Positions 1 through 64,000 of a stretch of DNA of 64,000 nucleotides are shown one piece after another. The stretch comes from Crateriforma spongiae (GTDB lineage Bacteria > Planctomycetota > Planctomycetia > Pirellulales > Pirellulaceae), in NCBI RefSeq assembly GCF_012290005.1, contig NZ_JAAXMS010000012.1, positions 1 to 64,000 on the forward strand, given 5' to 3'. The notes under the pieces are model-generated. The model had not been told where the DNA came from. It worked only from the letters and a program-made list of their open reading frames with translations, and did no database searches. The position numbers and the translations under genes were made by a program. How positions within the stretch are numbered: the first letter of the stretch is position 1; each line of letters starts with the position of its first letter.

Positions 1-147
1 GTATACGCATGTCGTTATCGTTCAATGTTCATGACGGTGGCCCGATTCATGCAAGCATGACGCTTTGGCAACGGCTATGATCGTGGGCGACCACTGGTCA
101 TCCCACCTGTCGAATCGTTTTCCCGCCTGAAATCTTCGGAACACGTC

Positions 148-1035
148 ATGACGTTTGCTCTTCCCCGTCTTCGACCCTGTCGATGCTTGTTAACGATTGC
201 CATCGTGTGCGTCGTGTTTCTACCATCGGCCGCCGATGCCGAAGCAACCAAGATCAAAGACCTGGAATTCGCCAGTCCGGACGGGCACTCGCTGAAGCTG
301 GACTTGTATTTGAGTCCGCAGCCTGACAGCCCGCTGTTGGTATGGATTCACGGCGGCGGATGGCGTGCCGGCAGCAAAGCACGGTGCCCGGTTTCCTGGT
401 TGACCGACGAAGGCTTCGCTGTCGCCAGCATCTCCTACCGCCTGACCGACAAGGGGACGTTCCCGGACCAGATTCACGACTGCAAAGCCGCGGTCCGCTG
501 GCTTCGCGCGAATGCAGACAAGTACGACTACAGCGTCGACCGCATCGCGGTCGCTGGCAGCAGTGCCGGCGGACATCTTTCTGCGTTGCTGGGCACCACC
601 GGCGGTGTCAAAGTCTTGGAAGGAAACGTCGGTGGCAACGAAGATCAGTCATCGCGTGTCGATGCCATCGTCGACTTCTTTGGCCCCACCGACTTTGTGC
701 ACCGCACCAAAACACAACCGCACAAGACGACCGAAAAAGGATCACCGGTCAGCCTGCTGTTGGGCGGACCGGCCGACAAGAAAGTGAAAGCCGCCAAGCT
801 GGCATCACCGATTCACCATGTCAGCGCAGATGATCCGCCGCTGTTGATCTTCCACGGAACCGACGACACTACGGTTCTGATTGCTCAATCGGATCGATTC
901 GCCGACGCCTACCGAAAGGCAGGCTTGAGCGTCCGATGCGAGAAGCTTGACGGTGCCAAGCACGGCGGCGCGGTGTTCTATTCAGGCGAGCAACGGAAGA
1001 CGCTGACCGAGTTTCTGAACAAGCACTTGCGTTGA
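148..1035 (+). CDS. Exported alpha/beta hydrolase (esterase/lipase type)
   Basis: The 295-residue protein has an N-terminal hydrophobic export signal (about residues 12-31, ending near ADA). It carries the hormone-sensitive-lipase/BD-FAE style landmarks: an oxyanion-hole HGGGW at 68-72, the nucleophile elbow GSSAG at 137-141 (Ser139), an acid in HGTDD (Asp240) and a catalytic His in KHGG (His272). This is a complete serine-hydrolase triad, so an active secreted carboxylesterase is likely. Planctomycetes often use such enzymes to deacetylate polysaccharide, but the substrate here is not readable. It converges with the lipoprotein gene downstream, with only 12 bases between the two stops. The first 147 bases of the window show no gene. 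Confidence 0.85.
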   Translation: MTFALPRLRPCRCLLTIAIVCVVFLPSAADAEATKIKDLEFASPDGHSLKLDLYLSPQPDSPLLVWIHGGGWRAGSKARCPVSWLTDEGFAVASISYRLTDKGTFPDQIHDCKAAVRWLRANADKYDYSVDRIAVAGSSAGGHLSALLGTTGGVKVLEGNVGGNEDQSSRVDAIVDFFGPTDFVHRTKTQPHKTTEKGSPVSLLLGGPADKKVKAAKLASPIHHVSADDPPLLIFHGTDDTTVLIAQSDRFADAYRKAGLSVRCEKLDGAKHGGAVFYSGEQRKTLTEFLNKHLR

Positions 1036-1047
1036 TCGACCGGCTTC

Positions 1048-1542
1048 CTAGCGATCCAACGGCGCGTCGGCCAAGTGGATTTCGACCGCCGTCAGCCATC
1101 CCGCTTCGATGCTCGCTTCGCGATAAGCGAACTGCACGTCACCGACCTGCCCCATGTGGACGGTGCCGCGTTGATCGGTGAACGTGGGGACTTCTTCCTC
1201 GGGCACCTGACACGCGGCTAGCAGATTCAAAAGTGCGGAAACGGGGACGGGGGTGCCTTCGGGCCGTCTGCCACGTCTGGATCGATACGAACGCTTATCA
1301 GTACTCTCGGGCAGCGGCAGAGGATCTTTGCTGATGATCAACCACATCGACATCGCTTCGGTCGGCTCGGTGCCACCGATCACCTTGCCATCGGCCGGCA
1401 TCGTCACCGACAGTTTCTGTTCAAGACGCTCCAACTGCGGAAGATGCCGTTGGCTTCCAGTACAGCCGACCGTCAACAAAAACGCTCCGACAAGCCAGGC
1501 GAAATGCAGCGGTGCAAACGATCTATTCGACGTCGGTTGCAA
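1048..1542 (-). CDS. Small lipoprotein downstream of a DUF1559 gene
   Basis: The 164-residue product starts with a TTG codon and a signal peptide ending in a lipobox (LLTVGC, Cys near residue 27), so it should be lipid-anchored. The body has no motif I recognise; it contains a basic RSRRGRRPEGTP stretch. Its start overlaps the end of the upstream DUF1559 gene by 20 bases in another frame, which implies co-transcription and perhaps translational coupling. DUF1559 genes in planctomycetes are frequently followed by such a lipoprotein. Start choice is uncertain because no ATG lies ahead of the signal peptide. Confidence 0.7.
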   Translation of the reverse strand: MQPTSNRSFAPLHFAWLVGAFLLTVGCTGSQRHLPQLERLEQKLSVTMPADGKVIGGTEPTEAMSMWLIISKDPLPLPESTDKRSYRSRRGRRPEGTPVPVSALLNLLAACQVPEEEVPTFTDQRGTVHMGQVGDVQFAYREASIEAGWLTAVEIHLADAPLDR

Positions 1543-2656
1543 TCTCGCCTCCGTTGCGACTTCCCATGGCCCACCATGTCTGCAGGTCGATAGATTCGGA
1601 TTGAAAATTCACGCTGCCATCGGCCATCAAGACGTGAATGCCGCCGACGTGATGGCTGCCCGGTGTGACCAGATTACTGCCGATCCCTTCGCCACCATAG
1701 ATGTGGCAATTGCGATCACCGATCGGCATGGCGTGCATGTAGGTATTGGCGGCAAAAGTCCACCCGCTGATCCAGGCATGGCCGTGCCTTTCGATATAGG
1801 CTGGGTCACCATGAGTCACCGAACCACAGTAAGGAATCCACTTCTCCAGTGAACGGGCACGATGGGAACTACCACAGAAGGATTGCATGTTGACGTCCGT
1901 GTTACCGGCGACATAGCTACCACCCCAGGGACTCGTCACCACGGAAACCGAACTAATCTTTCGTTCCGCCACTGCGGCAGTGTTTGACAGGCCGTCGGTG
2001 ATGTCACGAAAGCGAATCTGGGGCACTTGCCAATCATCCGGACTGGAAGGGTTCAGCAATCCAAAAACTCCGTTTTGCTTCTCAAGTGGGCTGTCATCGT
2101 TGCCGGGCCAAAACGCAAGTTTGGGCCAACCCACGTTCCCTGCATAACTTCCTGGGGCCAACGTTTCCCCATCATCGTGATACTGCAAAACGGACGCCGG
2201 ATCCGACGGACACAAATAGGTACCGATCATCGTCTTGGCGGCCTGGGAATTGGGGTGATTCGGCCCGATGCTGTAATTCAGATAATCGCTGCTGACGTTG
2301 TAGTTGCAGTGATCCGCAAGCGGCTGGCTAAAGTCGATTTGGTCGTACAGCGTTTCCTGTTCGACAAACGGCAGGATCATCGCAAGCCAACTGTAAAACC
2401 CACTTCCACAGCCGCCGTCCGATTTATCCGGTCCGGTGGTCGTGGTTGGAATGTAATGATGGGCGCCATGGTAGTTGTGAAGCGCGAGCCCGACCTGCTT
2501 CATGTTGTTCATGCACTGGGTGCTTCGTGCGGTTTCGCGAGCGGCTTGCACCGCGGGCAAAAGCAGCGACACCAATACGCCGATGATGGCGATCACCACC
2601 AGCAGTTCCACCAGCGTGAACGCCATCCGTTGGGTTCGTTGTCGAACAATTTTCAT
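1523..2656 (-). CDS. DUF1559 protein with type II pseudopilin N-terminus
   Basis: The N-terminus carries the prepilin cleavage/methylation signature FTLVELLVVIAIIGVL, followed by the conserved planctomycete segment of DUF1559 (LLLPAVQAARETARSTQC, then NNMKQVGLALHNYH). The C-terminal half has the usual pattern ending with ADGSVNFQSESID. These proteins are thought to be membrane-anchored, pseudopilin-like and processed by a prepilin peptidase; their role is unknown. I prefer the ATG at 2656 (377 residues) because a weak purine-rich site (GGGAACTTGAG) precedes it; an in-frame start at 2680 is possible. A lipoprotein gene overlaps its 3' end. Confidence 0.92.
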   Translation of the reverse strand: MKIVRQRTQRMAFTLVELLVVIAIIGVLVSLLLPAVQAARETARSTQCMNNMKQVGLALHNYHGAHHYIPTTTTGPDKSDGGCGSGFYSWLAMILPFVEQETLYDQIDFSQPLADHCNYNVSSDYLNYSIGPNHPNSQAAKTMIGTYLCPSDPASVLQYHDDGETLAPGSYAGNVGWPKLAFWPGNDDSPLEKQNGVFGLLNPSSPDDWQVPQIRFRDITDGLSNTAAVAERKISSVSVVTSPWGGSYVAGNTDVNMQSFCGSSHRARSLEKWIPYCGSVTHGDPAYIERHGHAWISGWTFAANTYMHAMPIGDRNCHIYGGEGIGSNLVTPGSHHVGGIHVLMADGSVNFQSESIDLQTWWAMGSRNGGEIATDVE

Positions 2657-2999
2657 CTCAAGTTCCCGTGCGCAATTCATCGTTTGATTCTAGTCTTTGT
2701 GTTCTTCGGTCGTCCAATCCTTGGATCACCGACACTCCGGGCCAACGCGTCCAGTCGGCAAGCGAGTCGACGCTGAAACGACAAGGAATCGCCAACGACT
2801 GCTCAAGTTTTTAAGGATTCGGCTCATACGCGAGATCGGTCGCAGCCCTTTAGTAAGCCGCTTCGTCTTGTCCCCAACGCCGCCACGCCGCTGAGAAACA
2901 CCAACATCCCGAACAAAAGTTCGGGACGTCGTTGACCAGACGGCTGCGGCTGTGGAGACATATCAATGCTGTCGATTCACTGTTGAACAGTTTCAGACA
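2657..2999. other. Intergenic region upstream of the DUF1559 gene
   Basis: About 340 bases lie between the DUF1559 start and the stop of the PEP-CTERM gene. I see no plausible gene here. The only clear structure is the hairpin at 2907-2926, listed separately. The region should hold the DUF1559 promoter, but I could not identify convincing promoter boxes. Confidence 0.5.
2907..2926 (-). terminator. Hairpin after the PEP-CTERM gene
   Basis: A perfect 8-bp inverted repeat, TCCCGAAC / GTTCGGGA, with a four-base AAAA (TTTT on the minus strand) loop. It lies about 75 bases downstream of the PEP-CTERM gene stop in the direction of transcription. The flanking minus-strand sequence is T-rich (TGTTGGTGTTTCT) but lacks a strict U-run, so terminator function is likely but not certain. 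Confidence 0.55.
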
Positions 3000-3773
3000 C
3001 TAGGCTTGGGCGACGGCCGACTTCGCCTTGCGGCGACGACGGATGTAGGTGCCACAAGCGCCGACTGCTGCCAAAGCGGCAAAGCTGCCCGGCTCCGGAA
3101 CCGCGGTGGCGGAAGCCGTGAACTCGACTTCATAAACACCTTCCGCGGTGAACCCATAGTTGAAGTGATCATGCCCCCCGACCCCGAAGGTGATCTGGTC
3201 AACTGCGGGATCAACCCCGTCGATTGCGGTCGACATAAATACATCGGGCGGATTAACACCGTCAGCCTGCCAAATAGCGAATTGCCCAGGTCCTGAAAAC
3301 CCCGTAAGAGACAGAGTCACATCACTGGTAATTGGAGGATTCGTCAACTCCTCACCTGCTATTCCGATAAACGGAATGCCCGCGGTGTTGCTTTGCGGAA
3401 GCCGCCAAATTGTATCACCTGTGTTCGTTCCGAGGAATGAAATTGGGCCCGAAGTGATGGAACTCGTTGAACTGGCAGCACGAATGTACGCCTCGTGAGG
3501 CTCCAGTTCCAAATCCGAATTTGGCGCGGAGTCATTTAAACCATCCACAAAGTGATAGTGCAGTTCCAACTCGCCGTCGTGGTAGCCAACACCGATATCA
3601 CCGTGGCCCGTGTTCCACTCGTTCGCAAAGCCAGTGCCCGTATAAGGGTCATCACCAACCACAAAAGTGAAGACCGCTGTATCGGTAACTGTCGCTGCTG
3701 ACGCGGTGCCGGCCGTGACGCACAGAGCGCCCAGGCAGCAAAGGGGAATCAGACTTTTCCTGAGATACTTCAT
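3000..3773 (-). CDS. PEP-CTERM sorting-domain secreted protein
   Basis: The 257-residue protein has a signal peptide (SLIPLCCLGALCVTAGTASA, cut near residue 26) and a C-terminal sorting tail: VPEPG at about 226, a short hydrophobic stretch, then RRRRK. This is the PEP-CTERM architecture, recognised by an exosortase and linked in planctomycetes to surface or exopolysaccharide-associated proteins. The middle looks like an all-beta extracellular domain rich in Gly, Asp and Thr, with no catalytic motif. No exosortase gene is in the window. The ATG at 3773 follows a purine-rich GAAGAGACAAG. Confidence 0.85.
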   Translation of the reverse strand: MKYLRKSLIPLCCLGALCVTAGTASAATVTDTAVFTFVVGDDPYTGTGFANEWNTGHGDIGVGYHDGELELHYHFVDGLNDSAPNSDLELEPHEAYIRAASSTSSITSGPISFLGTNTGDTIWRLPQSNTAGIPFIGIAGEELTNPPITSDVTLSLTGFSGPGQFAIWQADGVNPPDVFMSTAIDGVDPAVDQITFGVGGHDHFNYGFTAEGVYEVEFTASATAVPEPGSFAALAAVGACGTYIRRRRKAKSAVAQA

Positions 3774-4229
3774 CTTGTCTCTTCAAAGTTCAAAATAGGT
3801 TTTTAAAAAATCAAAACTTTGGCTGCCTTGGGTTCACTCACGCACCGGCAGCCGGTTCCTTGCGTGAGCGACAATGGGGCTCGGCGGTCGACGAGCCCAC
3901 CACGGGATTCGTCAGGCCGAGGCACGTTGTCTCGGTGAAATCTTGTTGTTGTCTTCTGGATGCAAACCGGACGGGCTTGTGCCACGGACACGACAGACCG
4001 CATTCGGTTGTTTGGCAGTGAATGCCCCACGGCACGCACGCCAACGGTTTGACACAGGTTGGTCGGACCGGGCGTCGCACCATCGACGCACGCGCACGCG
4101 AGGATTCCAGATGGATTCATCAACGTGTCAGCGATGGCGACCCGAGCGTGAACGTCGCGCAGACCACCGACGAGATCCGCGCAGCTGACGAACGGTCAGC
4201 AAGCCACAGCGATCAAGACGTCGGACGCA
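3774..4229. other. Gene-poor intergenic region with one hairpin
   Basis: About 455 bases without a convincing gene. Open frames here lack signal sequences or recognisable composition. The one structure is a perfect 8-bp inverted repeat CTCACGCA (3837-3844) / TGCGTGAG (3861-3868) with a 16-base loop, about 65 bases upstream of the PEP-CTERM start. It could be a regulatory hairpin for that gene or the terminator of the minus-strand gene that ends at 4230. Confidence 0.45.
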
Positions 4230-4760
4230 TTAGACGGTGCGACGGGGAGGCCCACGTGCGGAGCAATCATCACGCGGCAACGGGTCGACGACCGGGCCCT
4301 GTGACAGCCCGACGTAACCGACCACACAACGGTCAAAGACGATGTCGGGGTACCAAGAAACGATGCCGGCCGGAGCCGCCAAGGACTGGCAGATCGGGCA
4401 AGTATCGTGGTCGTGGGGTGACGAATCGCGGGAAGAGTCGAGTGGAGAATGGTCGTGCGATGTCGACTCCGCATGCACGGCCAAACCATCATCACCAGCG
4501 CCATCATCACCAGCGCCATCATCACCAGCGCCATCATCATCAGCGGCATGGCAATGGTGGCAACATCCACCGGATGGCACGGAAAAGTCGGACGCTACCG
4601 CGGCAAGATGACCATCACAATTCGAAACGTGCCACCATGCAGGCATCTGCCCCATCACCAAGACGGCGAGGAGTGCGTGACAGACAGCCAGTCGGGACAG
4701 AGAGATCACGGTTCGCCTGACGCGTAACCACGGAATTGACGATTGCGAGGGTCCGACCAA
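4230..4760 (-). CDS. Small Cys/His-rich membrane or secreted protein (DUF2946-like)
   Basis: The 176-residue product has an N-terminal hydrophobic segment (VISLSRLAVCHALLAVLVMGQ), a CCHHCH cluster, a four-unit GDDGA-type acidic repeat, a HDHDTCPICQ motif and a hydrophobic C-terminal third. The HxxxCPxCQ pattern and length resemble the DUF2946/metal-handling small membrane proteins common in proteobacteria and planctomycetes, but the assignment is by eye. The acidic repeat is encoded by a 15-bp tandem repeat at 4487-4546 and may vary in copy number between strains. A metal-binding role is inferred from the His, Cys and Asp content only. Confidence 0.55.
   Translation of the reverse strand: MVGPSQSSIPWLRVRRTVISLSRLAVCHALLAVLVMGQMPAWWHVSNCDGHLAAVASDFSVPSGGCCHHCHAADDDGAGDDGAGDDGAGDDGLAVHAESTSHDHSPLDSSRDSSPHDHDTCPICQSLAAPAGIVSWYPDIVFDRCVVGYVGLSQGPVVDPLPRDDCSARGPPRRTV
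4487..4546. repeat. 15-bp tandem repeat, four units
   Basis: Four consecutive units of CATCATCACCAGCGC (the last diverged to CATCATCATCAGCGG) lie inside the Cys/His-rich gene. On the minus strand they encode GDDGA repeats. The period is a multiple of three, so slippage would keep the frame. Confidence 0.9.
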
Positions 4761-4900
4761 AGACTCAACCGACTACGGTAAACCGGGTTATCCGGTTCGT
4801 CAATGAAGTCCCCGTCAACGATGGGTGAAGAACTTGGCCGCATCGCTGACAGCCCCCCCGTTGGTGCGAACCGGTTGCCCTTCGAGCCCCCGCACCGCCC

Positions 4901-5800
4901 CTAGGTGGACGGACGAGCAGCAAGCGTTTTGCTGTAACCGAACAGCTTCGCCTGGAACTCGGCAAACAATCGGCTGTGGAAACGGTACGGGTTGGTCACC
5001 GCGACGATGGTCCGCGACGGCCGCGGCTTGCCAAGGGATCGATAGACGCGGCGATCGCACTGGTCCAGCCGCCGAGCCATTTCGGGAATCATGGACACGC
5101 CATGTGATAGCGAGACCAGTTCTTGAACGGTCGCCAGCTGATTCGCGTTTTCGACGGCCACGGGCCAAACCGACTGTTCACGACAGAACGTCGTGATGTT
5201 GTCCGATAGGCAGTGTGCCTCGTCCAACATCACAAACGGCTCGTCTTCGATGTCGGACAACCGAATGCGTTTCTTTTCACAAAGCCGATGGCCCGGCGGC
5301 AGCAGCAACACCAATTCCTCTGCAAACAAACGTCGGACTTCGACGTATTTCTCCGTGACCGGTTCGGCCAGGATCGCGATGTCGATTTCACCTTGCTTGA
5401 TCTTCTTCAGCAATTCCTCGGTCGTGCTTTCGTGGACGATCAAGTGCGACCGTGGGAACGCATCGGAAAATTGCTTCAGCAAATCCGGCAAAAAGTACGG
5501 GGCGATCGTGGGTATGGCTCCGACACGAATCTTCCCCGTTTCACCGTCGTCGGTGATCTCCGCCTGCGTGTCTTCGACGATCCGCAGAATCTGTGTCGCA
5601 CTGCGCTGGAACAACACGCCGGCGTCGGTCAGTTCGACCGAACGAGGCTTGCGCTCGAAGAAAGGTTGCCCGAACTCTTCTTCCAATCGCTGAATCGACC
5701 GGCTGAGCGCAGATTGCGACAAGTTCATTCGCGTGGCGGCTTCGGTGAAGTTGCCCGTCTCGGCGACACACTGGAAGTATCGCAGTTGATCCATATCCAT
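4901..5800 (-). CDS. oxyR: OxyR-like LysR-family peroxide regulator
   Basis: The 299-residue protein has the LysR N-terminal winged helix-turn-helix ([20 protein letters not shown], with [17 protein letters not shown]) and the LysR substrate domain. The OxyR diagnostic pair is present: Cys197 and Cys206, nine residues apart in [11 protein letters not shown], matching Cys199/Cys208 of E. coli OxyR. It is divergent from katG with about 210 bases between starts, the classic arrangement of a peroxide sensor next to its target. A large palindrome lies 48-74 bases ahead of its start. It should activate katG on disulfide formation; autoregulation is inferred. Confidence 0.9.
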
Positions 5801-5847
5801 CGCGGGGAAGGCTCCGTTTGAACGCGGTTCCCGAGGTCAAAGACACC

Positions 5848-5874
5848 GGCCGCAAGTGTCCGACAGTTGCGGCC
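5848..5874. promoter_or_regulatory. 27-bp palindrome between oxyR and katG
   Basis: The outer arms GGCCGCAA (5848-5855) and TTGCGGCC (5867-5874) enclose TGTC-C-GACA. Twelve of thirteen positions pair around the centre at 5861, with one G/G mismatch. Because it sits between divergent genes it cannot be a terminator of either; an operator, probably for the LysR-type regulator, is the natural reading. It does not match the four-element ATAG spacing described for enterobacterial OxyR sites. Confidence 0.6.
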
Positions 5875-5894
5875 AGCCCCATTATGCACCAAAC

Positions 5895-5948
5895 GCATTG
5901 CGGGCATACAAAGAATGCATTGGACGCAGCCTTGGCAAGCCCGATAAT
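5895..5948 (+). promoter_or_regulatory. Candidate katG promoter and upstream dyad
   Basis: TTGGAC (5920-5925) and GATAAT (5943-5948) are 17 bases apart and end about 62 bases before the katG ATG, giving a plausible sigma-70 promoter with a good -10 and a weak -35, as expected for an activator-dependent gene. Directly upstream is the dyad GCATT-N14-AATGC (5895-5918), in the position where a LysR-type activator usually binds. Confidence 0.4.
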
Positions 5949-5980
5949 TCCTAGTGAGACGACGCTCCGTCGCCCCCTGA

Positions 5981-8491
<2,511 letters not shown>

Positions 8492-8553
8492 GTCGGCATA
8501 ATCACGACGTCGCAATACCAACGACTGTCCGCCTGTCTAAGACTCTCGCCAAG

Positions 8554-8590
8554 CGTCTTGTCTGCCGTTCCGTGCAGACAAGACGTTTTT
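8554..8590 (+). terminator. Rho-independent terminator of katG
   Basis: A perfect 12-bp stem, CGTCTTGTCTGC (8554-8565) / GCAGACAAGACG (8574-8585), with an 8-base loop, followed at once by TTTTTCTTG. It lies about 60 bases after the katG stop and is a textbook intrinsic terminator. Confidence 0.92.
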
Positions 8591-8725
8591 CTTGTGCCAG
8601 CGGTGGTCGGATCCCCCTGGCTGGTCGACAGAAATATCCACGGTCATCCGGAACTTTGGCGTCGCGTTTGCACGGTTGGCGGAACGAACCCGATCGAACT
8701 TCCTTCCAACCCCGGTTTGCCAAAC

Positions 8726-10099
8726 ATGACTATCACCAGCGTCAATCCCGCAACAAACGAAACCATTCGCCAGTTCGAGGCGCTTCATAAAGACGATGTG
8801 ACCGACGCGGTGAACAAAGCCCATGAAGCATTTCAGACTTGGCAAAAAACGACGTTCGAGCAGCGCAAGAAATGCATGCTGAAATTCGCCAAGCTCCTGC
8901 GCGACGATGCCGACGAATACGCGCGGATCATCACGCTGGACATGGGAAAACGCATCTCCGAGAGCCAGTATGAGATCGAATACTGCGCCAATATCGCCGA
9001 GTACTATGCCAACGGCGCCGAAGAATTCTTGGCCGACCAGAGCATGAATCAAGACGACGCCGATGCGTACCTGCGTCATGAACCACTGGGCGTTTTGCTG
9101 GGGGTGATGCCGTGGAATTTCCCGTTCTATCAGGTCGTTCGATTCGCGACGCCCAACATCATGGCGGGCAATACGATCTTGCTGAAACACGCCAGCAACG
9201 TCCCCCAGTGCGCCAGCACGATCGAAGACTTGTACAAAGAATGTGGTCTTCCCGGTGGCGTGTACCAGAACCTGTTCATCCCGTCAGAGTTCGTTGAAGT
9301 CATCGTTTCAGATTCTCGGGTCCAAGGCGTTTCGTTGACCGGCAGCGAACCGGCCGGACGCGCTGTCGCGGCTTTGGCCGGAAAGAACCTGAAACGCAGC
9401 GTTTTGGAACTCGGCGGCAACGACCCGTTCATCGTTCTGGAAGACGCGGACCTGGATGACGTCGTGGAAAAGGCTGTCCAAGGTCGCACCGTCAACGCGG
9501 GCCAGTCCTGCGTCGCCAGCAAGCGTTTCATTGTTGTCAGCGACATCGCCGATGAGTTCATGAAACGGTTCAAACAGGCGATGTCGTCGCTGCAGTTGGG
9601 CGATCCCATGGACGAAGAAACCACGTTGGCACCGCTGTCCAGCGAAAGCGCGGCGGTCAAACTGCAAGAACAAGTCCAATCGTCGATTGATGCCGGCGCC
9701 ACCGTCGTGTTGGGCGGTGATCGCCCTGACCGCGAAGGTGCCTATTTCAATCCGACCATTTTGACTGATGTCACACCAGACAACCCGACCTTCGATCAAG
9801 AATTGTTTGGTCCGGTCGCGACCGTTTATGTGGTGGACGATGAAGACGCCGCCGTCGAACTGGCGAACCGTTCGTCCTACGGCCTGGGCGGCAGCGTGTA
9901 TTCCACCGACCGTGAACGTGCCGAGCGCATCGCCCGCCGTGTCCATACCGGCATGATGTTCATCAACCAGCCGACAAAATCGCAGGCCGAATTGCCGTTC
10001 GGCGGGATCAAAAATTCCGGCTACGGCCGCGAACTTTCGCACCTGGGAATCTTGGAATTCGTCAACAAGAAGTTGATCCACCTGGGCCCACAGTCATGA
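8726..10099 (+). CDS. NAD(P)-dependent succinate-semialdehyde-type dehydrogenase
   Basis: This 457-residue aldehyde dehydrogenase starts at the ATG giving TITSVNPATNETI, typical of the SSADH branch (the frame is open further upstream but that part overlaps the katG terminator). It has the Asn of PWNFP (Asn131), the general-base Glu228 in LELGGNDP and the catalytic Cys262 in GQSCVASKR. The short form and the DMGKRISES segment fit the GabD/YneI-like group that oxidises succinate semialdehyde and related aldehydes. It follows katG but is separated by a strong terminator, so it should have its own promoter. Exact substrate is inferred. Confidence 0.9.
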   Translation: MTITSVNPATNETIRQFEALHKDDVTDAVNKAHEAFQTWQKTTFEQRKKCMLKFAKLLRDDADEYARIITLDMGKRISESQYEIEYCANIAEYYANGAEEFLADQSMNQDDADAYLRHEPLGVLLGVMPWNFPFYQVVRFATPNIMAGNTILLKHASNVPQCASTIEDLYKECGLPGGVYQNLFIPSEFVEVIVSDSRVQGVSLTGSEPAGRAVAALAGKNLKRSVLELGGNDPFIVLEDADLDDVVEKAVQGRTVNAGQSCVASKRFIVVSDIADEFMKRFKQAMSSLQLGDPMDEETTLAPLSSESAAVKLQEQVQSSIDAGATVVLGGDRPDREGAYFNPTILTDVTPDNPTFDQELFGPVATVYVVDDEDAAVELANRSSYGLGGSVYSTDRERAERIARRVHTGMMFINQPTKSQAELPFGGIKNSGYGRELSHLGILEFVNKKLIHLGPQS

Positions 10100-10127
10100 T
10101 CACTGCCACGACCATCCCGGGTCGTCG

Positions 10128-10160
10128 AACGTCACCACCGACGCACCGGTTGGTGACGTT
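10128..10160. terminator. Bidirectional terminator between convergent genes
   Basis: A perfect 10-bp stem AACGTCACCA (10128-10137) / TGGTGACGTT (10151-10160) lies between the aldehyde dehydrogenase stop and the stop of the convergent sulfatase. Flanking T-rich sequence on the plus strand (TTTGGTTTG) supports a terminator serving both genes. Confidence 0.75.
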
Positions 10161-10179
10161 TGGTTTGTCGCGACCGTCG

Positions 10180-11712
10180 CTACGGCTTCACCGGCAAAGC
10201 TTGGCGACTGGGTGCGGTGGGTTGCCCGGAATCAACAATCTGGCGGTAATCCTTCAGCAACTGGTCCACGGTGGCCCGGTATTCGGATTGGTCGACCAAG
10301 TTATGACTCTCGGTCGGATCATCCATCAAGTTGTACAAGCTTTTGGGTTCGAACAAGGTGCGCTTGTGATTGCTTTGGATGATCAATTTCCAAGGCATCC
10401 TTCGGAACATAACCTCATTCCTTGATCCGGCCTGTTGAACGAAATACGGGCGCGGTTGAAATTCGCCTTCACCAGTCAACAGTGGCAAGAAGTTATTCGA
10501 ATCGGGCGCCTGACCCACAGGAATCTCGGTACCGACCAAGGCGGCAAGCGTTGCCACCAAGTCCTGGTTGACCACCAATTCGTCACAAACGCCCGCTTCG
10601 ATTTGTGACGGCCAAACGGCGATGAAAGGAACTCGGTGGCCGCCTTCCAAGGGTGAATTCTTGCTGCCGTTCCATCCGCCGCCGGGTGCATAGCCGTGCT
10701 TGGCCGCTTTCCCGTCGGTCAAGCCGCCATTGTCAGACATCAGAACAATCAACGTGTTGTCATACGTGTCGGTGGACTTCAGCGCATCGACGATGCGTTT
10801 GATCTGCATGTCCAGTTCCGCCACCATGTCCAGGTGATTCGACGGCGTGGTTCCCTTGATCGGTTTGCCGTCAAACTCGGCCGGTGGACGGTGTGGCAGG
10901 TGAACCGCGTGAGTGCAGAAGTACAAAAAGAAAGGCTGGTCGTTCGTTGCCGCACTGCGAATGAAGTTACTGGCCTTTTGCGAAACAAGCTTGCCCAGCT
11001 GACTGGCATCCCAATTCGAATCTCCCAGCCCCGGTCCCTTGTCCGAAACGTCTTGCGGATGCTTTGCCGTTTGTTCGTTGAAGAAAATGATTTCCGAATC
11101 GTCGCCCAGGGGGAACCAAGTCTGGTTCTCATAAACCGTATAGATCGGTCCTTGAATTCCGCAGGGAACGGTGAAGTCATAATCAAATCCCATGTCGCGA
11201 GGGCCACCACCGACCATCTTTGACATGTCGACTTTGCCGGTCAGATCGCCATTCTTTGGTCCGCGATAGATCTGGTCTGATCCGGGAATCAGAAAGTCAC
11301 CTCCAAGATGCCACTTGCCGACAAACCCGGTCCGATAACCGGCGTCTTGCACCACACTGCCCAAGGTGGCTTCGCCTTTGATCAGAGCGGACGGTGCGAA
11401 CGTGCTCCAGACGCCCCAGGGCGCGTAGGATCGGTAACCATTCTTCCCGCTCATCACGCTGTAACGTGTCGGTGCACAAAGCGCCGTCGCGGAGTGTCCG
11501 TCGGTGAACCACAAGCCATGCTCGGCCAGCGCATCGATGTTGGGTGTGTCGACGATCGGATCCTGATTGCGAAACTTCCGCGCGTGAAAGCCGACGTCTC
11601 CCAGGCCCAAATCGTCTGCCATGATGACGACGATATTGGGCGATGTGCTGTCGGCCCAGCCATCGGCAACGGCCAATGTGATCAACAACGGAATCAGTAA
11701 GAAACGGTTCAC
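10180..11712 (-). CDS. Exported sulfatase (formylglycine type)
   Basis: The 510-residue protein has a signal peptide ([16 protein letters not shown]) and an N-terminal metal-binding motif [14 protein letters not shown]. The sulfatase signature is CAPTR with Cys79 as the residue expected to become formylglycine, followed by the SGKNG segment. A second metal-site Asp-Asn occurs in LMSDNGG. It belongs to the arylsulfatase A-like S1 family; substrate specificity cannot be read from the sequence. It stands alone here, converging on the aldehyde dehydrogenase gene. No sulfatase-modifying enzyme is encoded in the window. Confidence 0.93.
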
Positions 11713-12018
11713 GATTCGATTCTCTCATGCGAAACAGACGCGGGGCGGACAGTTCGGTGGGAACGGTCCATCGGCGGCCAGAAAAAGACACGCCTCGGAT
11801 GTCTACAATAAACAAGTTTTCGCTCATCGACAGCCATCACGCCGGTCGCCGACGTCCAGCGGTCTTGGGTGATCGATCTATGCCAAAGCACGCACTGCTA
11901 CAATGTGCCGCACCCCGGTCCTTCGACACTCGGCCCAAGTCGGCACAATTTTGCCACGCGATCGCCCTGTGCTCGTTGCCGATCGGAACATCCCATCCGC
12001 GATTATTCGGAGCCCGAT

Positions 12019-12867
12019 ATGTGCGATCCCAAAACCTACGAAGAAGACCTGAAGAAGTACTCCCGTCGTGACATTGGCGCTTTGGCCGCCGCCGGGATGG
12101 GAGCGGCGATGATGTTGCCCAGGGCAGCCAACGCGGTGGACGTCAGCGATCAAGACGTCACCATCGAAACTCCCGACGGTGTCTGTGACGCGTACTACGT
12201 CACGCCGGCATCAGGGGCTCACGCCGCCGTTCTGATCTGGCCCGACATCTTCGGTTTGCGGCCCGCGTTTCGACAGATGGGCAAACGCTTGGCCGAATCA
12301 GGTTACAGCGTTTTGGTGGTCAACCCGTTCTATCGAAAACAGAAAGCACCGACCGCCGCCAAAGGTGCCAGCACGCCGATCAACGATGTCCGTTCGCTTG
12401 CTCGCACGTTGTCACCCGAAACTCACACGACCGATGCCAAAGCATTCGTTGCTTGGTTGGATCAGCAGGCACAGGTCGACACATCCAAAAAGGTCGGCAC
12501 CACGGGCTATTGCATGGGTGGCCCGATCGTCTTTCGCACGGCCGCGGCGGTTCCCGATCGCGTCGGTGCCGCGGCAACGTTCCACGGCGGCGGGCTGGTT
12601 TCCGATTCACCGGACAGCCCCCATTTGCTGATCCCCGAGATGGAGGCACAGTTCTTGATCGCGGTGGCCGAAAACGACGACCAGCGTGATCCGGAAGCCA
12701 AAAACGTCTTGAAAGAATCGTTCGCTCAGGCCGACCTAAAGGCCGAGATCGAAGTCTATCCCGCCGGCCACGGTTGGTGCCCGCCCGACACTCGCGTCCA
12801 CAACCCGGAACAAGCCGAAAAGGCTTGGAGCCGTATGCTGGCGTTGTTCAAAGAAACCTTGGCGTGA
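12019..12867 (+). CDS. Dienelactone-hydrolase family protein with twin-arginine-type signal
   Basis: From the ATG at 12019 the product is 282 residues. It opens with YSRRDIGALAAAGMGAAMML, which looks like a Tat signal with cleavage near AANA. The hydrolase core shows the DLH nucleophile Cys165 in GYCMGG, an acidic residue in AENDD (about 220) and His251 in AGHGW, the Cys-Asp-His triad of dienelactone hydrolases. Upstream in-frame codons add an unlikely Cys/Arg-rich extension, so I discount them. Natural substrates of such exported DLH-like proteins are generally unknown. It converges on the flippase gene with a 29-base gap. Confidence 0.88.
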   Translation: MCDPKTYEEDLKKYSRRDIGALAAAGMGAAMMLPRAANAVDVSDQDVTIETPDGVCDAYYVTPASGAHAAVLIWPDIFGLRPAFRQMGKRLAESGYSVLVVNPFYRKQKAPTAAKGASTPINDVRSLARTLSPETHTTDAKAFVAWLDQQAQVDTSKKVGTTGYCMGGPIVFRTAAAVPDRVGAAATFHGGGLVSDSPDSPHLLIPEMEAQFLIAVAENDDQRDPEAKNVLKESFAQADLKAEIEVYPAGHGWCPPDTRVHNPEQAEKAWSRMLALFKETLA

Positions 12868-12896
12868 CCCCACGGTCGCCGGCAAATGATTCAATG

Positions 12897-14189
12897 TCAT
12901 TTGGCCGGATGATACAGGTGACGCGATGCGGTGATCGCGAAGAAGATCGTCAGGGCGCTGATCACGACCAAGAATGCAGCCGCGGTACCGGTCGCGCCCG
13001 CCACGGGAGCCAACACGGCGGTCAGCCCCAGCAAGGCGATCGCCGCAACGGCTTCACAAGCGATCACAAATCGGTTGAAGTTCACAAACCGCAGATAGGC
13101 GGGTGCGAGTGACCAATACGCGGTGACGCAGCCGCCGGCCGAAACCAAACACAACGCTGGATAGCCGGCGACATAGGCGTCGCCATACAGTCGCAAGATC
13201 CAACGTCCGAACACGATCACCACCGTCATGAAGATCGCACACAGGGATCCGATGAACAGATGCCGTTTCCAGCTCAACTGTCGGGCACGATCGATATCAC
13301 GCTGATGCACCAGAACCGACATCTGTGGCTGGTAAAGCTTGTCGGTGGACTTGGACAACAACAGGACTTGCAACCCAATCTCCGATGCGGCGGCGAAATA
13401 GGCAACCTGGGTCTCAGCAATCGGCAGCATCTCCATAGCGATGATGGGCAACCGGAACAGTGAGGCTCCCAAAAAGCCTGAAACTGCAAAGTAAAACCCT
13501 TGGCTCATCCAAACCCCGGTTCGATAAACGGGCTTGCTTTGCCGAATCGTGGAATCGGTGATTCCGATCAACACGCCCCAACACAGAATCGCCCCCAGGA
13601 CGGAACCGAGACCATAGATGGCGACACCCTGCATGGAGTTGAGTGTTTCGCCGCGTGTCCAGAAATAGAATAAGACAGCTAGGCTGGAACCGGGAATTAG
13701 AAACCGCGAAACCAGGCTGCCAAAAACGGACATCCGATTGGCCATCAACAGATCAATGCCGACACCACTGAGCGCGGTCAACGGCAAAAACAGTGCGGCG
13801 ATCGCCGCGGGGTGACTGGTGAACGGTCCGTCTTTGCGCCATTGGCCGATCAGCATCACCGCGGCCAACGCCACACTGATCAACAACACTGACACGGCGC
13901 TGTAGCGGTAATATCCTAACAGCCGTCCCCACCGCTTCTTCAACCGGTACCTGGGCAAAACCTTCATCGCGTACTTGCCGACCCCGGCTTCGGAAATCGT
14001 TGTCAGCAAGCCCAAGGTTGCGACGGCCACCGCATAGTCTTCGAATTCATCGGTGCCCAACAGACGTGCGGCAAACACGGACGTGGCGAATCCCAAGACA
14101 GAACCGACGACGGTCAGCACCAACAAGATGTTGGCGCGCAGCAACCCGTCGTCGATCTCAACGGTACGGTCTGTGGGAGAATTCGCCAT
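12897..14189 (-). CDS. Polysaccharide flippase-like membrane protein
   Basis: The 430-residue protein is hydrophobic throughout with about twelve predicted membrane segments and the opening pattern LGFATSVFAARLLGTDEFEDYAVAVATLGLLTTISEAG (in pieces), typical of the MATE/MOP oligosaccharide flippase superfamily (Wzx-like), where a conserved N-terminal segment resembles RLLGPEEFG. It would move lipid-linked sugars across the inner membrane. No glycosyltransferase cluster surrounds it, so it may be an orphan flippase. Confidence 0.8.
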   Translation of the reverse strand: MANSPTDRTVEIDDGLLRANILLVLTVVGSVLGFATSVFAARLLGTDEFEDYAVAVATLGLLTTISEAGVGKYAMKVLPRYRLKKRWGRLLGYYRYSAVSVLLISVALAAVMLIGQWRKDGPFTSHPAAIAALFLPLTALSGVGIDLLMANRMSVFGSLVSRFLIPGSSLAVLFYFWTRGETLNSMQGVAIYGLGSVLGAILCWGVLIGITDSTIRQSKPVYRTGVWMSQGFYFAVSGFLGASLFRLPIIAMEMLPIAETQVAYFAAASEIGLQVLLLSKSTDKLYQPQMSVLVHQRDIDRARQLSWKRHLFIGSLCAIFMTVVIVFGRWILRLYGDAYVAGYPALCLVSAGGCVTAYWSLAPAYLRFVNFNRFVIACEAVAAIALLGLTAVLAPVAGATGTAAAFLVVISALTIFFAITASRHLYHPAK

Positions 14190-14362
14190 GCTTAGGACTA
14201 TGTTCCAGCGCGGCGAACATTGCCAGACGCAACGAAAAAATCGGTGTCGGTTCGCACCAAAGACGGGGACAAAACAGCAATTTCAGCAACAGCCATTAGC
14301 ACGACCGTGCCAATCGACGGTCCGCATTGGCGGTCGGTGCGCCATGACATGACGGTGCCCCA

Positions 14363-15124
14363 TCAATCCAACCGTCGCACAAACCGCTTTCGATAGGCCG
14401 CGGGGGTCATCCCGGTGGCTTGTCGAAAACGCTTGGTCAAATGACTCTGGTCGGTATAGCCGACGTCGACCGCAATTTGCGCCAGCGTCAGCGAGGTCGT
14501 CGTCAATAATTGCTGCGCCGTCTGGATTCGGACGGACCTCAAATAGTCGTTCGGCGTCATGTGCAACAGTTGGCGAAACCGGCGATTGAAATGAGTCGTC
14601 GAAAGGCCCGTCATCTCCGCCATGGACGCCATCGAAATGGGTTCGGCATAGTGACGTTCGATGTACCGTGCGCACGGTAACAGTTCTTGCAGATAACCCG
14701 ACAGTTCGCTGTCGCGCTCGATGCGGTACATCGATCCGGCCAACCCGATCACCTGACCTTCCGGATCCATCAACGGGGTCTTGGTCGACACGTACCATCG
14801 CGGGACTCGGCGACGGTGCAACACCAGCCAGACCTGTCCCGGCATCGGCTGGGCCGACTTCATCACCCGACGATCTTCGGCGATGTACGCCTCGGCCATC
14901 ACAGGGGGATGCAGGTCGCGATCCGTCTTGCCGATCGCTTCGGATTCATCGGCAAAGCCGTGATTTTCCAAAAACTGTTGGTTGACTTTGACAAACCGGC
15001 TGTCGCGATCCTTGGCATAGAAATAGGTGTGCGGCAGACAATCGAACAAGCGAATCACCGACTCGGCCAAAGGATGACGGCTGAAAAATGCATCCTGAAT
15101 CGATTGGGGCACCGGTTGACTCAT
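14363..15124 (-). CDS. PAS-domain AraC-family transcriptional regulator
   Basis: Starting at 15124, the 253-residue protein has an N-terminal PAS-like sensor (LFDCLPHTYFYAKDRDSRFVKV in pieces, then IGKTDRDLHPP and a PLMDPEGQVIGLAG segment) and a C-terminal AraC double helix-turn-helix (ISMASMAEMTGLSTTHFNRR and LAQIAVDVGYTDQSHLTKRF). It is divergent from the DUF1549/DUF1553 gene with about 200 bases between starts, so it may control that two-gene unit. The same PAS-AraC plus cytochrome arrangement is common in planctomycetes. The ligand is unknown. Confidence 0.88.
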   Translation of the reverse strand: MSQPVPQSIQDAFFSRHPLAESVIRLFDCLPHTYFYAKDRDSRFVKVNQQFLENHGFADESEAIGKTDRDLHPPVMAEAYIAEDRRVMKSAQPMPGQVWLVLHRRRVPRWYVSTKTPLMDPEGQVIGLAGSMYRIERDSELSGYLQELLPCARYIERHYAEPISMASMAEMTGLSTTHFNRRFRQLLHMTPNDYLRSVRIQTAQQLLTTTSLTLAQIAVDVGYTDQSHLTKRFRQATGMTPAAYRKRFVRRLD

Positions 15125-15332
15125 GGTCAAAACGTACCATTTCGACCGTCCACTGTCCAAGAAACCGCTGCCTCATTGGCCTACACTGAATCGACCAAGG
15201 TCTTGGCACCTTCCGCGTCCGGCCCCACCGATCCCCCCCGCTTCCCCCAATCTGATCCAAGCGAGATCCATGACGTATCGGGATCCATCCTTTACCGTCG
15301 CCGATCGGCCGTTGTCCCAACAGCGATCGGCA

Positions 15333-18300
15333 ATGTCGGTGCAAAACGCAGACAACCGCCGGCCACCCCGTCAGCGAAACAAAAGAATGCGAATCATCGC
15401 AGGACAACCGTTCTGTTGGTTGTGGTTTGTTTGTGTGGTGACTTTTGCCAGTTTCGCATCGGCCGACGACATACGATTTTCGCGAGACGTGTTGCCGGTC
15501 TTGTCGGATCGATGTTTTCATTGTCACGGTCCAGACGAATCGAATCGCGAAGCCGACTTGCGTCTGGACATCGAAGACGCCGCGAAAGAAGACCGTGGCG
15601 GTTATTCAGCAATCGCCGCCGGCGATTTGGAGGCCAGCGAAATCTGGCTCCGCATCACCACCGACGACGAATCCATCCGCATGCCACCGGCGGATTCGCA
15701 CCGGAAACCTTTGACCGCATCGGAACGCGACTCGATCCGCGATTGGATCATGCAAGGTGCGAAATGGGGCAAACACTGGTCCTTTGAACCGATCATCCGC
15801 CCCCGGGTGCCCCCGCACGCGGATCATCCCGTCGATGCCTTTGTGATCGACAAGTTGCAACCGATGGGCTGGACGCTCAGCCAACCGGCTTCGGCACGAA
15901 CACAGCTTCGTCGTTTGTCGTTCGACTTGACCGGATTGGCCCCAAGCAACGACGAGGTCCGGGCGTTGGTCGATGCGTCACAGTCACAGTCGGAGACCGA
16001 TGCGGCTTGGAACGAAGCCTTGGACCGTATCTTCGCTTCTCCCGCCTATGCCGAACGGATGGCCATGTGGTGGCTGGATGCCGCGCGCTATTCCGATTCC
16101 GATGGCTATCAGCAAGATGCGACTCGCCAAAATTGGCCTTGGCGTGACTGGGTGATCCGACAGTTCCAACGCAACCGTTCCTTCAAGGACTTCACCATCG
16201 AACAATTCGCCGGCGATTTATTACCCGACGCGACCGACGAACAACGCTTGGCGACGTGTTTTCACCGCAACCACATGACCAACGGCGAAGGCGGACGCGA
16301 TCCGGAAGAATCACGCGTCGACTATGTCATCGACCGGGTGAACACGACGGGCACCGTGTGGTTGGGTTTAACGCTGGGCTGTGTGCAGTGTCACAGCCAC
16401 AAGTTCGATCCGATATCACAACACGACTATTACGCAATGGCCGCGTTCTTCGACAGCATCGACGAAGACGGCAAAGCGGGCATGTCGGCGAAACCCTATT
16501 TGGATTACACGTCCCCCGATGTGCAATCATCAGTCGAACAGCTGGCGGATTTCGTCCAACAATGCGAAGACGAACACAACACCGCCTTGGCCGATGCCGA
16601 CGAGCGGTTCGAATCACACCTGGAACTACTGTCATCGGATTCCACACCACCGTCACCAGCCTGGTGGGATGTCCGCCCACAAGTCCAAAGTAGCGAAGGC
16701 ACACGGTTTCAGGTCGAACCGGACCACACGGTCCAAACCCATGGTCCCACGCCGGAACAGGACGACTATCGCGTCATCATTCAGGTCCCCGATGACATGC
16801 CCATGGTCACCGGATTTCGTGTGGAGATCTTTCCGCACCAGTCCCATGTCGACGGACGCTTCACACGGACCGGAAACGGCGAATTCACGTTGACCAGCGT
16901 GTTGGCCCTCGGCCGCCGAAATAACAGTCCCGCTGAATCGCAATTGGAACTGGCAGGTGCCGTTGCCGATTTCGAGCCCGACAAGGATCGCAAAAGCAAA
17001 TGGGATCGCCGCTATGCGAACATCGCCGAAACGCTGAACGATGATGCACGCGACGGTTGGACCACCGAAGGCGCAAAGACGGTCACACCGCATGTCGGGG
17101 TCTATGAATTGACCCAACCTTGGATCGTCCAACCCGGCGACCAGTTCGTCGTCGTGCTGCGTCAACGTTCCACCCACGGCGATGCCAACATTGGTCGTTT
17201 CCGAATCGCCTTGGCGTCCGAACGTGGTGAAACGGTGCGACGTACCGACGGTGATTCACCGATCGCACACCTGCACCGCACCGTTTCTGCCGGTGACGAG
17301 ATCACCGACGAACTTCGCGACCGATTGAGACAACAATTTCTGTTGGGCGACACGGACTACCAGACGGTGCTGCAGCGATTACAGACGGCTCGATCGCAAT
17401 TGGCGGAACTGAAGAATCAAGCCAAACCGCGAAAGGTCATGGTGCTGCGGCAACGCGACGAACCACGCGATACGCACGTCTTGGTGCGTGGCGTCTGGGA
17501 TGCCAAAGGCGACATCGTCCAGCCCGCCATATTGCCCAGCGTGTTGCCGCGCCCGGCCGACGCGATCCAGGACCGATTGGACTTGGCTCGCTGGATCGTC
17601 GATCCCGAAAATCCGCTGACGCCCCGGGTCGTGGTCAACCATCTGTGGCAAATCATGTTCGGCGCGGGACTGGTGCGAACCCCAGAAGACTTTGGCTTGC
17701 AAGGCGAACGTCCCACGCACGATCGTTTGCTGGATTACTTGGCGGTGGAATTGATTGAAAGCGATTGGAATGTCCAGCACATTTTGCGTCTGATCGCCAC
17801 CAGCGACACCTATCGACAAAGCAGCGTCGTGTCACCGGAACAATTGGCCGAAGATCCGGAAAACCGGTTGCTTTCAAGAGCTTCGCGATACCGATTGCCG
17901 GCGTGGATGATCCGCGACAACGCGTTGCATGTCGCCAAGCTCTTAAACACGACCGTCGGCGGGCCTCCGGTGATGCCGTATCAACCGGACGGCGTCTGGG
18001 CAGAAATCACCATGGGGCGATTCGATTATCAACACAGCTTGGGACCGGCACAGTATCGGCGCACGATCTATGCGTTTTGGCGACGTAGTAGCGCGCCGAC
18101 GTTCCTATTCGACAGTGCCCAGCGACGCGTCTGCGAAGTGGGGGTCCGTCGGACCAACACGCCACTGCAGGCGTTAACGCTGATGAACGACACCACAATG
18201 TTGGAAGCTTCGCGAGAGATGGCGGATCAGATCGTCGCAGAAAATAAGTCAGGCCGTTACACCGGAGACCCCAAGCAGGACGTCCAGCGGATGGCGAGTG

Positions 18301-18521
18301 CCGTGCTGTCCCGTCGCTTCGACGCCGGCGAAACCGCTGCATTGGTCGAATTATGGCATTCCACCAGGGACCACTATCTTCAGCACACCGACCAAGCGAT
18401 CGCATTCTGCACGGTCGGGCAACAACCGCCGCCGCGTTCCGATTCGGCCGCATCCACGGCAGCCTGGATGACCGTGGCTAGTTTAATTCTGAATCTTGAT
18501 GAAGCGATGACACGCGAATGA
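15333..18521 (+). CDS. Planctomycete cytochrome C-type DUF1549/DUF1553 protein
   Basis: A large exported protein (1062 residues from the ATG at 15333; the ATG at 15387 is an alternative). A signal peptide ends at ASA-DD; it is followed by a PSD1-type haem domain with CFHCH, the DUF1549 region ending in the second haem-type motif CVQCHSHKFDPI, a middle beta domain, and the C-terminal DUF1553 region (NPLTPRVVVNHLWQIMFGAGLV, shown in part; RRTNTPLQALTLMND). Function of the family is unknown; a surface or periplasmic redox step in polysaccharide or sulfated-sugar use has been proposed. Its TGA overlaps the ATG of the DUF1501 gene by four bases (ATGA). Confidence 0.93.
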   Translation: MSVQNADNRRPPRQRNKRMRIIAGQPFCWLWFVCVVTFASFASADDIRFSRDVLPVLSDRCFHCHGPDESNREADLRLDIEDAAKEDRGGYSAIAAGDLEASEIWLRITTDDESIRMPPADSHRKPLTASERDSIRDWIMQGAKWGKHWSFEPIIRPRVPPHADHPVDAFVIDKLQPMGWTLSQPASARTQLRRLSFDLTGLAPSNDEVRALVDASQSQSETDAAWNEALDRIFASPAYAERMAMWWLDAARYSDSDGYQQDATRQNWPWRDWVIRQFQRNRSFKDFTIEQFAGDLLPDATDEQRLATCFHRNHMTNGEGGRDPEESRVDYVIDRVNTTGTVWLGLTLGCVQCHSHKFDPISQHDYYAMAAFFDSIDEDGKAGMSAKPYLDYTSPDVQSSVEQLADFVQQCEDEHNTALADADERFESHLELLSSDSTPPSPAWWDVRPQVQSSEGTRFQVEPDHTVQTHGPTPEQDDYRVIIQVPDDMPMVTGFRVEIFPHQSHVDGRFTRTGNGEFTLTSVLALGRRNNSPAESQLELAGAVADFEPDKDRKSKWDRRYANIAETLNDDARDGWTTEGAKTVTPHVGVYELTQPWIVQPGDQFVVVLRQRSTHGDANIGRFRIALASERGETVRRTDGDSPIAHLHRTVSAGDEITDELRDRLRQQFLLGDTDYQTVLQRLQTARSQLAELKNQAKPRKVMVLRQRDEPRDTHVLVRGVWDAKGDIVQPAILPSVLPRPADAIQDRLDLARWIVDPENPLTPRVVVNHLWQIMFGAGLVRTPEDFGLQGERPTHDRLLDYLAVELIESDWNVQHILRLIATSDTYRQSSVVSPEQLAEDPENRLLSRASRYRLPAWMIRDNALHVAKLLNTTVGGPPVMPYQPDGVWAEITMGRFDYQHSLGPAQYRRTIYAFWRRSSAPTFLFDSAQRRVCEVGVRRTNTPLQALTLMNDTTMLEASREMADQIVAENKSGRYTGDPKQDVQRMASAVLSRRFDAGETAALVELWHSTRDHYLQHTDQAIAFCTVGQQPPPRSDSAASTAAWMTVASLILNLDEAMTRE

Positions 18522-19960
18522 GGCGAACCGAGATGAACCATCACTGGAACCAATTGGGCCGCCGCAGTTTCTTGCAACAGGCCGGCTTTAATTTCGGCGC
18601 CCTGGCCGCCGGGGCGATGCTGGGCGATCAGGCCGCCGCGTCCGAACTGAAATCGGCACTGCCCCATTTCGCGCCCAAAGCCAACCGGGTGATTTTCTTG
18701 ACGCAATCGGGCGGTCCGTCCCAGATTGAGTTGTTCGACTACAAACCCGACTTGGCCAAACTGGCCGGGACCAAGCTTCCCGACAGCGTTCGCCAAGGCC
18801 AGCGTTTGACCGGCATGACCAAAGGCAAGCCCCAGTTGATCATGCCGCCGATCACCAAGTTCCATCGGCACGGCGAATCGGGAACACTGTTGGGCGAATG
18901 GTTGCCGCATCTCGGGACGATTGCCGACGAGATTTGCTTGGTCAAATCCATGGTGACCGATCAGATCAATCACGCGCCGGCGATGACCAAGTTTTTGACC
19001 GGGCACCAGTTACCCGGACGACCAAGCTTTGGTTGCTGGGCCAGCTATGGGCTGGGCAGCGTCAACCGTAACCTGCCCGACTACGTCGTCTTGATCTCGC
19101 GTATGAAACGCGGCAGCGATCAACCGCTGTACAACCATTATTGGGGCAGCGGTTTTCTGCCCTCGCGTCACCAGGGCGTGAAGCTTCGCAGTGCGAAAGA
19201 CCCAGTGCTGTACTTGAACGACCCCGACGGCATGCCGCGTTCGCTACGTCGTGAAATGTTGGACGCGATGGGTGACTTAAACCGGAAACATCATGCCGAA
19301 ACATTGGATCCGGAAATCGAAACACGGATCCAGCAGTACGAGATGGCGTTTCGGATGCAAGCCAGCGTGCCCGAATTGACCGACTTGTCGGACGAACCCG
19401 ATTCAACGTTTGAACTTTATGGCCCCGATTCGCGACGACCTGGCAGTTATGCCGCCAACTGCATTCTGGCGCGACGGCTGGCCGAACGCGACGTTCGCTT
19501 CATTCAGTTGTTCCACCCCGACTGGGATCATCATTCACGACTGCGGTCGTGGTGTGTGTCGCGTTGCGTCGACACCGACCAACCCAGCGCGGCGTTGATC
19601 AAGGACCTGAAACGGCGTGGGTTGCTGGACGACACCCTGGTGATCTGGGGTGGTGAATTCGGACGTGGCGTCGCCGGTCAGGGCCAATGGGATTCGCCCG
19701 AAGCCGGGCGAGATCACCATCCGCGATGTTTCACCATTTGGATGGCGGGTGGCGGCGTGCGTCCGGGAATCAGTCACGGTGCGACCGATGACTTCAGCTA
19801 CAACGTGGTCGAAAATCCCGTTCATGTCCGCGACCTGCACGCCACCGCATTGCACTTGCTGGGCATCGACCACCAGCGTTTCACGCATCGATTCCAGGGC
19901 CTGGATTTCAAGCTGACCGGAGTCGAACCGTCCCGAGTGGTCAAAGACATTCTGGTTTAG
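18518..19960 (+). CDS. DUF1501 protein, partner of the DUF1549/DUF1553 cytochrome
   Basis: The 480-residue protein opens with a Tat-like signal (GRRSFLQQAGFNFGALAAGAM) and has the alkaline-phosphatase-fold landmarks of DUF1501: FLTQSGGPSQIELFDYKP, a HAPAMTKFLTG segment, and WGGEFGR followed by GRDHHPRCFTIWMAGGG in part. It is translationally coupled to the gene before it. DUF1501 members resemble sulfatases or phosphatases in fold but lack an assigned reaction. The two products are nearly always neighbours and probably act together outside the cytoplasm. Confidence 0.94.
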   Translation: MRRTEMNHHWNQLGRRSFLQQAGFNFGALAAGAMLGDQAAASELKSALPHFAPKANRVIFLTQSGGPSQIELFDYKPDLAKLAGTKLPDSVRQGQRLTGMTKGKPQLIMPPITKFHRHGESGTLLGEWLPHLGTIADEICLVKSMVTDQINHAPAMTKFLTGHQLPGRPSFGCWASYGLGSVNRNLPDYVVLISRMKRGSDQPLYNHYWGSGFLPSRHQGVKLRSAKDPVLYLNDPDGMPRSLRREMLDAMGDLNRKHHAETLDPEIETRIQQYEMAFRMQASVPELTDLSDEPDSTFELYGPDSRRPGSYAANCILARRLAERDVRFIQLFHPDWDHHSRLRSWCVSRCVDTDQPSAALIKDLKRRGLLDDTLVIWGGEFGRGVAGQGQWDSPEAGRDHHPRCFTIWMAGGGVRPGISHGATDDFSYNVVENPVHVRDLHATALHLLGIDHQRFTHRFQGLDFKLTGVEPSRVVKDILV

Positions 19961-20118
19961 ATCCGGGGGGAATCTGCGCCGCCGCCTGGAATCACGCTGA
20001 CGGGCAGGCCCCCCGCTTTCGATCCGAATCGTGAACCAAGATGATGGACCGACTGTCCCACCATCGGGAACAGATTTTTCGCAGCATCGGCATCACGCCG
20101 GGACTGGGCCAAACACGC

Positions 20119-20949
20119 ATGAGTCTTCCTTTTTCACAAGTCGACGCCTTTGCCGACCGACCATTCACCGGAAATCCGGCCGCTGTGGTCGTGCTGGATT
20201 CGTTTCCAGATGACGGATGGATGCAATCCGTTGCATCGGAGATGAATCTGTCCGAAACTGCGTTTGTGGTTGCCAGCGAGTCTGAAAACGAATATTCGTT
20301 GCGTTGGTTCACGCCTGCCGCCGAAGTCGATTTGTGTGGGCATGCAACACTAGCATCGGCTCACGTGTTGTTTGAAACGTGGCGTGTCGGACGCTCAGAC
20401 CCGATTCATTTTCAAACTCGCAGTGGTCCACTGACCTGCCGGCATCATGAGGGTTTAATCACAATGGACTTCCCGGCGATCGATCGCCGCGACGATGTGA
20501 CCCCAGATGTCCAACAAGCCGTTTTGGAGTGTCTCGGATTGGCCACCGCCACGGTGTTCCAATCACGCTTTGACATCGTGGTCGTTGTTGAAGATGAAGC
20601 GTCGGTGATTGACTTGGCCCCCGACTTTCATCGCATGAAGCAGATCGCAACACGCGGCGTGATCGTTACGGCATTGTCATCGCAGCCGCAAAGCGATTTC
20701 ACGTCACGTTTCTTTGCACCACGCCACAACATTGACGAAGATCCCGTGACGGGGTCGGCACACTGTTGCCTGGCCCCGTACTGGTGCCGGCGTCTGGGTC
20801 GCCAACAATTGATCGGATACCAGGCATCACAGCGTGGTGGATTCGTGGACTGTGAGTTGCGGGGGGATCGGGTCCGATTATCCGGCTGTGCCGTGACCGT
20901 TTTCGATGGTCAATTGCGGAAAATCGCCGAACCGACAAACGCGACCTAG
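20119..20949 (+). CDS. PhzF-family isomerase
   Basis: From the ATG at 20119 the 276-residue protein begins FSQVDAFADRPFTGNPAAVV, the standard PhzF start; an extra 26 in-frame codons upstream look unrelated. The catalytic Glu46 in NLSETAFV is present, with the two diaminopimelate-epimerase-like halves marked by DLCGHATLASAHVL and EDPVTGSAHCCLAP. PhzF proteins are cofactor-free isomerases; only some make phenazines, and no phenazine genes are here, so the substrate is open. Its stop overlaps the stop of the convergent phosphatase gene (shared CTAG). Confidence 0.9.
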   Translation: MSLPFSQVDAFADRPFTGNPAAVVVLDSFPDDGWMQSVASEMNLSETAFVVASESENEYSLRWFTPAAEVDLCGHATLASAHVLFETWRVGRSDPIHFQTRSGPLTCRHHEGLITMDFPAIDRRDDVTPDVQQAVLECLGLATATVFQSRFDIVVVVEDEASVIDLAPDFHRMKQIATRGVIVTALSSQPQSDFTSRFFAPRHNIDEDPVTGSAHCCLAPYWCRRLGRQQLIGYQASQRGGFVDCELRGDRVRLSGCAVTVFDGQLRKIAEPTNAT

Positions 20950-21482
20950 GCATTCCATTGCTTGGCGCCATCACCATCGGCCGAACGTCCGGCATGACGA
21001 GTTAGCGAATCGTCAAACAACGCTCGCGTCATGCCATCAGCGACGTGCACGCAAGTGACGTCCAACGTCGAGACTTCGCGAATGTTCCGCATTTCGTCGT
21101 CAAAGAACAACATCTCGCAAAATTCCACACCACTTGCCGATTGCAGAGCTTGGAAATGTTTCAACTTGGACGACGGATAAATCTCGGCCAAGGCGAAGTA
21201 GTGATCGATCTCCAACATCTGCACCAACTGGCGTGCCCAAGGCGGTTGCTCCGTGCGTGAGGCAAGCGCCAACGCGATCTTTTCCATCCGACAGAATTCC
21301 AGAATCGCATTCACATCGTCATACAAACGAATGTGGCGTCCGGTGCGATCGGTGACACGTGGTCCCTTGGATCGGAAGGGCGGCGATAGGCAATCGCACC
21401 AAGTCCCGCCGCAATCCCACAGGGTGAAGTCCAGATCGAAAACAATCAGCCCCGGCATTCGGCCGGGATGTTCTGTGGCCAT
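20946..21482 (-). CDS. MDP-1-like HAD phosphatase
   Basis: From the ATG at 21482 the 178-residue protein has the HAD nucleophile motif DLDFTLW (Asp16, Asp18), motif II in ALASRTEQP and the acidic motif MLFFDDEMRNI. This pattern, with WDCGG after motif I, matches magnesium-dependent phosphatase-1, best known from eukaryotes and seen in some planctomycetes. It probably acts on phosphotyrosine or a sugar phosphate; which is unknown. It starts right after the arsC-like gene stop (21487), indicating an operon, and ends tail-to-tail with the PhzF gene. Confidence 0.85.
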   Translation of the reverse strand: MATEHPGRMPGLIVFDLDFTLWDCGGTWCDCLSPPFRSKGPRVTDRTGRHIRLYDDVNAILEFCRMEKIALALASRTEQPPWARQLVQMLEIDHYFALAEIYPSSKLKHFQALQSASGVEFCEMLFFDDEMRNIREVSTLDVTCVHVADGMTRALFDDSLTRHAGRSADGDGAKQWNA

Positions 21483-21486
21483 CGGA

Positions 21487-21837
21487 TCAGCCGTCCAAGA
21501 TTTCGACCACTTGATCGATGGGACGCCCGATGGCCGCTTTGCCGTCATGCACGACGATCGGCCGTTCGATCAGTTTGGGATGTTCCGCTAGAGTCGCGAT
21601 CCATTGCTTGTCCGTCAGCGTTTGATCCGCCAGCCCCAATTCCTTGAAGAGCTTTTCGCCCTTTCGGACCAACTGTTCCGGGCGGATGCCCAGCAATTTG
21701 ACGATCTGGCGAAGCTGTTTCTCGCTGGGTGGCTCTTCCAAATACTTGATCACTCGCACATCCAAGCCACGCGATTGCAACAGATTCAATGCTTCACGTG
21801 ACTTGGTGCAGCGAGGGTTGTGGTAAATCTCGGTCAT
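21487..21837 (-). CDS. arsC: ArsC/Spx-family arsenate reductase-like protein
   Basis: The 116-residue protein has the glutaredoxin-linked ArsC active site (HNPRCTKSREAL, Cys10), the later Arg residues in ERPIVV and GRPIDQV that bind the oxyanion in E. coli ArsC, and the right length. It belongs to the YfgD/ArsC group. It is the first gene of a two-gene unit with the MDP-1-like phosphatase and is far from the arsRCB operon near 46-48 kb, so a general redox or thiol role is possible instead of arsenate resistance. Confidence 0.85.
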   Translation of the reverse strand: MTEIYHNPRCTKSREALNLLQSRGLDVRVIKYLEEPPSEKQLRQIVKLLGIRPEQLVRKGEKLFKELGLADQTLTDKQWIATLAEHPKLIERPIVVHDGKAAIGRPIDQVVEILDG

Positions 21838-21959
21838 CAACGGATCGGCATGTCGGGTTGATCAAGTTGGCCCGATACCTTTTGGGGGCCTTGCGGCGGC
21901 ATTTTAGCGACCGCTTGTCCGTCCGGTCGACCAGGGACCGCCAACCACGACGATCAAGT

Positions 21960-22445
21960 TCACAGATCAACGGACGTCAGCATACTGGCCTGCGTTTCGA
22001 CGTCGCTGTCGTCGTCTTCATCGACGGATTCCGCGTCACGAAGCGCGATCCGCTCCACCGCACGAGCACGTCGCTGGGCCCGTTTCGCTTCGGCGCGCGC
22101 CAATCGTTGTTCTTGGATGGACTGCTGTCGATCGACCTGTTGCCGGGCGTATTCCTGGGCCTGCTGTTGACGCATCGATGCCAGCATCAGCTGTTGTTGA
22201 TACAACTGCTGTTGCAACGCATACAGTTGCTGACGCTGATACGCCAATTGACGTTGATAAGCCGCATCAGACGCCGTCGGTGAAAACGCGGCGGTACTGA
22301 TCCCCAAGGATGACGACCGACTGGGGCCGCTGCCCCCTCGACCGCCGCCACCCCCACTGCATTGTGCCGATGCTTCGGACACCACCAGCAATGCGATCAT
22401 CAGGCCCAGACACGAACACCACGTTTGACAACGAATCATCGTCAT
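21960..22445 (-). CDS. Gln-rich coiled-coil secreted protein of unknown function
   Basis: The 161-residue product has a signal peptide (CLGLMIALLVVSEASA-Q), a Gly-rich linker (SGGGGGRGGSG), then a long Gln/Arg/Ala-rich helix with repeated YQRQ and LYQQQ units that should form a coiled coil, and an acidic tail (DEDDDSD). I recognise no family. It stands alone between the arsC-like unit and the large sulfatase. Confidence 0.6.
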   Translation of the reverse strand: MTMIRCQTWCSCLGLMIALLVVSEASAQCSGGGGGRGGSGPSRSSSLGISTAAFSPTASDAAYQRQLAYQRQQLYALQQQLYQQQLMLASMRQQQAQEYARQQVDRQQSIQEQRLARAEAKRAQRRARAVERIALRDAESVDEDDDSDVETQASMLTSVDL

Positions 22446-22534
22446 TCCCCCATCGGCTTGGATTGGTCACGAACACCGTCACCCAACCCACAAGGACGTC
22501 TTTGAAACGAGACTGTCACGCCGCAAAATGAGAA

Positions 22535-22562
22535 TCAGGACGTCCTCGGGTGGACGCCCTGA
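22535..22562 (-). terminator. Hairpin after the large sulfatase
   Basis: The inverted repeat TCAGGACGTCC (22535-22545) / GGACGCCCTGA (22552-22562) pairs at ten of eleven positions around a six-base loop. It lies 40 bases beyond the sulfatase stop in the direction of transcription, but has no clear U-run. Confidence 0.5.
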
Positions 22563-22602
22563 TGGTTCGAAGATGCGGATGCCTGCGCTGCGAAAGCTAT
22601 GA

Positions 22603-25008
22603 TCAGCGGGAAAGCGCCGCCTTGACTTGCATTTCGCGGTACTGCTGCAACTGTTCGTCGGTCAACGTGTGATCCGTGATCTTGATCGTCACGGATTCCA
22701 GCCCACCGGTGAACTCGAACGGCACCTGATAGTCTTCCGTGACTGGCGTTCCCGTGTCTTCACCGATGTCCAAGGTTTCATCCAAAGACATACGGAATGG
22801 GATCGTCCGAGGGATTCGATTGGTTCCCACCACTTCACCGTCGATCGACAACGTGGCTTCGCCGCCTTTGCCCAGACCGCCGCCGTCATAGTTGAAATCC
22901 AGCGTCACCACATGCTTACCCTCGGGAATCGCCTTTTCTGATTCGACGCGATACCGATGCACATCGGCCAGGTTGTAAACGAACACGGGCTTGCGATCCA
23001 AAACGTACAGCCCCACGCCACAGAACCGGCCACCCTGAGTCATCAGCAATCCTTCGGCACCATCATCGGGAATGTCCACCACGGCGCTGATTCCGAACGA
23101 CTTGTTCTTCAAATCGGGCGCCGATCCCTCGGGGATTCGCGTCATGCCGTCGTAGTAGACGAACGTGTCGCGACCAGCGGTCAGACTGGGACGGTTGGTC
23201 ACATCCAAGCGTTCAGCTTTGCTGTTGTCCAATGGCAAGACATCGTTCTTCACCGCTTCGATATAGAACAATCGCTGAAGCTCCTTCAGTTTTTCCGGAT
23301 ACTTCTTTGCCAGGTCATTTGACTCGGAAAAGTCTTCTTCGACGTTGTACAGTTCCCACTGATATCCATCGATCACGTCCACCGGGTCCACCACGCTGAC
23401 CCAAGGCGGTGACGTGGGTGTGGTGCAGGCCACCCAACCATTGTCATAGATCCCACGATTGCCCAGCATTTCGAAATACTGGGTCGTTCGATGCGAGGGT
23501 GTTTCAGCATCATCCCACGTGTAGGACATACTGGTGCCCTGGATGGGTTCCTGGGTAATACCGTTAATCGAATCCGGCGCCGGCACTCCCACCGCGTCCA
23601 AAATCGTCGGCATGATGTCAATCACATGGTGAAACTGGCTGCGGACGGTGCCCGTTTGTTTGATTCGCTTGGGCCATGACATGACCATCCCGTTGCGGGT
23701 ACCGCCGAAGTGCGACGCAACTTGCTTGGTCCACTGGAACGGCGTGTCCATCGCGTGGGCCCAACCGATCGGATAATGATTGAACGTCATCGGACCGCCC
23801 AGCTCATCACGATGCTGGTACACCTCATCAAAGGGGACGTCGATGTTGTTGAAGAACGTCATCTCGTTCAACAATCCCTGCGGGCTTCCTTCCGCACTGG
23901 CCCCGTTGTCCCCTTGGATGTAGATGATCAGTGTGTTGTCCAATTCGCCGGTCTGATCGATCGCATCGATGACACGCCCGAATTGATGATCCGCATGCGA
24001 CAGAGCCGCCGCATAGACCTCCATCATGCGGGCGAAGACCTCTTTTTGTTTGTCGTCCAGACTATCCCAAGCGGGAATTCCCTTGGAACGTTCGGTCAAC
24101 TTGGTTCCCGGCGGCACCACGCCTTGGGCTTTCTGCCGGGCCAGGGTTTCTTTGCGGACTTCATCCCAGCCATGGTCAAACTGTCCTTTGAATTTGGCAA
24201 TCCAATCTTTTGGCGCGTGGTGGGGTGCGTGGGCTGTCCCGGTCGCGTAGTAGCAAAAGAATGGCTTCTCAGGTGCCACCGCATTCTGCATCTGAATCCA
24301 ATCGATTGCTCGGTCGGCCATGTCTTCGTCAAAGTTGTAATTCGGATCATCATGCGGAGGTTCGACCGGTCGTGTGTTTTCAACGATCGCAGGTGCCCAC
24401 TGGTTGGTGTCGCCACCAACGAACCCATAGAAGTATTCGAACCCCAGACCAACCGGCCACAAATCAAACGGTCCCGCTTGGCTGGTATGCCAGTCGGGGA
24501 CGTTGTGGTTCTTTCCAAACCACGACGTGTTGTAACCGTTGTCTTTCAGAATCTGGCCCACCGTGCCACAAGACTTTCGCACCAGCGTGTTGTATCCCGG
24601 ATACCCCACCCCGATCTCCATGATGCCACCGGTCGACGCGGTGTGATGGTTACGTCCGGTGATCAATGCCGCTCGCGTCGGTGAACACAACGCGGTGGTA
24701 TGAAATTGGTTGTACCGCAACCCAGACTTCGCCAAGCGATCGAAAGTCGGCGTCGGAATCGGTCCACCAAACGTGCTGCTGGCGCCAAAGCCCACATCAT
24801 CGGTCAAGATCAGCAGAATGTTCGGCGCACCCTTGGGAGGTTTGACTTCGGCCGGAAAGTCTTTGACCGAATCTGATGGCCGCAATCCAATTTTGCCACC
24901 AAAAGGCCCCTGGGGAATCGGCAGCGACGTCCGATTCCATGGGCCATCACCCATCAACAATGGGCTCATTAAAAAGATCAGCGATGCAATACGAAGAGAA
25001 GCAAACAT
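22603..25008 (-). CDS. Large exported arylsulfatase with C-terminal beta domain
   Basis: From the ATG at 25008 the protein is 801 residues with a signal peptide ([16 protein letters not shown]). It shows the metal motif [13 protein letters not shown] and sulfatase signature LCSPTR with Cys108 as the formylglycine site, then TGRNHH. The catalytic part ends near residue 560; the last ~240 residues form a beta-rich region ([31 protein letters not shown]) like that of long arylsulfatases. It belongs to the long-chain S1_4-like type. An intergenic region holding a MITE-like element separates it from the sulfate-transfer trio. Confidence 0.93.
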
Positions 25009-25531
25009 GGTGTGTGTGCCCGCAGAGAGAACGTGGAATACGATGAACCGCTTCGGCATGTCGATTCGGTTCGGCGTATCGGAGGACGAGATCCCGTCAT
25101 CTTAACAGCCTGTCGAATGCCCGATCTTTTCTTTAGTCGATGCGTTCGATGCAAATTTACTGATTCTTCAGGCAATGCCCCACAGACACTTCCTGAGTGC
25201 ACCTCACGACCACAATCGTTCTGTATCGCTTGAGTAGGCGGACAGATCACTTGAGTTCAGCAACTCAACGCGTAGGCAAGAAACGAAACCGCGAATATTG
25301 CCGTTGCTCGGTTACGCGTTTTGAAGTTGCGATTCACTGGTCAACCGACGCGTGAGCGAGGAAACAATGATGTTGACATCGCCTCGCTCACGCTTCGGGT
25401 TACCCAAAAACCAATGTCTCGGGCAAATGCGCAGCTTCGAAACGTACGCGTCGTTTTGCCATTTGTCACAAAACTCCTGTCCACCTGCTTAGATGAACGC
25501 ATGCTTCATTGGACACGTCACGAACACCGAC
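25009..25531. other. Intergenic region holding MITE-like element A
   Basis: About 520 bases between the sulfatase start and the sulfotransferase stop. Half of it is the repeat element at 25230-25492. The remaining 220 bases next to the sulfatase should contain its promoter, but I see no convincing boxes and no gene. Confidence 0.6.
25230..25492. mobile_element. MITE-like element, copy A
   Basis: This 263-bp non-coding element has imperfect terminal inverted repeats, TTGAGTAGGCGGACAG (25230-25245) and CTGTCCACCTGCTTAG (25477-25492), pairing at 12 of 16 positions. Inside is a 77-base left arm, a 116-base central block (25323-25438) bounded by GAAGTTGC and GCAGCTTC, and a 38-base right arm. The central block holds a long hairpin with stems containing CGTGAGCGAGG and CCTCGCTCACG. 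Copy B at 55862-56123 has the same plan and lengths, but its central block is reversed. No transposase or clear target duplication is visible. Confidence 0.8.
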
Positions 25532-26881
25532 TTAGACACTGGCCCGCTGCAGTTGACTGAAGACCTGATAGGCTTCCTTGATCAATGGCGTACTGGAATC
25601 GGCTTCAACTTGCACGCCATCCAGTGAACGCGAAGGTTGATCGATCGCACTTCCGGCCAAAACGGCATCGGAAACCGACACGGGATCATTGCGCACCGCG
25701 TCATTGCCGATGATACGAATTCGATCACGAGGCAAGGTTAACGCGTATCGATAGTAATCCAGCCAACGTTCGATCCAGTAATCAACCGTGTCAGGGTCAT
25801 GGTGGCGAAAGGCTTGCGATTCAAAGACAAAGTCGCGTCGATTCAAACCGAATTCGTGGTGCCCCAACATGTCCATGTAGTCCACGACAAAGGGTGATTG
25901 CAGTTGCAACTGACAGTGCAATCGATGCTGGCGAAGCAAACTTTGGGCATGTTGAATCGGATCGCGATACAGCAACACGAGTGTGTATTGCTGGGTCTGT
26001 TCCAAGAACGATTCCGCTCTTAACAGAAAGTTATTGTTCTTCGACAGATAGACCAACGACGGTGAAGCCCCGACCGTCGCAAGTCGCTGGAACTGTTCGA
26101 TCTGCTGCGTCGAAACGGCATGGCGATGAAGCGCACCGTCGCGATAAAAATCTTCCTTCAAGATGACGCGCCAAATGAACTCGTCAAACGCTTCGGGGCT
26201 GTCCAGATCGACCCACAGCCCATCGCGATGTGTCCGCTGCACCGCACGACTTCTCGCTCGATTCAGCGTTTTCCACAATCGCGGCGCCATCGGAAACGGC
26301 ATCTGGCGATACGTCAGACACCAGGTCCGGTCGTTCTGATGCAACACACGCAACATCGCCGTCGTTCCCGCACGTGCCAGGCCCGTCACGATGATGCCTT
26401 CGTTGGCGGGACGGTCACCACACACCCACCGATCGATGCGACCGGCGGACAAGCTGACCGACGGGACGCCCAGCGTCAGATAGTAAAAGCACTGCTTACC
26501 GGCGGGATACTGGTCCGCTGACGTTGGTCGGCGAAATCGCCAAACATAGATCACGCAAATCGGCACACTGCCCAACAATGCCTGACCGACTACATCGACA
26601 CCGGACCGCCCCGCAAACGAAACGGCCAGAAAAGGCAATCCCGACACGACCACGATTCCCATCGTAGCAATGGACAATGTGAACAGACACTGAACCAAAG
26701 CAATGGCATCGCGTTGAGCTTTGCGAAGCCGGACTTGGTCGTCCAGGTTGTACCGATTCAGTTCATAAACACTTTGCCCCAACGTGACCAGAAAGCGGTC
26801 CACCCAGTGTTGGAACCCGGTCCAGCGGTACAGAAACAATCCGATCAAAGCCGACAGAAATCCAGCCGCAAATGCCGGCAT
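25532..26881 (-). CDS. Membrane-anchored P-loop sulfotransferase
   Basis: The 449-residue protein has hydrophobic segments in its first 115 residues, then a cytosolic domain with a 5'-phosphosulfate-binding P-loop, GLARAGTTAMLRVL at 167-180, typical of PAPS-dependent sulfotransferases. A later RDPIQHAQSLLRQH segment fits the 3'-phosphate-binding region (Arg-x10-Ser-type). It would transfer sulfate from PAPS to a carbohydrate, lipid or protein. Its start lies three bases after the stop of the 61-residue membrane protein, so the three genes form one operon with the arylsulfotransferase-like gene first. Confidence 0.85.
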   Translation of the reverse strand: MPAFAAGFLSALIGLFLYRWTGFQHWVDRFLVTLGQSVYELNRYNLDDQVRLRKAQRDAIALVQCLFTLSIATMGIVVVSGLPFLAVSFAGRSGVDVVGQALLGSVPICVIYVWRFRRPTSADQYPAGKQCFYYLTLGVPSVSLSAGRIDRWVCGDRPANEGIIVTGLARAGTTAMLRVLHQNDRTWCLTYRQMPFPMAPRLWKTLNRARSRAVQRTHRDGLWVDLDSPEAFDEFIWRVILKEDFYRDGALHRHAVSTQQIEQFQRLATVGASPSLVYLSKNNNFLLRAESFLEQTQQYTLVLLYRDPIQHAQSLLRQHRLHCQLQLQSPFVVDYMDMLGHHEFGLNRRDFVFESQAFRHHDPDTVDYWIERWLDYYRYALTLPRDRIRIIGNDAVRNDPVSVSDAVLAGSAIDQPSRSLDGVQVEADSSTPLIKEAYQVFSQLQRASV

Positions 26882-26884
26882 GAA

Positions 26885-27070
26885 TCAATCGCCTTGATCA
26901 AGAGGTGGATTCGATTCATCGCGTTTACGACGTCGACGCATCTGCAACGGCAAAATCGCAAACGCATAGACCAGGAACAGGCCCGCCGCGACAAATCCCA
27001 GCAACAAGACGAGGCCACCGATGCCAATCCCGGGGCCAATATACGCAAGCATGCTTTCCAAGACTTTCAT
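26885..27070 (-). CDS. Small YIGPG-type membrane protein
   Basis: The 61-residue protein has one strong membrane helix (GIGGLVLLLGFVAAGLFLVY) after the motif LAYIGPGIG and ends in a basic/charged tail (QMRRRRKRDES). The YIGPG motif occurs in small proteins next to surface-polymer and sulfotransferase genes. Its ATG overlaps the TGA of the upstream gene by four bases, fixing the start at 27070. It may scaffold the two sulfate-transfer proteins on either side; this is inferred from context. Confidence 0.75.
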   Translation of the reverse strand: MKVLESMLAYIGPGIGIGGLVLLLGFVAAGLFLVYAFAILPLQMRRRRKRDESNPPLDQGD

Positions 27071-28428
27071 GATGGATCCATCAAACGGAACCAAGCGACG
27101 TGCCCCACTTTGCCATCACGATTGCCGGGGCAAACAAACTTGTAGGAACGGTCACTGTCCAAGTCAGCCGCGACGAAAAAGCTTTGATCCGACGCCTCGA
27201 TAAACAACCAGGCATCTTCCTTCCACCACTTCACGCGACCTTGGGTGGGCGTTTTGCAATTGTGGCGAACAAAGATGTCCTGAAAGACCGACTCGGCTTG
27301 GGCAGCGTTGAAATCGTAAACCATGCAACGATTTTGATCGCCGTGGCGGTAAACGAATCCGGAACCCCAAGGCGAATTGTTCATCACGTTGTTATCGAAC
27401 ACACTGATTTGATGATCGCTGACCACGGTGACATCGTGTTGATAGGACCACGCAACCGCGTTGCTCCATAGCACTTTTCCGGTTGACGGCCGGAACAACA
27501 GGACGCTGCTGATGTTTCGCAAGCTTAAAAAGACGTCTCCCGGTTCCCAGAACTCCGATCGCCGCCGAACCGGTTGGACGTCATTCAGATGGAACGGGTC
27601 AGTGTCGGACCGTGCGTGATGCGAATAGTCATGTTCTGGATTGGCTTGAAAGATTTCACTGATCGGATACCGCTGTAAAACCTGGCCATTCGTTGCGTCA
27701 ATCTTCAGAGCCACGTCGTCGCGAAATCCCTCTTGATCGGCGACCATGGAACACGTCCACAGATTGCCGTCATGATCGACTTCCACCGAATGGTGCACCA
27801 TCTCGGGTGACTGCCACAGCAACGTGCCATCGGGATCAAAGCAGCAAAGCGATTGCTGTAGACGCGTCACCAGGCGGCCACCCTCCACTATCAAAGGCGA
27901 AGCCAGGGGAAACCGAATGGGACCGCGGAAACTGAAATTCGGGTATCGCCGTTGATTTTCTTTCAGCCACTGTTTGTAACGTGACGCCAAATCGTCATAG
28001 GACCAATCCCAACGGTGAACCACATGATTGTCGGCCAAGCGACGACGAATCACGCTGATCTGATTGGAATCTTGGTGATAGCGGCTGTACAGAAAGTCCT
28101 TCGGTACCGGGATGGTGTCGACGCCGACAACCGATACCGTTCCCGGCGGCAACGCCGTCTCCGGTTCGGTGTCCAAATTACGAACAACGTCGGGGTCTTG
28201 GATCACCGCGGTCGCGTGTTCAGGGACATCGCGTAGACGTCCGACGATTCGTTCAAATGGGGTCAATTGCTGGCGATCGTCCAGCTTTTTCTGAATCCGG
28301 CTGCCGTACCACAGCCCAAAGACCAACACGAACAGTAAAAGCACGGCCCAGCGTGCCCGCAAGACCAATGCCTGAAACGGGGATTTATCGTCGAAATCGT
28401 TCCGGTCGCGAACAGGTTTCGAAGACAT
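27067..28428 (-). CDS. Arylsulfotransferase (ASST)-like membrane-anchored protein
   Basis: A 453-residue protein with one N-terminal membrane anchor (residues 27-42) and an exported beta-propeller-like domain. Conserved landmarks match PAPS-independent arylsulfate sulfotransferases: HHSVEVDHDGNLW (His212/213), DPFHLNDVQPV (His280-x-Asn282), GDVFLSLRNIS (Arg304) and YQHDVTVV (His331). In characterised ASSTs such His and Arg residues hold the sulfate and form a transient sulfohistidine. It is the first gene of the trio with the YIGPG protein and a P-loop sulfotransferase. The propeller could also be non-catalytic, but the motif set argues for the family. Confidence 0.78.
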   Translation of the reverse strand: MSSKPVRDRNDFDDKSPFQALVLRARWAVLLLFVLVFGLWYGSRIQKKLDDRQQLTPFERIVGRLRDVPEHATAVIQDPDVVRNLDTEPETALPPGTVSVVGVDTIPVPKDFLYSRYHQDSNQISVIRRRLADNHVVHRWDWSYDDLASRYKQWLKENQRRYPNFSFRGPIRFPLASPLIVEGGRLVTRLQQSLCCFDPDGTLLWQSPEMVHHSVEVDHDGNLWTCSMVADQEGFRDDVALKIDATNGQVLQRYPISEIFQANPEHDYSHHARSDTDPFHLNDVQPVRRRSEFWEPGDVFLSLRNISSVLLFRPSTGKVLWSNAVAWSYQHDVTVVSDHQISVFDNNVMNNSPWGSGFVYRHGDQNRCMVYDFNAAQAESVFQDIFVRHNCKTPTQGRVKWWKEDAWLFIEASDQSFFVAADLDSDRSYKFVCPGNRDGKVGHVAWFRLMDPS

Positions 28429-28710
28429 TCGTCTCTCTGAAGAACTGGGGCGAATCGGCGGTGAACATACCGGGGCCGTTTAAGCAGGGTCAACCGCCAC
28501 CACATGGGACCGAAAACAATGGCTTGGGCGATCCGCACCCGCTTGGCGAAAACCGGGGAGAAACGGATGAGCTCGATCCCAAAGATTGGCGACGGGGGGC
28601 GACAGATCGATCGGTTGCCGCTTCCGGTCCGGCCCGCCAGGGTGCAGAATGCAGATACCAAGGCGGAGCATCCACTCTTTTTCCCGACCAAAAAACTCAA
28701 AGTCCCCACC

Positions 28711-29604
28711 GTGTCCCAACTATCTTCCGCCGGTCAACAATTGGTCCAGACACTGGCCCAGCGATACGGGCTGTCGACCGATGCAGTCACGCACATGCTG
28801 ATCGCTGTTCATAACGGCAACGGCACGATGGCCCAGTTCAACCACCCGGAATTCGGCGGCTCGGGTCAATGGATGCAGGGTGGTATGACCATGGTCAGCG
28901 ACCTATTCAACTATGCGTTGAAGAACCGTGTCGATGGCATTTGCCAAGACATCTCCAACGAACTTGCCAACCATCAACTGGTGCCATTTTCGGGATCGTT
29001 TCAGTCGCAAAGCCAGAACGGATCATCGGCACAATCCCAGGCTGCCGGCACCATCGGATCCCAGAATACGCTATTCGTTCCCGACCCGGACACGAATTGG
29101 TGGCCGGTCGAATTGGGCGCACCGTCGGCCATCGGTTCACAAAACAACATTCGCTACGCCTACTTTCCTGCTTCGCAACGTTTGGCCATCAGCACTGGCG
29201 GTGAACCCTGGGTCTATGACACGCTGAACCATCAAATCGGTGGCTTTTCGCAGCAACAGGGAACCGGCGGTTCGATCTTGCTGACCAGCCAATTCGGGAC
29301 GATCGACCTGGCAACCTTGCCTGTCGTTTCGCGCGGTGGTGTCATTCAATCGCCATCGGCCTCCGACGTCGCTCCACCCGCCCCGCCGGCATCGGAGCCT
29401 CCAACACCGCCGCCGATCAACGAGCCGACATCCGCCCCCATCCAAGACGTCGCCAATTGCGAAGCGCCGATGCCGGCCAGCGAACCGTCCAACCCGCACG
29501 ACATCATCGAGACGCTTGATCGCTTGGGCGCGCTGATGGAAAAAGGTTATCTGTCCGAACAAGAATTCGCGGACAAGAAAGCCGATTTGCTCAGTCGACT
29601 GTGA
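28711..29604 (+). CDS. SHOCT-domain protein with planctomycete-type N-terminus
   Basis: I place the start at the GTG at 28711 (297 residues), which gives SQLSSAGQQLVQTLAQRYGL, matching the usual beginning of this planctomycete family; the frame remains open upstream but that part is low-complexity and Arg-rich. The N-terminal domain contains NGTMAQFNHPEFGGSGQWMQGGMTMVSDLF (in pieces). A Pro/Ser-rich linker leads to a C-terminal SHOCT motif: LDRLGALMEKGYLSEQEFADKKADLLSRL in part, a short helical module found at the ends of many bacterial proteins. No enzymatic residues are apparent. Confidence 0.85.
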   Translation: MSQLSSAGQQLVQTLAQRYGLSTDAVTHMLIAVHNGNGTMAQFNHPEFGGSGQWMQGGMTMVSDLFNYALKNRVDGICQDISNELANHQLVPFSGSFQSQSQNGSSAQSQAAGTIGSQNTLFVPDPDTNWWPVELGAPSAIGSQNNIRYAYFPASQRLAISTGGEPWVYDTLNHQIGGFSQQQGTGGSILLTSQFGTIDLATLPVVSRGGVIQSPSASDVAPPAPPASEPPTPPPINEPTSAPIQDVANCEAPMPASEPSNPHDIIETLDRLGALMEKGYLSEQEFADKKADLLSRL

Positions 29605-29768
29605 AACGTTTGGGACGTGCCGCCTCGAACCGTCTTCGCCCGCGAAAGCTGGTGGATCGTTGATCCGTCGCTCCGCGAGCGAGGGTTTTCGGGAATGATC
29701 GATGGCCAAGCCGAAAGAATTTTCTCGGTTTCATCGGCAGGTTCATCGAAGACGCCGGATAGCTGACC

Positions 29769-30320
29769 ATGCGACCCAATGCTGTTCCCTCTTCGCCGCC
29801 GGAAGAAGCCGAATTTTTGCGACTGTTTCTACGGCACGAAAACCAGTTGCGTGTGTACGCGCGAACCATGCTGCCGGACTGGAACAGCGTCGACGATGCA
29901 CTGCAAGAAGCCAGCGTGACGATGTGGCAAAAGCTATGGCAGCTGGAAAACGCCGACGGTTTCCTGCCCTGGGCCAAGGTGATCCTGCGCTTCAAATGCC
30001 TTCACTTGATCGAAGACATGCGACGCCGCCGACCGATCCTGAGCGATGAAGTCTTGACCATGTTGGCAGAAGATCCTGACACCCGGATTCATGAACAGGA
30101 TGCGGAGATGCGGTCGGCCCTTCAGCAATGCCTGTCACAATTCACCGCGGCTCATCAAGAACTTTTGGTCGCTCCGTACACCGCCGGCCAACGCGTCACC
30201 GAACTGGCCGAGCGATCGGGCAAGACCCCCAACGCGTTTTACAAATTGCTGGGTCGGCTAAGAGAAAAACTGACCGACTGCGTTCAACGTCAGATTCACA
30301 CGGCACAGTATCCATCATGA
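29769..30320 (+). CDS. ECF-type sigma-70 factor (Rhodopirellula/Verrucomicrobium group)
   Basis: The 183-residue protein has sigma region 2 (FLRLFLRHENQLRVYARTML, then DDALQEASVTMWQKLWQ) and region 4 with the helix-turn-helix at about 140-175 (VTELAERSGKTPNAFYKLLGRL). The spacing and wording fit the short planctomycete sigma-70 subfamily that regularly precedes FecR-like membrane proteins. Its TGA overlaps the ATG of the next gene by four bases, so the pair is co-translated and the downstream protein is its probable regulator. Confidence 0.92.
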   Translation: MRPNAVPSSPPEEAEFLRLFLRHENQLRVYARTMLPDWNSVDDALQEASVTMWQKLWQLENADGFLPWAKVILRFKCLHLIEDMRRRRPILSDEVLTMLAEDPDTRIHEQDAEMRSALQQCLSQFTAAHQELLVAPYTAGQRVTELAERSGKTPNAFYKLLGRLREKLTDCVQRQIHTAQYPS

Positions 30321-31708
30321 ATCCCGACCAATTGTTGCATCAGTATCTGCTGGGAAACCTGGACGCGGCCGGGACCGCAGAACTGAATCGTCTGTTGGAC
30401 AACGACCCCGATCTGCAGCGCCGCTATCGATTGGCTGTTCGGATCGATACGGAACTTCGCAACCGTTCCCTTCAGATTCCGGATTCGACCACCAAAGATT
30501 CCGACGAAGCGGTTTTATCGCTCGTCAAAACACGATCCCCCTATCTGCGAACCATGATCGCGATATTCGCGACGGCGGTGTGCCTGATGATCGCGGTCGG
30601 GCTATGGCAATCGCCGCCGGATGTCGTTGCGACGTTGGTGTCCAGTGAAAACGCGGCCTGGGAAAGCGTCTTGCCTACCAATCCAGGATCCGATTTGCGT
30701 CCGGGAACGTTGCACCTGAAAACTGGCTTGGCAACGATCCGATTCGGTTCCGGCGCCGAACTGACCGTCGAGGCACCAACCCAGATCGAACTGATCAGCA
30801 CCATGGCCGCCAAGCTGACCACCGGGGCGGCAATGATCAATGTCCCCGAGTCAGCGATCGGCTTTCGGTTGGAAACTCCCGATGGCTATGCGATCGATCG
30901 AGGAACCAAGTTTGCTGTCCGCGTGGATGACGACGGGCACAGCACAGATTTCGAGTTAATCGATGGCGAAATCGACGTCCATCATCAAAGCACCGGCGAC
31001 TCGATTCGTCTTAACCAGGCGGGATCGGCGGCCTCAATTTCCACCCATAGGATGTCGATGATTCCATCCGCCGTAGAATCCGAACCCGAGGACGCAGTCG
31101 GAGGCCAAAGCGAATCCGATGCCCCCGCCCAACGCGACCAAAAGGTCCTTCGAATCGGTACCGAGGGCCGCTGTGGTACGGCGATGCCCCGATCACACAA
31201 ACGACACAAGTTCATCGATCCGGCGGTGTTGTCGGTCAAACGCAGCGGCACGGGGAAATGGGACTTTCGTTCGTTTTTCGAATTCGACGTGACCCCCATC
31301 GACGTCGCTGACGTTGTCCACGCACGCGTGCGTTTGAACCTGGTCCCCAGCACTCGCGGTGTCGTTTCACGCCTTCCCCGTATCAACCGGTTCGCGATCT
31401 ATGGATTGACCAACCCTGAAAAATTCGGCTGGGACGTCGAACCGACTTGGGAAGCGTCACCGGGGCCGGAAGATGGTGTTCTATTGGGAAAATTCGAAAT
31501 CGAACGCAGCCAAAATCGTGGCACGTTTGGCATTGAATCTGACGAACTACTGCGTTTTTTGCGGTCACATGCGGATCGACCGATCACGTTAATCTTGGTC
31601 CGTGAAACGACGCAGATCGAAGGCATCGGCGTCGGCATGACGCATATGTTTGCCAGCGATCGTCATCCCGAATCCGTCGGGCCGGTCTTGGAATTGACGG
31701 TCCGCTGA
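30317..31708 (+). CDS. FecR-like anti-sigma protein with C-terminal DNRLRE-like domain
   Basis: From the overlapping ATG at 30317 the protein is 463 residues. The first 75 residues form a cytosolic helical segment (LLHQYLLGNLDAAGTAELNRLLDND in part) typical of anti-sigma partners; a membrane helix follows at 78-98; then a FecR domain at about 130-245 with ETPDGYAIDRGTKFAVRVDD in part. The last ~200 residues form a beta domain with KWDFRSFFEFDV and VVHARVRLNL, like the DNRLRE/CBM96-type modules seen on extracellular proteins. This fusion would let an extracellular binding module signal to the sigma factor. Confidence 0.8.
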   Translation: MNPDQLLHQYLLGNLDAAGTAELNRLLDNDPDLQRRYRLAVRIDTELRNRSLQIPDSTTKDSDEAVLSLVKTRSPYLRTMIAIFATAVCLMIAVGLWQSPPDVVATLVSSENAAWESVLPTNPGSDLRPGTLHLKTGLATIRFGSGAELTVEAPTQIELISTMAAKLTTGAAMINVPESAIGFRLETPDGYAIDRGTKFAVRVDDDGHSTDFELIDGEIDVHHQSTGDSIRLNQAGSAASISTHRMSMIPSAVESEPEDAVGGQSESDAPAQRDQKVLRIGTEGRCGTAMPRSHKRHKFIDPAVLSVKRSGTGKWDFRSFFEFDVTPIDVADVVHARVRLNLVPSTRGVVSRLPRINRFAIYGLTNPEKFGWDVEPTWEASPGPEDGVLLGKFEIERSQNRGTFGIESDELLRFLRSHADRPITLILVRETTQIEGIGVGMTHMFASDRHPESVGPVLELTVR

Positions 31709-31907
31709 ACACGGTTGCCTCGCCCTTCCGCACCGCACTCCCTGTTCCGTTGGCCGGCAATGTTTCGACATTGAATTGGATGCGGCGACTGGAAAGACCG
31801 TCGTCGTTTTTTTCCGGAATCTGCGGCAGATTGTCTCGTTGGTTTAGGATAAAGACCGCACCCACCGACTGTTTGCCCCACCTCTATCCCGCCTTGGAAA
31901 ATCATTG

Positions 31908-33185
31908 ATGTTGAATCGTCGTGCTTTGGTACGTTCATTTGGCGGCGGCATGATGGCGTTGCCGATGCTGGAATCCACCCCCGGTTCCGCCGCAACGCCA
32001 CGCAGCAGCTCGCCGCATGCTAAGCGTCTGCTGATCGTGGGGAATCCTTTCGGTGCCCATCCCGAACACTTCTTTCCGCAACAGTTTGGCAAAGACTTTC
32101 GGTTTCCAAAGACGATCCGTTCGCTGCAGTGGCTGAAGGATCGTTTGAGCATCCTGTCGCACACCGACCACAACATGAAGAGTGGTCATGGTCGCGAGAT
32201 CGCGTTTCTAAGTGGGGTGCTTCCGGAAACCAGCGCGGCGTATCCAGAAAAGAACATGACGATTGATCAAATCGTCGCTAGACGGACGGGGACGCAGACC
32301 CGATTCGCTTCGGTCAATGCTTGCTTGCAGCGCAGCATCCGGCTTAGCTGGAACGCCAACGGGGTGGACATCGAACCGTTCACCGACATTCGACGAATGT
32401 ACGATTATCTGTTTCTGAACCTGACAGCCAAACAGCGGCAGGAACGTCGGCAATTGCTGCAGCGAAACGGCAGCGTGTTGGATGCCGCCTTCGACCAGTT
32501 CAATCGCTTGCGGAAAAATTCTCCCAAAGCCGACAAGGAACGCTTGGATCTTTACGCAAATTCAATTCGCACGCTGGAACACAACCTGGTCGATCGCCAA
32601 CAGTGGGTGGATCGCGATAAGCCGACATTCGAACTGGACGGCTACGTCAGCGGTGGCGAAATCACGATCGAAAATCACTACAAAGCCATCTTTGACATGG
32701 TGTCCTATGCGTTCCAAACGGATTTGACTCGGGTCGCGACCATCGGGTTTTCCCCCGAACTGAAGTACACCGACATCCAAGGTGTCACCAGGGGTTATCA
32801 CGCCTGCACGCACAATGGCAAACGCGAAGACACCGTTGCGGAACTAGTTGCGATCGAATCGTTCCAAGTCCAACAACTGTCGCGTTGTCTGAAACAGCTA
32901 GACGAAATCCCCGAACCGAATGCGGATGGCAGCATGCTGGACCACACCGTCGTGTTGTTCGGCAGCGGCATGGGATACGGGGGAACCCATTCCAATCGCG
33001 ACCTTCCGATCTTGGTCGCCGGTGGTGGTTTCCAACACTGCGGGCATGTCGACACGCGTGATTCCAGCGGTGACAACATGCCGCTGTGCAATTTGTATTT
33101 GGCCATCTTGCAACGTTTTGGATTGGAGTACGAACAGTTCAACCAAAGTTCGGGCGCCTTCGATTTCAACCATGGCAAAGCTTGA
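31908..33185 (+). CDS. DUF1552 exported protein
   Basis: The 425-residue protein starts with a Tat-like signal (LNRRALVRSFGGGMMALPML) and contains the DUF1552 landmarks: FPKTIRSLQWLKDRLSILSH in part, GHGREIAFLSG, TIDQIVARRTG, and the C-terminal VLFGSGMGYGGTHSNRDLPILVAGGG in part. The fold is expected to be alkaline-phosphatase-like, close to DUF1501. It precedes the DUF1592 cytochrome by a few bases; the two families are consistent partners in planctomycetes, although the cytochrome usually comes first. Function unknown. Confidence 0.92.
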   Translation: MLNRRALVRSFGGGMMALPMLESTPGSAATPRSSSPHAKRLLIVGNPFGAHPEHFFPQQFGKDFRFPKTIRSLQWLKDRLSILSHTDHNMKSGHGREIAFLSGVLPETSAAYPEKNMTIDQIVARRTGTQTRFASVNACLQRSIRLSWNANGVDIEPFTDIRRMYDYLFLNLTAKQRQERRQLLQRNGSVLDAAFDQFNRLRKNSPKADKERLDLYANSIRTLEHNLVDRQQWVDRDKPTFELDGYVSGGEITIENHYKAIFDMVSYAFQTDLTRVATIGFSPELKYTDIQGVTRGYHACTHNGKREDTVAELVAIESFQVQQLSRCLKQLDEIPEPNADGSMLDHTVVLFGSGMGYGGTHSNRDLPILVAGGGFQHCGHVDTRDSSGDNMPLCNLYLAILQRFGLEYEQFNQSSGAFDFNHGKA

Positions 33186-33198
33186 AAGGATGTCCGTG

Positions 33199-35679
33199 AT
33201 GCACCGAACGTTTTTGACGACGCTGGTGGTTGTCTTCGTGCCGTCCATCGCACCGTGCTTTGCCGACAAAGCCTTGCTGCGGGACCACTGCGCCGATTGC
33301 CACACCGGTCCCGATCCCGAAGGCGACTTCAGTCTGCACGACTTGGGGCGCGCCCCCGACCAGTCCAATGTCCAGTTATGGATCAAAAGCCTGCAGCGGA
33401 TCCGCGCCGGCGAAATGCCGCCCGATGACGCCAGCGAGTTGTCAACGGAACAATCACAGACACTGCAATCGTTCCTGCAACACTCCGTGACGGCTTATGA
33501 ACGTGCATCGGCACCGACACTGCGGACGCCGCCACGCCGTTTGAACAACCGCGAGTTCGAAAACAGCGTCCGCGATGTCTTGCTGCTTGATCATGTCGGC
33601 ACGAACGATCCCATGGCGATGCTGTTGGGTGACACCCTGCATGACGGATTCGACACCCACGGTGAAACTTTGGGGATCAGCGAATTCCATCTGGACCAAT
33701 ACTTGGCCGCGGTTCGCGCCGTCCTAGATCAATGCATCTTTTCGGAACCACAACCTGAATCACAACACCATGTCGGCGCCCCCGACGATTTGATGGTTCA
33801 AGACAACGGAAATCGCCAACGCCGCGACCGGACCTTTCGCAGTGACCAGGGCATCGAAATCCGCAGCCCGCGTGAAAGGGCGGTCTGTAAGACGTTCCCA
33901 GAAACGACCGCAACCGGGTACTACCGCATCAGTGTCCGAGCCAAAGCACTTGATCGGCACGTTTATCCACAAGAAGCGACCGGCATCCACGATGACGACC
34001 CCTTGATCCTGCGAATGCATTTGGGCAATCGAAGCGTGGACTTTTCATTGGCCGAAGGCGAATTCCAGATATTCGAAGACACCTATTGGTTGGCGGCGGG
34101 GACACCGATTGAATTCTCGTTCGCAACCGATGGCCTTCGGTTGTTGAACAACGGCAACTTCAAGTTCCAATATCGCATCGGGCATGACTACATCAAGGAA
34201 CACAAACCGAATCTTTACCGTCGGGTCGTGACCGAAGAAGTCCCGAGGGCAACCAATCGCCGCGACATGCCCAGTCATTGGGTCCACTGGGTGAAGTATT
34301 GGCAAGGGCCGCGTCCGATGATCGGCGGCCTGACCATCGAAGGGCCGTTCTATGATTCATGGCCGCCCAAACGCCAAACCGCTTTGCTTGGTCCGGAGCC
34401 ATCCTTGAACGATGCCGCGGCAATTTTGCAACCCATTGCCCGGCGTGCCTGGCGGCGCAGTGTCACCGCCGATGAACTGGATCCCATCGTTCGACTTGTC
34501 CAACGTCATGCGGATTCCTTGGGCATCGTCGGCGCGTTGAAGGAAGGCATTGTGGCCATCTTGATGTCGCCATCGTTCCTGATGCCGGGCAGTGACCAGC
34601 TGACCGATAACGAACGCTTTGCCGCAAAGTTCAGCAATGTGTTGTCGGCGAGTATCCCCGACGCATCGTTGATGGCCAAAGCCGAACAGGGGCGGTTCGA
34701 CAGTGAAGCTGGGATCCGGGAAGAGCTAAGCCAATGGCTGCGATCCGGCCGCGCCGAGCCGTTCCTTCGCCAATTCCCCTACGCTTGGCTGCAACTGGAT
34801 CGCATCAACTTTATGGCACCGGATGTCGATCGATATCCGATGTACGAAAAGAAGCAAATCGGTGACGACATGGTCCGCGAAGCCGTCACTTTCTTTCAGC
34901 ACAACGTCCACAACAACCATCCGATTCCCGAACTTCTGACCGCCGACTATTCGTTCGTCAACGCGGATTTGGCGACGGTCTATGGTTTGACCGACGTCCC
35001 CGACGATTCCGTGCTACGCAAGTACACGTTCGGTGATGGTCGACGCGGCGGTTTCCTGGGGATGGGAGCGTTTTTGACCCTGACCGCTGACACGCTTAGC
35101 ACGTCCCCCATCCATCGTGCGGTTTATGTGATGGAAAACTTCATGGGCATCCATCCCGCCCCGCCGCCTTCGGACGTGGACATCCAAGAACCCGACATTC
35201 GATCGGCGCGAACCATCCGTGAAGTCTTGGAAGCGCACCGCAGCGACACGTCTTGTGCGGCTTGTCATCAAAACATCGACCCGTTCGGTTACGCATTCGA
35301 AAACTTCGATCCGATCGGTGCGTGGCGTGATCATTACGTCGACGCATCCCAGCCTGCCGATGCGTCCGCAGGGGGAAATCGGCGACGCCGCACAGCCGAC
35401 GTGGTCACCATTCCGGTGGACGCATCAGCGACGTTTCTTAGCGGCGCCCGTTACGATGACGTCACGGAATTTCGTCAGATCATGACGAATGATGTCAGCC
35501 GTGATCGCTTTGTCCGTTGTTTCGTCACGAAGTTTTTGACGTACGCCAACGGTGTCGCCCCCGATAACTTCAGTGAAATCGAAGCCATCGTGAAACGATC
35601 GTCCAGGCACAATTACCGAATCATCGACACGATGGCCGCGGCAATGGACAGCCCGCTGTTTCGCGAAACCAACCGCTAA
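33199..35679 (+). CDS. DUF1592/DUF1588-type haem protein, partner of DUF1552
   Basis: I choose the ATG at 33199 (826 residues) because GAAAGGA ends eight bases ahead of it; 33190 is an in-frame alternative. A signal peptide ([17 protein letters not shown]) is followed by a haem-type CADCH, then DUF1587 ([18 protein letters not shown], in part), DUF1595, DUF1592 ([15 protein letters not shown]) and DUF1588 with a second [19 protein letters not shown] in part, and DUF1585 at the end. The family may act in extracellular electron transfer or polymer oxidation, but no reaction is established. It forms a unit with DUF1552 downstream of an ECF sigma/FecR pair. Confidence 0.92.
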
Positions 35680-38600
35680 GCATCGACCGCCAATTCAGCC
35701 GCGACTTCCGGTTCGCGGCGACGGGATGCAAACAGCACGGTGATGTCTTCCAGGATCATGTAAAGACAGGGCACCAGCACCAAGATGATCGCGGTGGCAA
35801 ACAGAATCCCAAAGCCCAGGGAAATCGCCATCGGGATGATGTACTGGGCCTGCAGTGACGTTTCAAAGATCAGCGGCACCAAGCCACCAAAAGTGGTGAT
35901 CGTGGTCAGCAAGATCGGGCGGAAGCGTCGCAGTCCGGCGAAGGTGATCGCCTGGATCGCCGTTTCCTCACGGCGCAATTGGTTCGCATAGTCAATCATG
36001 ATCAGCGAGTCATTGATCACGACGCCGGACAACGCGATCACGCCCATCAGGCTGACCAGTGACAAATCGTATCCCAACAGCATATGCCCCAGTACCGCGC
36101 CGACGATGCCAAAGGGAATCGCAACCAGCACGATCAAGGGTTGGACGTACCCGCGAAACGCAACCGCCAACAGCGAATAGATGACGGCCAAAGCCAATCC
36201 GAACGAACCATAAAGGGATGACGTGGATCGACGCATTTCCGCATCGCTGCCTTCGAACGTCCAGGTGATGCCAGGATAATCTTCGCGCAGTGCAGGCAAT
36301 TCCTCTTGCTGCAATGCGGCCAAGACCTGAGTGATCGCTCGCTTGGGTTCGACGTTCATCGAAACATTGATCACGCGTCGGCCGTCGCGACGAGTGATTG
36401 ACGAAAATGCAACGTTCTTTTCCACGTCGGCGACGTCCAACAGTGGAACCTCGGCACCATTAGGCGTACGGATGACAAGGTCTTCCAAGTGGTGCATGTC
36501 TTCGCGTTGGTGTTCGGGCAACTTCACCCGGACTTCGTTTTCGTTGGTTCCGCGCAACAGACGCAGTGCCAAGGATCCGAAATAGGCACCACGCAATTGT
36601 CGTCCCAGTTCTTCGTCGGTCAGCCCCAATGCGCGGCCTTCAGGACGCAGCCGAAAGTCGTACTGGTTCTTGCCACGGTTGAAACTGTCGTTGACGTCAC
36701 GAACATCGGCGTACTGCTCGACCCGTTGGACGAACGCCTTGGACGCCTTTTCCAGAATGTCGATGTCGCTGTGGCTAAGGTCAATGCTTAAATCACGTCG
36801 ATGACCACCGGGCCCGCTTTCCGCTTCGAAAGTCACCTGGTCGACACCGGGCAGATCGCCGATGGATTCACGCCACAGGTCGATCACATCCTTGGCCGTC
36901 ATGTCACGCTGATCCGGCGGCTTCATCACGATTTCGACGTCGATGAAGCTTTGGCCGCGGACGTTGGTTTTGATGCCTTCGGCGACTTCATACAGATTGT
37001 GTTCGTCGAACATCCGCAAACTGGCCCGCGTCACCGTATCGGCGATCTCGGCGGCTTGGTCCTGGGTTGTACCGACGGGCATACGAACACCCGCTTCGAT
37101 TTCATCGGCCGAAACCTCGGGCATTAATATCATGCCCATGTGGGCACTGTTGGCATAACCCGTGACGATGATGAACAACGCTAGCGCCGCCGACGTCGTC
37201 ACGTAACGGTACCGCAGACACCCACGCAACAGCGGCCCGTAAAGCAATTCCACCAGGCGGTTGAAAATGCGGCTGAAGCCCTGCTGGCCCCGGTGAAGCC
37301 ATGCCCCCAGACCACGTCGACGGATCGTGCCGTCGGCGCGCTGGCCCGCATCACGTGCGTGGGCCAAGTGGGCGGGCAGAATGAACAGCGATTCGATCAG
37401 CGAAAGCGTCAGCACAATGATGACGACGATCGGCAGCGGCTTCCAAAACTTGCCGGTTTCGCCGGGAATAAAAATCAGGGGTACGAAGGCAACAATGTTC
37501 GTCAGGATGCTGAACACCACTGGACTGGCAACTTGCTGTGTCCCCTTGATCGCGGCCTCCTCGTGATCCGGTTCCGTTTGCCGTTTTTCGTGCACGTTTT
37601 CGCCGACCACCACGGCGTCGTCGACCACGATTCCAAGAACGACCAGGAAACCGAACAGCGAAATCATATTGACGCTGACACCGACCACCGGCATGAACAC
37701 CAGCCCGCCGATGAAGGACACCATCATGCCCATCATCACCCAAAACGCCAGCCGCATTTCCAGGAACAAAGCCAAGATGAACAACACGATGCCGACGGCG
37801 ATGACGGCGTTTTCGAGGACCAGGTACAGACGGCGCCGGAATTCCTCGGCGTTGTTCCGATCGACTCGCCATTTGACGCCCGGTGGCAAGACCGTTTCAA
37901 AGTCGGCCATCGTCTTTTCCACCGTTTCGGCGATTTCGATGGGCGATTGCGTACCGGCACGAAAGATGTCCAGTTCCACCGACGGGGTCTGGCTGAACTG
38001 TGAATGAAAGCCGACGTCTTCGAAACCGTCACGAATTTCAGCGATATCGCCCAGACGCACGACTTGGCCGCCTTGTCCGGAGACAATTTCGATCGCAGCA
38101 AATTCGTCCGCCCACTGTTTGCGTGCTTTGACTCGCAACAGCACTTCGCCCGCGTCGGTTTGAACCGAACCGGCTGCCACGTCACGGCTGGATCGACCAA
38201 TGATGTCGGCGACGTCGCTGAGCGTTAGACCGTATTCACGCAAACGTTGGCGTGGGATTTCGATGTGGGTCACATAGTTGGGCACACGACGCAATTCGAC
38301 CTGGGTGATCTCCTCGGTCGCCTGCAACTGATCCCGCAACTGTTCGGCCAGTTGTCGCAAAGCCCAGATATCGATCGGTCCATAGATCGCCACCTGCATG
38401 ACTTCTTGTTGCTCGGACTGCAGCCGAACTTCGGGTTGTTCGATCTGTTCGGGAAACGTTCGAATCCGATTGATCGCCTGTTCAATCTCTTGGAACGTTT
38501 TGACCCGATCTTTGCCGCCGACCAATTCGATCAAGACTTCGCCACGACCTTCACGCGCTTCGCTGGTGATTTCGCGGATGCCTTCGACGCTGCGGATGGC

Positions 38601-38840
38601 ACCTTCGATCGGGCGTAAAATCCCCTGTTCCACTTCTTCCGGCGAAGCGCCGGGATAGCCGACGTTGACTTCGACGACGTCCAGCAAGTACTGCGGAAAG
38701 ACCTCCTTTTGGACCGCAAAGGCCGACCAGATTCCGCCGCCCAACAGCAAACACATCAACAGGTTTGCCGCGATCGGGTTGCGAGCCATCCACGCGATCG
38801 GACCGCGAGGTGTCGGTGATGAGGATGCGTCACGTTCCAT
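35676..38840 (-). CDS. RND efflux pump inner-membrane permease (AcrB/HAE1 type)
   Basis: At 1054 residues it has the full RND length with twelve membrane helices and two large periplasmic loops. The proton-relay pair in helix 4 is intact: [11 protein letters not shown] with Asp407 and Asp408, at the same numbers as in AcrB. Helix-10 residues lie in [16 protein letters not shown]. It pumps out hydrophobic compounds with the adaptor and outer-membrane factor encoded just upstream in the same operon (order: outer-membrane factor, adaptor, pump). Substrate is unknown. Its stop is adjacent to that of the convergent DUF1592 gene. Confidence 0.95.
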
Positions 38841-38870
38841 CGCGTTTACATGATCCGCAGGTCGGTCGGT

Positions 38871-40223
38871 TTACGTTTCATCGTCGTTTTGTCCCGTTGG
38901 GTCCGTGTCTTCATCGGACTCGGTCGAATCCGCTTGGTTGGGTACTTTCGGTGCCCCGGTTTCAGCGTCTTCGGTCTCATTCGAATCGCCGGCTTCATTC
39001 TTGTCCGATTCGATTTTTCGCAGGGAGACCCCATCGGCAACGGTTGCCAGCGTGGTCGCGACCACTTCATCGCCGTCGTTCAATCCATCACGGATGTAAA
39101 CATGGTCGGCGTCACGAAACACCACATCGGCTTGTCGAATCCGCAACTCATCGTCCTGCATCACCCAGACGGTGTCACCGTCACGAAGATAGGACCGTGA
39201 CAATCGTACGACGTCGTGAATGGGTCGTCCTTGAATCTCCACATCAACCAACGAATCAATGATCAACGGCGGGTCGTCACCTTGCAGGCTAAGCGGATCG
39301 GCAACACTGATCAGCACCCTTGCCAAACGTGTTCGCTGGTCCAGCGCACCGATCATCCGCGAAACCACACCGATTCGATGGACGTCGGGTCCCCAAGCAT
39401 CACGATCGCGCAGGATGACTTCCGAGCCGTCGGGTACTGTATCGGCATCGTAGGATCCGACCGATTCGGGATTGGCAAATTGGATCCAACGCAGGCTGCG
39501 TAGCGGTACGGCGGCGGACACCCAGTATTCATGAATGCCGACCAACTGTCCCAGTTCGTCACCGGTACCGACCTGAGATCCGACGTGAACCGTGCGCGAT
39601 AACACCTGGGCATCGAACGGTGCTAGCACCTTCGTGCGATCCAAACGCAATTTTGCTCGTTGGACACCGGCCTGGGCGGCGGCAACTTCGGCGCGGATCG
39701 ACGCGATCTGCGGCTCGCGCAGGACCAATGCACGATTGGTCCCCTCGATGGTCCCCTCCAGCAGCTTCAGCTCTTTCTGCGCCAAGCTTTGTCGGCCGGA
39801 TTCGATATCCAGCGAAGCCTCCGCTTTACGCAGTTCACTTTCGCTGATTCGCAGATCGTTTTCAAAGTCCGCCGGGTCGATCTTCAGCAACACGTCGCCC
39901 GCCTTGACCATCCCGCCGGGGATGAAGTGTGGCGACAGTTCAATGATTTGGCCGTCCACACGCGGACTTAGCGAGACTTCCTGGGCGGCCTGAACGTTTC
40001 CCAGCACCGTGATGGTGGGTCGACACGTCTGACGATGAACGGTGATCGTTTCCACCAACGCCGACGATTTGCGTTTGGCGTTGATCGTTTGCGCCGTCGG
40101 CTCGGTCTGGTTGATGATCACGACCGCCCACACCGAACCGGCCAGAATTCCCGCACAGGCAATCACGCTGACAATGATTCGAAACCATTGCCATCCGGAA
40201 TGCTGCTTTGGCGGGCTACTCAT
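38871..40223 (-). CDS. RND efflux periplasmic adaptor (HlyD/AcrA type) with acidic tail
   Basis: From the ATG at 40223 (450 residues) there is one membrane anchor (residues 15-37), a barrel-sandwich/lipoyl half ([20 protein letters not shown] in part), a long alpha-hairpin rich in Glu, Arg and Ala, and a beta-barrel domain ([19 protein letters not shown] in part). The last ~48 residues are an acidic, Ser/Thr/Asp/Glu-rich disordered tail (for example [16 protein letters not shown]), unusual for this family. Its start overlaps the outer-membrane-factor gene end by eight bases; it links that protein and the pump. Confidence 0.93.
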
Positions 40224-41994
40224 CAGGCGGGGCGACGATCGTTTCGAAGGAGGGCGGAGTGGGAAGGCGGGTCGGCCCCGACCAGTTTGCTCGGGACGCT
40301 TCGACATTCAATAGCTCGTTCGGTGCCGAAACACTCGGCCCCGTCGATAATAAATCGATCAGGCGCTCACGGTCCGGACTGTCCGGCGCCGGCAAAACGT
40401 CGTCACCAGCATCCTGCCTGCGTTCTTCGTCGCCGGGCATTCCATTCGTCTCGGACGATTCGGCCGACGAATCGTCACGCAAACCGTCCGGTCGGTCTTC
40501 ATCACCCGAATCGGCATCGGTGGCGGCTGGTTCGGATTCATCCCGCGCCGGTGATTCCACATCAACCGTGGACACCACCACGATATCGGCGGCCTGGGTT
40601 CTGGGATCAAAGCCACCGGCCAACGCCAAGTACAACGACACGCGGATCAACCGCAATTCTAGTTGAGCGGCCAGAGATTCGCGTTGCAAACGTTGCCAGC
40701 CCTGAATCGCGGTCAGAACGGCTAAATAGTCTTCGTCGCCGATCAGGTACTGTTCACGCAATTGTTCGGACGATTTGCGTGCAAGCTCGGTCTGTTCGGC
40801 CAAGTGTTCCAGCCGCTCCAGCTGATAGCGTTCCTGAGCCAATGCGTCTTCGACTTCGCCAAACGCAATCAACATCGTCTGGCCGTACTCGTTATAGCGC
40901 AAACGTGCCACCGATGTGGTCCGATCCACTTCCGCACGTCGCTGGCCGCCGTCGATCAGCGGGGCAACCAACTGGCCACCGATCGACACGAACCAATCAC
41001 GGAACAAATTTTCAGGTGAATCGGCAACATTCAAAACGGATCCGGTCAGATTCAGCCGCGGGAACTGATCGGTGATCGCCGCCGCCACATCACGATCGGC
41101 CGCCTGAAATGCCAGAAAGGCGCTGCGAACATCCGGTCGCCGATTCAACAATTCGGCGGGCAATCCGGTTCGCGGCAACGCCGGCATGTCGGGCAAACGG
41201 GTTCCCGGATCATAGCTGGCCGTTTGCGGTAGTTCGCCCAACAAGATCGCCAACTGGTGCTCCAGCACATCGACACGCGATTTGGCGACGGCGTACTGTT
41301 CGAACGTCGACTCCAACAACTGACGCTGACGCAGAACGTCCGGACTGCGAACCAGCCCCAAACCGAATCGCGATTCCTGCAGGTCCAGTCCCGTGCGGTT
41401 GGTTTCGATCTGGTCGTCCAACAGTTCCAGCTGCGCTTTCGCTTCGATCAAATTCAGCCACGTCCTCGTGACCTCTGCCGAAACGGCCAACGCGATGGTC
41501 TGATAGTCGGAATACGTGGCCGAGGCTCGCAAACGTTCCGCATCGACCAACGCATCGATCTGGCCCCAGAGGTCGACGATGTACGAGGCGTCCAAACCGA
41601 TCACGCTGGGGAAATCGTCGTCGCCTGGGCCAAAGTCGCCGCCCGCAGTCGCGACGCCATTGACGTCGGGAAAGAAGTCCGATGCCTGACGACGAGCCAC
41701 CGCGCGGGCGGCCGAGACTCGCTGTAACGCGGCGGCCAGATCGTAATTGCCACCAAACGCCTGCTGGACTCGGGCGTTGAGTTCCGCATCACCAAATGCG
41801 GTCCACCAGCGGTCGGACATCTCCGCCGGCCCCGAATCGGAAAACGTCGGCAAAGGTTCGTTGTTCAGCCGACCGATCGCTTCTCGGTTGGCGCATCCGC
41901 CGACGCCGACGAGGCATCCCGTCGTCAACAGACATAACAGTGGACCGAGCTTGGCGCAGGCTAGACCCAGACGGATTCCGTGAAAATTGAACAT
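40216..41994 (-). CDS. TolC/NodT-family outer-membrane factor lipoprotein with acidic extension
   Basis: From the ATG at 41994 (592 residues) it has a lipoprotein signal ([13 protein letters not shown]; the second Cys is the likely anchor) and two outer-membrane efflux repeats with the helical patterns of NodT-type factors ([20 protein letters not shown], in the first; [16 protein letters not shown]-like in the second). About 110 residues beyond the normal end form a disordered acidic segment ([18 protein letters not shown] and others). It is the first gene of the RND operon and gives the outer-membrane channel. Confidence 0.92.
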
Positions 41995-42122
41995 CTCGAA
42001 ACCCGCATAGATCGAAATGTTCGTTGATCGCAAGCCCAATCGACACGGCCCCATCCTTCCGGGGTGCCGTCCAAGACACAGACGAACCTGATCATCCAGT
42101 AAGCGATGGGCGATGGAGACGA

Positions 42123-42509
42123 TTAACTGTCACCGGGAAGCGTCAGGTTGACGTTTCGGCGATACAGATTTTGCAGCGCAGGCACTGACACGATCGGCTG
42201 TGCAACCACACCGCCAAAACGAGCCTCGGTGACCATCACGGGCCGGTCATGGATCAAGCAGAAGACGCACCCACAATCGTCAAACCGGACGTCTGTTTCG
42301 TCGGCATACTTGCAATACAAACCGCCCGAAAATCCGACGTTTCCAAACTGCAACCGTCGGCCATCGGCGTCTTCGGCCAACGACAAACATTTCTGACAAA
42401 AATGCCAGGGATAGCGAGGGAAACTGCGCTGCGACGCGCCACATCCGGGGCAGTGATGCGTGGGCGGATCGGCAGATGGCGATGCAGAACGCGTCGATGA
42501 CCTGTTCAT
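42123..42509 (-). CDS. Small zinc-ribbon-like protein
   Basis: The 128-residue product has an N-terminal pair of CxxC motifs (HCPGCGAS ... FCQKCLSL), which should bind one zinc, and a further Cys cluster (LYCKYADET, DDCGCVFC). The C-terminal half is mixed beta/helix with no catalytic signature. No export signal is seen. It is a hypothetical protein, not in an operon with the RND genes (its neighbour starts 130 bases away). Confidence 0.6.
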   Translation of the reverse strand: MNRSSTRSASPSADPPTHHCPGCGASQRSFPRYPWHFCQKCLSLAEDADGRRLQFGNVGFSGGLYCKYADETDVRFDDCGCVFCLIHDRPVMVTEARFGGVVAQPIVSVPALQNLYRRNVNLTLPGDS

Positions 42510-42691
42510 GGTGAATCATCATCGCGATCGCGAATCCTGATGTAAAGCAACGTTGCGTCAGCTGCCTGTATGCAAGCAGCCGTCCCAGCATCGCCGCCGA
42601 ACATGTCGACGACGATGCGTGCCTGCAAGTCCCGCGATCAACGGTGACGCGATGAATTGAAACCTAACAGATCACCCCATTCATCGAATCT

Positions 42692-43477
42692 TCAATCGGC
42701 CGGCAGGTAAAAAACGGAACCCGCACGTACGGTTAGAAGTTCGACATGTGCCGTCAAAGGCGTATCACCGACCTCACGTCGAAAGATCAGGTGCTTGTGA
42801 GTTCGGGTGGCCGGATGGGTCAGCTTGCCAACGGCATCTTCGGCGTAAACACCAACAACTTGGGCCGATACATCGTGAACCGTTTCTTCGAACGGGCGTT
42901 GCGACGGCGGAATCGGTTCCTTGCGAATGCGAGCGTGAACCGGACAGGCACCGTGAATCACGTGAACATCAGCTTTGGCGAATTCCCCAACGATCCGAAA
43001 CATGATCGGTTTGGATGAATCACCGCCACGCCGTTGGATCTGTTGCTGGATGAACGTGTCCAGCTCCGCATCGGTCAGGTCTTTGGGGACCACCGTCTTT
43101 TCCCAAGCGTCCACGTGGGCACCGATCAACATGGTGGCTTGCCGGTCGCCGGTATCGCCCGCAACCGACTGCAATTGTCCCTGTGGATTGACCTGTGAAA
43201 TCACCATTTGCCCGCCGGCTATCGTGATCTCTCCCTCCAAGCCCTCCAATGCGCCGACGGCGAACAGGTTCGACACAGGTTTTAAATCTGACAGTCGCAC
43301 ACGGCCATGATGTTGTTTCATCCCGATGACTTGATGCATCTGGCCGAACTGCAACAGGGCGCCGCGTTGATCCCCAGAGGTTGACGAATGGGACGTTGAT
43401 TCTTCTGCATGCAATGCCGAACACGCGGTTGCCAAGCATGACAAAACGAATACCGGAATGAAGTGATGGTGTCGCAT
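42692..43477 (-). CDS. Exported acetolactate-decarboxylase-like protein
   Basis: The ATG at 43477 follows a strong AAAGGAG site; 261 residues. A signal peptide ends near ALHA-EES. The body matches the acetolactate decarboxylase layout by eye: GALEGLEGEITIAGG (compare the family's GTFNGLDGE), a FRIVGEF strand with Arg161, and three C-terminal His in THKHLIFRRE (227, 229) and TAHVELL (His244), placed as the zinc ligands of that family with a four-residue longer gap. The family removes CO2 from acetolactate to make acetoin; an exported homologue here may have another substrate. Assignment is remote and inferred. Confidence 0.5.
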   Translation of the reverse strand: MRHHHFIPVFVLSCLATACSALHAEESTSHSSTSGDQRGALLQFGQMHQVIGMKQHHGRVRLSDLKPVSNLFAVGALEGLEGEITIAGGQMVISQVNPQGQLQSVAGDTGDRQATMLIGAHVDAWEKTVVPKDLTDAELDTFIQQQIQRRGGDSSKPIMFRIVGEFAKADVHVIHGACPVHARIRKEPIPPSQRPFEETVHDVSAQVVGVYAEDAVGKLTHPATRTHKHLIFRREVGDTPLTAHVELLTVRAGSVFYLPAD

Positions 43478-43537
43478 CAAAAGGCTCCTTTGGGTAAGCG
43501 GCCGACACGGATGCTGTCGACCACAAGAAAATGGAAA

Positions 43538-44455
43538 TCAGTATTCACCGAACACCTCGCGTCCACTGCGGGTGCACAATGCGTGGTAGGTCTCCATGTC
43601 GATTTGTTCGGAGACCAGTGCGACCGATCCATCGGCCTTCAAGAAATGCGTCCCGGACGGATGGTCACTGCTGAAAGTGAATGCGGGACTGGTATCGGAG
43701 TTCGGCGGATTTTCGGCGACCGCAACCACGCGTCCTGGGGCATGCGCGGCACCGGCGAAAACACCAATCCAAGTCGACGGCGAATACCGCGAATTGCGTT
43801 CGCCGACGACAAACGTATTGGACAATCCGTCGGTGATGTCTCGAAAACGCAACGACCGTTCCAACATGAAGGTCCCGTTGCCTTCGCAATCACCCTTGGG
43901 ACACCCGGCGTCGAACATGCGAACGGTTCCAAAGACGCCGACATAGTTGGCTTTCGCAACCAACGTGCTTTGGTAGTCCGCGTTGTAATTTGGCTTGGGC
44001 ATCGGCCCAGGCGGCAATACAAACGTGGGCGCCGCCGCATCGGACGGGCAAACATAAGTCGCGATGACGGTTTCCCGTGCTTCGCGATGAAAATCGTCAA
44101 GCATCGGCTTTTCGAAATCAATCCGATTGTCGACGACGTTGCCCTGTTCCAAGTACGGCAGCAACTGTGATGCCCACGCCCAACCGGGACGTCCCAGCCA
44201 ATACGCTTTGCCGGTGTCAGGATGCCGTGACATCCACCCCGGCGGAAAACCGCGAAGCGTGTCGTGATACATGTGCAGTGCAAGCCCGATCTGCTTCATG
44301 TTGTTCTTGCACTGCGTTTGCCGCGCCGCGTCACGAGCGGATTGGACCGCGGGCAACAACAGGCCGACAAGGATGCCGATGATGGCGATGACAACCAATA
44401 GTTCGACCAGCGTGAACGCGTGTCGTCGGTGCCCGCCCAAAAATGAATGATGCAT
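43538..44455 (-). CDS. DUF1559 protein with type II pseudopilin N-terminus
   Basis: The 305-residue protein carries FTLVELLVVIAIIGILVGLL at its N-terminus, the LLLPAVQSARDAARQTQC segment, NNMKQIGLALHMYHD and a C-terminal ADGSVALVSEQIDME. It is a second, shorter DUF1559 member with complete family features. It ends 60 bases before the start of the acetolactate-decarboxylase-like gene on the same strand and probably forms a unit with it. The role of this large planctomycete family is unknown. Confidence 0.92.
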   Translation of the reverse strand: MHHSFLGGHRRHAFTLVELLVVIAIIGILVGLLLPAVQSARDAARQTQCKNNMKQIGLALHMYHDTLRGFPPGWMSRHPDTGKAYWLGRPGWAWASQLLPYLEQGNVVDNRIDFEKPMLDDFHREARETVIATYVCPSDAAAPTFVLPPGPMPKPNYNADYQSTLVAKANYVGVFGTVRMFDAGCPKGDCEGNGTFMLERSLRFRDITDGLSNTFVVGERNSRYSPSTWIGVFAGAAHAPGRVVAVAENPPNSDTSPAFTFSSDHPSGTHFLKADGSVALVSEQIDMETYHALCTRSGREVFGEY

Positions 44456-44809
44456 ATGAATGGCGAATGAGGTCTCAGTGATATTCGGTCAAGTCTTTGA
44501 TCGTGTTCCGTCGGACGCCCAACGGGCGCGCAGCGGCGAAGGACACGACGGGACAATCCGTTCGTGTCAGAAGCAATGAAAAGCGGCATTGGCGGCCTTC
44601 ACCGATGCGTCAACGATTCACGCAAAGCACACTGGGCTGCGTACTTCAACGGCGTCGTGGAATCGCGACGCGGGGCGCGGCACGCACCGTCCGGCCAGAC
44701 AGCCACAACCGTGACGGATCACGAACCACCGATGCAGCGATGCCCAGCACCGACACGCATGCCGGCGGTTGGCGACGGCCAAGCCAAACGAGAAAAACGA
44801 CGTCTGCCG
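44456..44809. other. Intergenic region, no gene recognised
   Basis: About 350 bases between the DUF1559 start and the end of the Cys-rich gene. Several frames are open on both strands, but none has a plausible composition or signal. The DUF1559 promoter should lie here; I could not assign it. Confidence 0.4.
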
Positions 44810-45472
44810 CTAAGAAGAAAGTGGACCAAGGGGCACGGGTGGATCCACCGGTTCGACGGGAGAACTAGCCATCTGGTCACCAAGACGATGCCACCCCACT
44901 GGAAGCAACTGGAACCTGGGACCGTCCGAATCGTTGACAAACGCCACCGCCAACATTGACCAAAATGCGGCAAGCCCGCGGCACTTGGCCGCTTTCCACA
45001 TCAGCACCACTTGTGGCGAACAAGACTCCGTCGTACCACCAACGGGCTTGTCGGAATCTGATTGTGGTGTGACGGCCGGGGCGGCGACTGGACCGGCGTT
45101 CTGGCAACAACAACACGCGTTTTCGCTTTGCCGTGCGGTTGAACGCTGGACGGCCAAACGCGGCGATGCTCGGCCGACACGTTGGACCAGAAAGGCCGGG
45201 GGCGTGACGCCGTTTCGGTCAGCCCAATCCAGCTTTTCTTCATCGGTGTGGCAGCAACACTGGTCCCAACAGAATTCGGCAGATGCACAACCGCAAGGAC
45301 AGTCTTCACACGGGTATCGTTCATCGGTCGGCTTGCCGATGGTCGTCGCACTGGGATGACCGATAACGCCGAAAAGCGCAAAACTGACCGACCACAGCAA
45401 TAGCCAACCAAGGCTGCGTCGTGGCTTTCCGTCACGCAAACAGGATCGAATCAGAAAATACAAAATGGACAA
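44810..45472 (-). CDS. Cys-rich planctomycete protein of unknown function
   Basis: The 220-residue product has a hydrophobic N-terminal segment (SLGWLLLWSVSFALFGVIGH), a dense Cys/His block (CEDCPCGCASAEFCWDQCCC followed by HTDEEKLDWADRNGVTPP), a CCCC cluster, and the segment LMWKAAKCRGLAAFWSML. The block resembles recurrent planctomycete hypothetical proteins, and the pattern of conserved-looking Trp and Cys argues it is a real gene, not a shadow frame. The start is a TTG; no ATG is nearby. Metal or iron-sulfur binding is plausible but unproven. Confidence 0.6.
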   Translation of the reverse strand: MSILYFLIRSCLRDGKPRRSLGWLLLWSVSFALFGVIGHPSATTIGKPTDERYPCEDCPCGCASAEFCWDQCCCHTDEEKLDWADRNGVTPPAFLVQRVGRASPRLAVQRSTARQSENACCCCQNAGPVAAPAVTPQSDSDKPVGGTTESCSPQVVLMWKAAKCRGLAAFWSMLAVAFVNDSDGPRFQLLPVGWHRLGDQMASSPVEPVDPPVPLGPLSS

Positions 45473-45666
45473 TCGCCGGGGTGTCTTGGCGCTCGCTCCT
45501 CACACCCTGATTATCATCCGCAACCCATCCTTTCACAACGCCGTGGCACTCGTGGAGTTTTATCCCACAAGCGTTGTCAGGGGTCAGTGTAAGCAATTCC
45601 TGACGAAGTCGATCCGAAACCCGATCGCGATCGACCATGACTTGCTGGCGATAGGCGAAGCGTCAT

Positions 45667-45885
45667 CTACGCCGTGGCAACGACCGACTCCAAAGCAACC
45701 TTCGCGACGCACAGCTTGTAACAACTGTTGAACTCGGGACAGGCCGTGCACTGGTCCCATTGTTCCGTATCGACGGTAATTTTTCGTTCGGCCGGCATCA
45801 TTGCGGCGGTACGTTGCATCTGAACGCTGAAAACCTTTCCGCGATTCGTGCGCCCGACTTTCAAATGCAGATTGTCCGGATACAT
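45667..45885 (-). CDS. Small CxxC protein after the arsenite pump
   Basis: I start this at the ATG at 45885 (72 residues, MYPDNLHLKVGRTNRGK...). The C-terminal half has four Cys in CTACPEFNSCYKLC (spacing CxxC-x5-C-x3-C), suited to a zinc or iron-sulfur site, then a short helical tail. It lies 38 bases beyond the pump gene on the same strand, so it may be read through from the ars operon, though similar small proteins occur in planctomycetes without ars genes. No function can be named. Confidence 0.65.
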   Translation of the reverse strand: MYPDNLHLKVGRTNRGKVFSVQMQRTAAMMPAERKITVDTEQWDQCTACPEFNSCYKLCVAKVALESVVATA

Positions 45886-45923
45886 GGTGCCGAAACAATC
45901 GCGATGTTCGCCTACAGCCATGA

Positions 45924-47159
45924 TCAAGTGTCCAACTTCAATTGCGGCTCTGTCTCCGAACGCACCGCGGCAAGGTCTTGGTCAAACCAGTGTCGCGTCG
46001 AAACACAGAACCTAACCAACATCAACATCAATGGAACTTCGATCAACACACCGACCACCGTCGCCAGCGCGGCACCGGAAGAAAGGCCGTACAGCATGAC
46101 GGCGGTGGCGATCGCGACTTCGAAGTGATTCGATGCACCAATCATCGCGGTCGGCGCTGCGTTTTCGTACGTCAGCCCCAGCCACTTGGACAGGGCATAG
46201 CCGATTGCAAAGATCAACACGGTTTGAATGAACAGGGGGATCGCGATCCAAACAATCGTCAACGGATTGGCCATGATGATCTCTCCCTTCAGTGAGAACA
46301 ACAAAACCAGCGTGACCAACAACGCAGCGATTGTCACTGGACTGAGCCAATGCAAAAACTTTTCGCGAAACCAGACTTCCCCCATCGCACTGATGATCCA
46401 GCGTCGCGACAAAAATCCGGCAATCAACGGCAACGCAACATAAATCCCGATGGACAGCAACAAGGCTTGCCAGGGAACGGGCAATTGCCCTACGCCCAAC
46501 AACAGTCCGCCTAGCAGTCCGTACAGCAACAGCATTGCCAGCGAATTAACGGCCACCATCACCAACGTGTGACCGTCGTTTCCGCCGGACAGGTACCCCC
46601 ACACCAAAACCATCGCGGTACAAGGTGCGATCCCCAGCAGAATGCATCCGGCTAGATAGCTGCGCCACAGTGGTACTTCCAGCATCTTCACGCCATCCAC
46701 CAGAACCGCTTGGCCGGCGCCATAAGTCGCCCCCACCTCCAAATCAACTCCCATAGGTGGCTTCACCAAATCGACCGCTTCCGGACCGATCACTCCAATC
46801 AAAACAGTGCCCAGAAAGAATGATGCAATCGCGTACATCGTGAACGGCTTGATGGCCCAGTTGATCAGCAGGGTCAGCGCGACGGGCTTGGCCGCTTTCC
46901 CGGCACGCACGATCTCGGCGAAGTCGATCTTCACCATGATGGGATACATCATGAAAAACAAACACAGCGCAATTGGTATCGACACCACCGGTGCCCCGTC
47001 CACCATGATCGACATTCCGTCCAGCGTTTGAGCCAACCCGGGCATCCACTTTCCTAACAGCACACCGGCGACGATGCACAGCCCGACCCAAACGGTCAAA
47101 TATCGTTCAAAGACTCCCATGCCACGTTGGGGCTGGTCAGTCGGACAATCACTTTTCAT
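45924..47159 (-). CDS. arsB: ACR3-family arsenite efflux permease
   Basis: From the ATG at 47159 (411 residues) the protein has about ten membrane helices. It carries ACR3 hallmarks: [19 protein letters not shown] near the start, the helix-4 Cys in [19 protein letters not shown] and the late [11 protein letters not shown] segment. It exports arsenite (and perhaps antimonite) using the membrane potential. The ATG lies just after the arsC stop (47164), so the two are co-transcribed. Its substrate is supplied by the arsenate reductase encoded next to it. Confidence 0.95.
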
Positions 47160-47163
47160 CTTT

Positions 47164-47643
47164 TCAATCTTCTTCACAGGTCGTCGTTTTGGATTTGTGT
47201 GCGGCAGTGGCGGACGATTCCGGGTCGGTTGCCAACCAAGACTCGATCGATGCGCGGACTTGATCACGGACTCGGCGAAACGCCTCTAGAGAATCTTCGG
47301 CGTCGCCCTGAACGGCGGCGGGATCGGGGAACGGCCAACACATCGTTGCCGTGGCGAAGGGCCAAATTTCGGGGCAAGACTTTTCCGCCTTGTCGCAAAC
47401 GAAGATCACGTACTGCGCCTCGTTCTTGCGCAAAAAACCCTTCAATGATTTGGATTCCTGGGACGAAATGTCGACGCCCACTTCTGCCATGACTTGAACG
47501 GCCAAAGGGTTCAATCCGACCGGTGCGAGCCCGGCACTTTGTGCGTCGAAACGGTCACCCGCCAATTCGCGAAGAAACCCTTCGGCCATCTGGCTGCGTG
47601 CAGAGTTGCCCGTACACAGGAACAACACGGTTGTTCGTTTCAT
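47164..47643 (-). CDS. arsC: Thioredoxin-linked arsenate reductase (LMW phosphatase fold)
   Basis: From the ATG at 47643 the 159-residue protein begins [17 protein letters not shown]: the P-loop Cys10-x5-Arg16 of the low-molecular-weight phosphatase fold, with the substitutions typical of arsenate reductase. A later Cys in [12 protein letters not shown] would make the redox relay. It converts arsenate to arsenite for the ACR3 pump. One of two operator palindromes lies 31 bases ahead of its start. It is unrelated in fold to the ArsC/Spx-type protein at 21.5 kb. Confidence 0.95.
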
Positions 47644-47673
47644 CGTCGCCCCCCTCAATTCTCATTTGGCGAC

Positions 47674-47689
47674 ATGGCAATATCGCCAT
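47674..47689. promoter_or_regulatory. ArsR operator, copy 1 (arsR-arsC gap)
   Basis: ATGGCAATATCGCCAT, palindromic at seven of eight pairs, lies between the arsR stop and the arsC start. The same sequence with one base changed occurs at the arsR start. Repeated dyads of this size beside an ArsR/SmtB gene are expected to be its binding sites. Confidence 0.75.
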
Positions 47690-47709
47690 GACTAACGACA
47701 AAAAAAATG

Positions 47710-48036
47710 CTACTTCAAAGTCGACTGACGGTCGCGGATGTCCGACCGCAGCACCGATTCCATGCACGCAAAAAAGCCTCCCAGGCAATCGCAGGCGACG
47801 CGGTAATAACTGGATGCCCCTTCCTTGCGGACTTCCACCAAACCCACGTCACGCAGCACGGCCAAATGCTTGGACACCGTCGACTGGTCAGCCTCCACCG
47901 CTTCGGTCAATTCGCCCACGCATCGCTCCCGCTCCTGAAGCAGATCCAGAATCAGTAATCGACTGGGATGGGCAAGCGCCTTGGCGATCTTTGCCCGCGC
48001 TTCGTATTGCTTTCGAGTTTTTCGCTTCATGGCCAT
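47710..48036 (-). CDS. arsR: ArsR/SmtB-family metalloregulator
   Basis: From the ATG at 48036 the 108-residue protein has the winged helix-turn-helix of the ArsR family (LAHPSRLLILDLLQERERCVGELTEAV in pieces, then QSTVSKHLAVLRDVGLVEVR). Cys39 lies at the ELCVCDL-like position but only one Cys is present there; further Cys at 82, 84 and 91 (ACDCLGGFFAC) near the C-terminus may form the arsenite site, as in ArsRs that use C-terminal thiols. It heads the arsR-arsC-arsB unit. An operator palindrome overlaps its start codon, implying autorepression. Confidence 0.92.
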   Translation of the reverse strand: MAMKRKTRKQYEARAKIAKALAHPSRLLILDLLQERERCVGELTEAVEADQSTVSKHLAVLRDVGLVEVRKEGASSYYRVACDCLGGFFACMESVLRSDIRDRQSTLK

Positions 48037-48044
48037 ATCGCCAT
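48029..48044. promoter_or_regulatory. ArsR operator, copy 2 (over the arsR start)
   Basis: ATGGCCATATCGCCAT differs from copy 1 at one base and has the same single mismatch position in the dyad. It spans the proposed arsR ATG, so bound repressor would block transcription right at the gene start. Confidence 0.75.
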
Positions 48045-48374
48045 AATTGCATGCATCGGCATTGCAGGTCAACTCCGGTGAGCCCGATTTCCCAGATTTA
48101 ATCCACCGCTATTGATCCACCATCGATTGGACACCTGGGTTCGCAATCACAACGCCACAAAAAATTTGCAGGCCTTCCATCCATTCGAATCGGTACTCCG
48201 CGGGATGCACCTGCGACATTTCGAACCCGCCGACCGCCGGACGACAGGGAATGCGACACGAGCGATTCGGATACACTGCGTTCTTCCGTTCCCCGCCTTC
48301 GATCCACCGCACCGGCAATCGCGTCCATCACGACTTCCGCGTGCTCGACCACGGCCCCATTTGGCATCAACCGT
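48045..48374. other. Intergenic region between arsR and a sulfatase
   Basis: About 330 bases between divergent genes; should hold both promoters. No gene or strong structure seen beyond the operator at its left edge. Confidence 0.4.
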
Positions 48375-49859
48375 ATGTGCAGACCAACCAACCATTGGGG
48401 AACGATCGCCTTGCTGATCTGGATCGCAGTGACCGCTGCGTCTGGTGAATGTTGGTCCGATCAGCCCGACGATCGACGACGCCCCAACGTCATCATCATC
48501 TTTACCGACGACCATGGATACTCGGACTTGGGTTGCCAGGGCGTTGTGTCCGACATTCGCACGCCGAACATCGATCGCTTGGCCCAGTCCGGTGTGCGTT
48601 TCACCGACGGCTACGTCACTGCGCCCCAGTGCGTGCCGTCGCGCGGTGGGTTGATCACGGGCCAGTACCAGAACCGATTCGGATTGGAATCCAACCCTCA
48701 GGCCCGTGATGCAAAGATCATGGCCAACTTCGCGCGGGTGCAAACCATTCCCGAACGACTGCAGGCGGCCGGTTATGCCACGGGTATGGCGGGCAAGTGG
48801 CACTTGGGGGCACCGCAAGCGATCACCTCCCACGGCTTTGATCATGTGTTCTTCAAGAACAGCAATGCGCAAGGGTTCTGGAACATGAACTTACAAGGCC
48901 AAGACATCCCGCCGGCGACGCAAAAAGGTGGCGGTTATCACCTGGACTTGATCTCCGATTTTGCCTGTAGTTTCATCGAACGGTACAAGTCGGATCCGTT
49001 TTTCTTTTACTTGGCGTATCGTGCTCCACATGTACCGCTGGATGCGCCCAAGAAATACCTGGACCGATTCCCGGGCGACATGCCACAGCGACGACGACAG
49101 GCACTAGCCATGCTTTCGGCGGTCGACGACGGCGTCGGTCGGATCATGGCGACACTGGAATCCAACGGTCTGCGTGAAAACACGCTGATCTTTCTGATCA
49201 GTGACAACGGTGCGCCGCTGAAGATCCACAAAGCGGATACGCCGGGCGGTGGACCGGGATGGGACGGATCGTTGAACGATCCCATGAACGGTGAAAAGGG
49301 AATGCTGACCGAAGGCGGCATCCGCACGCCGTTTGTCGGATGTTGGCCCGGAACCATTCCCGGCGGTCAAGTCTATTCCCAGGCGGTGATCTCGTTGGAT
49401 GCCATGGCCACGGCGTTGGCCGCAGCGGGGCTGACGATCGACGACACCATCGACGGCGTGAACCTGCTGCCGTTCCTGATGGGCGAATCAGACGAGGCAC
49501 CGCATGACGCATTGTATTGGCGTTGGCTTAGCCAAAGTGCGATACGTCAGGGCAAGTGGAAATACATCCGCAGCAATGATCGTGAATTTCTGTTCGACCT
49601 GGAATCGGACGCATCGGAAACAACCGATCTGACCGGCCGGTACCCAGATCAAGTTCAGCATTTACGCACCCTGTTGACCGATTGGTCCCAAAGTTTAAAG
49701 CCGCCGGGTATCGGAACCGTTCCGTCGGAGGCGATGAGCCGACAAGCCGATATCTATTTTGACTACTACATCGACGGCAAACTGCGATCGCCAACGAAAC
49801 CCAAGCGGCGTCCGAACCGCCCAACCCCCAAACGAGAAACTGAAAAGGCCCCACGATGA
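48375..49859 (+). CDS. Exported sulfatase coupled to a haem lipoprotein
   Basis: The 494-residue protein has a signal peptide (WGTIALLIWIAVTAASG), the metal motif NVIIIFTDDHGYSDLG and the sulfatase signature PQCVPSRGGLITG with Cys86 as the expected formylglycine. The second metal-site residues lie in LISDNGAP. It is an S1-family sulfatase; the CVPSR variant is less common than CSPTR and is shared by some carbohydrate sulfatases. Its stop overlaps the start of the DUF3365 gene by four bases (ATGA). It lies in a stretch with two more sulfatases and rhamnose genes. Confidence 0.93.
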   Translation: MCRPTNHWGTIALLIWIAVTAASGECWSDQPDDRRRPNVIIIFTDDHGYSDLGCQGVVSDIRTPNIDRLAQSGVRFTDGYVTAPQCVPSRGGLITGQYQNRFGLESNPQARDAKIMANFARVQTIPERLQAAGYATGMAGKWHLGAPQAITSHGFDHVFFKNSNAQGFWNMNLQGQDIPPATQKGGGYHLDLISDFACSFIERYKSDPFFFYLAYRAPHVPLDAPKKYLDRFPGDMPQRRRQALAMLSAVDDGVGRIMATLESNGLRENTLIFLISDNGAPLKIHKADTPGGGPGWDGSLNDPMNGEKGMLTEGGIRTPFVGCWPGTIPGGQVYSQAVISLDAMATALAAAGLTIDDTIDGVNLLPFLMGESDEAPHDALYWRWLSQSAIRQGKWKYIRSNDREFLFDLESDASETTDLTGRYPDQVQHLRTLLTDWSQSLKPPGIGTVPSEAMSRQADIYFDYYIDGKLRSPTKPKRRPNRPTPKRETEKAPR

Positions 49860-50476
49860 ACCTGACACGATGGTCCACCTTCACGTTCGCCGGACTGGCC
49901 TGCTTGTTCGGCTTCGTCGGTTGCCAACGCGAGAACGAGGCCCCGGAACCAACCTCGCAGATAGCACCAACGGATGCACCGGAGACAGCCGAGAAAATGC
50001 CGTCGATGCGAGACGAGCGTTTCGCCGCCGCGGTCGCCGCAAAAGACGACTTGTTTCAAACGCTGTCCGGCCGACTGATGGAAGTCATGCAAACCGAGGG
50101 ACCGGTCGCTGCCATTCGCGTTTGCAGTGAAGATGCCCCGAAGATCGCACAAACCGTCGCCGACGAACACGGCGTTGAAATCGGCCGCACTTCTTGGAAG
50201 CTTCGCAATCCGAACAACGCGCCCCGTGATTGGGTCCAGCCGTTCGTGGATGAAAAGGTCGATCTGCCCCAAACCGTCGCCTTGGAGGACGGTCGGTTAG
50301 GCGTCACCTTCCCGATTCGCCTGGATGTGAAGTGCTTGATGTGCCATGGCGGCCCGGATGACATGCTGGACAGCGTCAAACCGGAACTTGCCAAACGCTA
50401 CCCCGACGACCAGGCCACCGGATTCAAAGCCGGTGACTTGCGTGGCATGTTCTGGGTGGAGGTCCCCGCCACCTAG
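49856..50476 (+). CDS. DUF3365 (Tll0287-like) haem lipoprotein
   Basis: The 206-residue protein has a lipoprotein signal (AGLACLFGFVGC, Cys23), a helical DUF3365 domain with IRVCSEDAPKIAQ and RTSWKLRNPNNAP, and a c-type haem motif CLMCHGGP near residue 160. Such proteins are thought to be small haem-based sensors or electron carriers, lipid-anchored in the periplasm. It is translationally coupled to the sulfatase before it, an odd pairing that suggests a redox need or a marker of shared expression. Confidence 0.9.
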   Translation: MNLTRWSTFTFAGLACLFGFVGCQRENEAPEPTSQIAPTDAPETAEKMPSMRDERFAAAVAAKDDLFQTLSGRLMEVMQTEGPVAAIRVCSEDAPKIAQTVADEHGVEIGRTSWKLRNPNNAPRDWVQPFVDEKVDLPQTVALEDGRLGVTFPIRLDVKCLMCHGGPDDMLDSVKPELAKRYPDDQATGFKAGDLRGMFWVEVPAT

Positions 50477-50566
50477 GCTGTGCAAGACGCGTCGCGTGAA
50501 CGCAGGACCGGAGGCCGATTCACCGTCGTCCTCTTTCGGTCCGTTCAGAACCGGGCCTGCAGTTGC

Positions 50567-52222
50567 TTAGGGTTTTGCGTCGTTCGCTATTTCGGTCGAC
50601 GAATCCGCCAGAAATTGATCTCGCAACTGATACCACCGTTCGCTCATCGCTTGGACCTTGGCGGGATAGGTGTCTGCCAAGTCATTCTGTTCGGCGCGGT
50701 CGTTGGCCAAGTTGTACAAAGCCCAATTGGATTCGTTTGAGTCGCCTGCTTCGACGATTCGATAGGGGAACGGGCGACCTTTGTCGGAATGGACGATTTT
50801 CCAGTCGCCTTGTCGCAGGGCGCGATTGGCTTCGTGACAAAACCAAACCTCATCGTGCAGCGAATCGCCGTCGTTGGACAACAGCGGACGTAAACTTTTT
50901 CCGGTCATCGGCGGCGCACCGGGAAAATCAGGACGCTGCACGCCGGCCAGATCCAGTACCGTCGGGGCGATATCGATAACGTGCGCGACGGCCGACCGAA
51001 ATTCGTTCTGTGCATCCAAGCCCGCCGGCCAGTGAACAATCAATGGTGTGGAGATGCCGCCTTCGTGCACCCAAGTCTTGTGCCTGCGGAATGGCGTGTT
51101 GGCGGCACTGGAAAAACCAGGGCCCAAACACAAATAGGTGGCGGCGGATCCCGGCGCGGCGTCCGGATCGTGCCCGTCACCCCGGACCATCATTTCTGCA
51201 CTGGCCCCGTTGTCCGAAAGAAACATGATGATCGTGTTGTCAAACGAATCCATCGCACGCAATTGATCCAACACACGTCCGATTTCGCGATCCATGCGAT
51301 CGACCATCGCCGCGTGGATGGACATCTTCATCGCTTGAAACCGCTGTTGCTGCGACGTCAATTCATCCCACGGCAGTGGTCGATTGACTTCTCCCGGGCC
51401 CAGTAAGTCGATTTGATCGGGAAAGGCATAGGGTGGTCCCACGTCGGGTTCCAGCACGGAAAGATCGCCCACCGAAAACCCGAGAGCCCGCTGGCGTTGG
51501 TATCGCTGTTTCCTCAGCAGGTCCCAACCATCGTCGTATCGCCCTTCGTACCGCTGGATGTCTTCGGGCAAAGCGTGTAGCGGAAAATGGGGTGCATGAA
51601 ACGCCAGATACTGAAAGAACGGCCGGCCCGCGAAATTCTCCGAATGTTCTTTCAGGCAATCGATTGCATGCTGTGCCGTGGCAACCGTTCGATAGAAGTC
51701 GGGATCTCGTTCTCCGCGCTTGTTGGTATCGAAAAATCCCGGGCCTCGTGTCGCTTCGTCGGACCGATCGAACCCGCTGTCGGTCGGCTTGCCGTCGATG
51801 TGCCACTTGCCGGAATGATAGGTTCGATATCCCGCCGTTTGCAGGTACTGGCCGATGGTCTGTGCCCACTGCGGTCGAACCCCGCGTCCACCAAAGCCTT
51901 TGGGCGCCCCCGGCATGCTGTCGCGACGAATCTGTTGCGGATAGTAGCCCGTCATCAACGCCGATCGTGTCGGCCAGCAACGGGCGGTGTTATAAAACTG
52001 GGTGAAACGCAAGCCGCCGGCCGCCAAGGCATCCAAGTTAGGTGTCTCGATTTCACCGCCGTAGCATCCCGGATCGGAAAACCCCAGATCGTCGGCAATG
52101 ATGACCAAAAAGTTGGGTCGGCGATCGTTCGCTTTCGCAGACGAATCCGCCGACGTTTTCAAACTCATGCCGAAGCACATCAAGGCAATCGCGGCGACCA
52201 AACCAGCGGATCGGATCATCAT
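50567..52222 (-). CDS. Exported sulfatase
   Basis: The 551-residue protein has a signal peptide (SAGLVAAIALMCFGMSL), metal motif NFLVIIADDLGFSDPGCYGG in part and sulfatase signature NTARCWPTRSALMTG with Cys82 as the formylglycine site. Second metal residues are in MFLSDNGAS. The wording (TARCWPTR, YYPQQIRRD) matches the arylsulfatase group common in marine planctomycetes. It converges on the DUF3365 gene and is followed on the same strand by no close partner. Confidence 0.93.
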   Translation of the reverse strand: MMIRSAGLVAAIALMCFGMSLKTSADSSAKANDRRPNFLVIIADDLGFSDPGCYGGEIETPNLDALAAGGLRFTQFYNTARCWPTRSALMTGYYPQQIRRDSMPGAPKGFGGRGVRPQWAQTIGQYLQTAGYRTYHSGKWHIDGKPTDSGFDRSDEATRGPGFFDTNKRGERDPDFYRTVATAQHAIDCLKEHSENFAGRPFFQYLAFHAPHFPLHALPEDIQRYEGRYDDGWDLLRKQRYQRQRALGFSVGDLSVLEPDVGPPYAFPDQIDLLGPGEVNRPLPWDELTSQQQRFQAMKMSIHAAMVDRMDREIGRVLDQLRAMDSFDNTIIMFLSDNGASAEMMVRGDGHDPDAAPGSAATYLCLGPGFSSAANTPFRRHKTWVHEGGISTPLIVHWPAGLDAQNEFRSAVAHVIDIAPTVLDLAGVQRPDFPGAPPMTGKSLRPLLSNDGDSLHDEVWFCHEANRALRQGDWKIVHSDKGRPFPYRIVEAGDSNESNWALYNLANDRAEQNDLADTYPAKVQAMSERWYQLRDQFLADSSTEIANDAKP

Positions 52223-52469
52223 GGGTGGGGCTCGACCAAAGGCGGGGCGGGATCAGGGCAAAGGCAAGCGAGCAACAGACGCTGCCGCTAAAAAGTCCTG
52301 GTGGAAATGACACACAACACAGCAGACAAACAAGACGGCTTGCCTGACATCGATCAAACACGGTCATTAAAAACCAAGCCGCTTCCAACCGACGGTCGCA
52401 ATGCACCATCAGTTTCGCGGCATCGATTTTAACGGATCCGGATGGCAGCGTCCGTCACCATTTCCAAAC

Positions 52470-54452
52470 TCAAAACGACCACTGATGAATGAGTCGTCCG
52501 TCCTGGGTAATTAGCCGCAGCGCGTGGACCTGGATGTCGCCGACGTCGGTTGCCGGATCAATGCGTACGGCTGAAAGCGGCCCCCGCGTGCGGAATTTGA
52601 CCGCATAAGAATGCCGATCGCCGTCATGCGTTGGTGAATAGACTTCGCTCCGCTTGGCCGTAAAAGGACCGCCGCCTTCGGTCTGCCAAAATACTTGCCC
52701 GGAACCGCCCGCGTTGGATGAGATTTCCATCTGAAGAACGAAAGCGGTTTCGTCGATTGGCGTTTGCAATCGATAGCTGAAATAGGGATCACCGCCGGTG
52801 CTGTGCACCAACAACTTGCCATCACCAATCGACAATTCACACGTGCCGGCGGGCTGCCACCCCGCAACAGGCTTCGCCGGTTTCCGCCGTTTCGTACTCG
52901 CGCCACCCGGCAAAAACTTTGCCGCCGGAGCCCCTTCGGATGCGATGTCATACTTGTTCGGATCAAAAGTCGGATTCGCTTGCGGGACGACCGCACCGGT
53001 TTCGCGAAGGTGTCGTTCGATCAACGCATCCATCTGTCGTACGCGATCCGGCATCATCGTGGACAAGTCATGTTGTTCGCCAATGTCGTCCCGCAGATTG
53101 AACAGTTTGTATCGGTGACCGGTATCATCGCCGCCATGAAAGATTCGAATCAGCTTCCAATCGTCCTGGTGAACGCAAATCGATGGCGGCAGCCAATCTG
53201 GCACGGGTGGATTGTGTGGAAAGTACGTAAAGATGCCGTCGCGATCGATGGCCCCGCCCTTCAACGCGGGCACAAAGCTGACGCCGTCAAACCATTGATC
53301 CGACGCCGGCGACATGCCGAGCATTTCCAATAACGTGGGAAAATAGTCCACGCTTTGAATCATCGCGTCGCTGGTCGTTCCCGATTTGACTTGACCAGGC
53401 CAAACGACGATGGCGGGCGTCCGAATACCGCCTTCGTAAACAGTCGCCTTACCGCCGCGTAGTGGTCGATTGCTGGTGGGACGTTGCCCATCGACCAGGT
53501 TGTACATGTTGCCGCCGTTGTCTGATGCAAAGACGATGATCGTGTTCTCGGCGACCTGCAAACGATCCAGTTCATCCAGCAAGGTTCCGATCGCATCGTC
53601 CATACTTTCGATCATCGCGGCATACGTGGGACAACGCTGCTCGTCGGTCGGGTCCACCGTCTTGGCATACTTTTCGATCAATGCGGCCTTGGCATCGAAG
53701 GGTGCATGAACGCTGAACATCCAATAGTTTAAGAAGAAAGGTTGATCGCGATGCTGCCGCATGAATTGCACGGCTTCCTTGGCCATTCGATCTTCGATGT
53801 GCTGGTCGGGAACGTCCGGGTCGTGGTCAAAGTCAGGGAACTTCCACGGCGCGACGTAACTTCCCGCCGGTCCCGGGCCATGCCAATGCGGCACATCGAT
53901 ATCGAACCCATGTTGCAGCGGCGAATACGGTTCGGCCCCCAGGTGCCACTTTCCGAAATGCCCGGTCGCGTAGCCTGCCGCCCGCAGTGTTTCGGCGATC
54001 GTGATGTGTTTCGGATCCAAACGCGTCACTGGATCCGGTTGAACGGAAAACTGGTGGGCGGCCGCATTTTGCTTCACGGCGGCTTGCAAACGCACCGTCG
54101 GCGTATGACAGTTCGGCGACGTGATGCCGTGACGGGCGGGCGACAATCCGGTCAAGATGCTCGCACGTGTGGGTGAACACAGCGGGCTGGCAGCGTACGC
54201 CCGATCAAACGTCATTCCGCGACGTGCCAAACGCTGGACGTTGGGCGTGCGATAGAAATCGCTGGTGTCGAAAAGCGTTGTGTCGCTCCATCCCAAATCG
54301 TCGGCCAAGATGAAAACGATGTTGGGCAGACGTTTGTTTGGCGTCCCGAGTTCGTCCGCCAAGGATGTTCCCGCAATGCAACACATTGCCAAAACGATCC
54401 AGCCGAAAACGGCAACACTGACCACCGCCCGAGACATCCGACACACTTTCAT
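52470..54452 (-). CDS. Exported sulfatase with C-terminal beta domain
   Basis: The 660-residue protein has a signal peptide ([19 protein letters not shown]), metal motif [14 protein letters not shown] and signature [12 protein letters not shown] with Cys92 as the formylglycine site. The catalytic domain ends near 510. The last ~150 residues form a separate beta-rich domain ([32 protein letters not shown]) after a Lys/Arg-rich linker, resembling a carbohydrate-binding-like jelly roll. It is followed by rhaA upstream on the same strand (ends 54540), so sulfate removal and rhamnose use may be co-regulated. Confidence 0.93.
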
Positions 54453-54539
54453 GACATCACCTGCCTAATCAAAAGGTCCCGAACGCTTTCGTCGCCTTCG
54501 GCCCCATCAAAAGAAATTCAAACCCCGCCGCCGATGGCG

Positions 54540-55823
54540 CTATGCAGGCACCGACGCGTCCGAGCGAAGTTTCAGCACGTCCTGTTCATACTGCCGCACC
54601 ACGTCCAACCACTGTCGACCGGCGGGAACATCGGAAACCTGACAGTAGTGGTCCCAAACCGCCCCCAGCGGCATCATCTTCTGCTCCTCCATCAACGCCA
54701 ACCTCGCGGTGAAGTCGCCCTCGCGCTCCAACTGCTGCAACTGTTCGGTGGGTTCCAGCAAAGCCGCCAGCAAAGCCTTCAAAGCGTTGCGTGTACCGAT
54801 GGTCCAAGCGGCCACGCGATTGATACTGGCGTCGAAGAAATCCAGACCGATGTGAACGCGATCCAAAAATCCGCCACGCACGATTTCTTGCATGATTGCT
54901 TGGAGTTCGTCCGTGAAGGTCACCACGTGATCGCTGTCCCAACGCACACCGCGGCTGACATGTAACAACAATTCAGGCACGTACATCAGCACCGAAGAAA
55001 TCTTGTCGGAAATGACTTCGGTCGGATGAAAGTGACCGGCATCCAGACAAAGCATCTGGTTTCGCGATATCGCATAACCCAAGTAAAACTCGTGCGATCC
55101 CACCACACAGCTTTCACTGCCGATACCGAACAACTTGCATTCCACTGCATCGATGGTGTGCGTCGGCGGCAATGAACCGCTAAAAATCTCGTCCAAGGAA
55201 GCCGCCAAGCGTTCACGCGGCGTCTTTCGATCCGCCGGCGTATCCTTGAATCCGTCAGGAACCCAGAAATTGTCGACACAAGGTGAACCCTGGGCCGCTC
55301 CCATCGCCGCGGCGATCTTGCGACACGCGATCCCATGATCGATCCAGAATTGACGAATGCCCGGATCGCTGTGTGCCAGGGTGAACCCATCGGCGGCATT
55401 GGGATGCGAAAAGAAACTGGGGTTGAAATCCAATGGGACGCCTTGGTCAACGGCCCACTGAATCCACCCTTGGAAATGCTGCACGTCGATGGCATCGCGA
55501 TCAACGGGCGTGTCAAATTCCCCATACATCGCATGCAGATTCAAACGATGATTGCCGGGGATCAATGCATACGCCGTCTGCAAATCTTGACGCAGTTCAT
55601 CCGGCGTTCGAGCACGGCCCGGATGATTTCCGGTCACCGCCAAACCGTTGCCCAGCGACTGCAGATCGCCCTCGAACCCGCCGACATCATCGCCTTGCCA
55701 ACAGTGCAGTGAAATGGCGACGTCCCCGATTCGACGAATCGCGTCATCGGTGTCCACTCCGATCGCCGCGTATTGTTCTCGCGCCAGTTCGTACATGGCG
55801 TCAATCTTGCCAGAACGGCCCAT
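54540..55823 (-). CDS. rhaA: L-rhamnose isomerase
   Basis: Full-length RhaA (427 residues from the ATG at 55823; a TTG at 55835 and an ATG at 55796 are alternatives). It follows the E. coli enzyme closely: [53 protein letters not shown] in part, [27 protein letters not shown] and [13 protein letters not shown], which include the metal-binding His and Asp residues. It converts L-rhamnose to L-rhamnulose. No kinase or aldolase gene follows here. MITE-like element B begins 38 bases upstream and a RhaS/RhaR-like regulator is divergent beyond it. Confidence 0.97.
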
Positions 55824-56404
55824 TCCATAATCCAATGTTTGCGAAGCGACGGTGCTGCTTTCTAAGTAGGCAGACAGATTCTCTAAAGTTTAGTAAGCCG
55901 ACGCGTAAGCGAGTAACGAATCGGCAAAGACCGCGGTCCTCGCTCACGCGTTGGGAAGTTGCGCTTTTACCCGAGGCCTTGATTTCTTGGTAACCCGAAG
56001 CGTGAGCGAGGCGATGTCAACAACATTTTTTCCTCGCTCACGCGTCGGGTTGCCAGAAAAAGCAACTTCAGAACTTACGCGTGGGATTCCCATTCGTCGC
56101 AAAACACCTGTCCGCCTGCTTAGCCCCACGGCGCGATAGCAGTCACTGCACAGCGTAAAGACCACTGTGGGAAATTTGCCTTGACAATCAAGCCAGGCAA
56201 TAGCACGATAGTGCCACGCGAGTGTTAACAACTGCGTTGCCGAAGGCCTGGCGCCGGTGTCGCAGGTGATGACAAATCCACCGCCAAACGCCGGCGACGG
56301 CCGTGTCGGACAGCACCAACGATCGGGCCTGACACCCGGTAAGTTGCCTGCCTCCGCTGCCCGCTTTTCTTTTCCCGCCCTCCTTTCCCGCCGGTGACCA
56401 CATC
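55824..56404. other. Divergent rhaA-regulator control region with MITE-like element B
   Basis: About 580 bases between rhaA and the AraC-family gene. The first part is occupied by the element at 55862-56123. Toward the regulator, TTGACA (56181-56186) with CACGAT 17 bases on is a weak promoter candidate on the plus strand. No gene is seen. Confidence 0.5.
55862..56123. mobile_element. MITE-like element, copy B
   Basis: This 262-bp element has terminal inverted repeats CTAAGTAGGCAGACAG (55862-55877) and CTGTCCGCCTGCTTAG (56108-56123), pairing at 14 of 16 positions. The left arm is 77 bases and the right arm 38, exactly as in copy A and in the same orientation. The 115-base core (55955-56069), bounded by GAAGTTGC and GCAACTTC, matches the reverse complement of copy A's core; its loop AACAACATTTTTT reads reversed in copy A. 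The core forms a hairpin from ACCCGAAGCGTGAGCGAGG and its near-complement. It sits 38 bases upstream of rhaA. Confidence 0.82.
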
Positions 56405-57271
56405 ATGATTCGCCGCCTGAAGAAACAGGACTGGTTTCATCCCGACGGGTTTCCCATCGTGGTGGAGCGTCGCGACCCTCAAGAGCCGTTTGGGCTGCAT
56501 TGCCACGAGTTTTCCGAGATCGTCATCATCACCGGCGGACACGGCCGACACATCACCGGCGAAGACAGTTATGAATTGACCACCGGTGACACCTTCGTCA
56601 TCGGCGGTGACCGCCCCCACGACTATTTGAACATGGACCAACTGAGTCTGATCAACATCTTGTTTGATCCGGACGACCTGCCCATGTCTCTGTGCGACCT
56701 ACAATCACTGCCCGGCTACCACGCGCTGTTCAATCTGGAACCGGCGTGGCGAAAGCGTCACCAATTCACCAGCCGGTTACAACTAAATGCAGCGGAGATG
56801 GCAGAAGCGTTGCAGATCGTGGATGAAATTGACAAGGAATTGCAAAGTCGCGGTCCAGGCTTCGGCGTTATGGCGATGACGCGAATGCTGCAGTTGATCA
56901 CTTTCCTGGCCCGTTGTTACGGCCGCGCCCAATCGCCGGAAAGCAAGCAACTGTATCGGCTGGCAGGATCCATCTCGCACATCGAACACAACTTCAACCA
57001 GCCGATCACTTTGGATGAATTGGTGCAGATGTCGGGCATGAGCCGGCGCAGCTTCATCCGGACATTCGAAGATGCGATGGGAACATCACCGATCAACTAT
57101 TTGATCCAGCGACGTCTGCGCGAAGCCTGTCACTTGCTCAAAAGCACCCACCGTTCGATCACGGACATCGCGTTTGACGTCGGGTTTTCCGACAGCAATT
57201 ATTTCAGCCGCCAGTTCCGAAACATGATCGGTCATTCGCCTCGCGAATATCGCAAACCGTTCAAGGCCTGA
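56405..57271 (+). CDS. RhaS/RhaR-like AraC-family regulator
   Basis: The 288-residue protein has an N-terminal cupin sugar-sensing domain ([21 protein letters not shown], in part; [15 protein letters not shown]) and a C-terminal double helix-turn-helix ([21 protein letters not shown], in part; [21 protein letters not shown], in part). The cupin wording resembles E. coli RhaS/RhaR (HDFHEIVIV). It is divergent from rhaA, so it is the probable rhamnose-responsive activator of rhaA and perhaps of the nearby sulfatases. Confidence 0.9.
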
Positions 57272-57516
57272 AACAATACATCCGAATCAAGGCAGTCCAC
57301 CATCGCTTGCTAGGGATCAGGCTTCTCCTGCCCCACAGTCACTCGATCGCCCGCATCTGAGTCCCTGGGCGTCAGACCAACGGCCGCCGAAATCGCCGGA
57401 TCAACACCAACGCACGCGGCGTGATCTACAATCGCTTTGCCGCCTGGTTGTCGCCACGGCCGTTCCCGCCGCGTCGTTCCCGCCCCGCATTGCTCTCAAA
57501 CCCACCTGCGATATCT

Positions 57517-58791
57517 ATGCGCCAACTTACTTTTGCCGCCAGCCTGGTTTGCGTTGTCGCTTCCGCCGTGAATTGCATCGCCCAGACACCCACGTTTTCC
57601 GAATCGGACTGGCCGTGGTGGCGTGGTGAATCCAGGCAGGGCAATGCCGCGGCGGATCAAGATCCACCCACCACATGGAGCGAAATGGATGGCGTGATTT
57701 GGAAGACGCCCCTGGACGGACACGGCCACGGATCACCGATCCTGTTGGGCGACCGGATGTATTTGATTTCCGCCGATGAACAGCAGCGGGCACAGTGGCT
57801 GATCTGTCTGGATCGTCAAACCGGACAAGAACACTGGAAGACGGCCGTCCATCGCGGCGAATTCTTTCGGGTCGGCGATCGTCAGCCCAACGAGAAATCA
57901 TCCTGGGCATCGTCGACACCGGCAACCGATGGCGAGCGTATTTTCGTCAACTTCTACAGCGACCGAGCCGTCCATACCAGCGCGGTCGACTTGAAGGGCC
58001 AAATCCTGTGGCAGCGCAAGCTGTGCGATTACCAGATCCACCAGGGCTATGGTTCGTCGCCGACCGTCTACCGAGACCTTGTGATCGCATCGGCCGACAA
58101 CAAGAGCGGTGGATGTATCGTCGGCTTGGACCGAACGACCGGCCAGGTCGTTTGGCGACGCGATCGCCCGAAGAAACCGAACTACGCTTCGCCGATCATT
58201 CTGACGATGGACGGCAAAGACCAGTTGATCATGATCGGATGTGACCTGGTCACCAGCCTCAATCCATCAACGGGGAAAGTGTTCTGGGAGACAGACGGGG
58301 CCACCACAGAATGCGTGACGTCCACACCGACCGACGGCAAACACATTTTCACCAGCGGTGGATACCCCAAGAATCACGTCGCCGCGGTGGCGGCCGACGG
58401 ATCCGGCGAAGTGGTGTGGGAAACCAACACAAGGGCCTATGTCCCGTCGATGCTGCAGCGCGACGGCTATCTATACCTGACGCTCGACGCGGGAGTTGCC
58501 ATGTGCATCGAAGCCGCCAGTGGTGAAACGATGTGGAAAGCACGCCTGGGCGGCACCTTCACCGCGTCGCCAGTCCTGGTCGGCGATCTGATCTATGCGA
58601 CCAACGAATCCAGCGAAACGACCGTCTTTCGTGCCGATCCGGGTGCGTTCGACTTGGTTGCTAAAAACCAGTTGAACGGCACCACTTTCGCCACGCCCGT
58701 TATTTGCGACGGACGTGTTTACATCCGCGTCGCCAAATTCGAAGACGACGCCAAACACGACTACTTGTATTGCATCGGCAATGGCGGCTAG
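57517..58791 (+). CDS. PQQ-like beta-propeller exported protein
   Basis: From the ATG at 57517 (424 residues) a signal peptide (LTFAASLVCVVASAVNCIA-Q) precedes the typical planctomycete opening SDWPWWRGESRQGN. Repeated blades follow with the QQ-like pattern (LDRQTGQEHWKTAV, DLKGQILWQRKLC, LDRTTGQVVWRRD, PSTGKVFWETDG, AASGETMWKARLG). These BamB/PQQ-dehydrogenase-like propellers usually act in the periplasm, often as binding scaffolds with no bound PQQ. It converges with the next gene with seven bases between stops. Confidence 0.9.
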   Translation: MRQLTFAASLVCVVASAVNCIAQTPTFSESDWPWWRGESRQGNAAADQDPPTTWSEMDGVIWKTPLDGHGHGSPILLGDRMYLISADEQQRAQWLICLDRQTGQEHWKTAVHRGEFFRVGDRQPNEKSSWASSTPATDGERIFVNFYSDRAVHTSAVDLKGQILWQRKLCDYQIHQGYGSSPTVYRDLVIASADNKSGGCIVGLDRTTGQVVWRRDRPKKPNYASPIILTMDGKDQLIMIGCDLVTSLNPSTGKVFWETDGATTECVTSTPTDGKHIFTSGGYPKNHVAAVAADGSGEVVWETNTRAYVPSMLQRDGYLYLTLDAGVAMCIEAASGETMWKARLGGTFTASPVLVGDLIYATNESSETTVFRADPGAFDLVAKNQLNGTTFATPVICDGRVYIRVAKFEDDAKHDYLYCIGNGG

Positions 58792-58798
58792 GTCGGAC

Positions 58799-60124
58799 TT
58801 ACTTTTGAATCGGAATCTCGGTGGTGATGGTCCGGCCGTTGCGTAACAGCTTCAGCGAAACGCGATCACCGGGACGATGGTTGTCGTTGACGTGGTTAAA
58901 GATGTCGGCTTCGCGACGAAAATCATTTCGCCCATCGTATTCGATCAGAATATCGCCAACCTTCACTCCCGCTCGATGCGCCGCACCGTGGGCACCATGC
59001 TTTCCGGCATTGGCAACACGAAACGCCATCGGCTTTGCATCATCAGTCACCGCGGCGTCGTCGTTGGGAATCAGACGCATGCCACCGCCAGCAATACGGC
59101 GCATCATCCACGATGAAACACGCCAAGCCGGATCGCCCCACCGTCGCCAACCTTTGGGTAACGCCAACGACAATTCGATGTCACGATCATCACGCCGCAC
59201 TTGAAAATCGATGGAACCGCCATCGCCTGGCACTTGGTTCAATGCCCACTGGACGTCGGCCATCGACACGATCGGCTGTCCGTTCATCGCGGTCACGTCG
59301 TCTCCCACTTGAAAACCGACGGATTGTGCAGCCGATTCATCGACCACCTGCTTGATTCGCGCCGGATACCGGGGATCTAAAATCAAGCCGATGGATTTCG
59401 GATGGGGAAACGGGTGCAACAGTTCCTCTGGGATCGGACGATCGTTTTGCCAATAGTATTCACGCCTGGCTTCGCCGATTTGATGGCAATGAATACAACT
59501 CTTGGCGACTTCGCCTTCATAGTCCAGACGATCGGGATGCTTGCGCAGGGTGGGGTACTTCTCCGGTGATTCGAATTCCAAAGGTTGTCCACTCTTGCCA
59601 GCCAACGCGTCTCGGTTGGCCGGATAGGCGTCGTGCAGTTTCAGTCCCTCGCGAAGCGCCGCCGCCATCCCTTCCAGCGAAACATCCCCCAGCCATTCGG
59701 TACGGTGCGATCGAGTTCCAAACCGGCCATACACCGTTTTGTCTGCATTGATCATGAAGACGGCAAACGACTGATCGGTGTCATACTGAAACACATTCAA
59801 GTCCAAACCGTTGGTTCCGACGATCCGGACACGAACGAATTGGTCCAGCAACGCTTTGATTTCCGGATCACTTTCGACCAAGTCATCGTCCAGCTTGACG
59901 CACTCCTCACAGGGCAGGCACCGCAAAACGACCAAGATCGGCCGCCCCGTTTGCCGTGCTTGTTGGACCGCGGCGTCCAAATCGTTGTAGATCCAATACC
60001 CAGCAGCCAAGACACGTTCACGGTCATTGCGAACGATGGTTTCGCGGTCTTCTTTCGCCATGGCGGTCACCGCCGGCAACGAGACCAACGCCAGGGCAAT
60101 CATCACAACAACAATTTTGGGCAT
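58799..60124 (-). CDS. Thioredoxin-like, haem-motif and double PDZ periplasmic protein
   Basis: From the ATG at 60124 (441 residues) a signal peptide ends at AMA-KED. A thioredoxin-like domain (about 40-165) holds CLPCEEC with a CxxC at 72/75. A c-type haem motif CIHCH lies at 210-214 in a short cytochrome-like segment. Two PDZ domains follow, at about 255-325 and 375-440 (VGFQVGDDVTAMNGQPI and AGVKVGDILIEYDG). There is no protease domain. A thiol-redox or protein quality role at the membrane is likely; the haem could give electron input. The upstream in-frame start is less likely than the ATG before the signal. Confidence 0.85.
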   Translation of the reverse strand: MPKIVVVMIALALVSLPAVTAMAKEDRETIVRNDRERVLAAGYWIYNDLDAAVQQARQTGRPILVVLRCLPCEECVKLDDDLVESDPEIKALLDQFVRVRIVGTNGLDLNVFQYDTDQSFAVFMINADKTVYGRFGTRSHRTEWLGDVSLEGMAAALREGLKLHDAYPANRDALAGKSGQPLEFESPEKYPTLRKHPDRLDYEGEVAKSCIHCHQIGEARREYYWQNDRPIPEELLHPFPHPKSIGLILDPRYPARIKQVVDESAAQSVGFQVGDDVTAMNGQPIVSMADVQWALNQVPGDGGSIDFQVRRDDRDIELSLALPKGWRRWGDPAWRVSSWMMRRIAGGGMRLIPNDDAAVTDDAKPMAFRVANAGKHGAHGAAHRAGVKVGDILIEYDGRNDFRREADIFNHVNDNHRPGDRVSLKLLRNGRTITTEIPIQK

Positions 60125-60308
60125 GCTACCTCTCCTATCGAATTCTCTTGTCAAAGGATCGAATCAAACGATCCGCGGTCAGGTCAACCGATCACCGGCA
60201 TGCCCCGAAGCGGGTTGGCAGACCAACCGACCGGCCGAGGATTGTAATGCATCCCGGGTCCGCCCATGCCATCAATCTTGCGAAGCGAATCCGGCACGCA
60301 TGACGCGT

Positions 60309-60818
<510 letters not shown>

Positions 60819-61060
60819 TTAAGGGCGGTACCGGCTTCCGGCATAGGGGCCTGTCCTGGCGAAGCATCCCAGCGTATCGCCATGCCCGTGGCTCTGAAAT
60901 CCATTGCCTTCAAATCCGTGGCCCTGAATTGCACGGGTCCGCGAAACAGGGCGGTGATCCAAGCACGGCGTCGGACACAAACAAAACAGTTCATCGGAAA
61001 CACGGAACCGATGACGGCGCCCGGGCAGGGCAATTCCCGAACCAACGAGAAAATAGAACC

Positions 61061-61252
61061 ATGGAACAAATGAAAGGCTTGTGGCGTGACACCAAGTTCG
61101 TCTGGCTGACGTTCTTGGCCGCCATCTTTTCATTCGCCTTGCTTGCGTCTTGGTTTTACCTGTTGCTATTGCCTTGTCTGCCCGTTTGCTTCGTCTACTT
61201 TGCCTTCATTCGCTACGATGAAGAGGGCAACGAGAAAGCTGACATCGGCTAG
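61061..61252 (+). CDS. Small two-helix membrane protein
   Basis: The 63-residue protein from the ATG at 61061 has two hydrophobic helices (VWLTFLAAIFSFALLASWFY and a second ending FVYFAFI) with a charged end (RYDEEGNEKADIG). The upstream open frame looks non-coding. It resembles no family I can name with confidence, but the clean helices and short charged tail argue for a real small membrane protein. Confidence 0.6.
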   Translation: MEQMKGLWRDTKFVWLTFLAAIFSFALLASWFYLLLLPCLPVCFVYFAFIRYDEEGNEKADIG

Positions 61253-61337
61253 GCTTCCAAACGAAACGGGGCCGCACCTGGCGTTTTCCCTGTCCTCACA
61301 ATCGTCTTCACCGCTGGTGGCCACCAGGCAACCAATG

Positions 61338-61685
61338 TCACGACGCGGGTTCGGGCAAAACCTTTCGCGTTCGCGCGTCCACACGATGCAGCTGAGTGAT
61401 TTCACCCGACGCCCCTCCGCTGAATTTCAGCGAGACCAACCAATAGGGCTCGTCAGCCACGTTCGCCGCCACCATCGCGCGACGCACTTCGGGATCATGC
61501 ACACCGGTTTCGCTGTACAGCTGCGCATGAAACTCTTGTTCACGACGTATCCGTTCGCGGTCAAAGAAAACGGCAGAGCACTTTGTTCCCGCGGGAACAT
61601 CGCCCAAGTGTTCGATCACAATCATGATGGCTGCTTTCTGATCGATTTCTTTTTCGGTCACCGTTTGATTCTCATTCGTGGACAC
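61338..61685 (-). CDS. Hypothetical cytoplasmic protein
   Basis: The 115-residue product starts with a GTG, is charged throughout and has no signal peptide. It contains AAIMIVIEHLGDVPAG and EPYWLVSLKFSGG, giving a mixed helix/strand profile. I recognise no family and no partner; the neighbours on both sides are on the other strand. Confidence 0.45.
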   Translation of the reverse strand: MSTNENQTVTEKEIDQKAAIMIVIEHLGDVPAGTKCSAVFFDRERIRREQEFHAQLYSETGVHDPEVRRAMVAANVADEPYWLVSLKFSGGASGEITQLHRVDARTRKVLPEPAS

Positions 61686-61940
61686 TGCCTGAGGCCGTCA
61701 TGCGTTTGCATTGCACCCCATCGGGCGGCGAATCGACGCGCACGACCCTCCGTACAGGTTAACGACATCATCGGGTGATGCCGACGCCCGGAGAATGCCG
61801 GGCATATCACCAACGTGGTCGGGGCATTGCCACGCCGGCATCCGCGTTACATGCATCGTGAAAGCACGCTCGGAGGGCCGTATAGTGAATGATTGCCTGC
61901 CCAATCCCCACAAAACGCGATTTCGGTAACGGAGATCACC

Positions 61941-63437
61941 ATGCAAGACCGACGACGATTCGTTCGCAATTCGATCGGTGCGGTCACGGGATCCATGGCC
62001 GGCCTGGCATGGCTACCCAAGCTGGCCGCCGACGAAGTGGCCGTTGCCCCGGAACACGTTCGCTTTCATAACGATATTGAACCACTGGTCCGGCTGCTCG
62101 AAGACACACCGCGTCGCCAAATCGTCGATCGAGTTTTCGGCGAAATACACAGCGGTCGCAGCTATCAAGAACTCCTTGCCGCACTTTTCCTGGCCGGGAT
62201 CCGAAACGTCCAGCCTCGTCCGGCGGTTGGTTTCAAGTTCCACAGCGTGTTGGTCGTCTACTCGGCGCACCAAGCGTCCTTGGCCGCCGTCGACCAACAT
62301 CGCTGGACGCCGCTGTTGTGGAGCATCGATTACTTCAAACGTGCCCAACAAACCGACGTTCGCGAAGGCGACTGGACCATGGCCGCCGCGCCGTCATCCA
62401 ATCTGCCCGATCCGCAAAAGGCCCTTCAGTCGTTGGACGATGCGTTGACGCAATGGGATGTCGAAGCTGCCGACGCGGCGGCCACCGCGGTCGCACGAAC
62501 CGCATCAGCCGCCCAGATTCTGAACCTGTTGTCCAAACACGCCGCCCGTGATTACCGCAGCATTGGTCACAAATCCATTTATCTGGCCAACGCTTTCCGG
62601 ACGCTCGGTGTCATCGGCTGGCAACACGCTGAACCAGTCGTGCGTTCCCTGTGTTATGCGATCCTGAATCATACGGGTGATCCGAATCCGGCAACGAGTG
62701 ATTTGGAAGTCGATCGAGTCGGGCGATCCAACTGGAAACTTGCCGAACAGTTCTCCGCTGGGTGGTTGTCATCCGAGCGAAAACCGATCGAATCGGCAAC
62801 CGTTGCCAAGGAGTTACGAACGGCTTCACCGGAGCAAGCCAGTGAGTTTGTGCTGCAACTGATTCAATCGGGTTGTCATCCCGACAGCGTATACGACGGG
62901 ATCATGGTCGCCGCGGCAGAAATGGTTTCTCGTCAAGCGGCCATCGTCCCGCTTCACGCCGTGACAACGTCCAATGCGATGCGTTTCCTGTATCGCACGG
63001 TGCAAGACAACCGCACGCGGCAATGGCTGTTGCTGCAAAACGCAGCGTTCATTCCTCACTTTCGTCGTTCGGCCGAAGACCGTGGAAAGCTGAACGACAC
63101 GGACCTGCTTCAACTCGCCCCGTCGGAAGACGACAGCACAAATTTGGATTCCGTATTTGATCTCGTTCGCAAAGATCGGCCCGAAGCCGCCCGATCCGTT
63201 TTGAAGCTGGCGTCGCAACCACAAGTGACGCATCGCCTGATCGGACAGGCACGCGAGCTGGTTTTTCTGAAAGGAAACGACGCCCACGACTACAAGTTCA
63301 GTTCTGCGGCACTGGAGGATTACCAACAGATTGCCCCCATGTGGCGAGCCCGCTATCTGGCCGGCTGTTCGTATCTGCTTCACGGCCACAGCGAAAGAAC
63401 GACAGACTTAGCAAAACGAGTGCTTCAGTTCGGCTAA
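61941..63437 (+). CDS. Tat-exported planctomycete protein of unknown function
   Basis: From the ATG at 61941 (GGAG just ahead; 498 residues) the N-terminus DRRRFVRNSIGAVTGSMAGL is a twin-arginine signal. The rest is helical, with conserved-looking segments GFKFHSVLVVYSAHQASLAA and WSIDYFKRAQQTD and several His/Trp residues that could line a site. Similar proteins occur in planctomycetes with only a Tat-signal annotation. It follows an intergenic gap and precedes a DUF1254 pseudogene on the same strand. Confidence 0.75.
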   Translation: MQDRRRFVRNSIGAVTGSMAGLAWLPKLAADEVAVAPEHVRFHNDIEPLVRLLEDTPRRQIVDRVFGEIHSGRSYQELLAALFLAGIRNVQPRPAVGFKFHSVLVVYSAHQASLAAVDQHRWTPLLWSIDYFKRAQQTDVREGDWTMAAAPSSNLPDPQKALQSLDDALTQWDVEAADAAATAVARTASAAQILNLLSKHAARDYRSIGHKSIYLANAFRTLGVIGWQHAEPVVRSLCYAILNHTGDPNPATSDLEVDRVGRSNWKLAEQFSAGWLSSERKPIESATVAKELRTASPEQASEFVLQLIQSGCHPDSVYDGIMVAAAEMVSRQAAIVPLHAVTTSNAMRFLYRTVQDNRTRQWLLLQNAAFIPHFRRSAEDRGKLNDTDLLQLAPSEDDSTNLDSVFDLVRKDRPEAARSVLKLASQPQVTHRLIGQARELVFLKGNDAHDYKFSSAALEDYQQIAPMWRARYLAGCSYLLHGHSERTTDLAKRVLQFG

Positions 63438-63613
63438 CCGCAATCATTCCGCGTGATTCCTGAGCGCGATGGATGGTCTTCCGCCAAACGGGCAACCGTT
63501 TGATTACACGGTTCGAGACTATGGCGTCAGCGAGATTGTCCTGGATGGGGCATGGCGACCGCTTGAACCAACCCTCTGCCAATAGGGCACACTCTTTTCA
63601 CAATCCACCAACG

Positions 63614-64000
63614 ATGAAACGTCCGATGAGAACCAGTTTTTCGATCCTTCTGCTGATAGTCGCATGGCTCGCCACCGCTCACGCGGAACCGCCCAAGATG
63701 AAGATGACCACCGAAGTCCCGAGTGGCATTGCGACCCCCGACAAGTTGTAAACGAGTATCGGGACGCTGACATCATTTGACGGCGTCCCTGGCGACGGAA
63801 CAACCCAAATGGTCTACAACAACTTAGCGCTGCAACGCGCCCAACACGCGCACCTTTCGTCGATCCAGATTTCGTCCATGTATGCGATGGAACAGGGACT
63901 GCGGAAATTTGGGCCGCCCAACACAACGGCCTAGCTGTTCGAAGATCTGATGGATTCCAAAGCGCTGTTGCTGACCCCCAACACCGTATCGGTTTACATG
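63614..64000 (+). pseudogene. DUF1254-family gene with two in-frame stops
   Basis: An ATG at 63614 gives a signal peptide (SFSILLLIVAWLATAHA), then KMKMTTEVPSGIATPDKL before a TAA at 63749-63751. The same frame continues with good DUF1254 sequence: TSIGTLTSFDGVP, SIQISSMYAMEQGLRKFGPP in part, TTA, a TAG at 63932-63934, and LFEDLMDSKALLLTPN to the window end. Both stops can be explained by single-base changes (GAA to TAA, TTG to TAG) and no frameshift is needed. DUF1254/DUF1214 proteins are exported enzymes of unknown reaction. The 3' end is beyond the window. Confidence 0.75.

What the first reader, a model, noticed from the sequence alone, without database searches (positions are those of the whole stretch)
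25230..25492. MITE-like element whose core is inverted relative to its second copy
Copies A (25230-25492) and B (55862-56123) have matching 16-bp terminal inverted repeats and arms of identical length (77 and 38 bases) in the same orientation, yet the central 115-116 bp is reversed. The loop sequence inside the hairpin (AAACAATGATGTTGACATCG in A) matches copy B at 18 of 20 positions only as reverse complement. The core is bounded in both copies by GAAGTTGC and a near-complement, so recombination or replication across this inner repeat could flip it. Nested inverted repeats with a switchable core would be a new type of small bacterial repeat.
Basis: seen in the sequence. Interest (0 to 1): 0.82.

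Follow-up and report, generated by a model that had tools for sequence, protein, structure and literature searches.

The report
Nested hairpin elements, either orientation
The flipped piece is a small mobile DNA element sitting in the stem of another small repeat, and such elements can land in either direction; only the short hairpin at its centre was seen to have turned round in place, probably by a known kind of copying slip.

Summary
In detail: A and B share outer arms in one direction, and their ~124-bp cores match only as reverse complements (85.5% against 66.9%). The 'switchable core' reading is not supported. The core is a separate MITE with TIR TTTTGAAGTTGCG and solo copies with 8-bp target duplications (39 of 64 flank positions match over 8 copies, P about 1e-8). 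It sits in the hairpin stem of an outer 'shell' repeat, which also occurs alone. The favoured site, ~CGCGTAAG, lies in both shell stem arms; cores point 7 one way and 7 the other relative to it. In the one same-genus genome found, orthologues of A and B keep the core's direction. A smaller flip does occur: B's inner 66-bp hairpin is inverted between the two species (score direct 63, inverted 112; four control pairs direct), and in 3 of 30 callable copies the loop is turned against its arms. This fits template switching between inverted repeats (PMC8604942). Unresolved: one orthologous solo site with opposite cores of different subfamilies; the shell's own mobility (no clean empty site); both transposases.

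The parts
25230..25318 (+). Copy A, shell left arm: outer TIR (25230-25245) plus 5' side, loop and 3' stem arm of a degraded shell hairpin
   Evidence: 71% to shell-only copy C1:505940-506063 over about 90 bases
25311..25318 (+). Left copy of the 8-bp target duplication of the core in A (GTTACGCG)
   Evidence: 6 of 8 match the right copy
25319..25442 (+). Core MITE in A, called direction +
25339..25404 (+). Inner hairpin of core A; 23-nt stem arms, loop 25362-25381
   Evidence: (87% complementary)
25443..25450 (+). Right copy of the target duplication in A (CGTACGCG)
25443..25492 (+). Copy A, shell right arm with outer TIR at 25477-25492
55862..55950 (+). Copy B, shell left arm: outer TIR (55862-55877), shell hairpin 5' stem, loop and 3' stem arm
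55943..55950 (+). Left copy of the 8-bp target duplication in B (CTCACGCG)
   Evidence: 7 of 8 match
55951..56073 (-). Core MITE in B, direction opposite to A
55989..56054 (-). Inner 66-bp hairpin of B, inverted relative to the orthologous locus in G001; loop 56012-56031
56074..56081 (+). Right copy of the target duplication in B (CTTACGCG)
56074..56123 (+). Copy B, shell right arm with outer TIR at 56108-56123

Best explanation
A and B are two-layer nested elements. The shell is a ~120-bp hairpin repeat with MITE-like ends TAAGYAGGCGGACAG. The core is an unrelated ~124-bp hairpin MITE with TIR TTTTGAAGTTGCG that makes 8-bp duplications and favours sites like CGCGTAAG^CGAGG. The shell's stem carries that site in both arms, so cores land in either arm and either direction; A and B are two such states. 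After insertion the core's inner hairpin sometimes turns round in place or has its arms made alike, most likely by DNA polymerase template switching between the stem arms (strand exchange in a cruciform would look the same). Shown: core and shell each occur alone, core duplications, both directions, one hairpin inversion between orthologues. Inferred: that A and B stem from separate insertions, the shell's own transposition (TA target suggested only), the transposases, the template-switch step.
For: (1) Core without shell: 8 copies, 39 of 64 flank positions identical, P 1.3e-8 at an assumed chance of 0.27; best AGCCTTCG/AGCCTTCG. No shell arm within 130 bases: best score 27, against best scores 74-90 and 62 in three control shells. 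Uninterrupted relatives of that target repeat stand in G000. (2) Shell without core: C1:505940-506063, C2:70.9k, C8:248.8k, C6:365.3k. (3) 14 of 22 end-complete copies have direct 8-bp flanks, 7 inverted, 1 tie. (4) Direction relative to the target 7:7 (two of the 14 are orthologues of each other). (5) Orthologous A, C12:108k, C4:681k, C11:74k and B keep the core direction. (6) Hairpin inversion at B against G001:1889.6k: direct 63, inverted 112; 4 control pairs all direct. (7) Arm homogenisation at C11:74k / G001:3641k: AAGCG against ACGCG in one, ACGCG on both sides in the other.
Against: No clean empty site for the shell: at G001:3259k the right flank matches G000 for 931 bases (88.9%) starting at TA, but the left flank has no BLAST match and only weak similarity (14 of 2000 shuffles reach it); at C7:163k both flanks match but G001 has about 680 other bases in place of the element. 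No transposase found for either layer; by eye the only longer element with core TIRs on both sides holds a Y1 transposase gene. 8 of 22 copies lack direct flanks and need later deletions. At C4:243k / G001:2955k orthologous cores point opposite ways. Only two genomes were seen to carry the composite.
Confidence: 0.82

Rival explanations
1. The whole core is a switchable segment that flips in place by recombination across its own GAAGTTGC inverted repeats.
For: A and B have the same arms and position but opposite cores. At one orthologous solo site (C4:243k / G001:2955k) cores point opposite ways.
Against: Direction conserved at 6 of 7 orthologous loci compared. Insertions in two different stem arms cannot be turned into each other by flipping the core. 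Solo copies show that the core inserts on its own. At the exceptional site the G000 core is closer to another subfamily (79.8% to G001:3259k) than to its orthologue (73.4% inverted).
Confidence: 0.07
2. Shell and core moved as one composite: a few founder composites were copied as units, so the copies reflect few core insertions.
For: C7:163k aligns with G001:5256k and 3259k over about 262 bases in the same layout (78-79%). G001:3259k and C7:163k are absent at the matching place in the other genome, though loss is as possible as gain.
Against: Both directions occur in the 5' arm and both in the 3' arm (read), so about four founders would be needed. Not exclusive with the best explanation.
Confidence: 0.08
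3. REP/RAYT-type repeats moved by a Y1 (HUH) transposase rather than TIR transposons.
For: One Y1 transposase gene (G001:1573015-1573284) sits inside a shell between cores. RAYT genes flanked by TIRs are described, and R. baltica is named as rich in tyrosine transposase genes and flanking repeats (PMC3733652, passages).
Against: Y1/HUH transposition is not expected to make 8-bp duplications (recalled). Only 1 of 19 Y1 hits in the two genomes lies in a shell. The matching place in G000 holds only a shell remnant.
Confidence: 0.03

Closest known systems
Bacterial MITEs
   Same: 70-300 bp, TIRs, no coding capacity, strong secondary structure (as defined in PMC3733652, passages); target duplications (recalled)
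   Different: TIR of the core is 13 bp (that paper gives 15-30). Two unrelated elements nested, one in the stem of the other; partner transposases not found
REP palindromes as targets of insertion sequences
   Same: A palindromic repeat serves as favoured landing site (stated in PMC3733652, passage)
   Different: Here the lander is itself a small hairpin element, so hairpins are stacked
IR spacer inversion and arm homogenisation by template switching (PMC8604942; abstract and passages seen)
   Same: Spacer turned round between inverted arms, and arms made alike, seen by comparing relatives
   Different: There spacers of 2-5 bp in yeast coding genes; here a 20-nt loop or a 66-bp hairpin in bacterial mobile repeats

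Membership tests
MITE (core) | Terminal inverted repeats | tested here: met
   TTTTGAAGTTGCG / CGCAACTTCAAAA; 22 of 23 copies tried had both ends, 43 of 44 ends with 0-3 mismatches, one with 5
MITE (core) | Constant-length target duplication | tested here: met
   8 bp: 39 of 64 positions over 8 solo copies; 14 of 22 copies direct, 7 inverted, 1 tie
MITE (core) | Short, several copies | tested here: met
   122-126 bp except one of 144 with an internal duplication; 35 copies or part copies scored in two genomes
MITE (core) | Autonomous partner with the same TIR | tested here: inconclusive
   TIR pattern with up to 1 mismatch in both genomes, read by eye: none except one around a Y1 gene
MITE (shell) | TIRs and several copies without the core | tested here: met
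MITE (shell) | Target duplication with empty site | tested here: inconclusive
   Right-hand orthology begins at TA in two cases, left flanks do not confirm
IS630/Tc1-mariner derived MITE (shell) | DDE_3 transposase in the genome | tested here: not met
   PF13358 over cut-off in 0 of 2 genomes
REPIN / RAYT system | Repeat flanks a RAYT gene | tested here: inconclusive
   1 of 19 Y1_Tnp hits in a shell
REPIN / RAYT system | GTAG or CGTC tag at one end of the hairpin | not tested
   not scored
Invertible switch element | Both directions at one locus within one strain, with a recombinase | not testable with these tools
   no reads available; between species whole-core direction is the same at 6 of 7 loci

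The most novel reading that the evidence does not exclude
The hairpin in the core is a recurrently invertible DNA segment in intergenic positions. At B it lies between divergent rhaA and an AraC-type gene and points opposite ways in two species, so its direction could tune expression like a slow, recombinase-free switch.
Probability: 0.05. Interest if true: 0.7.

Novelty: new variant of a known kind. Interest (0 to 1): 0.36.

Why it matters
It shows one small bacterial repeat serving as a favoured landing site of another, with hairpins stacked inside hairpins. It also gives a natural record, at orthologous loci in two species, of hairpin inversion and arm homogenisation. And it warns that an inverted core seen between two copies in one genome need not be a switch.

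Tried and rejected
Whole-core switching was tested through orthologues and rejected as the main cause. An IS630-type source for the shell: PF13358 over cut-off in 0 of 2 genomes. Rfam: no match in the window at gathering scores. Relatives: 24 of 60 genomes had some match; among the rows listed (not all were), matches longer than 120 bases were only in G000 and G001.

Orthologue placement by flank pieces: 8 pieces from G001 gave 4 good places in G000 and one weak one; 6 pieces from G000 gave 4 in G001. Of these 8 places, two showed half-deleted shells (C2:70k, C6:365k); four gave no convincing alignment near the element (s2567, s4095, s7150, C1:505k) and I draw nothing from them. The remaining two I first took for empty sites of the shell with TA duplication. 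On checking the left flanks neither is clean, so the claim was lowered to 'suggested' and confidence in the best explanation from 0.85 to 0.82.

Rows dropped: truncated or hairpin-less copies C8:257k, G001:7139.9k, C4:519k and G001:3835k were not scored for loop direction. Of 35 scored, 5 had arms too diverged to call, so the loop count is 3 discordant and 27 concordant of 30. Tandem copies at C11:74k and G001:3641k are not independent. C4:243k failed the end search and enters with 0 of 8. s3318 counts as inverted but matches 6 of 8 directly if its left end is moved two bases. One solo copy, G001:3170k, has 2 of 8 and a stem-like left flank. The 7:7 count includes one orthologous pair (C12:108k and G001:1832k).

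Folding of single strands does not prove a cruciform in the cell. Literature: eight searches of the open-access library, listings read, showed no title about nested MITEs of this kind in planctomycetes; most subscription papers are not held.

Full report
What was checked. Copies A (25230-25492) and B (55862-56123) are as described. Direct comparison: left arm 71.9% direct against 61.8% inverted, right arm 82% against 62%, core 66.9% direct against 85.5% inverted. BLAST of A against its own genome finds B's core best on the other strand (84% over 127 bases, E 2.1e-32). The inversion between the two copies is real.

A family in two layers. That search and one in 60 relatives found more copies in the window's genome (G000) and in G001, the only same-genus genome among the 60 (one contig of 7.18 Mb). 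Reading them shows two separate elements. The shell occurs alone (C1:505940-506063, C2:70.9k, C8:248.8k, C6:365.3k): a ~120-bp hairpin with ends like TAAGYAGGCGGACAG and a loop like AACGAACCGGCGAAGAACGCGG. The core occurs alone in G001 (2955.6k, 3096.8k, 4131.6k, 3238.5k, 2544.2k, 6958.3k, 3170.7k) and in G000 (C4:243k; C4:519k with its hairpin deleted). It is ~124 bp, with TIR TTTTGAAGTTGCG and its own hairpin. The eight solo copies scored have no shell arm within 130 bases (best score 27; three control shells reach 62 to 90).

Core insertion. Over the 8 solo cores the 8 bases on either side match at 39 of 64 positions (P 1.3e-8 at an assumed chance of 0.27): 8, 7, 6, 6, 5, 5, 2 and 0 of 8. 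Uninterrupted members of the best copy's target repeat in G000 read GAGCCTAAGCGAGG or GAGCCTTAGCGAGG. In shells the flanks resemble CGCGTAAG or its complement. Over 22 copies with both ends, 14 have direct, 7 inverted and 1 undecided flanks. The shell's stem carries CGCGTAAGCGAGG-like sequence in one arm and its complement in the other, so it offers the target twice. In the 14 direct-flank copies the core points 7 times with and 7 times against the target (two of the 14 are orthologues). A TIR element without directional preference would give this, and it explains A and B.

The shell's own movement. At G001:3259.9k the right flank matches G000:C4 for 931 bases at 88.9%, beginning exactly at a TA; the left flank shows only GACACTA and weak similarity beyond it (14 of 2000 shuffles reach the score). 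At C7:163k both flanks match G001, again beginning at TA on the right, but about 680 other bases stand in place of the element. So the shell is absent there in the other species and TA may be its target, but a clean empty site was not found.

Orthologues of A and B. The region of A matches G001:1918.9-1921.3k at 89%, that of B matches L141 at 82 and 93%. At A the core has the same direction in both species; the shell loop is missing in G001. At B the core arms also keep their direction, but the 66-bp inner hairpin is inverted: alignment score 63 direct, 112 inverted. Four other orthologous pairs give direct 112, 99, 84 and 116 against inverted 67, 48, 39 and 77. In G001 both the loop and the AAGCG mark of the stem lie on the wrong side of the arms, so G001 probably carries the derived state.

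How often the hairpin turns. Of 35 copies scored, 30 have arms and loop called; 27 agree and 3 disagree: C8:308k in G000, and 2567k and 1889k in G001. In 2567k and C8:308k only the loop is turned and the stem mark is in place; in 1889k the mark went with the loop. Different breakpoints inside one stem suggest separate events. At C11:74k / G001:3641k one arm has been made like the other. Spacer inversion together with arm homogenisation is what template switching between inverted repeats is reported to leave (PMC8604942; abstract and passages seen). I infer that mechanism; recombination in a cruciform would look the same.

Results against the reading. At C4:243k / G001:2955.6k, orthologous by flanks (87.7% over 1963 bases), the cores point opposite ways. 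The G000 core is of another subfamily (79.8% to the G001:3259k core, 73.4% to its orthologue even when inverted), so replacement or a second insertion at the same favoured site is likelier than a flip, but a flip is not excluded. Several copies with inverted flanks lack the shell loop; I suppose deletions ending at the core's TIR, untested. No transposase was identified for either layer.

Surroundings. A lies between a sulfatase and a sulfotransferase gene; B lies between rhaA and an AraC-type regulator gene read in opposite directions.

Verdict. This is a nested pair of known kinds of element, with an attractive detail: one small hairpin element using the stem of another as landing site, and hairpin inversion seen between orthologues. 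On present evidence it is not a new type of switchable repeat.

Noticed in passing
55836-56404: Element B fills much of the intergenic region between divergent rhaA (minus strand) and an AraC-type regulator gene (plus strand), starting 26 bases beyond the first start codon of the rhaA frame; the orthologue in G001 has the hairpin inverted.
   Followed up: partly
L094 (G001:1571900-1574800): A Y1 transposase (RAYT-like) gene at 1573015-1573284 lies inside a shell between core copies, one of them followed by partial tandem hairpin copies; the matching G000 site (L050) keeps only a shell remnant.
   Followed up: partly
L017, L018, L019, L021, L022 (G000) and L094 (G001): A third element with ends like TAGGCACTGTTTATCAATT carries nearly the same stem (CCCGACGCGTCAGCGAGG); five copies in G000 and one in G001 that abuts a shell at a shared TA. 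The same stem thus sits in three different TIR elements.
   Followed up: partly
L045 (C11:74.2-74.8k) and L096 (G001:3641k): The core, with a repeat like GTGAGCCGCAGGGCGCTAGCCGCGGGTT beside it, is present twice in tandem in both species.
   Followed up: no
C11:74k; G001:1920k, 2567k, 3641k: The core replaces the shell loop, leaving inverted instead of direct 8-bp flanks, as an adjacent deletion ending at the core TIR would leave.
   Followed up: partly
L050, G000:C3:505.8k: A shell remnant in which the two stem arms are joined without a loop (AACCTGACGCGTCGGGTT).
   Followed up: no
L317 (G001:773k) against C7:163k: About 680 bases of other sequence stand in G001 where G000 has the composite element, between matching flanks.
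   Followed up: no
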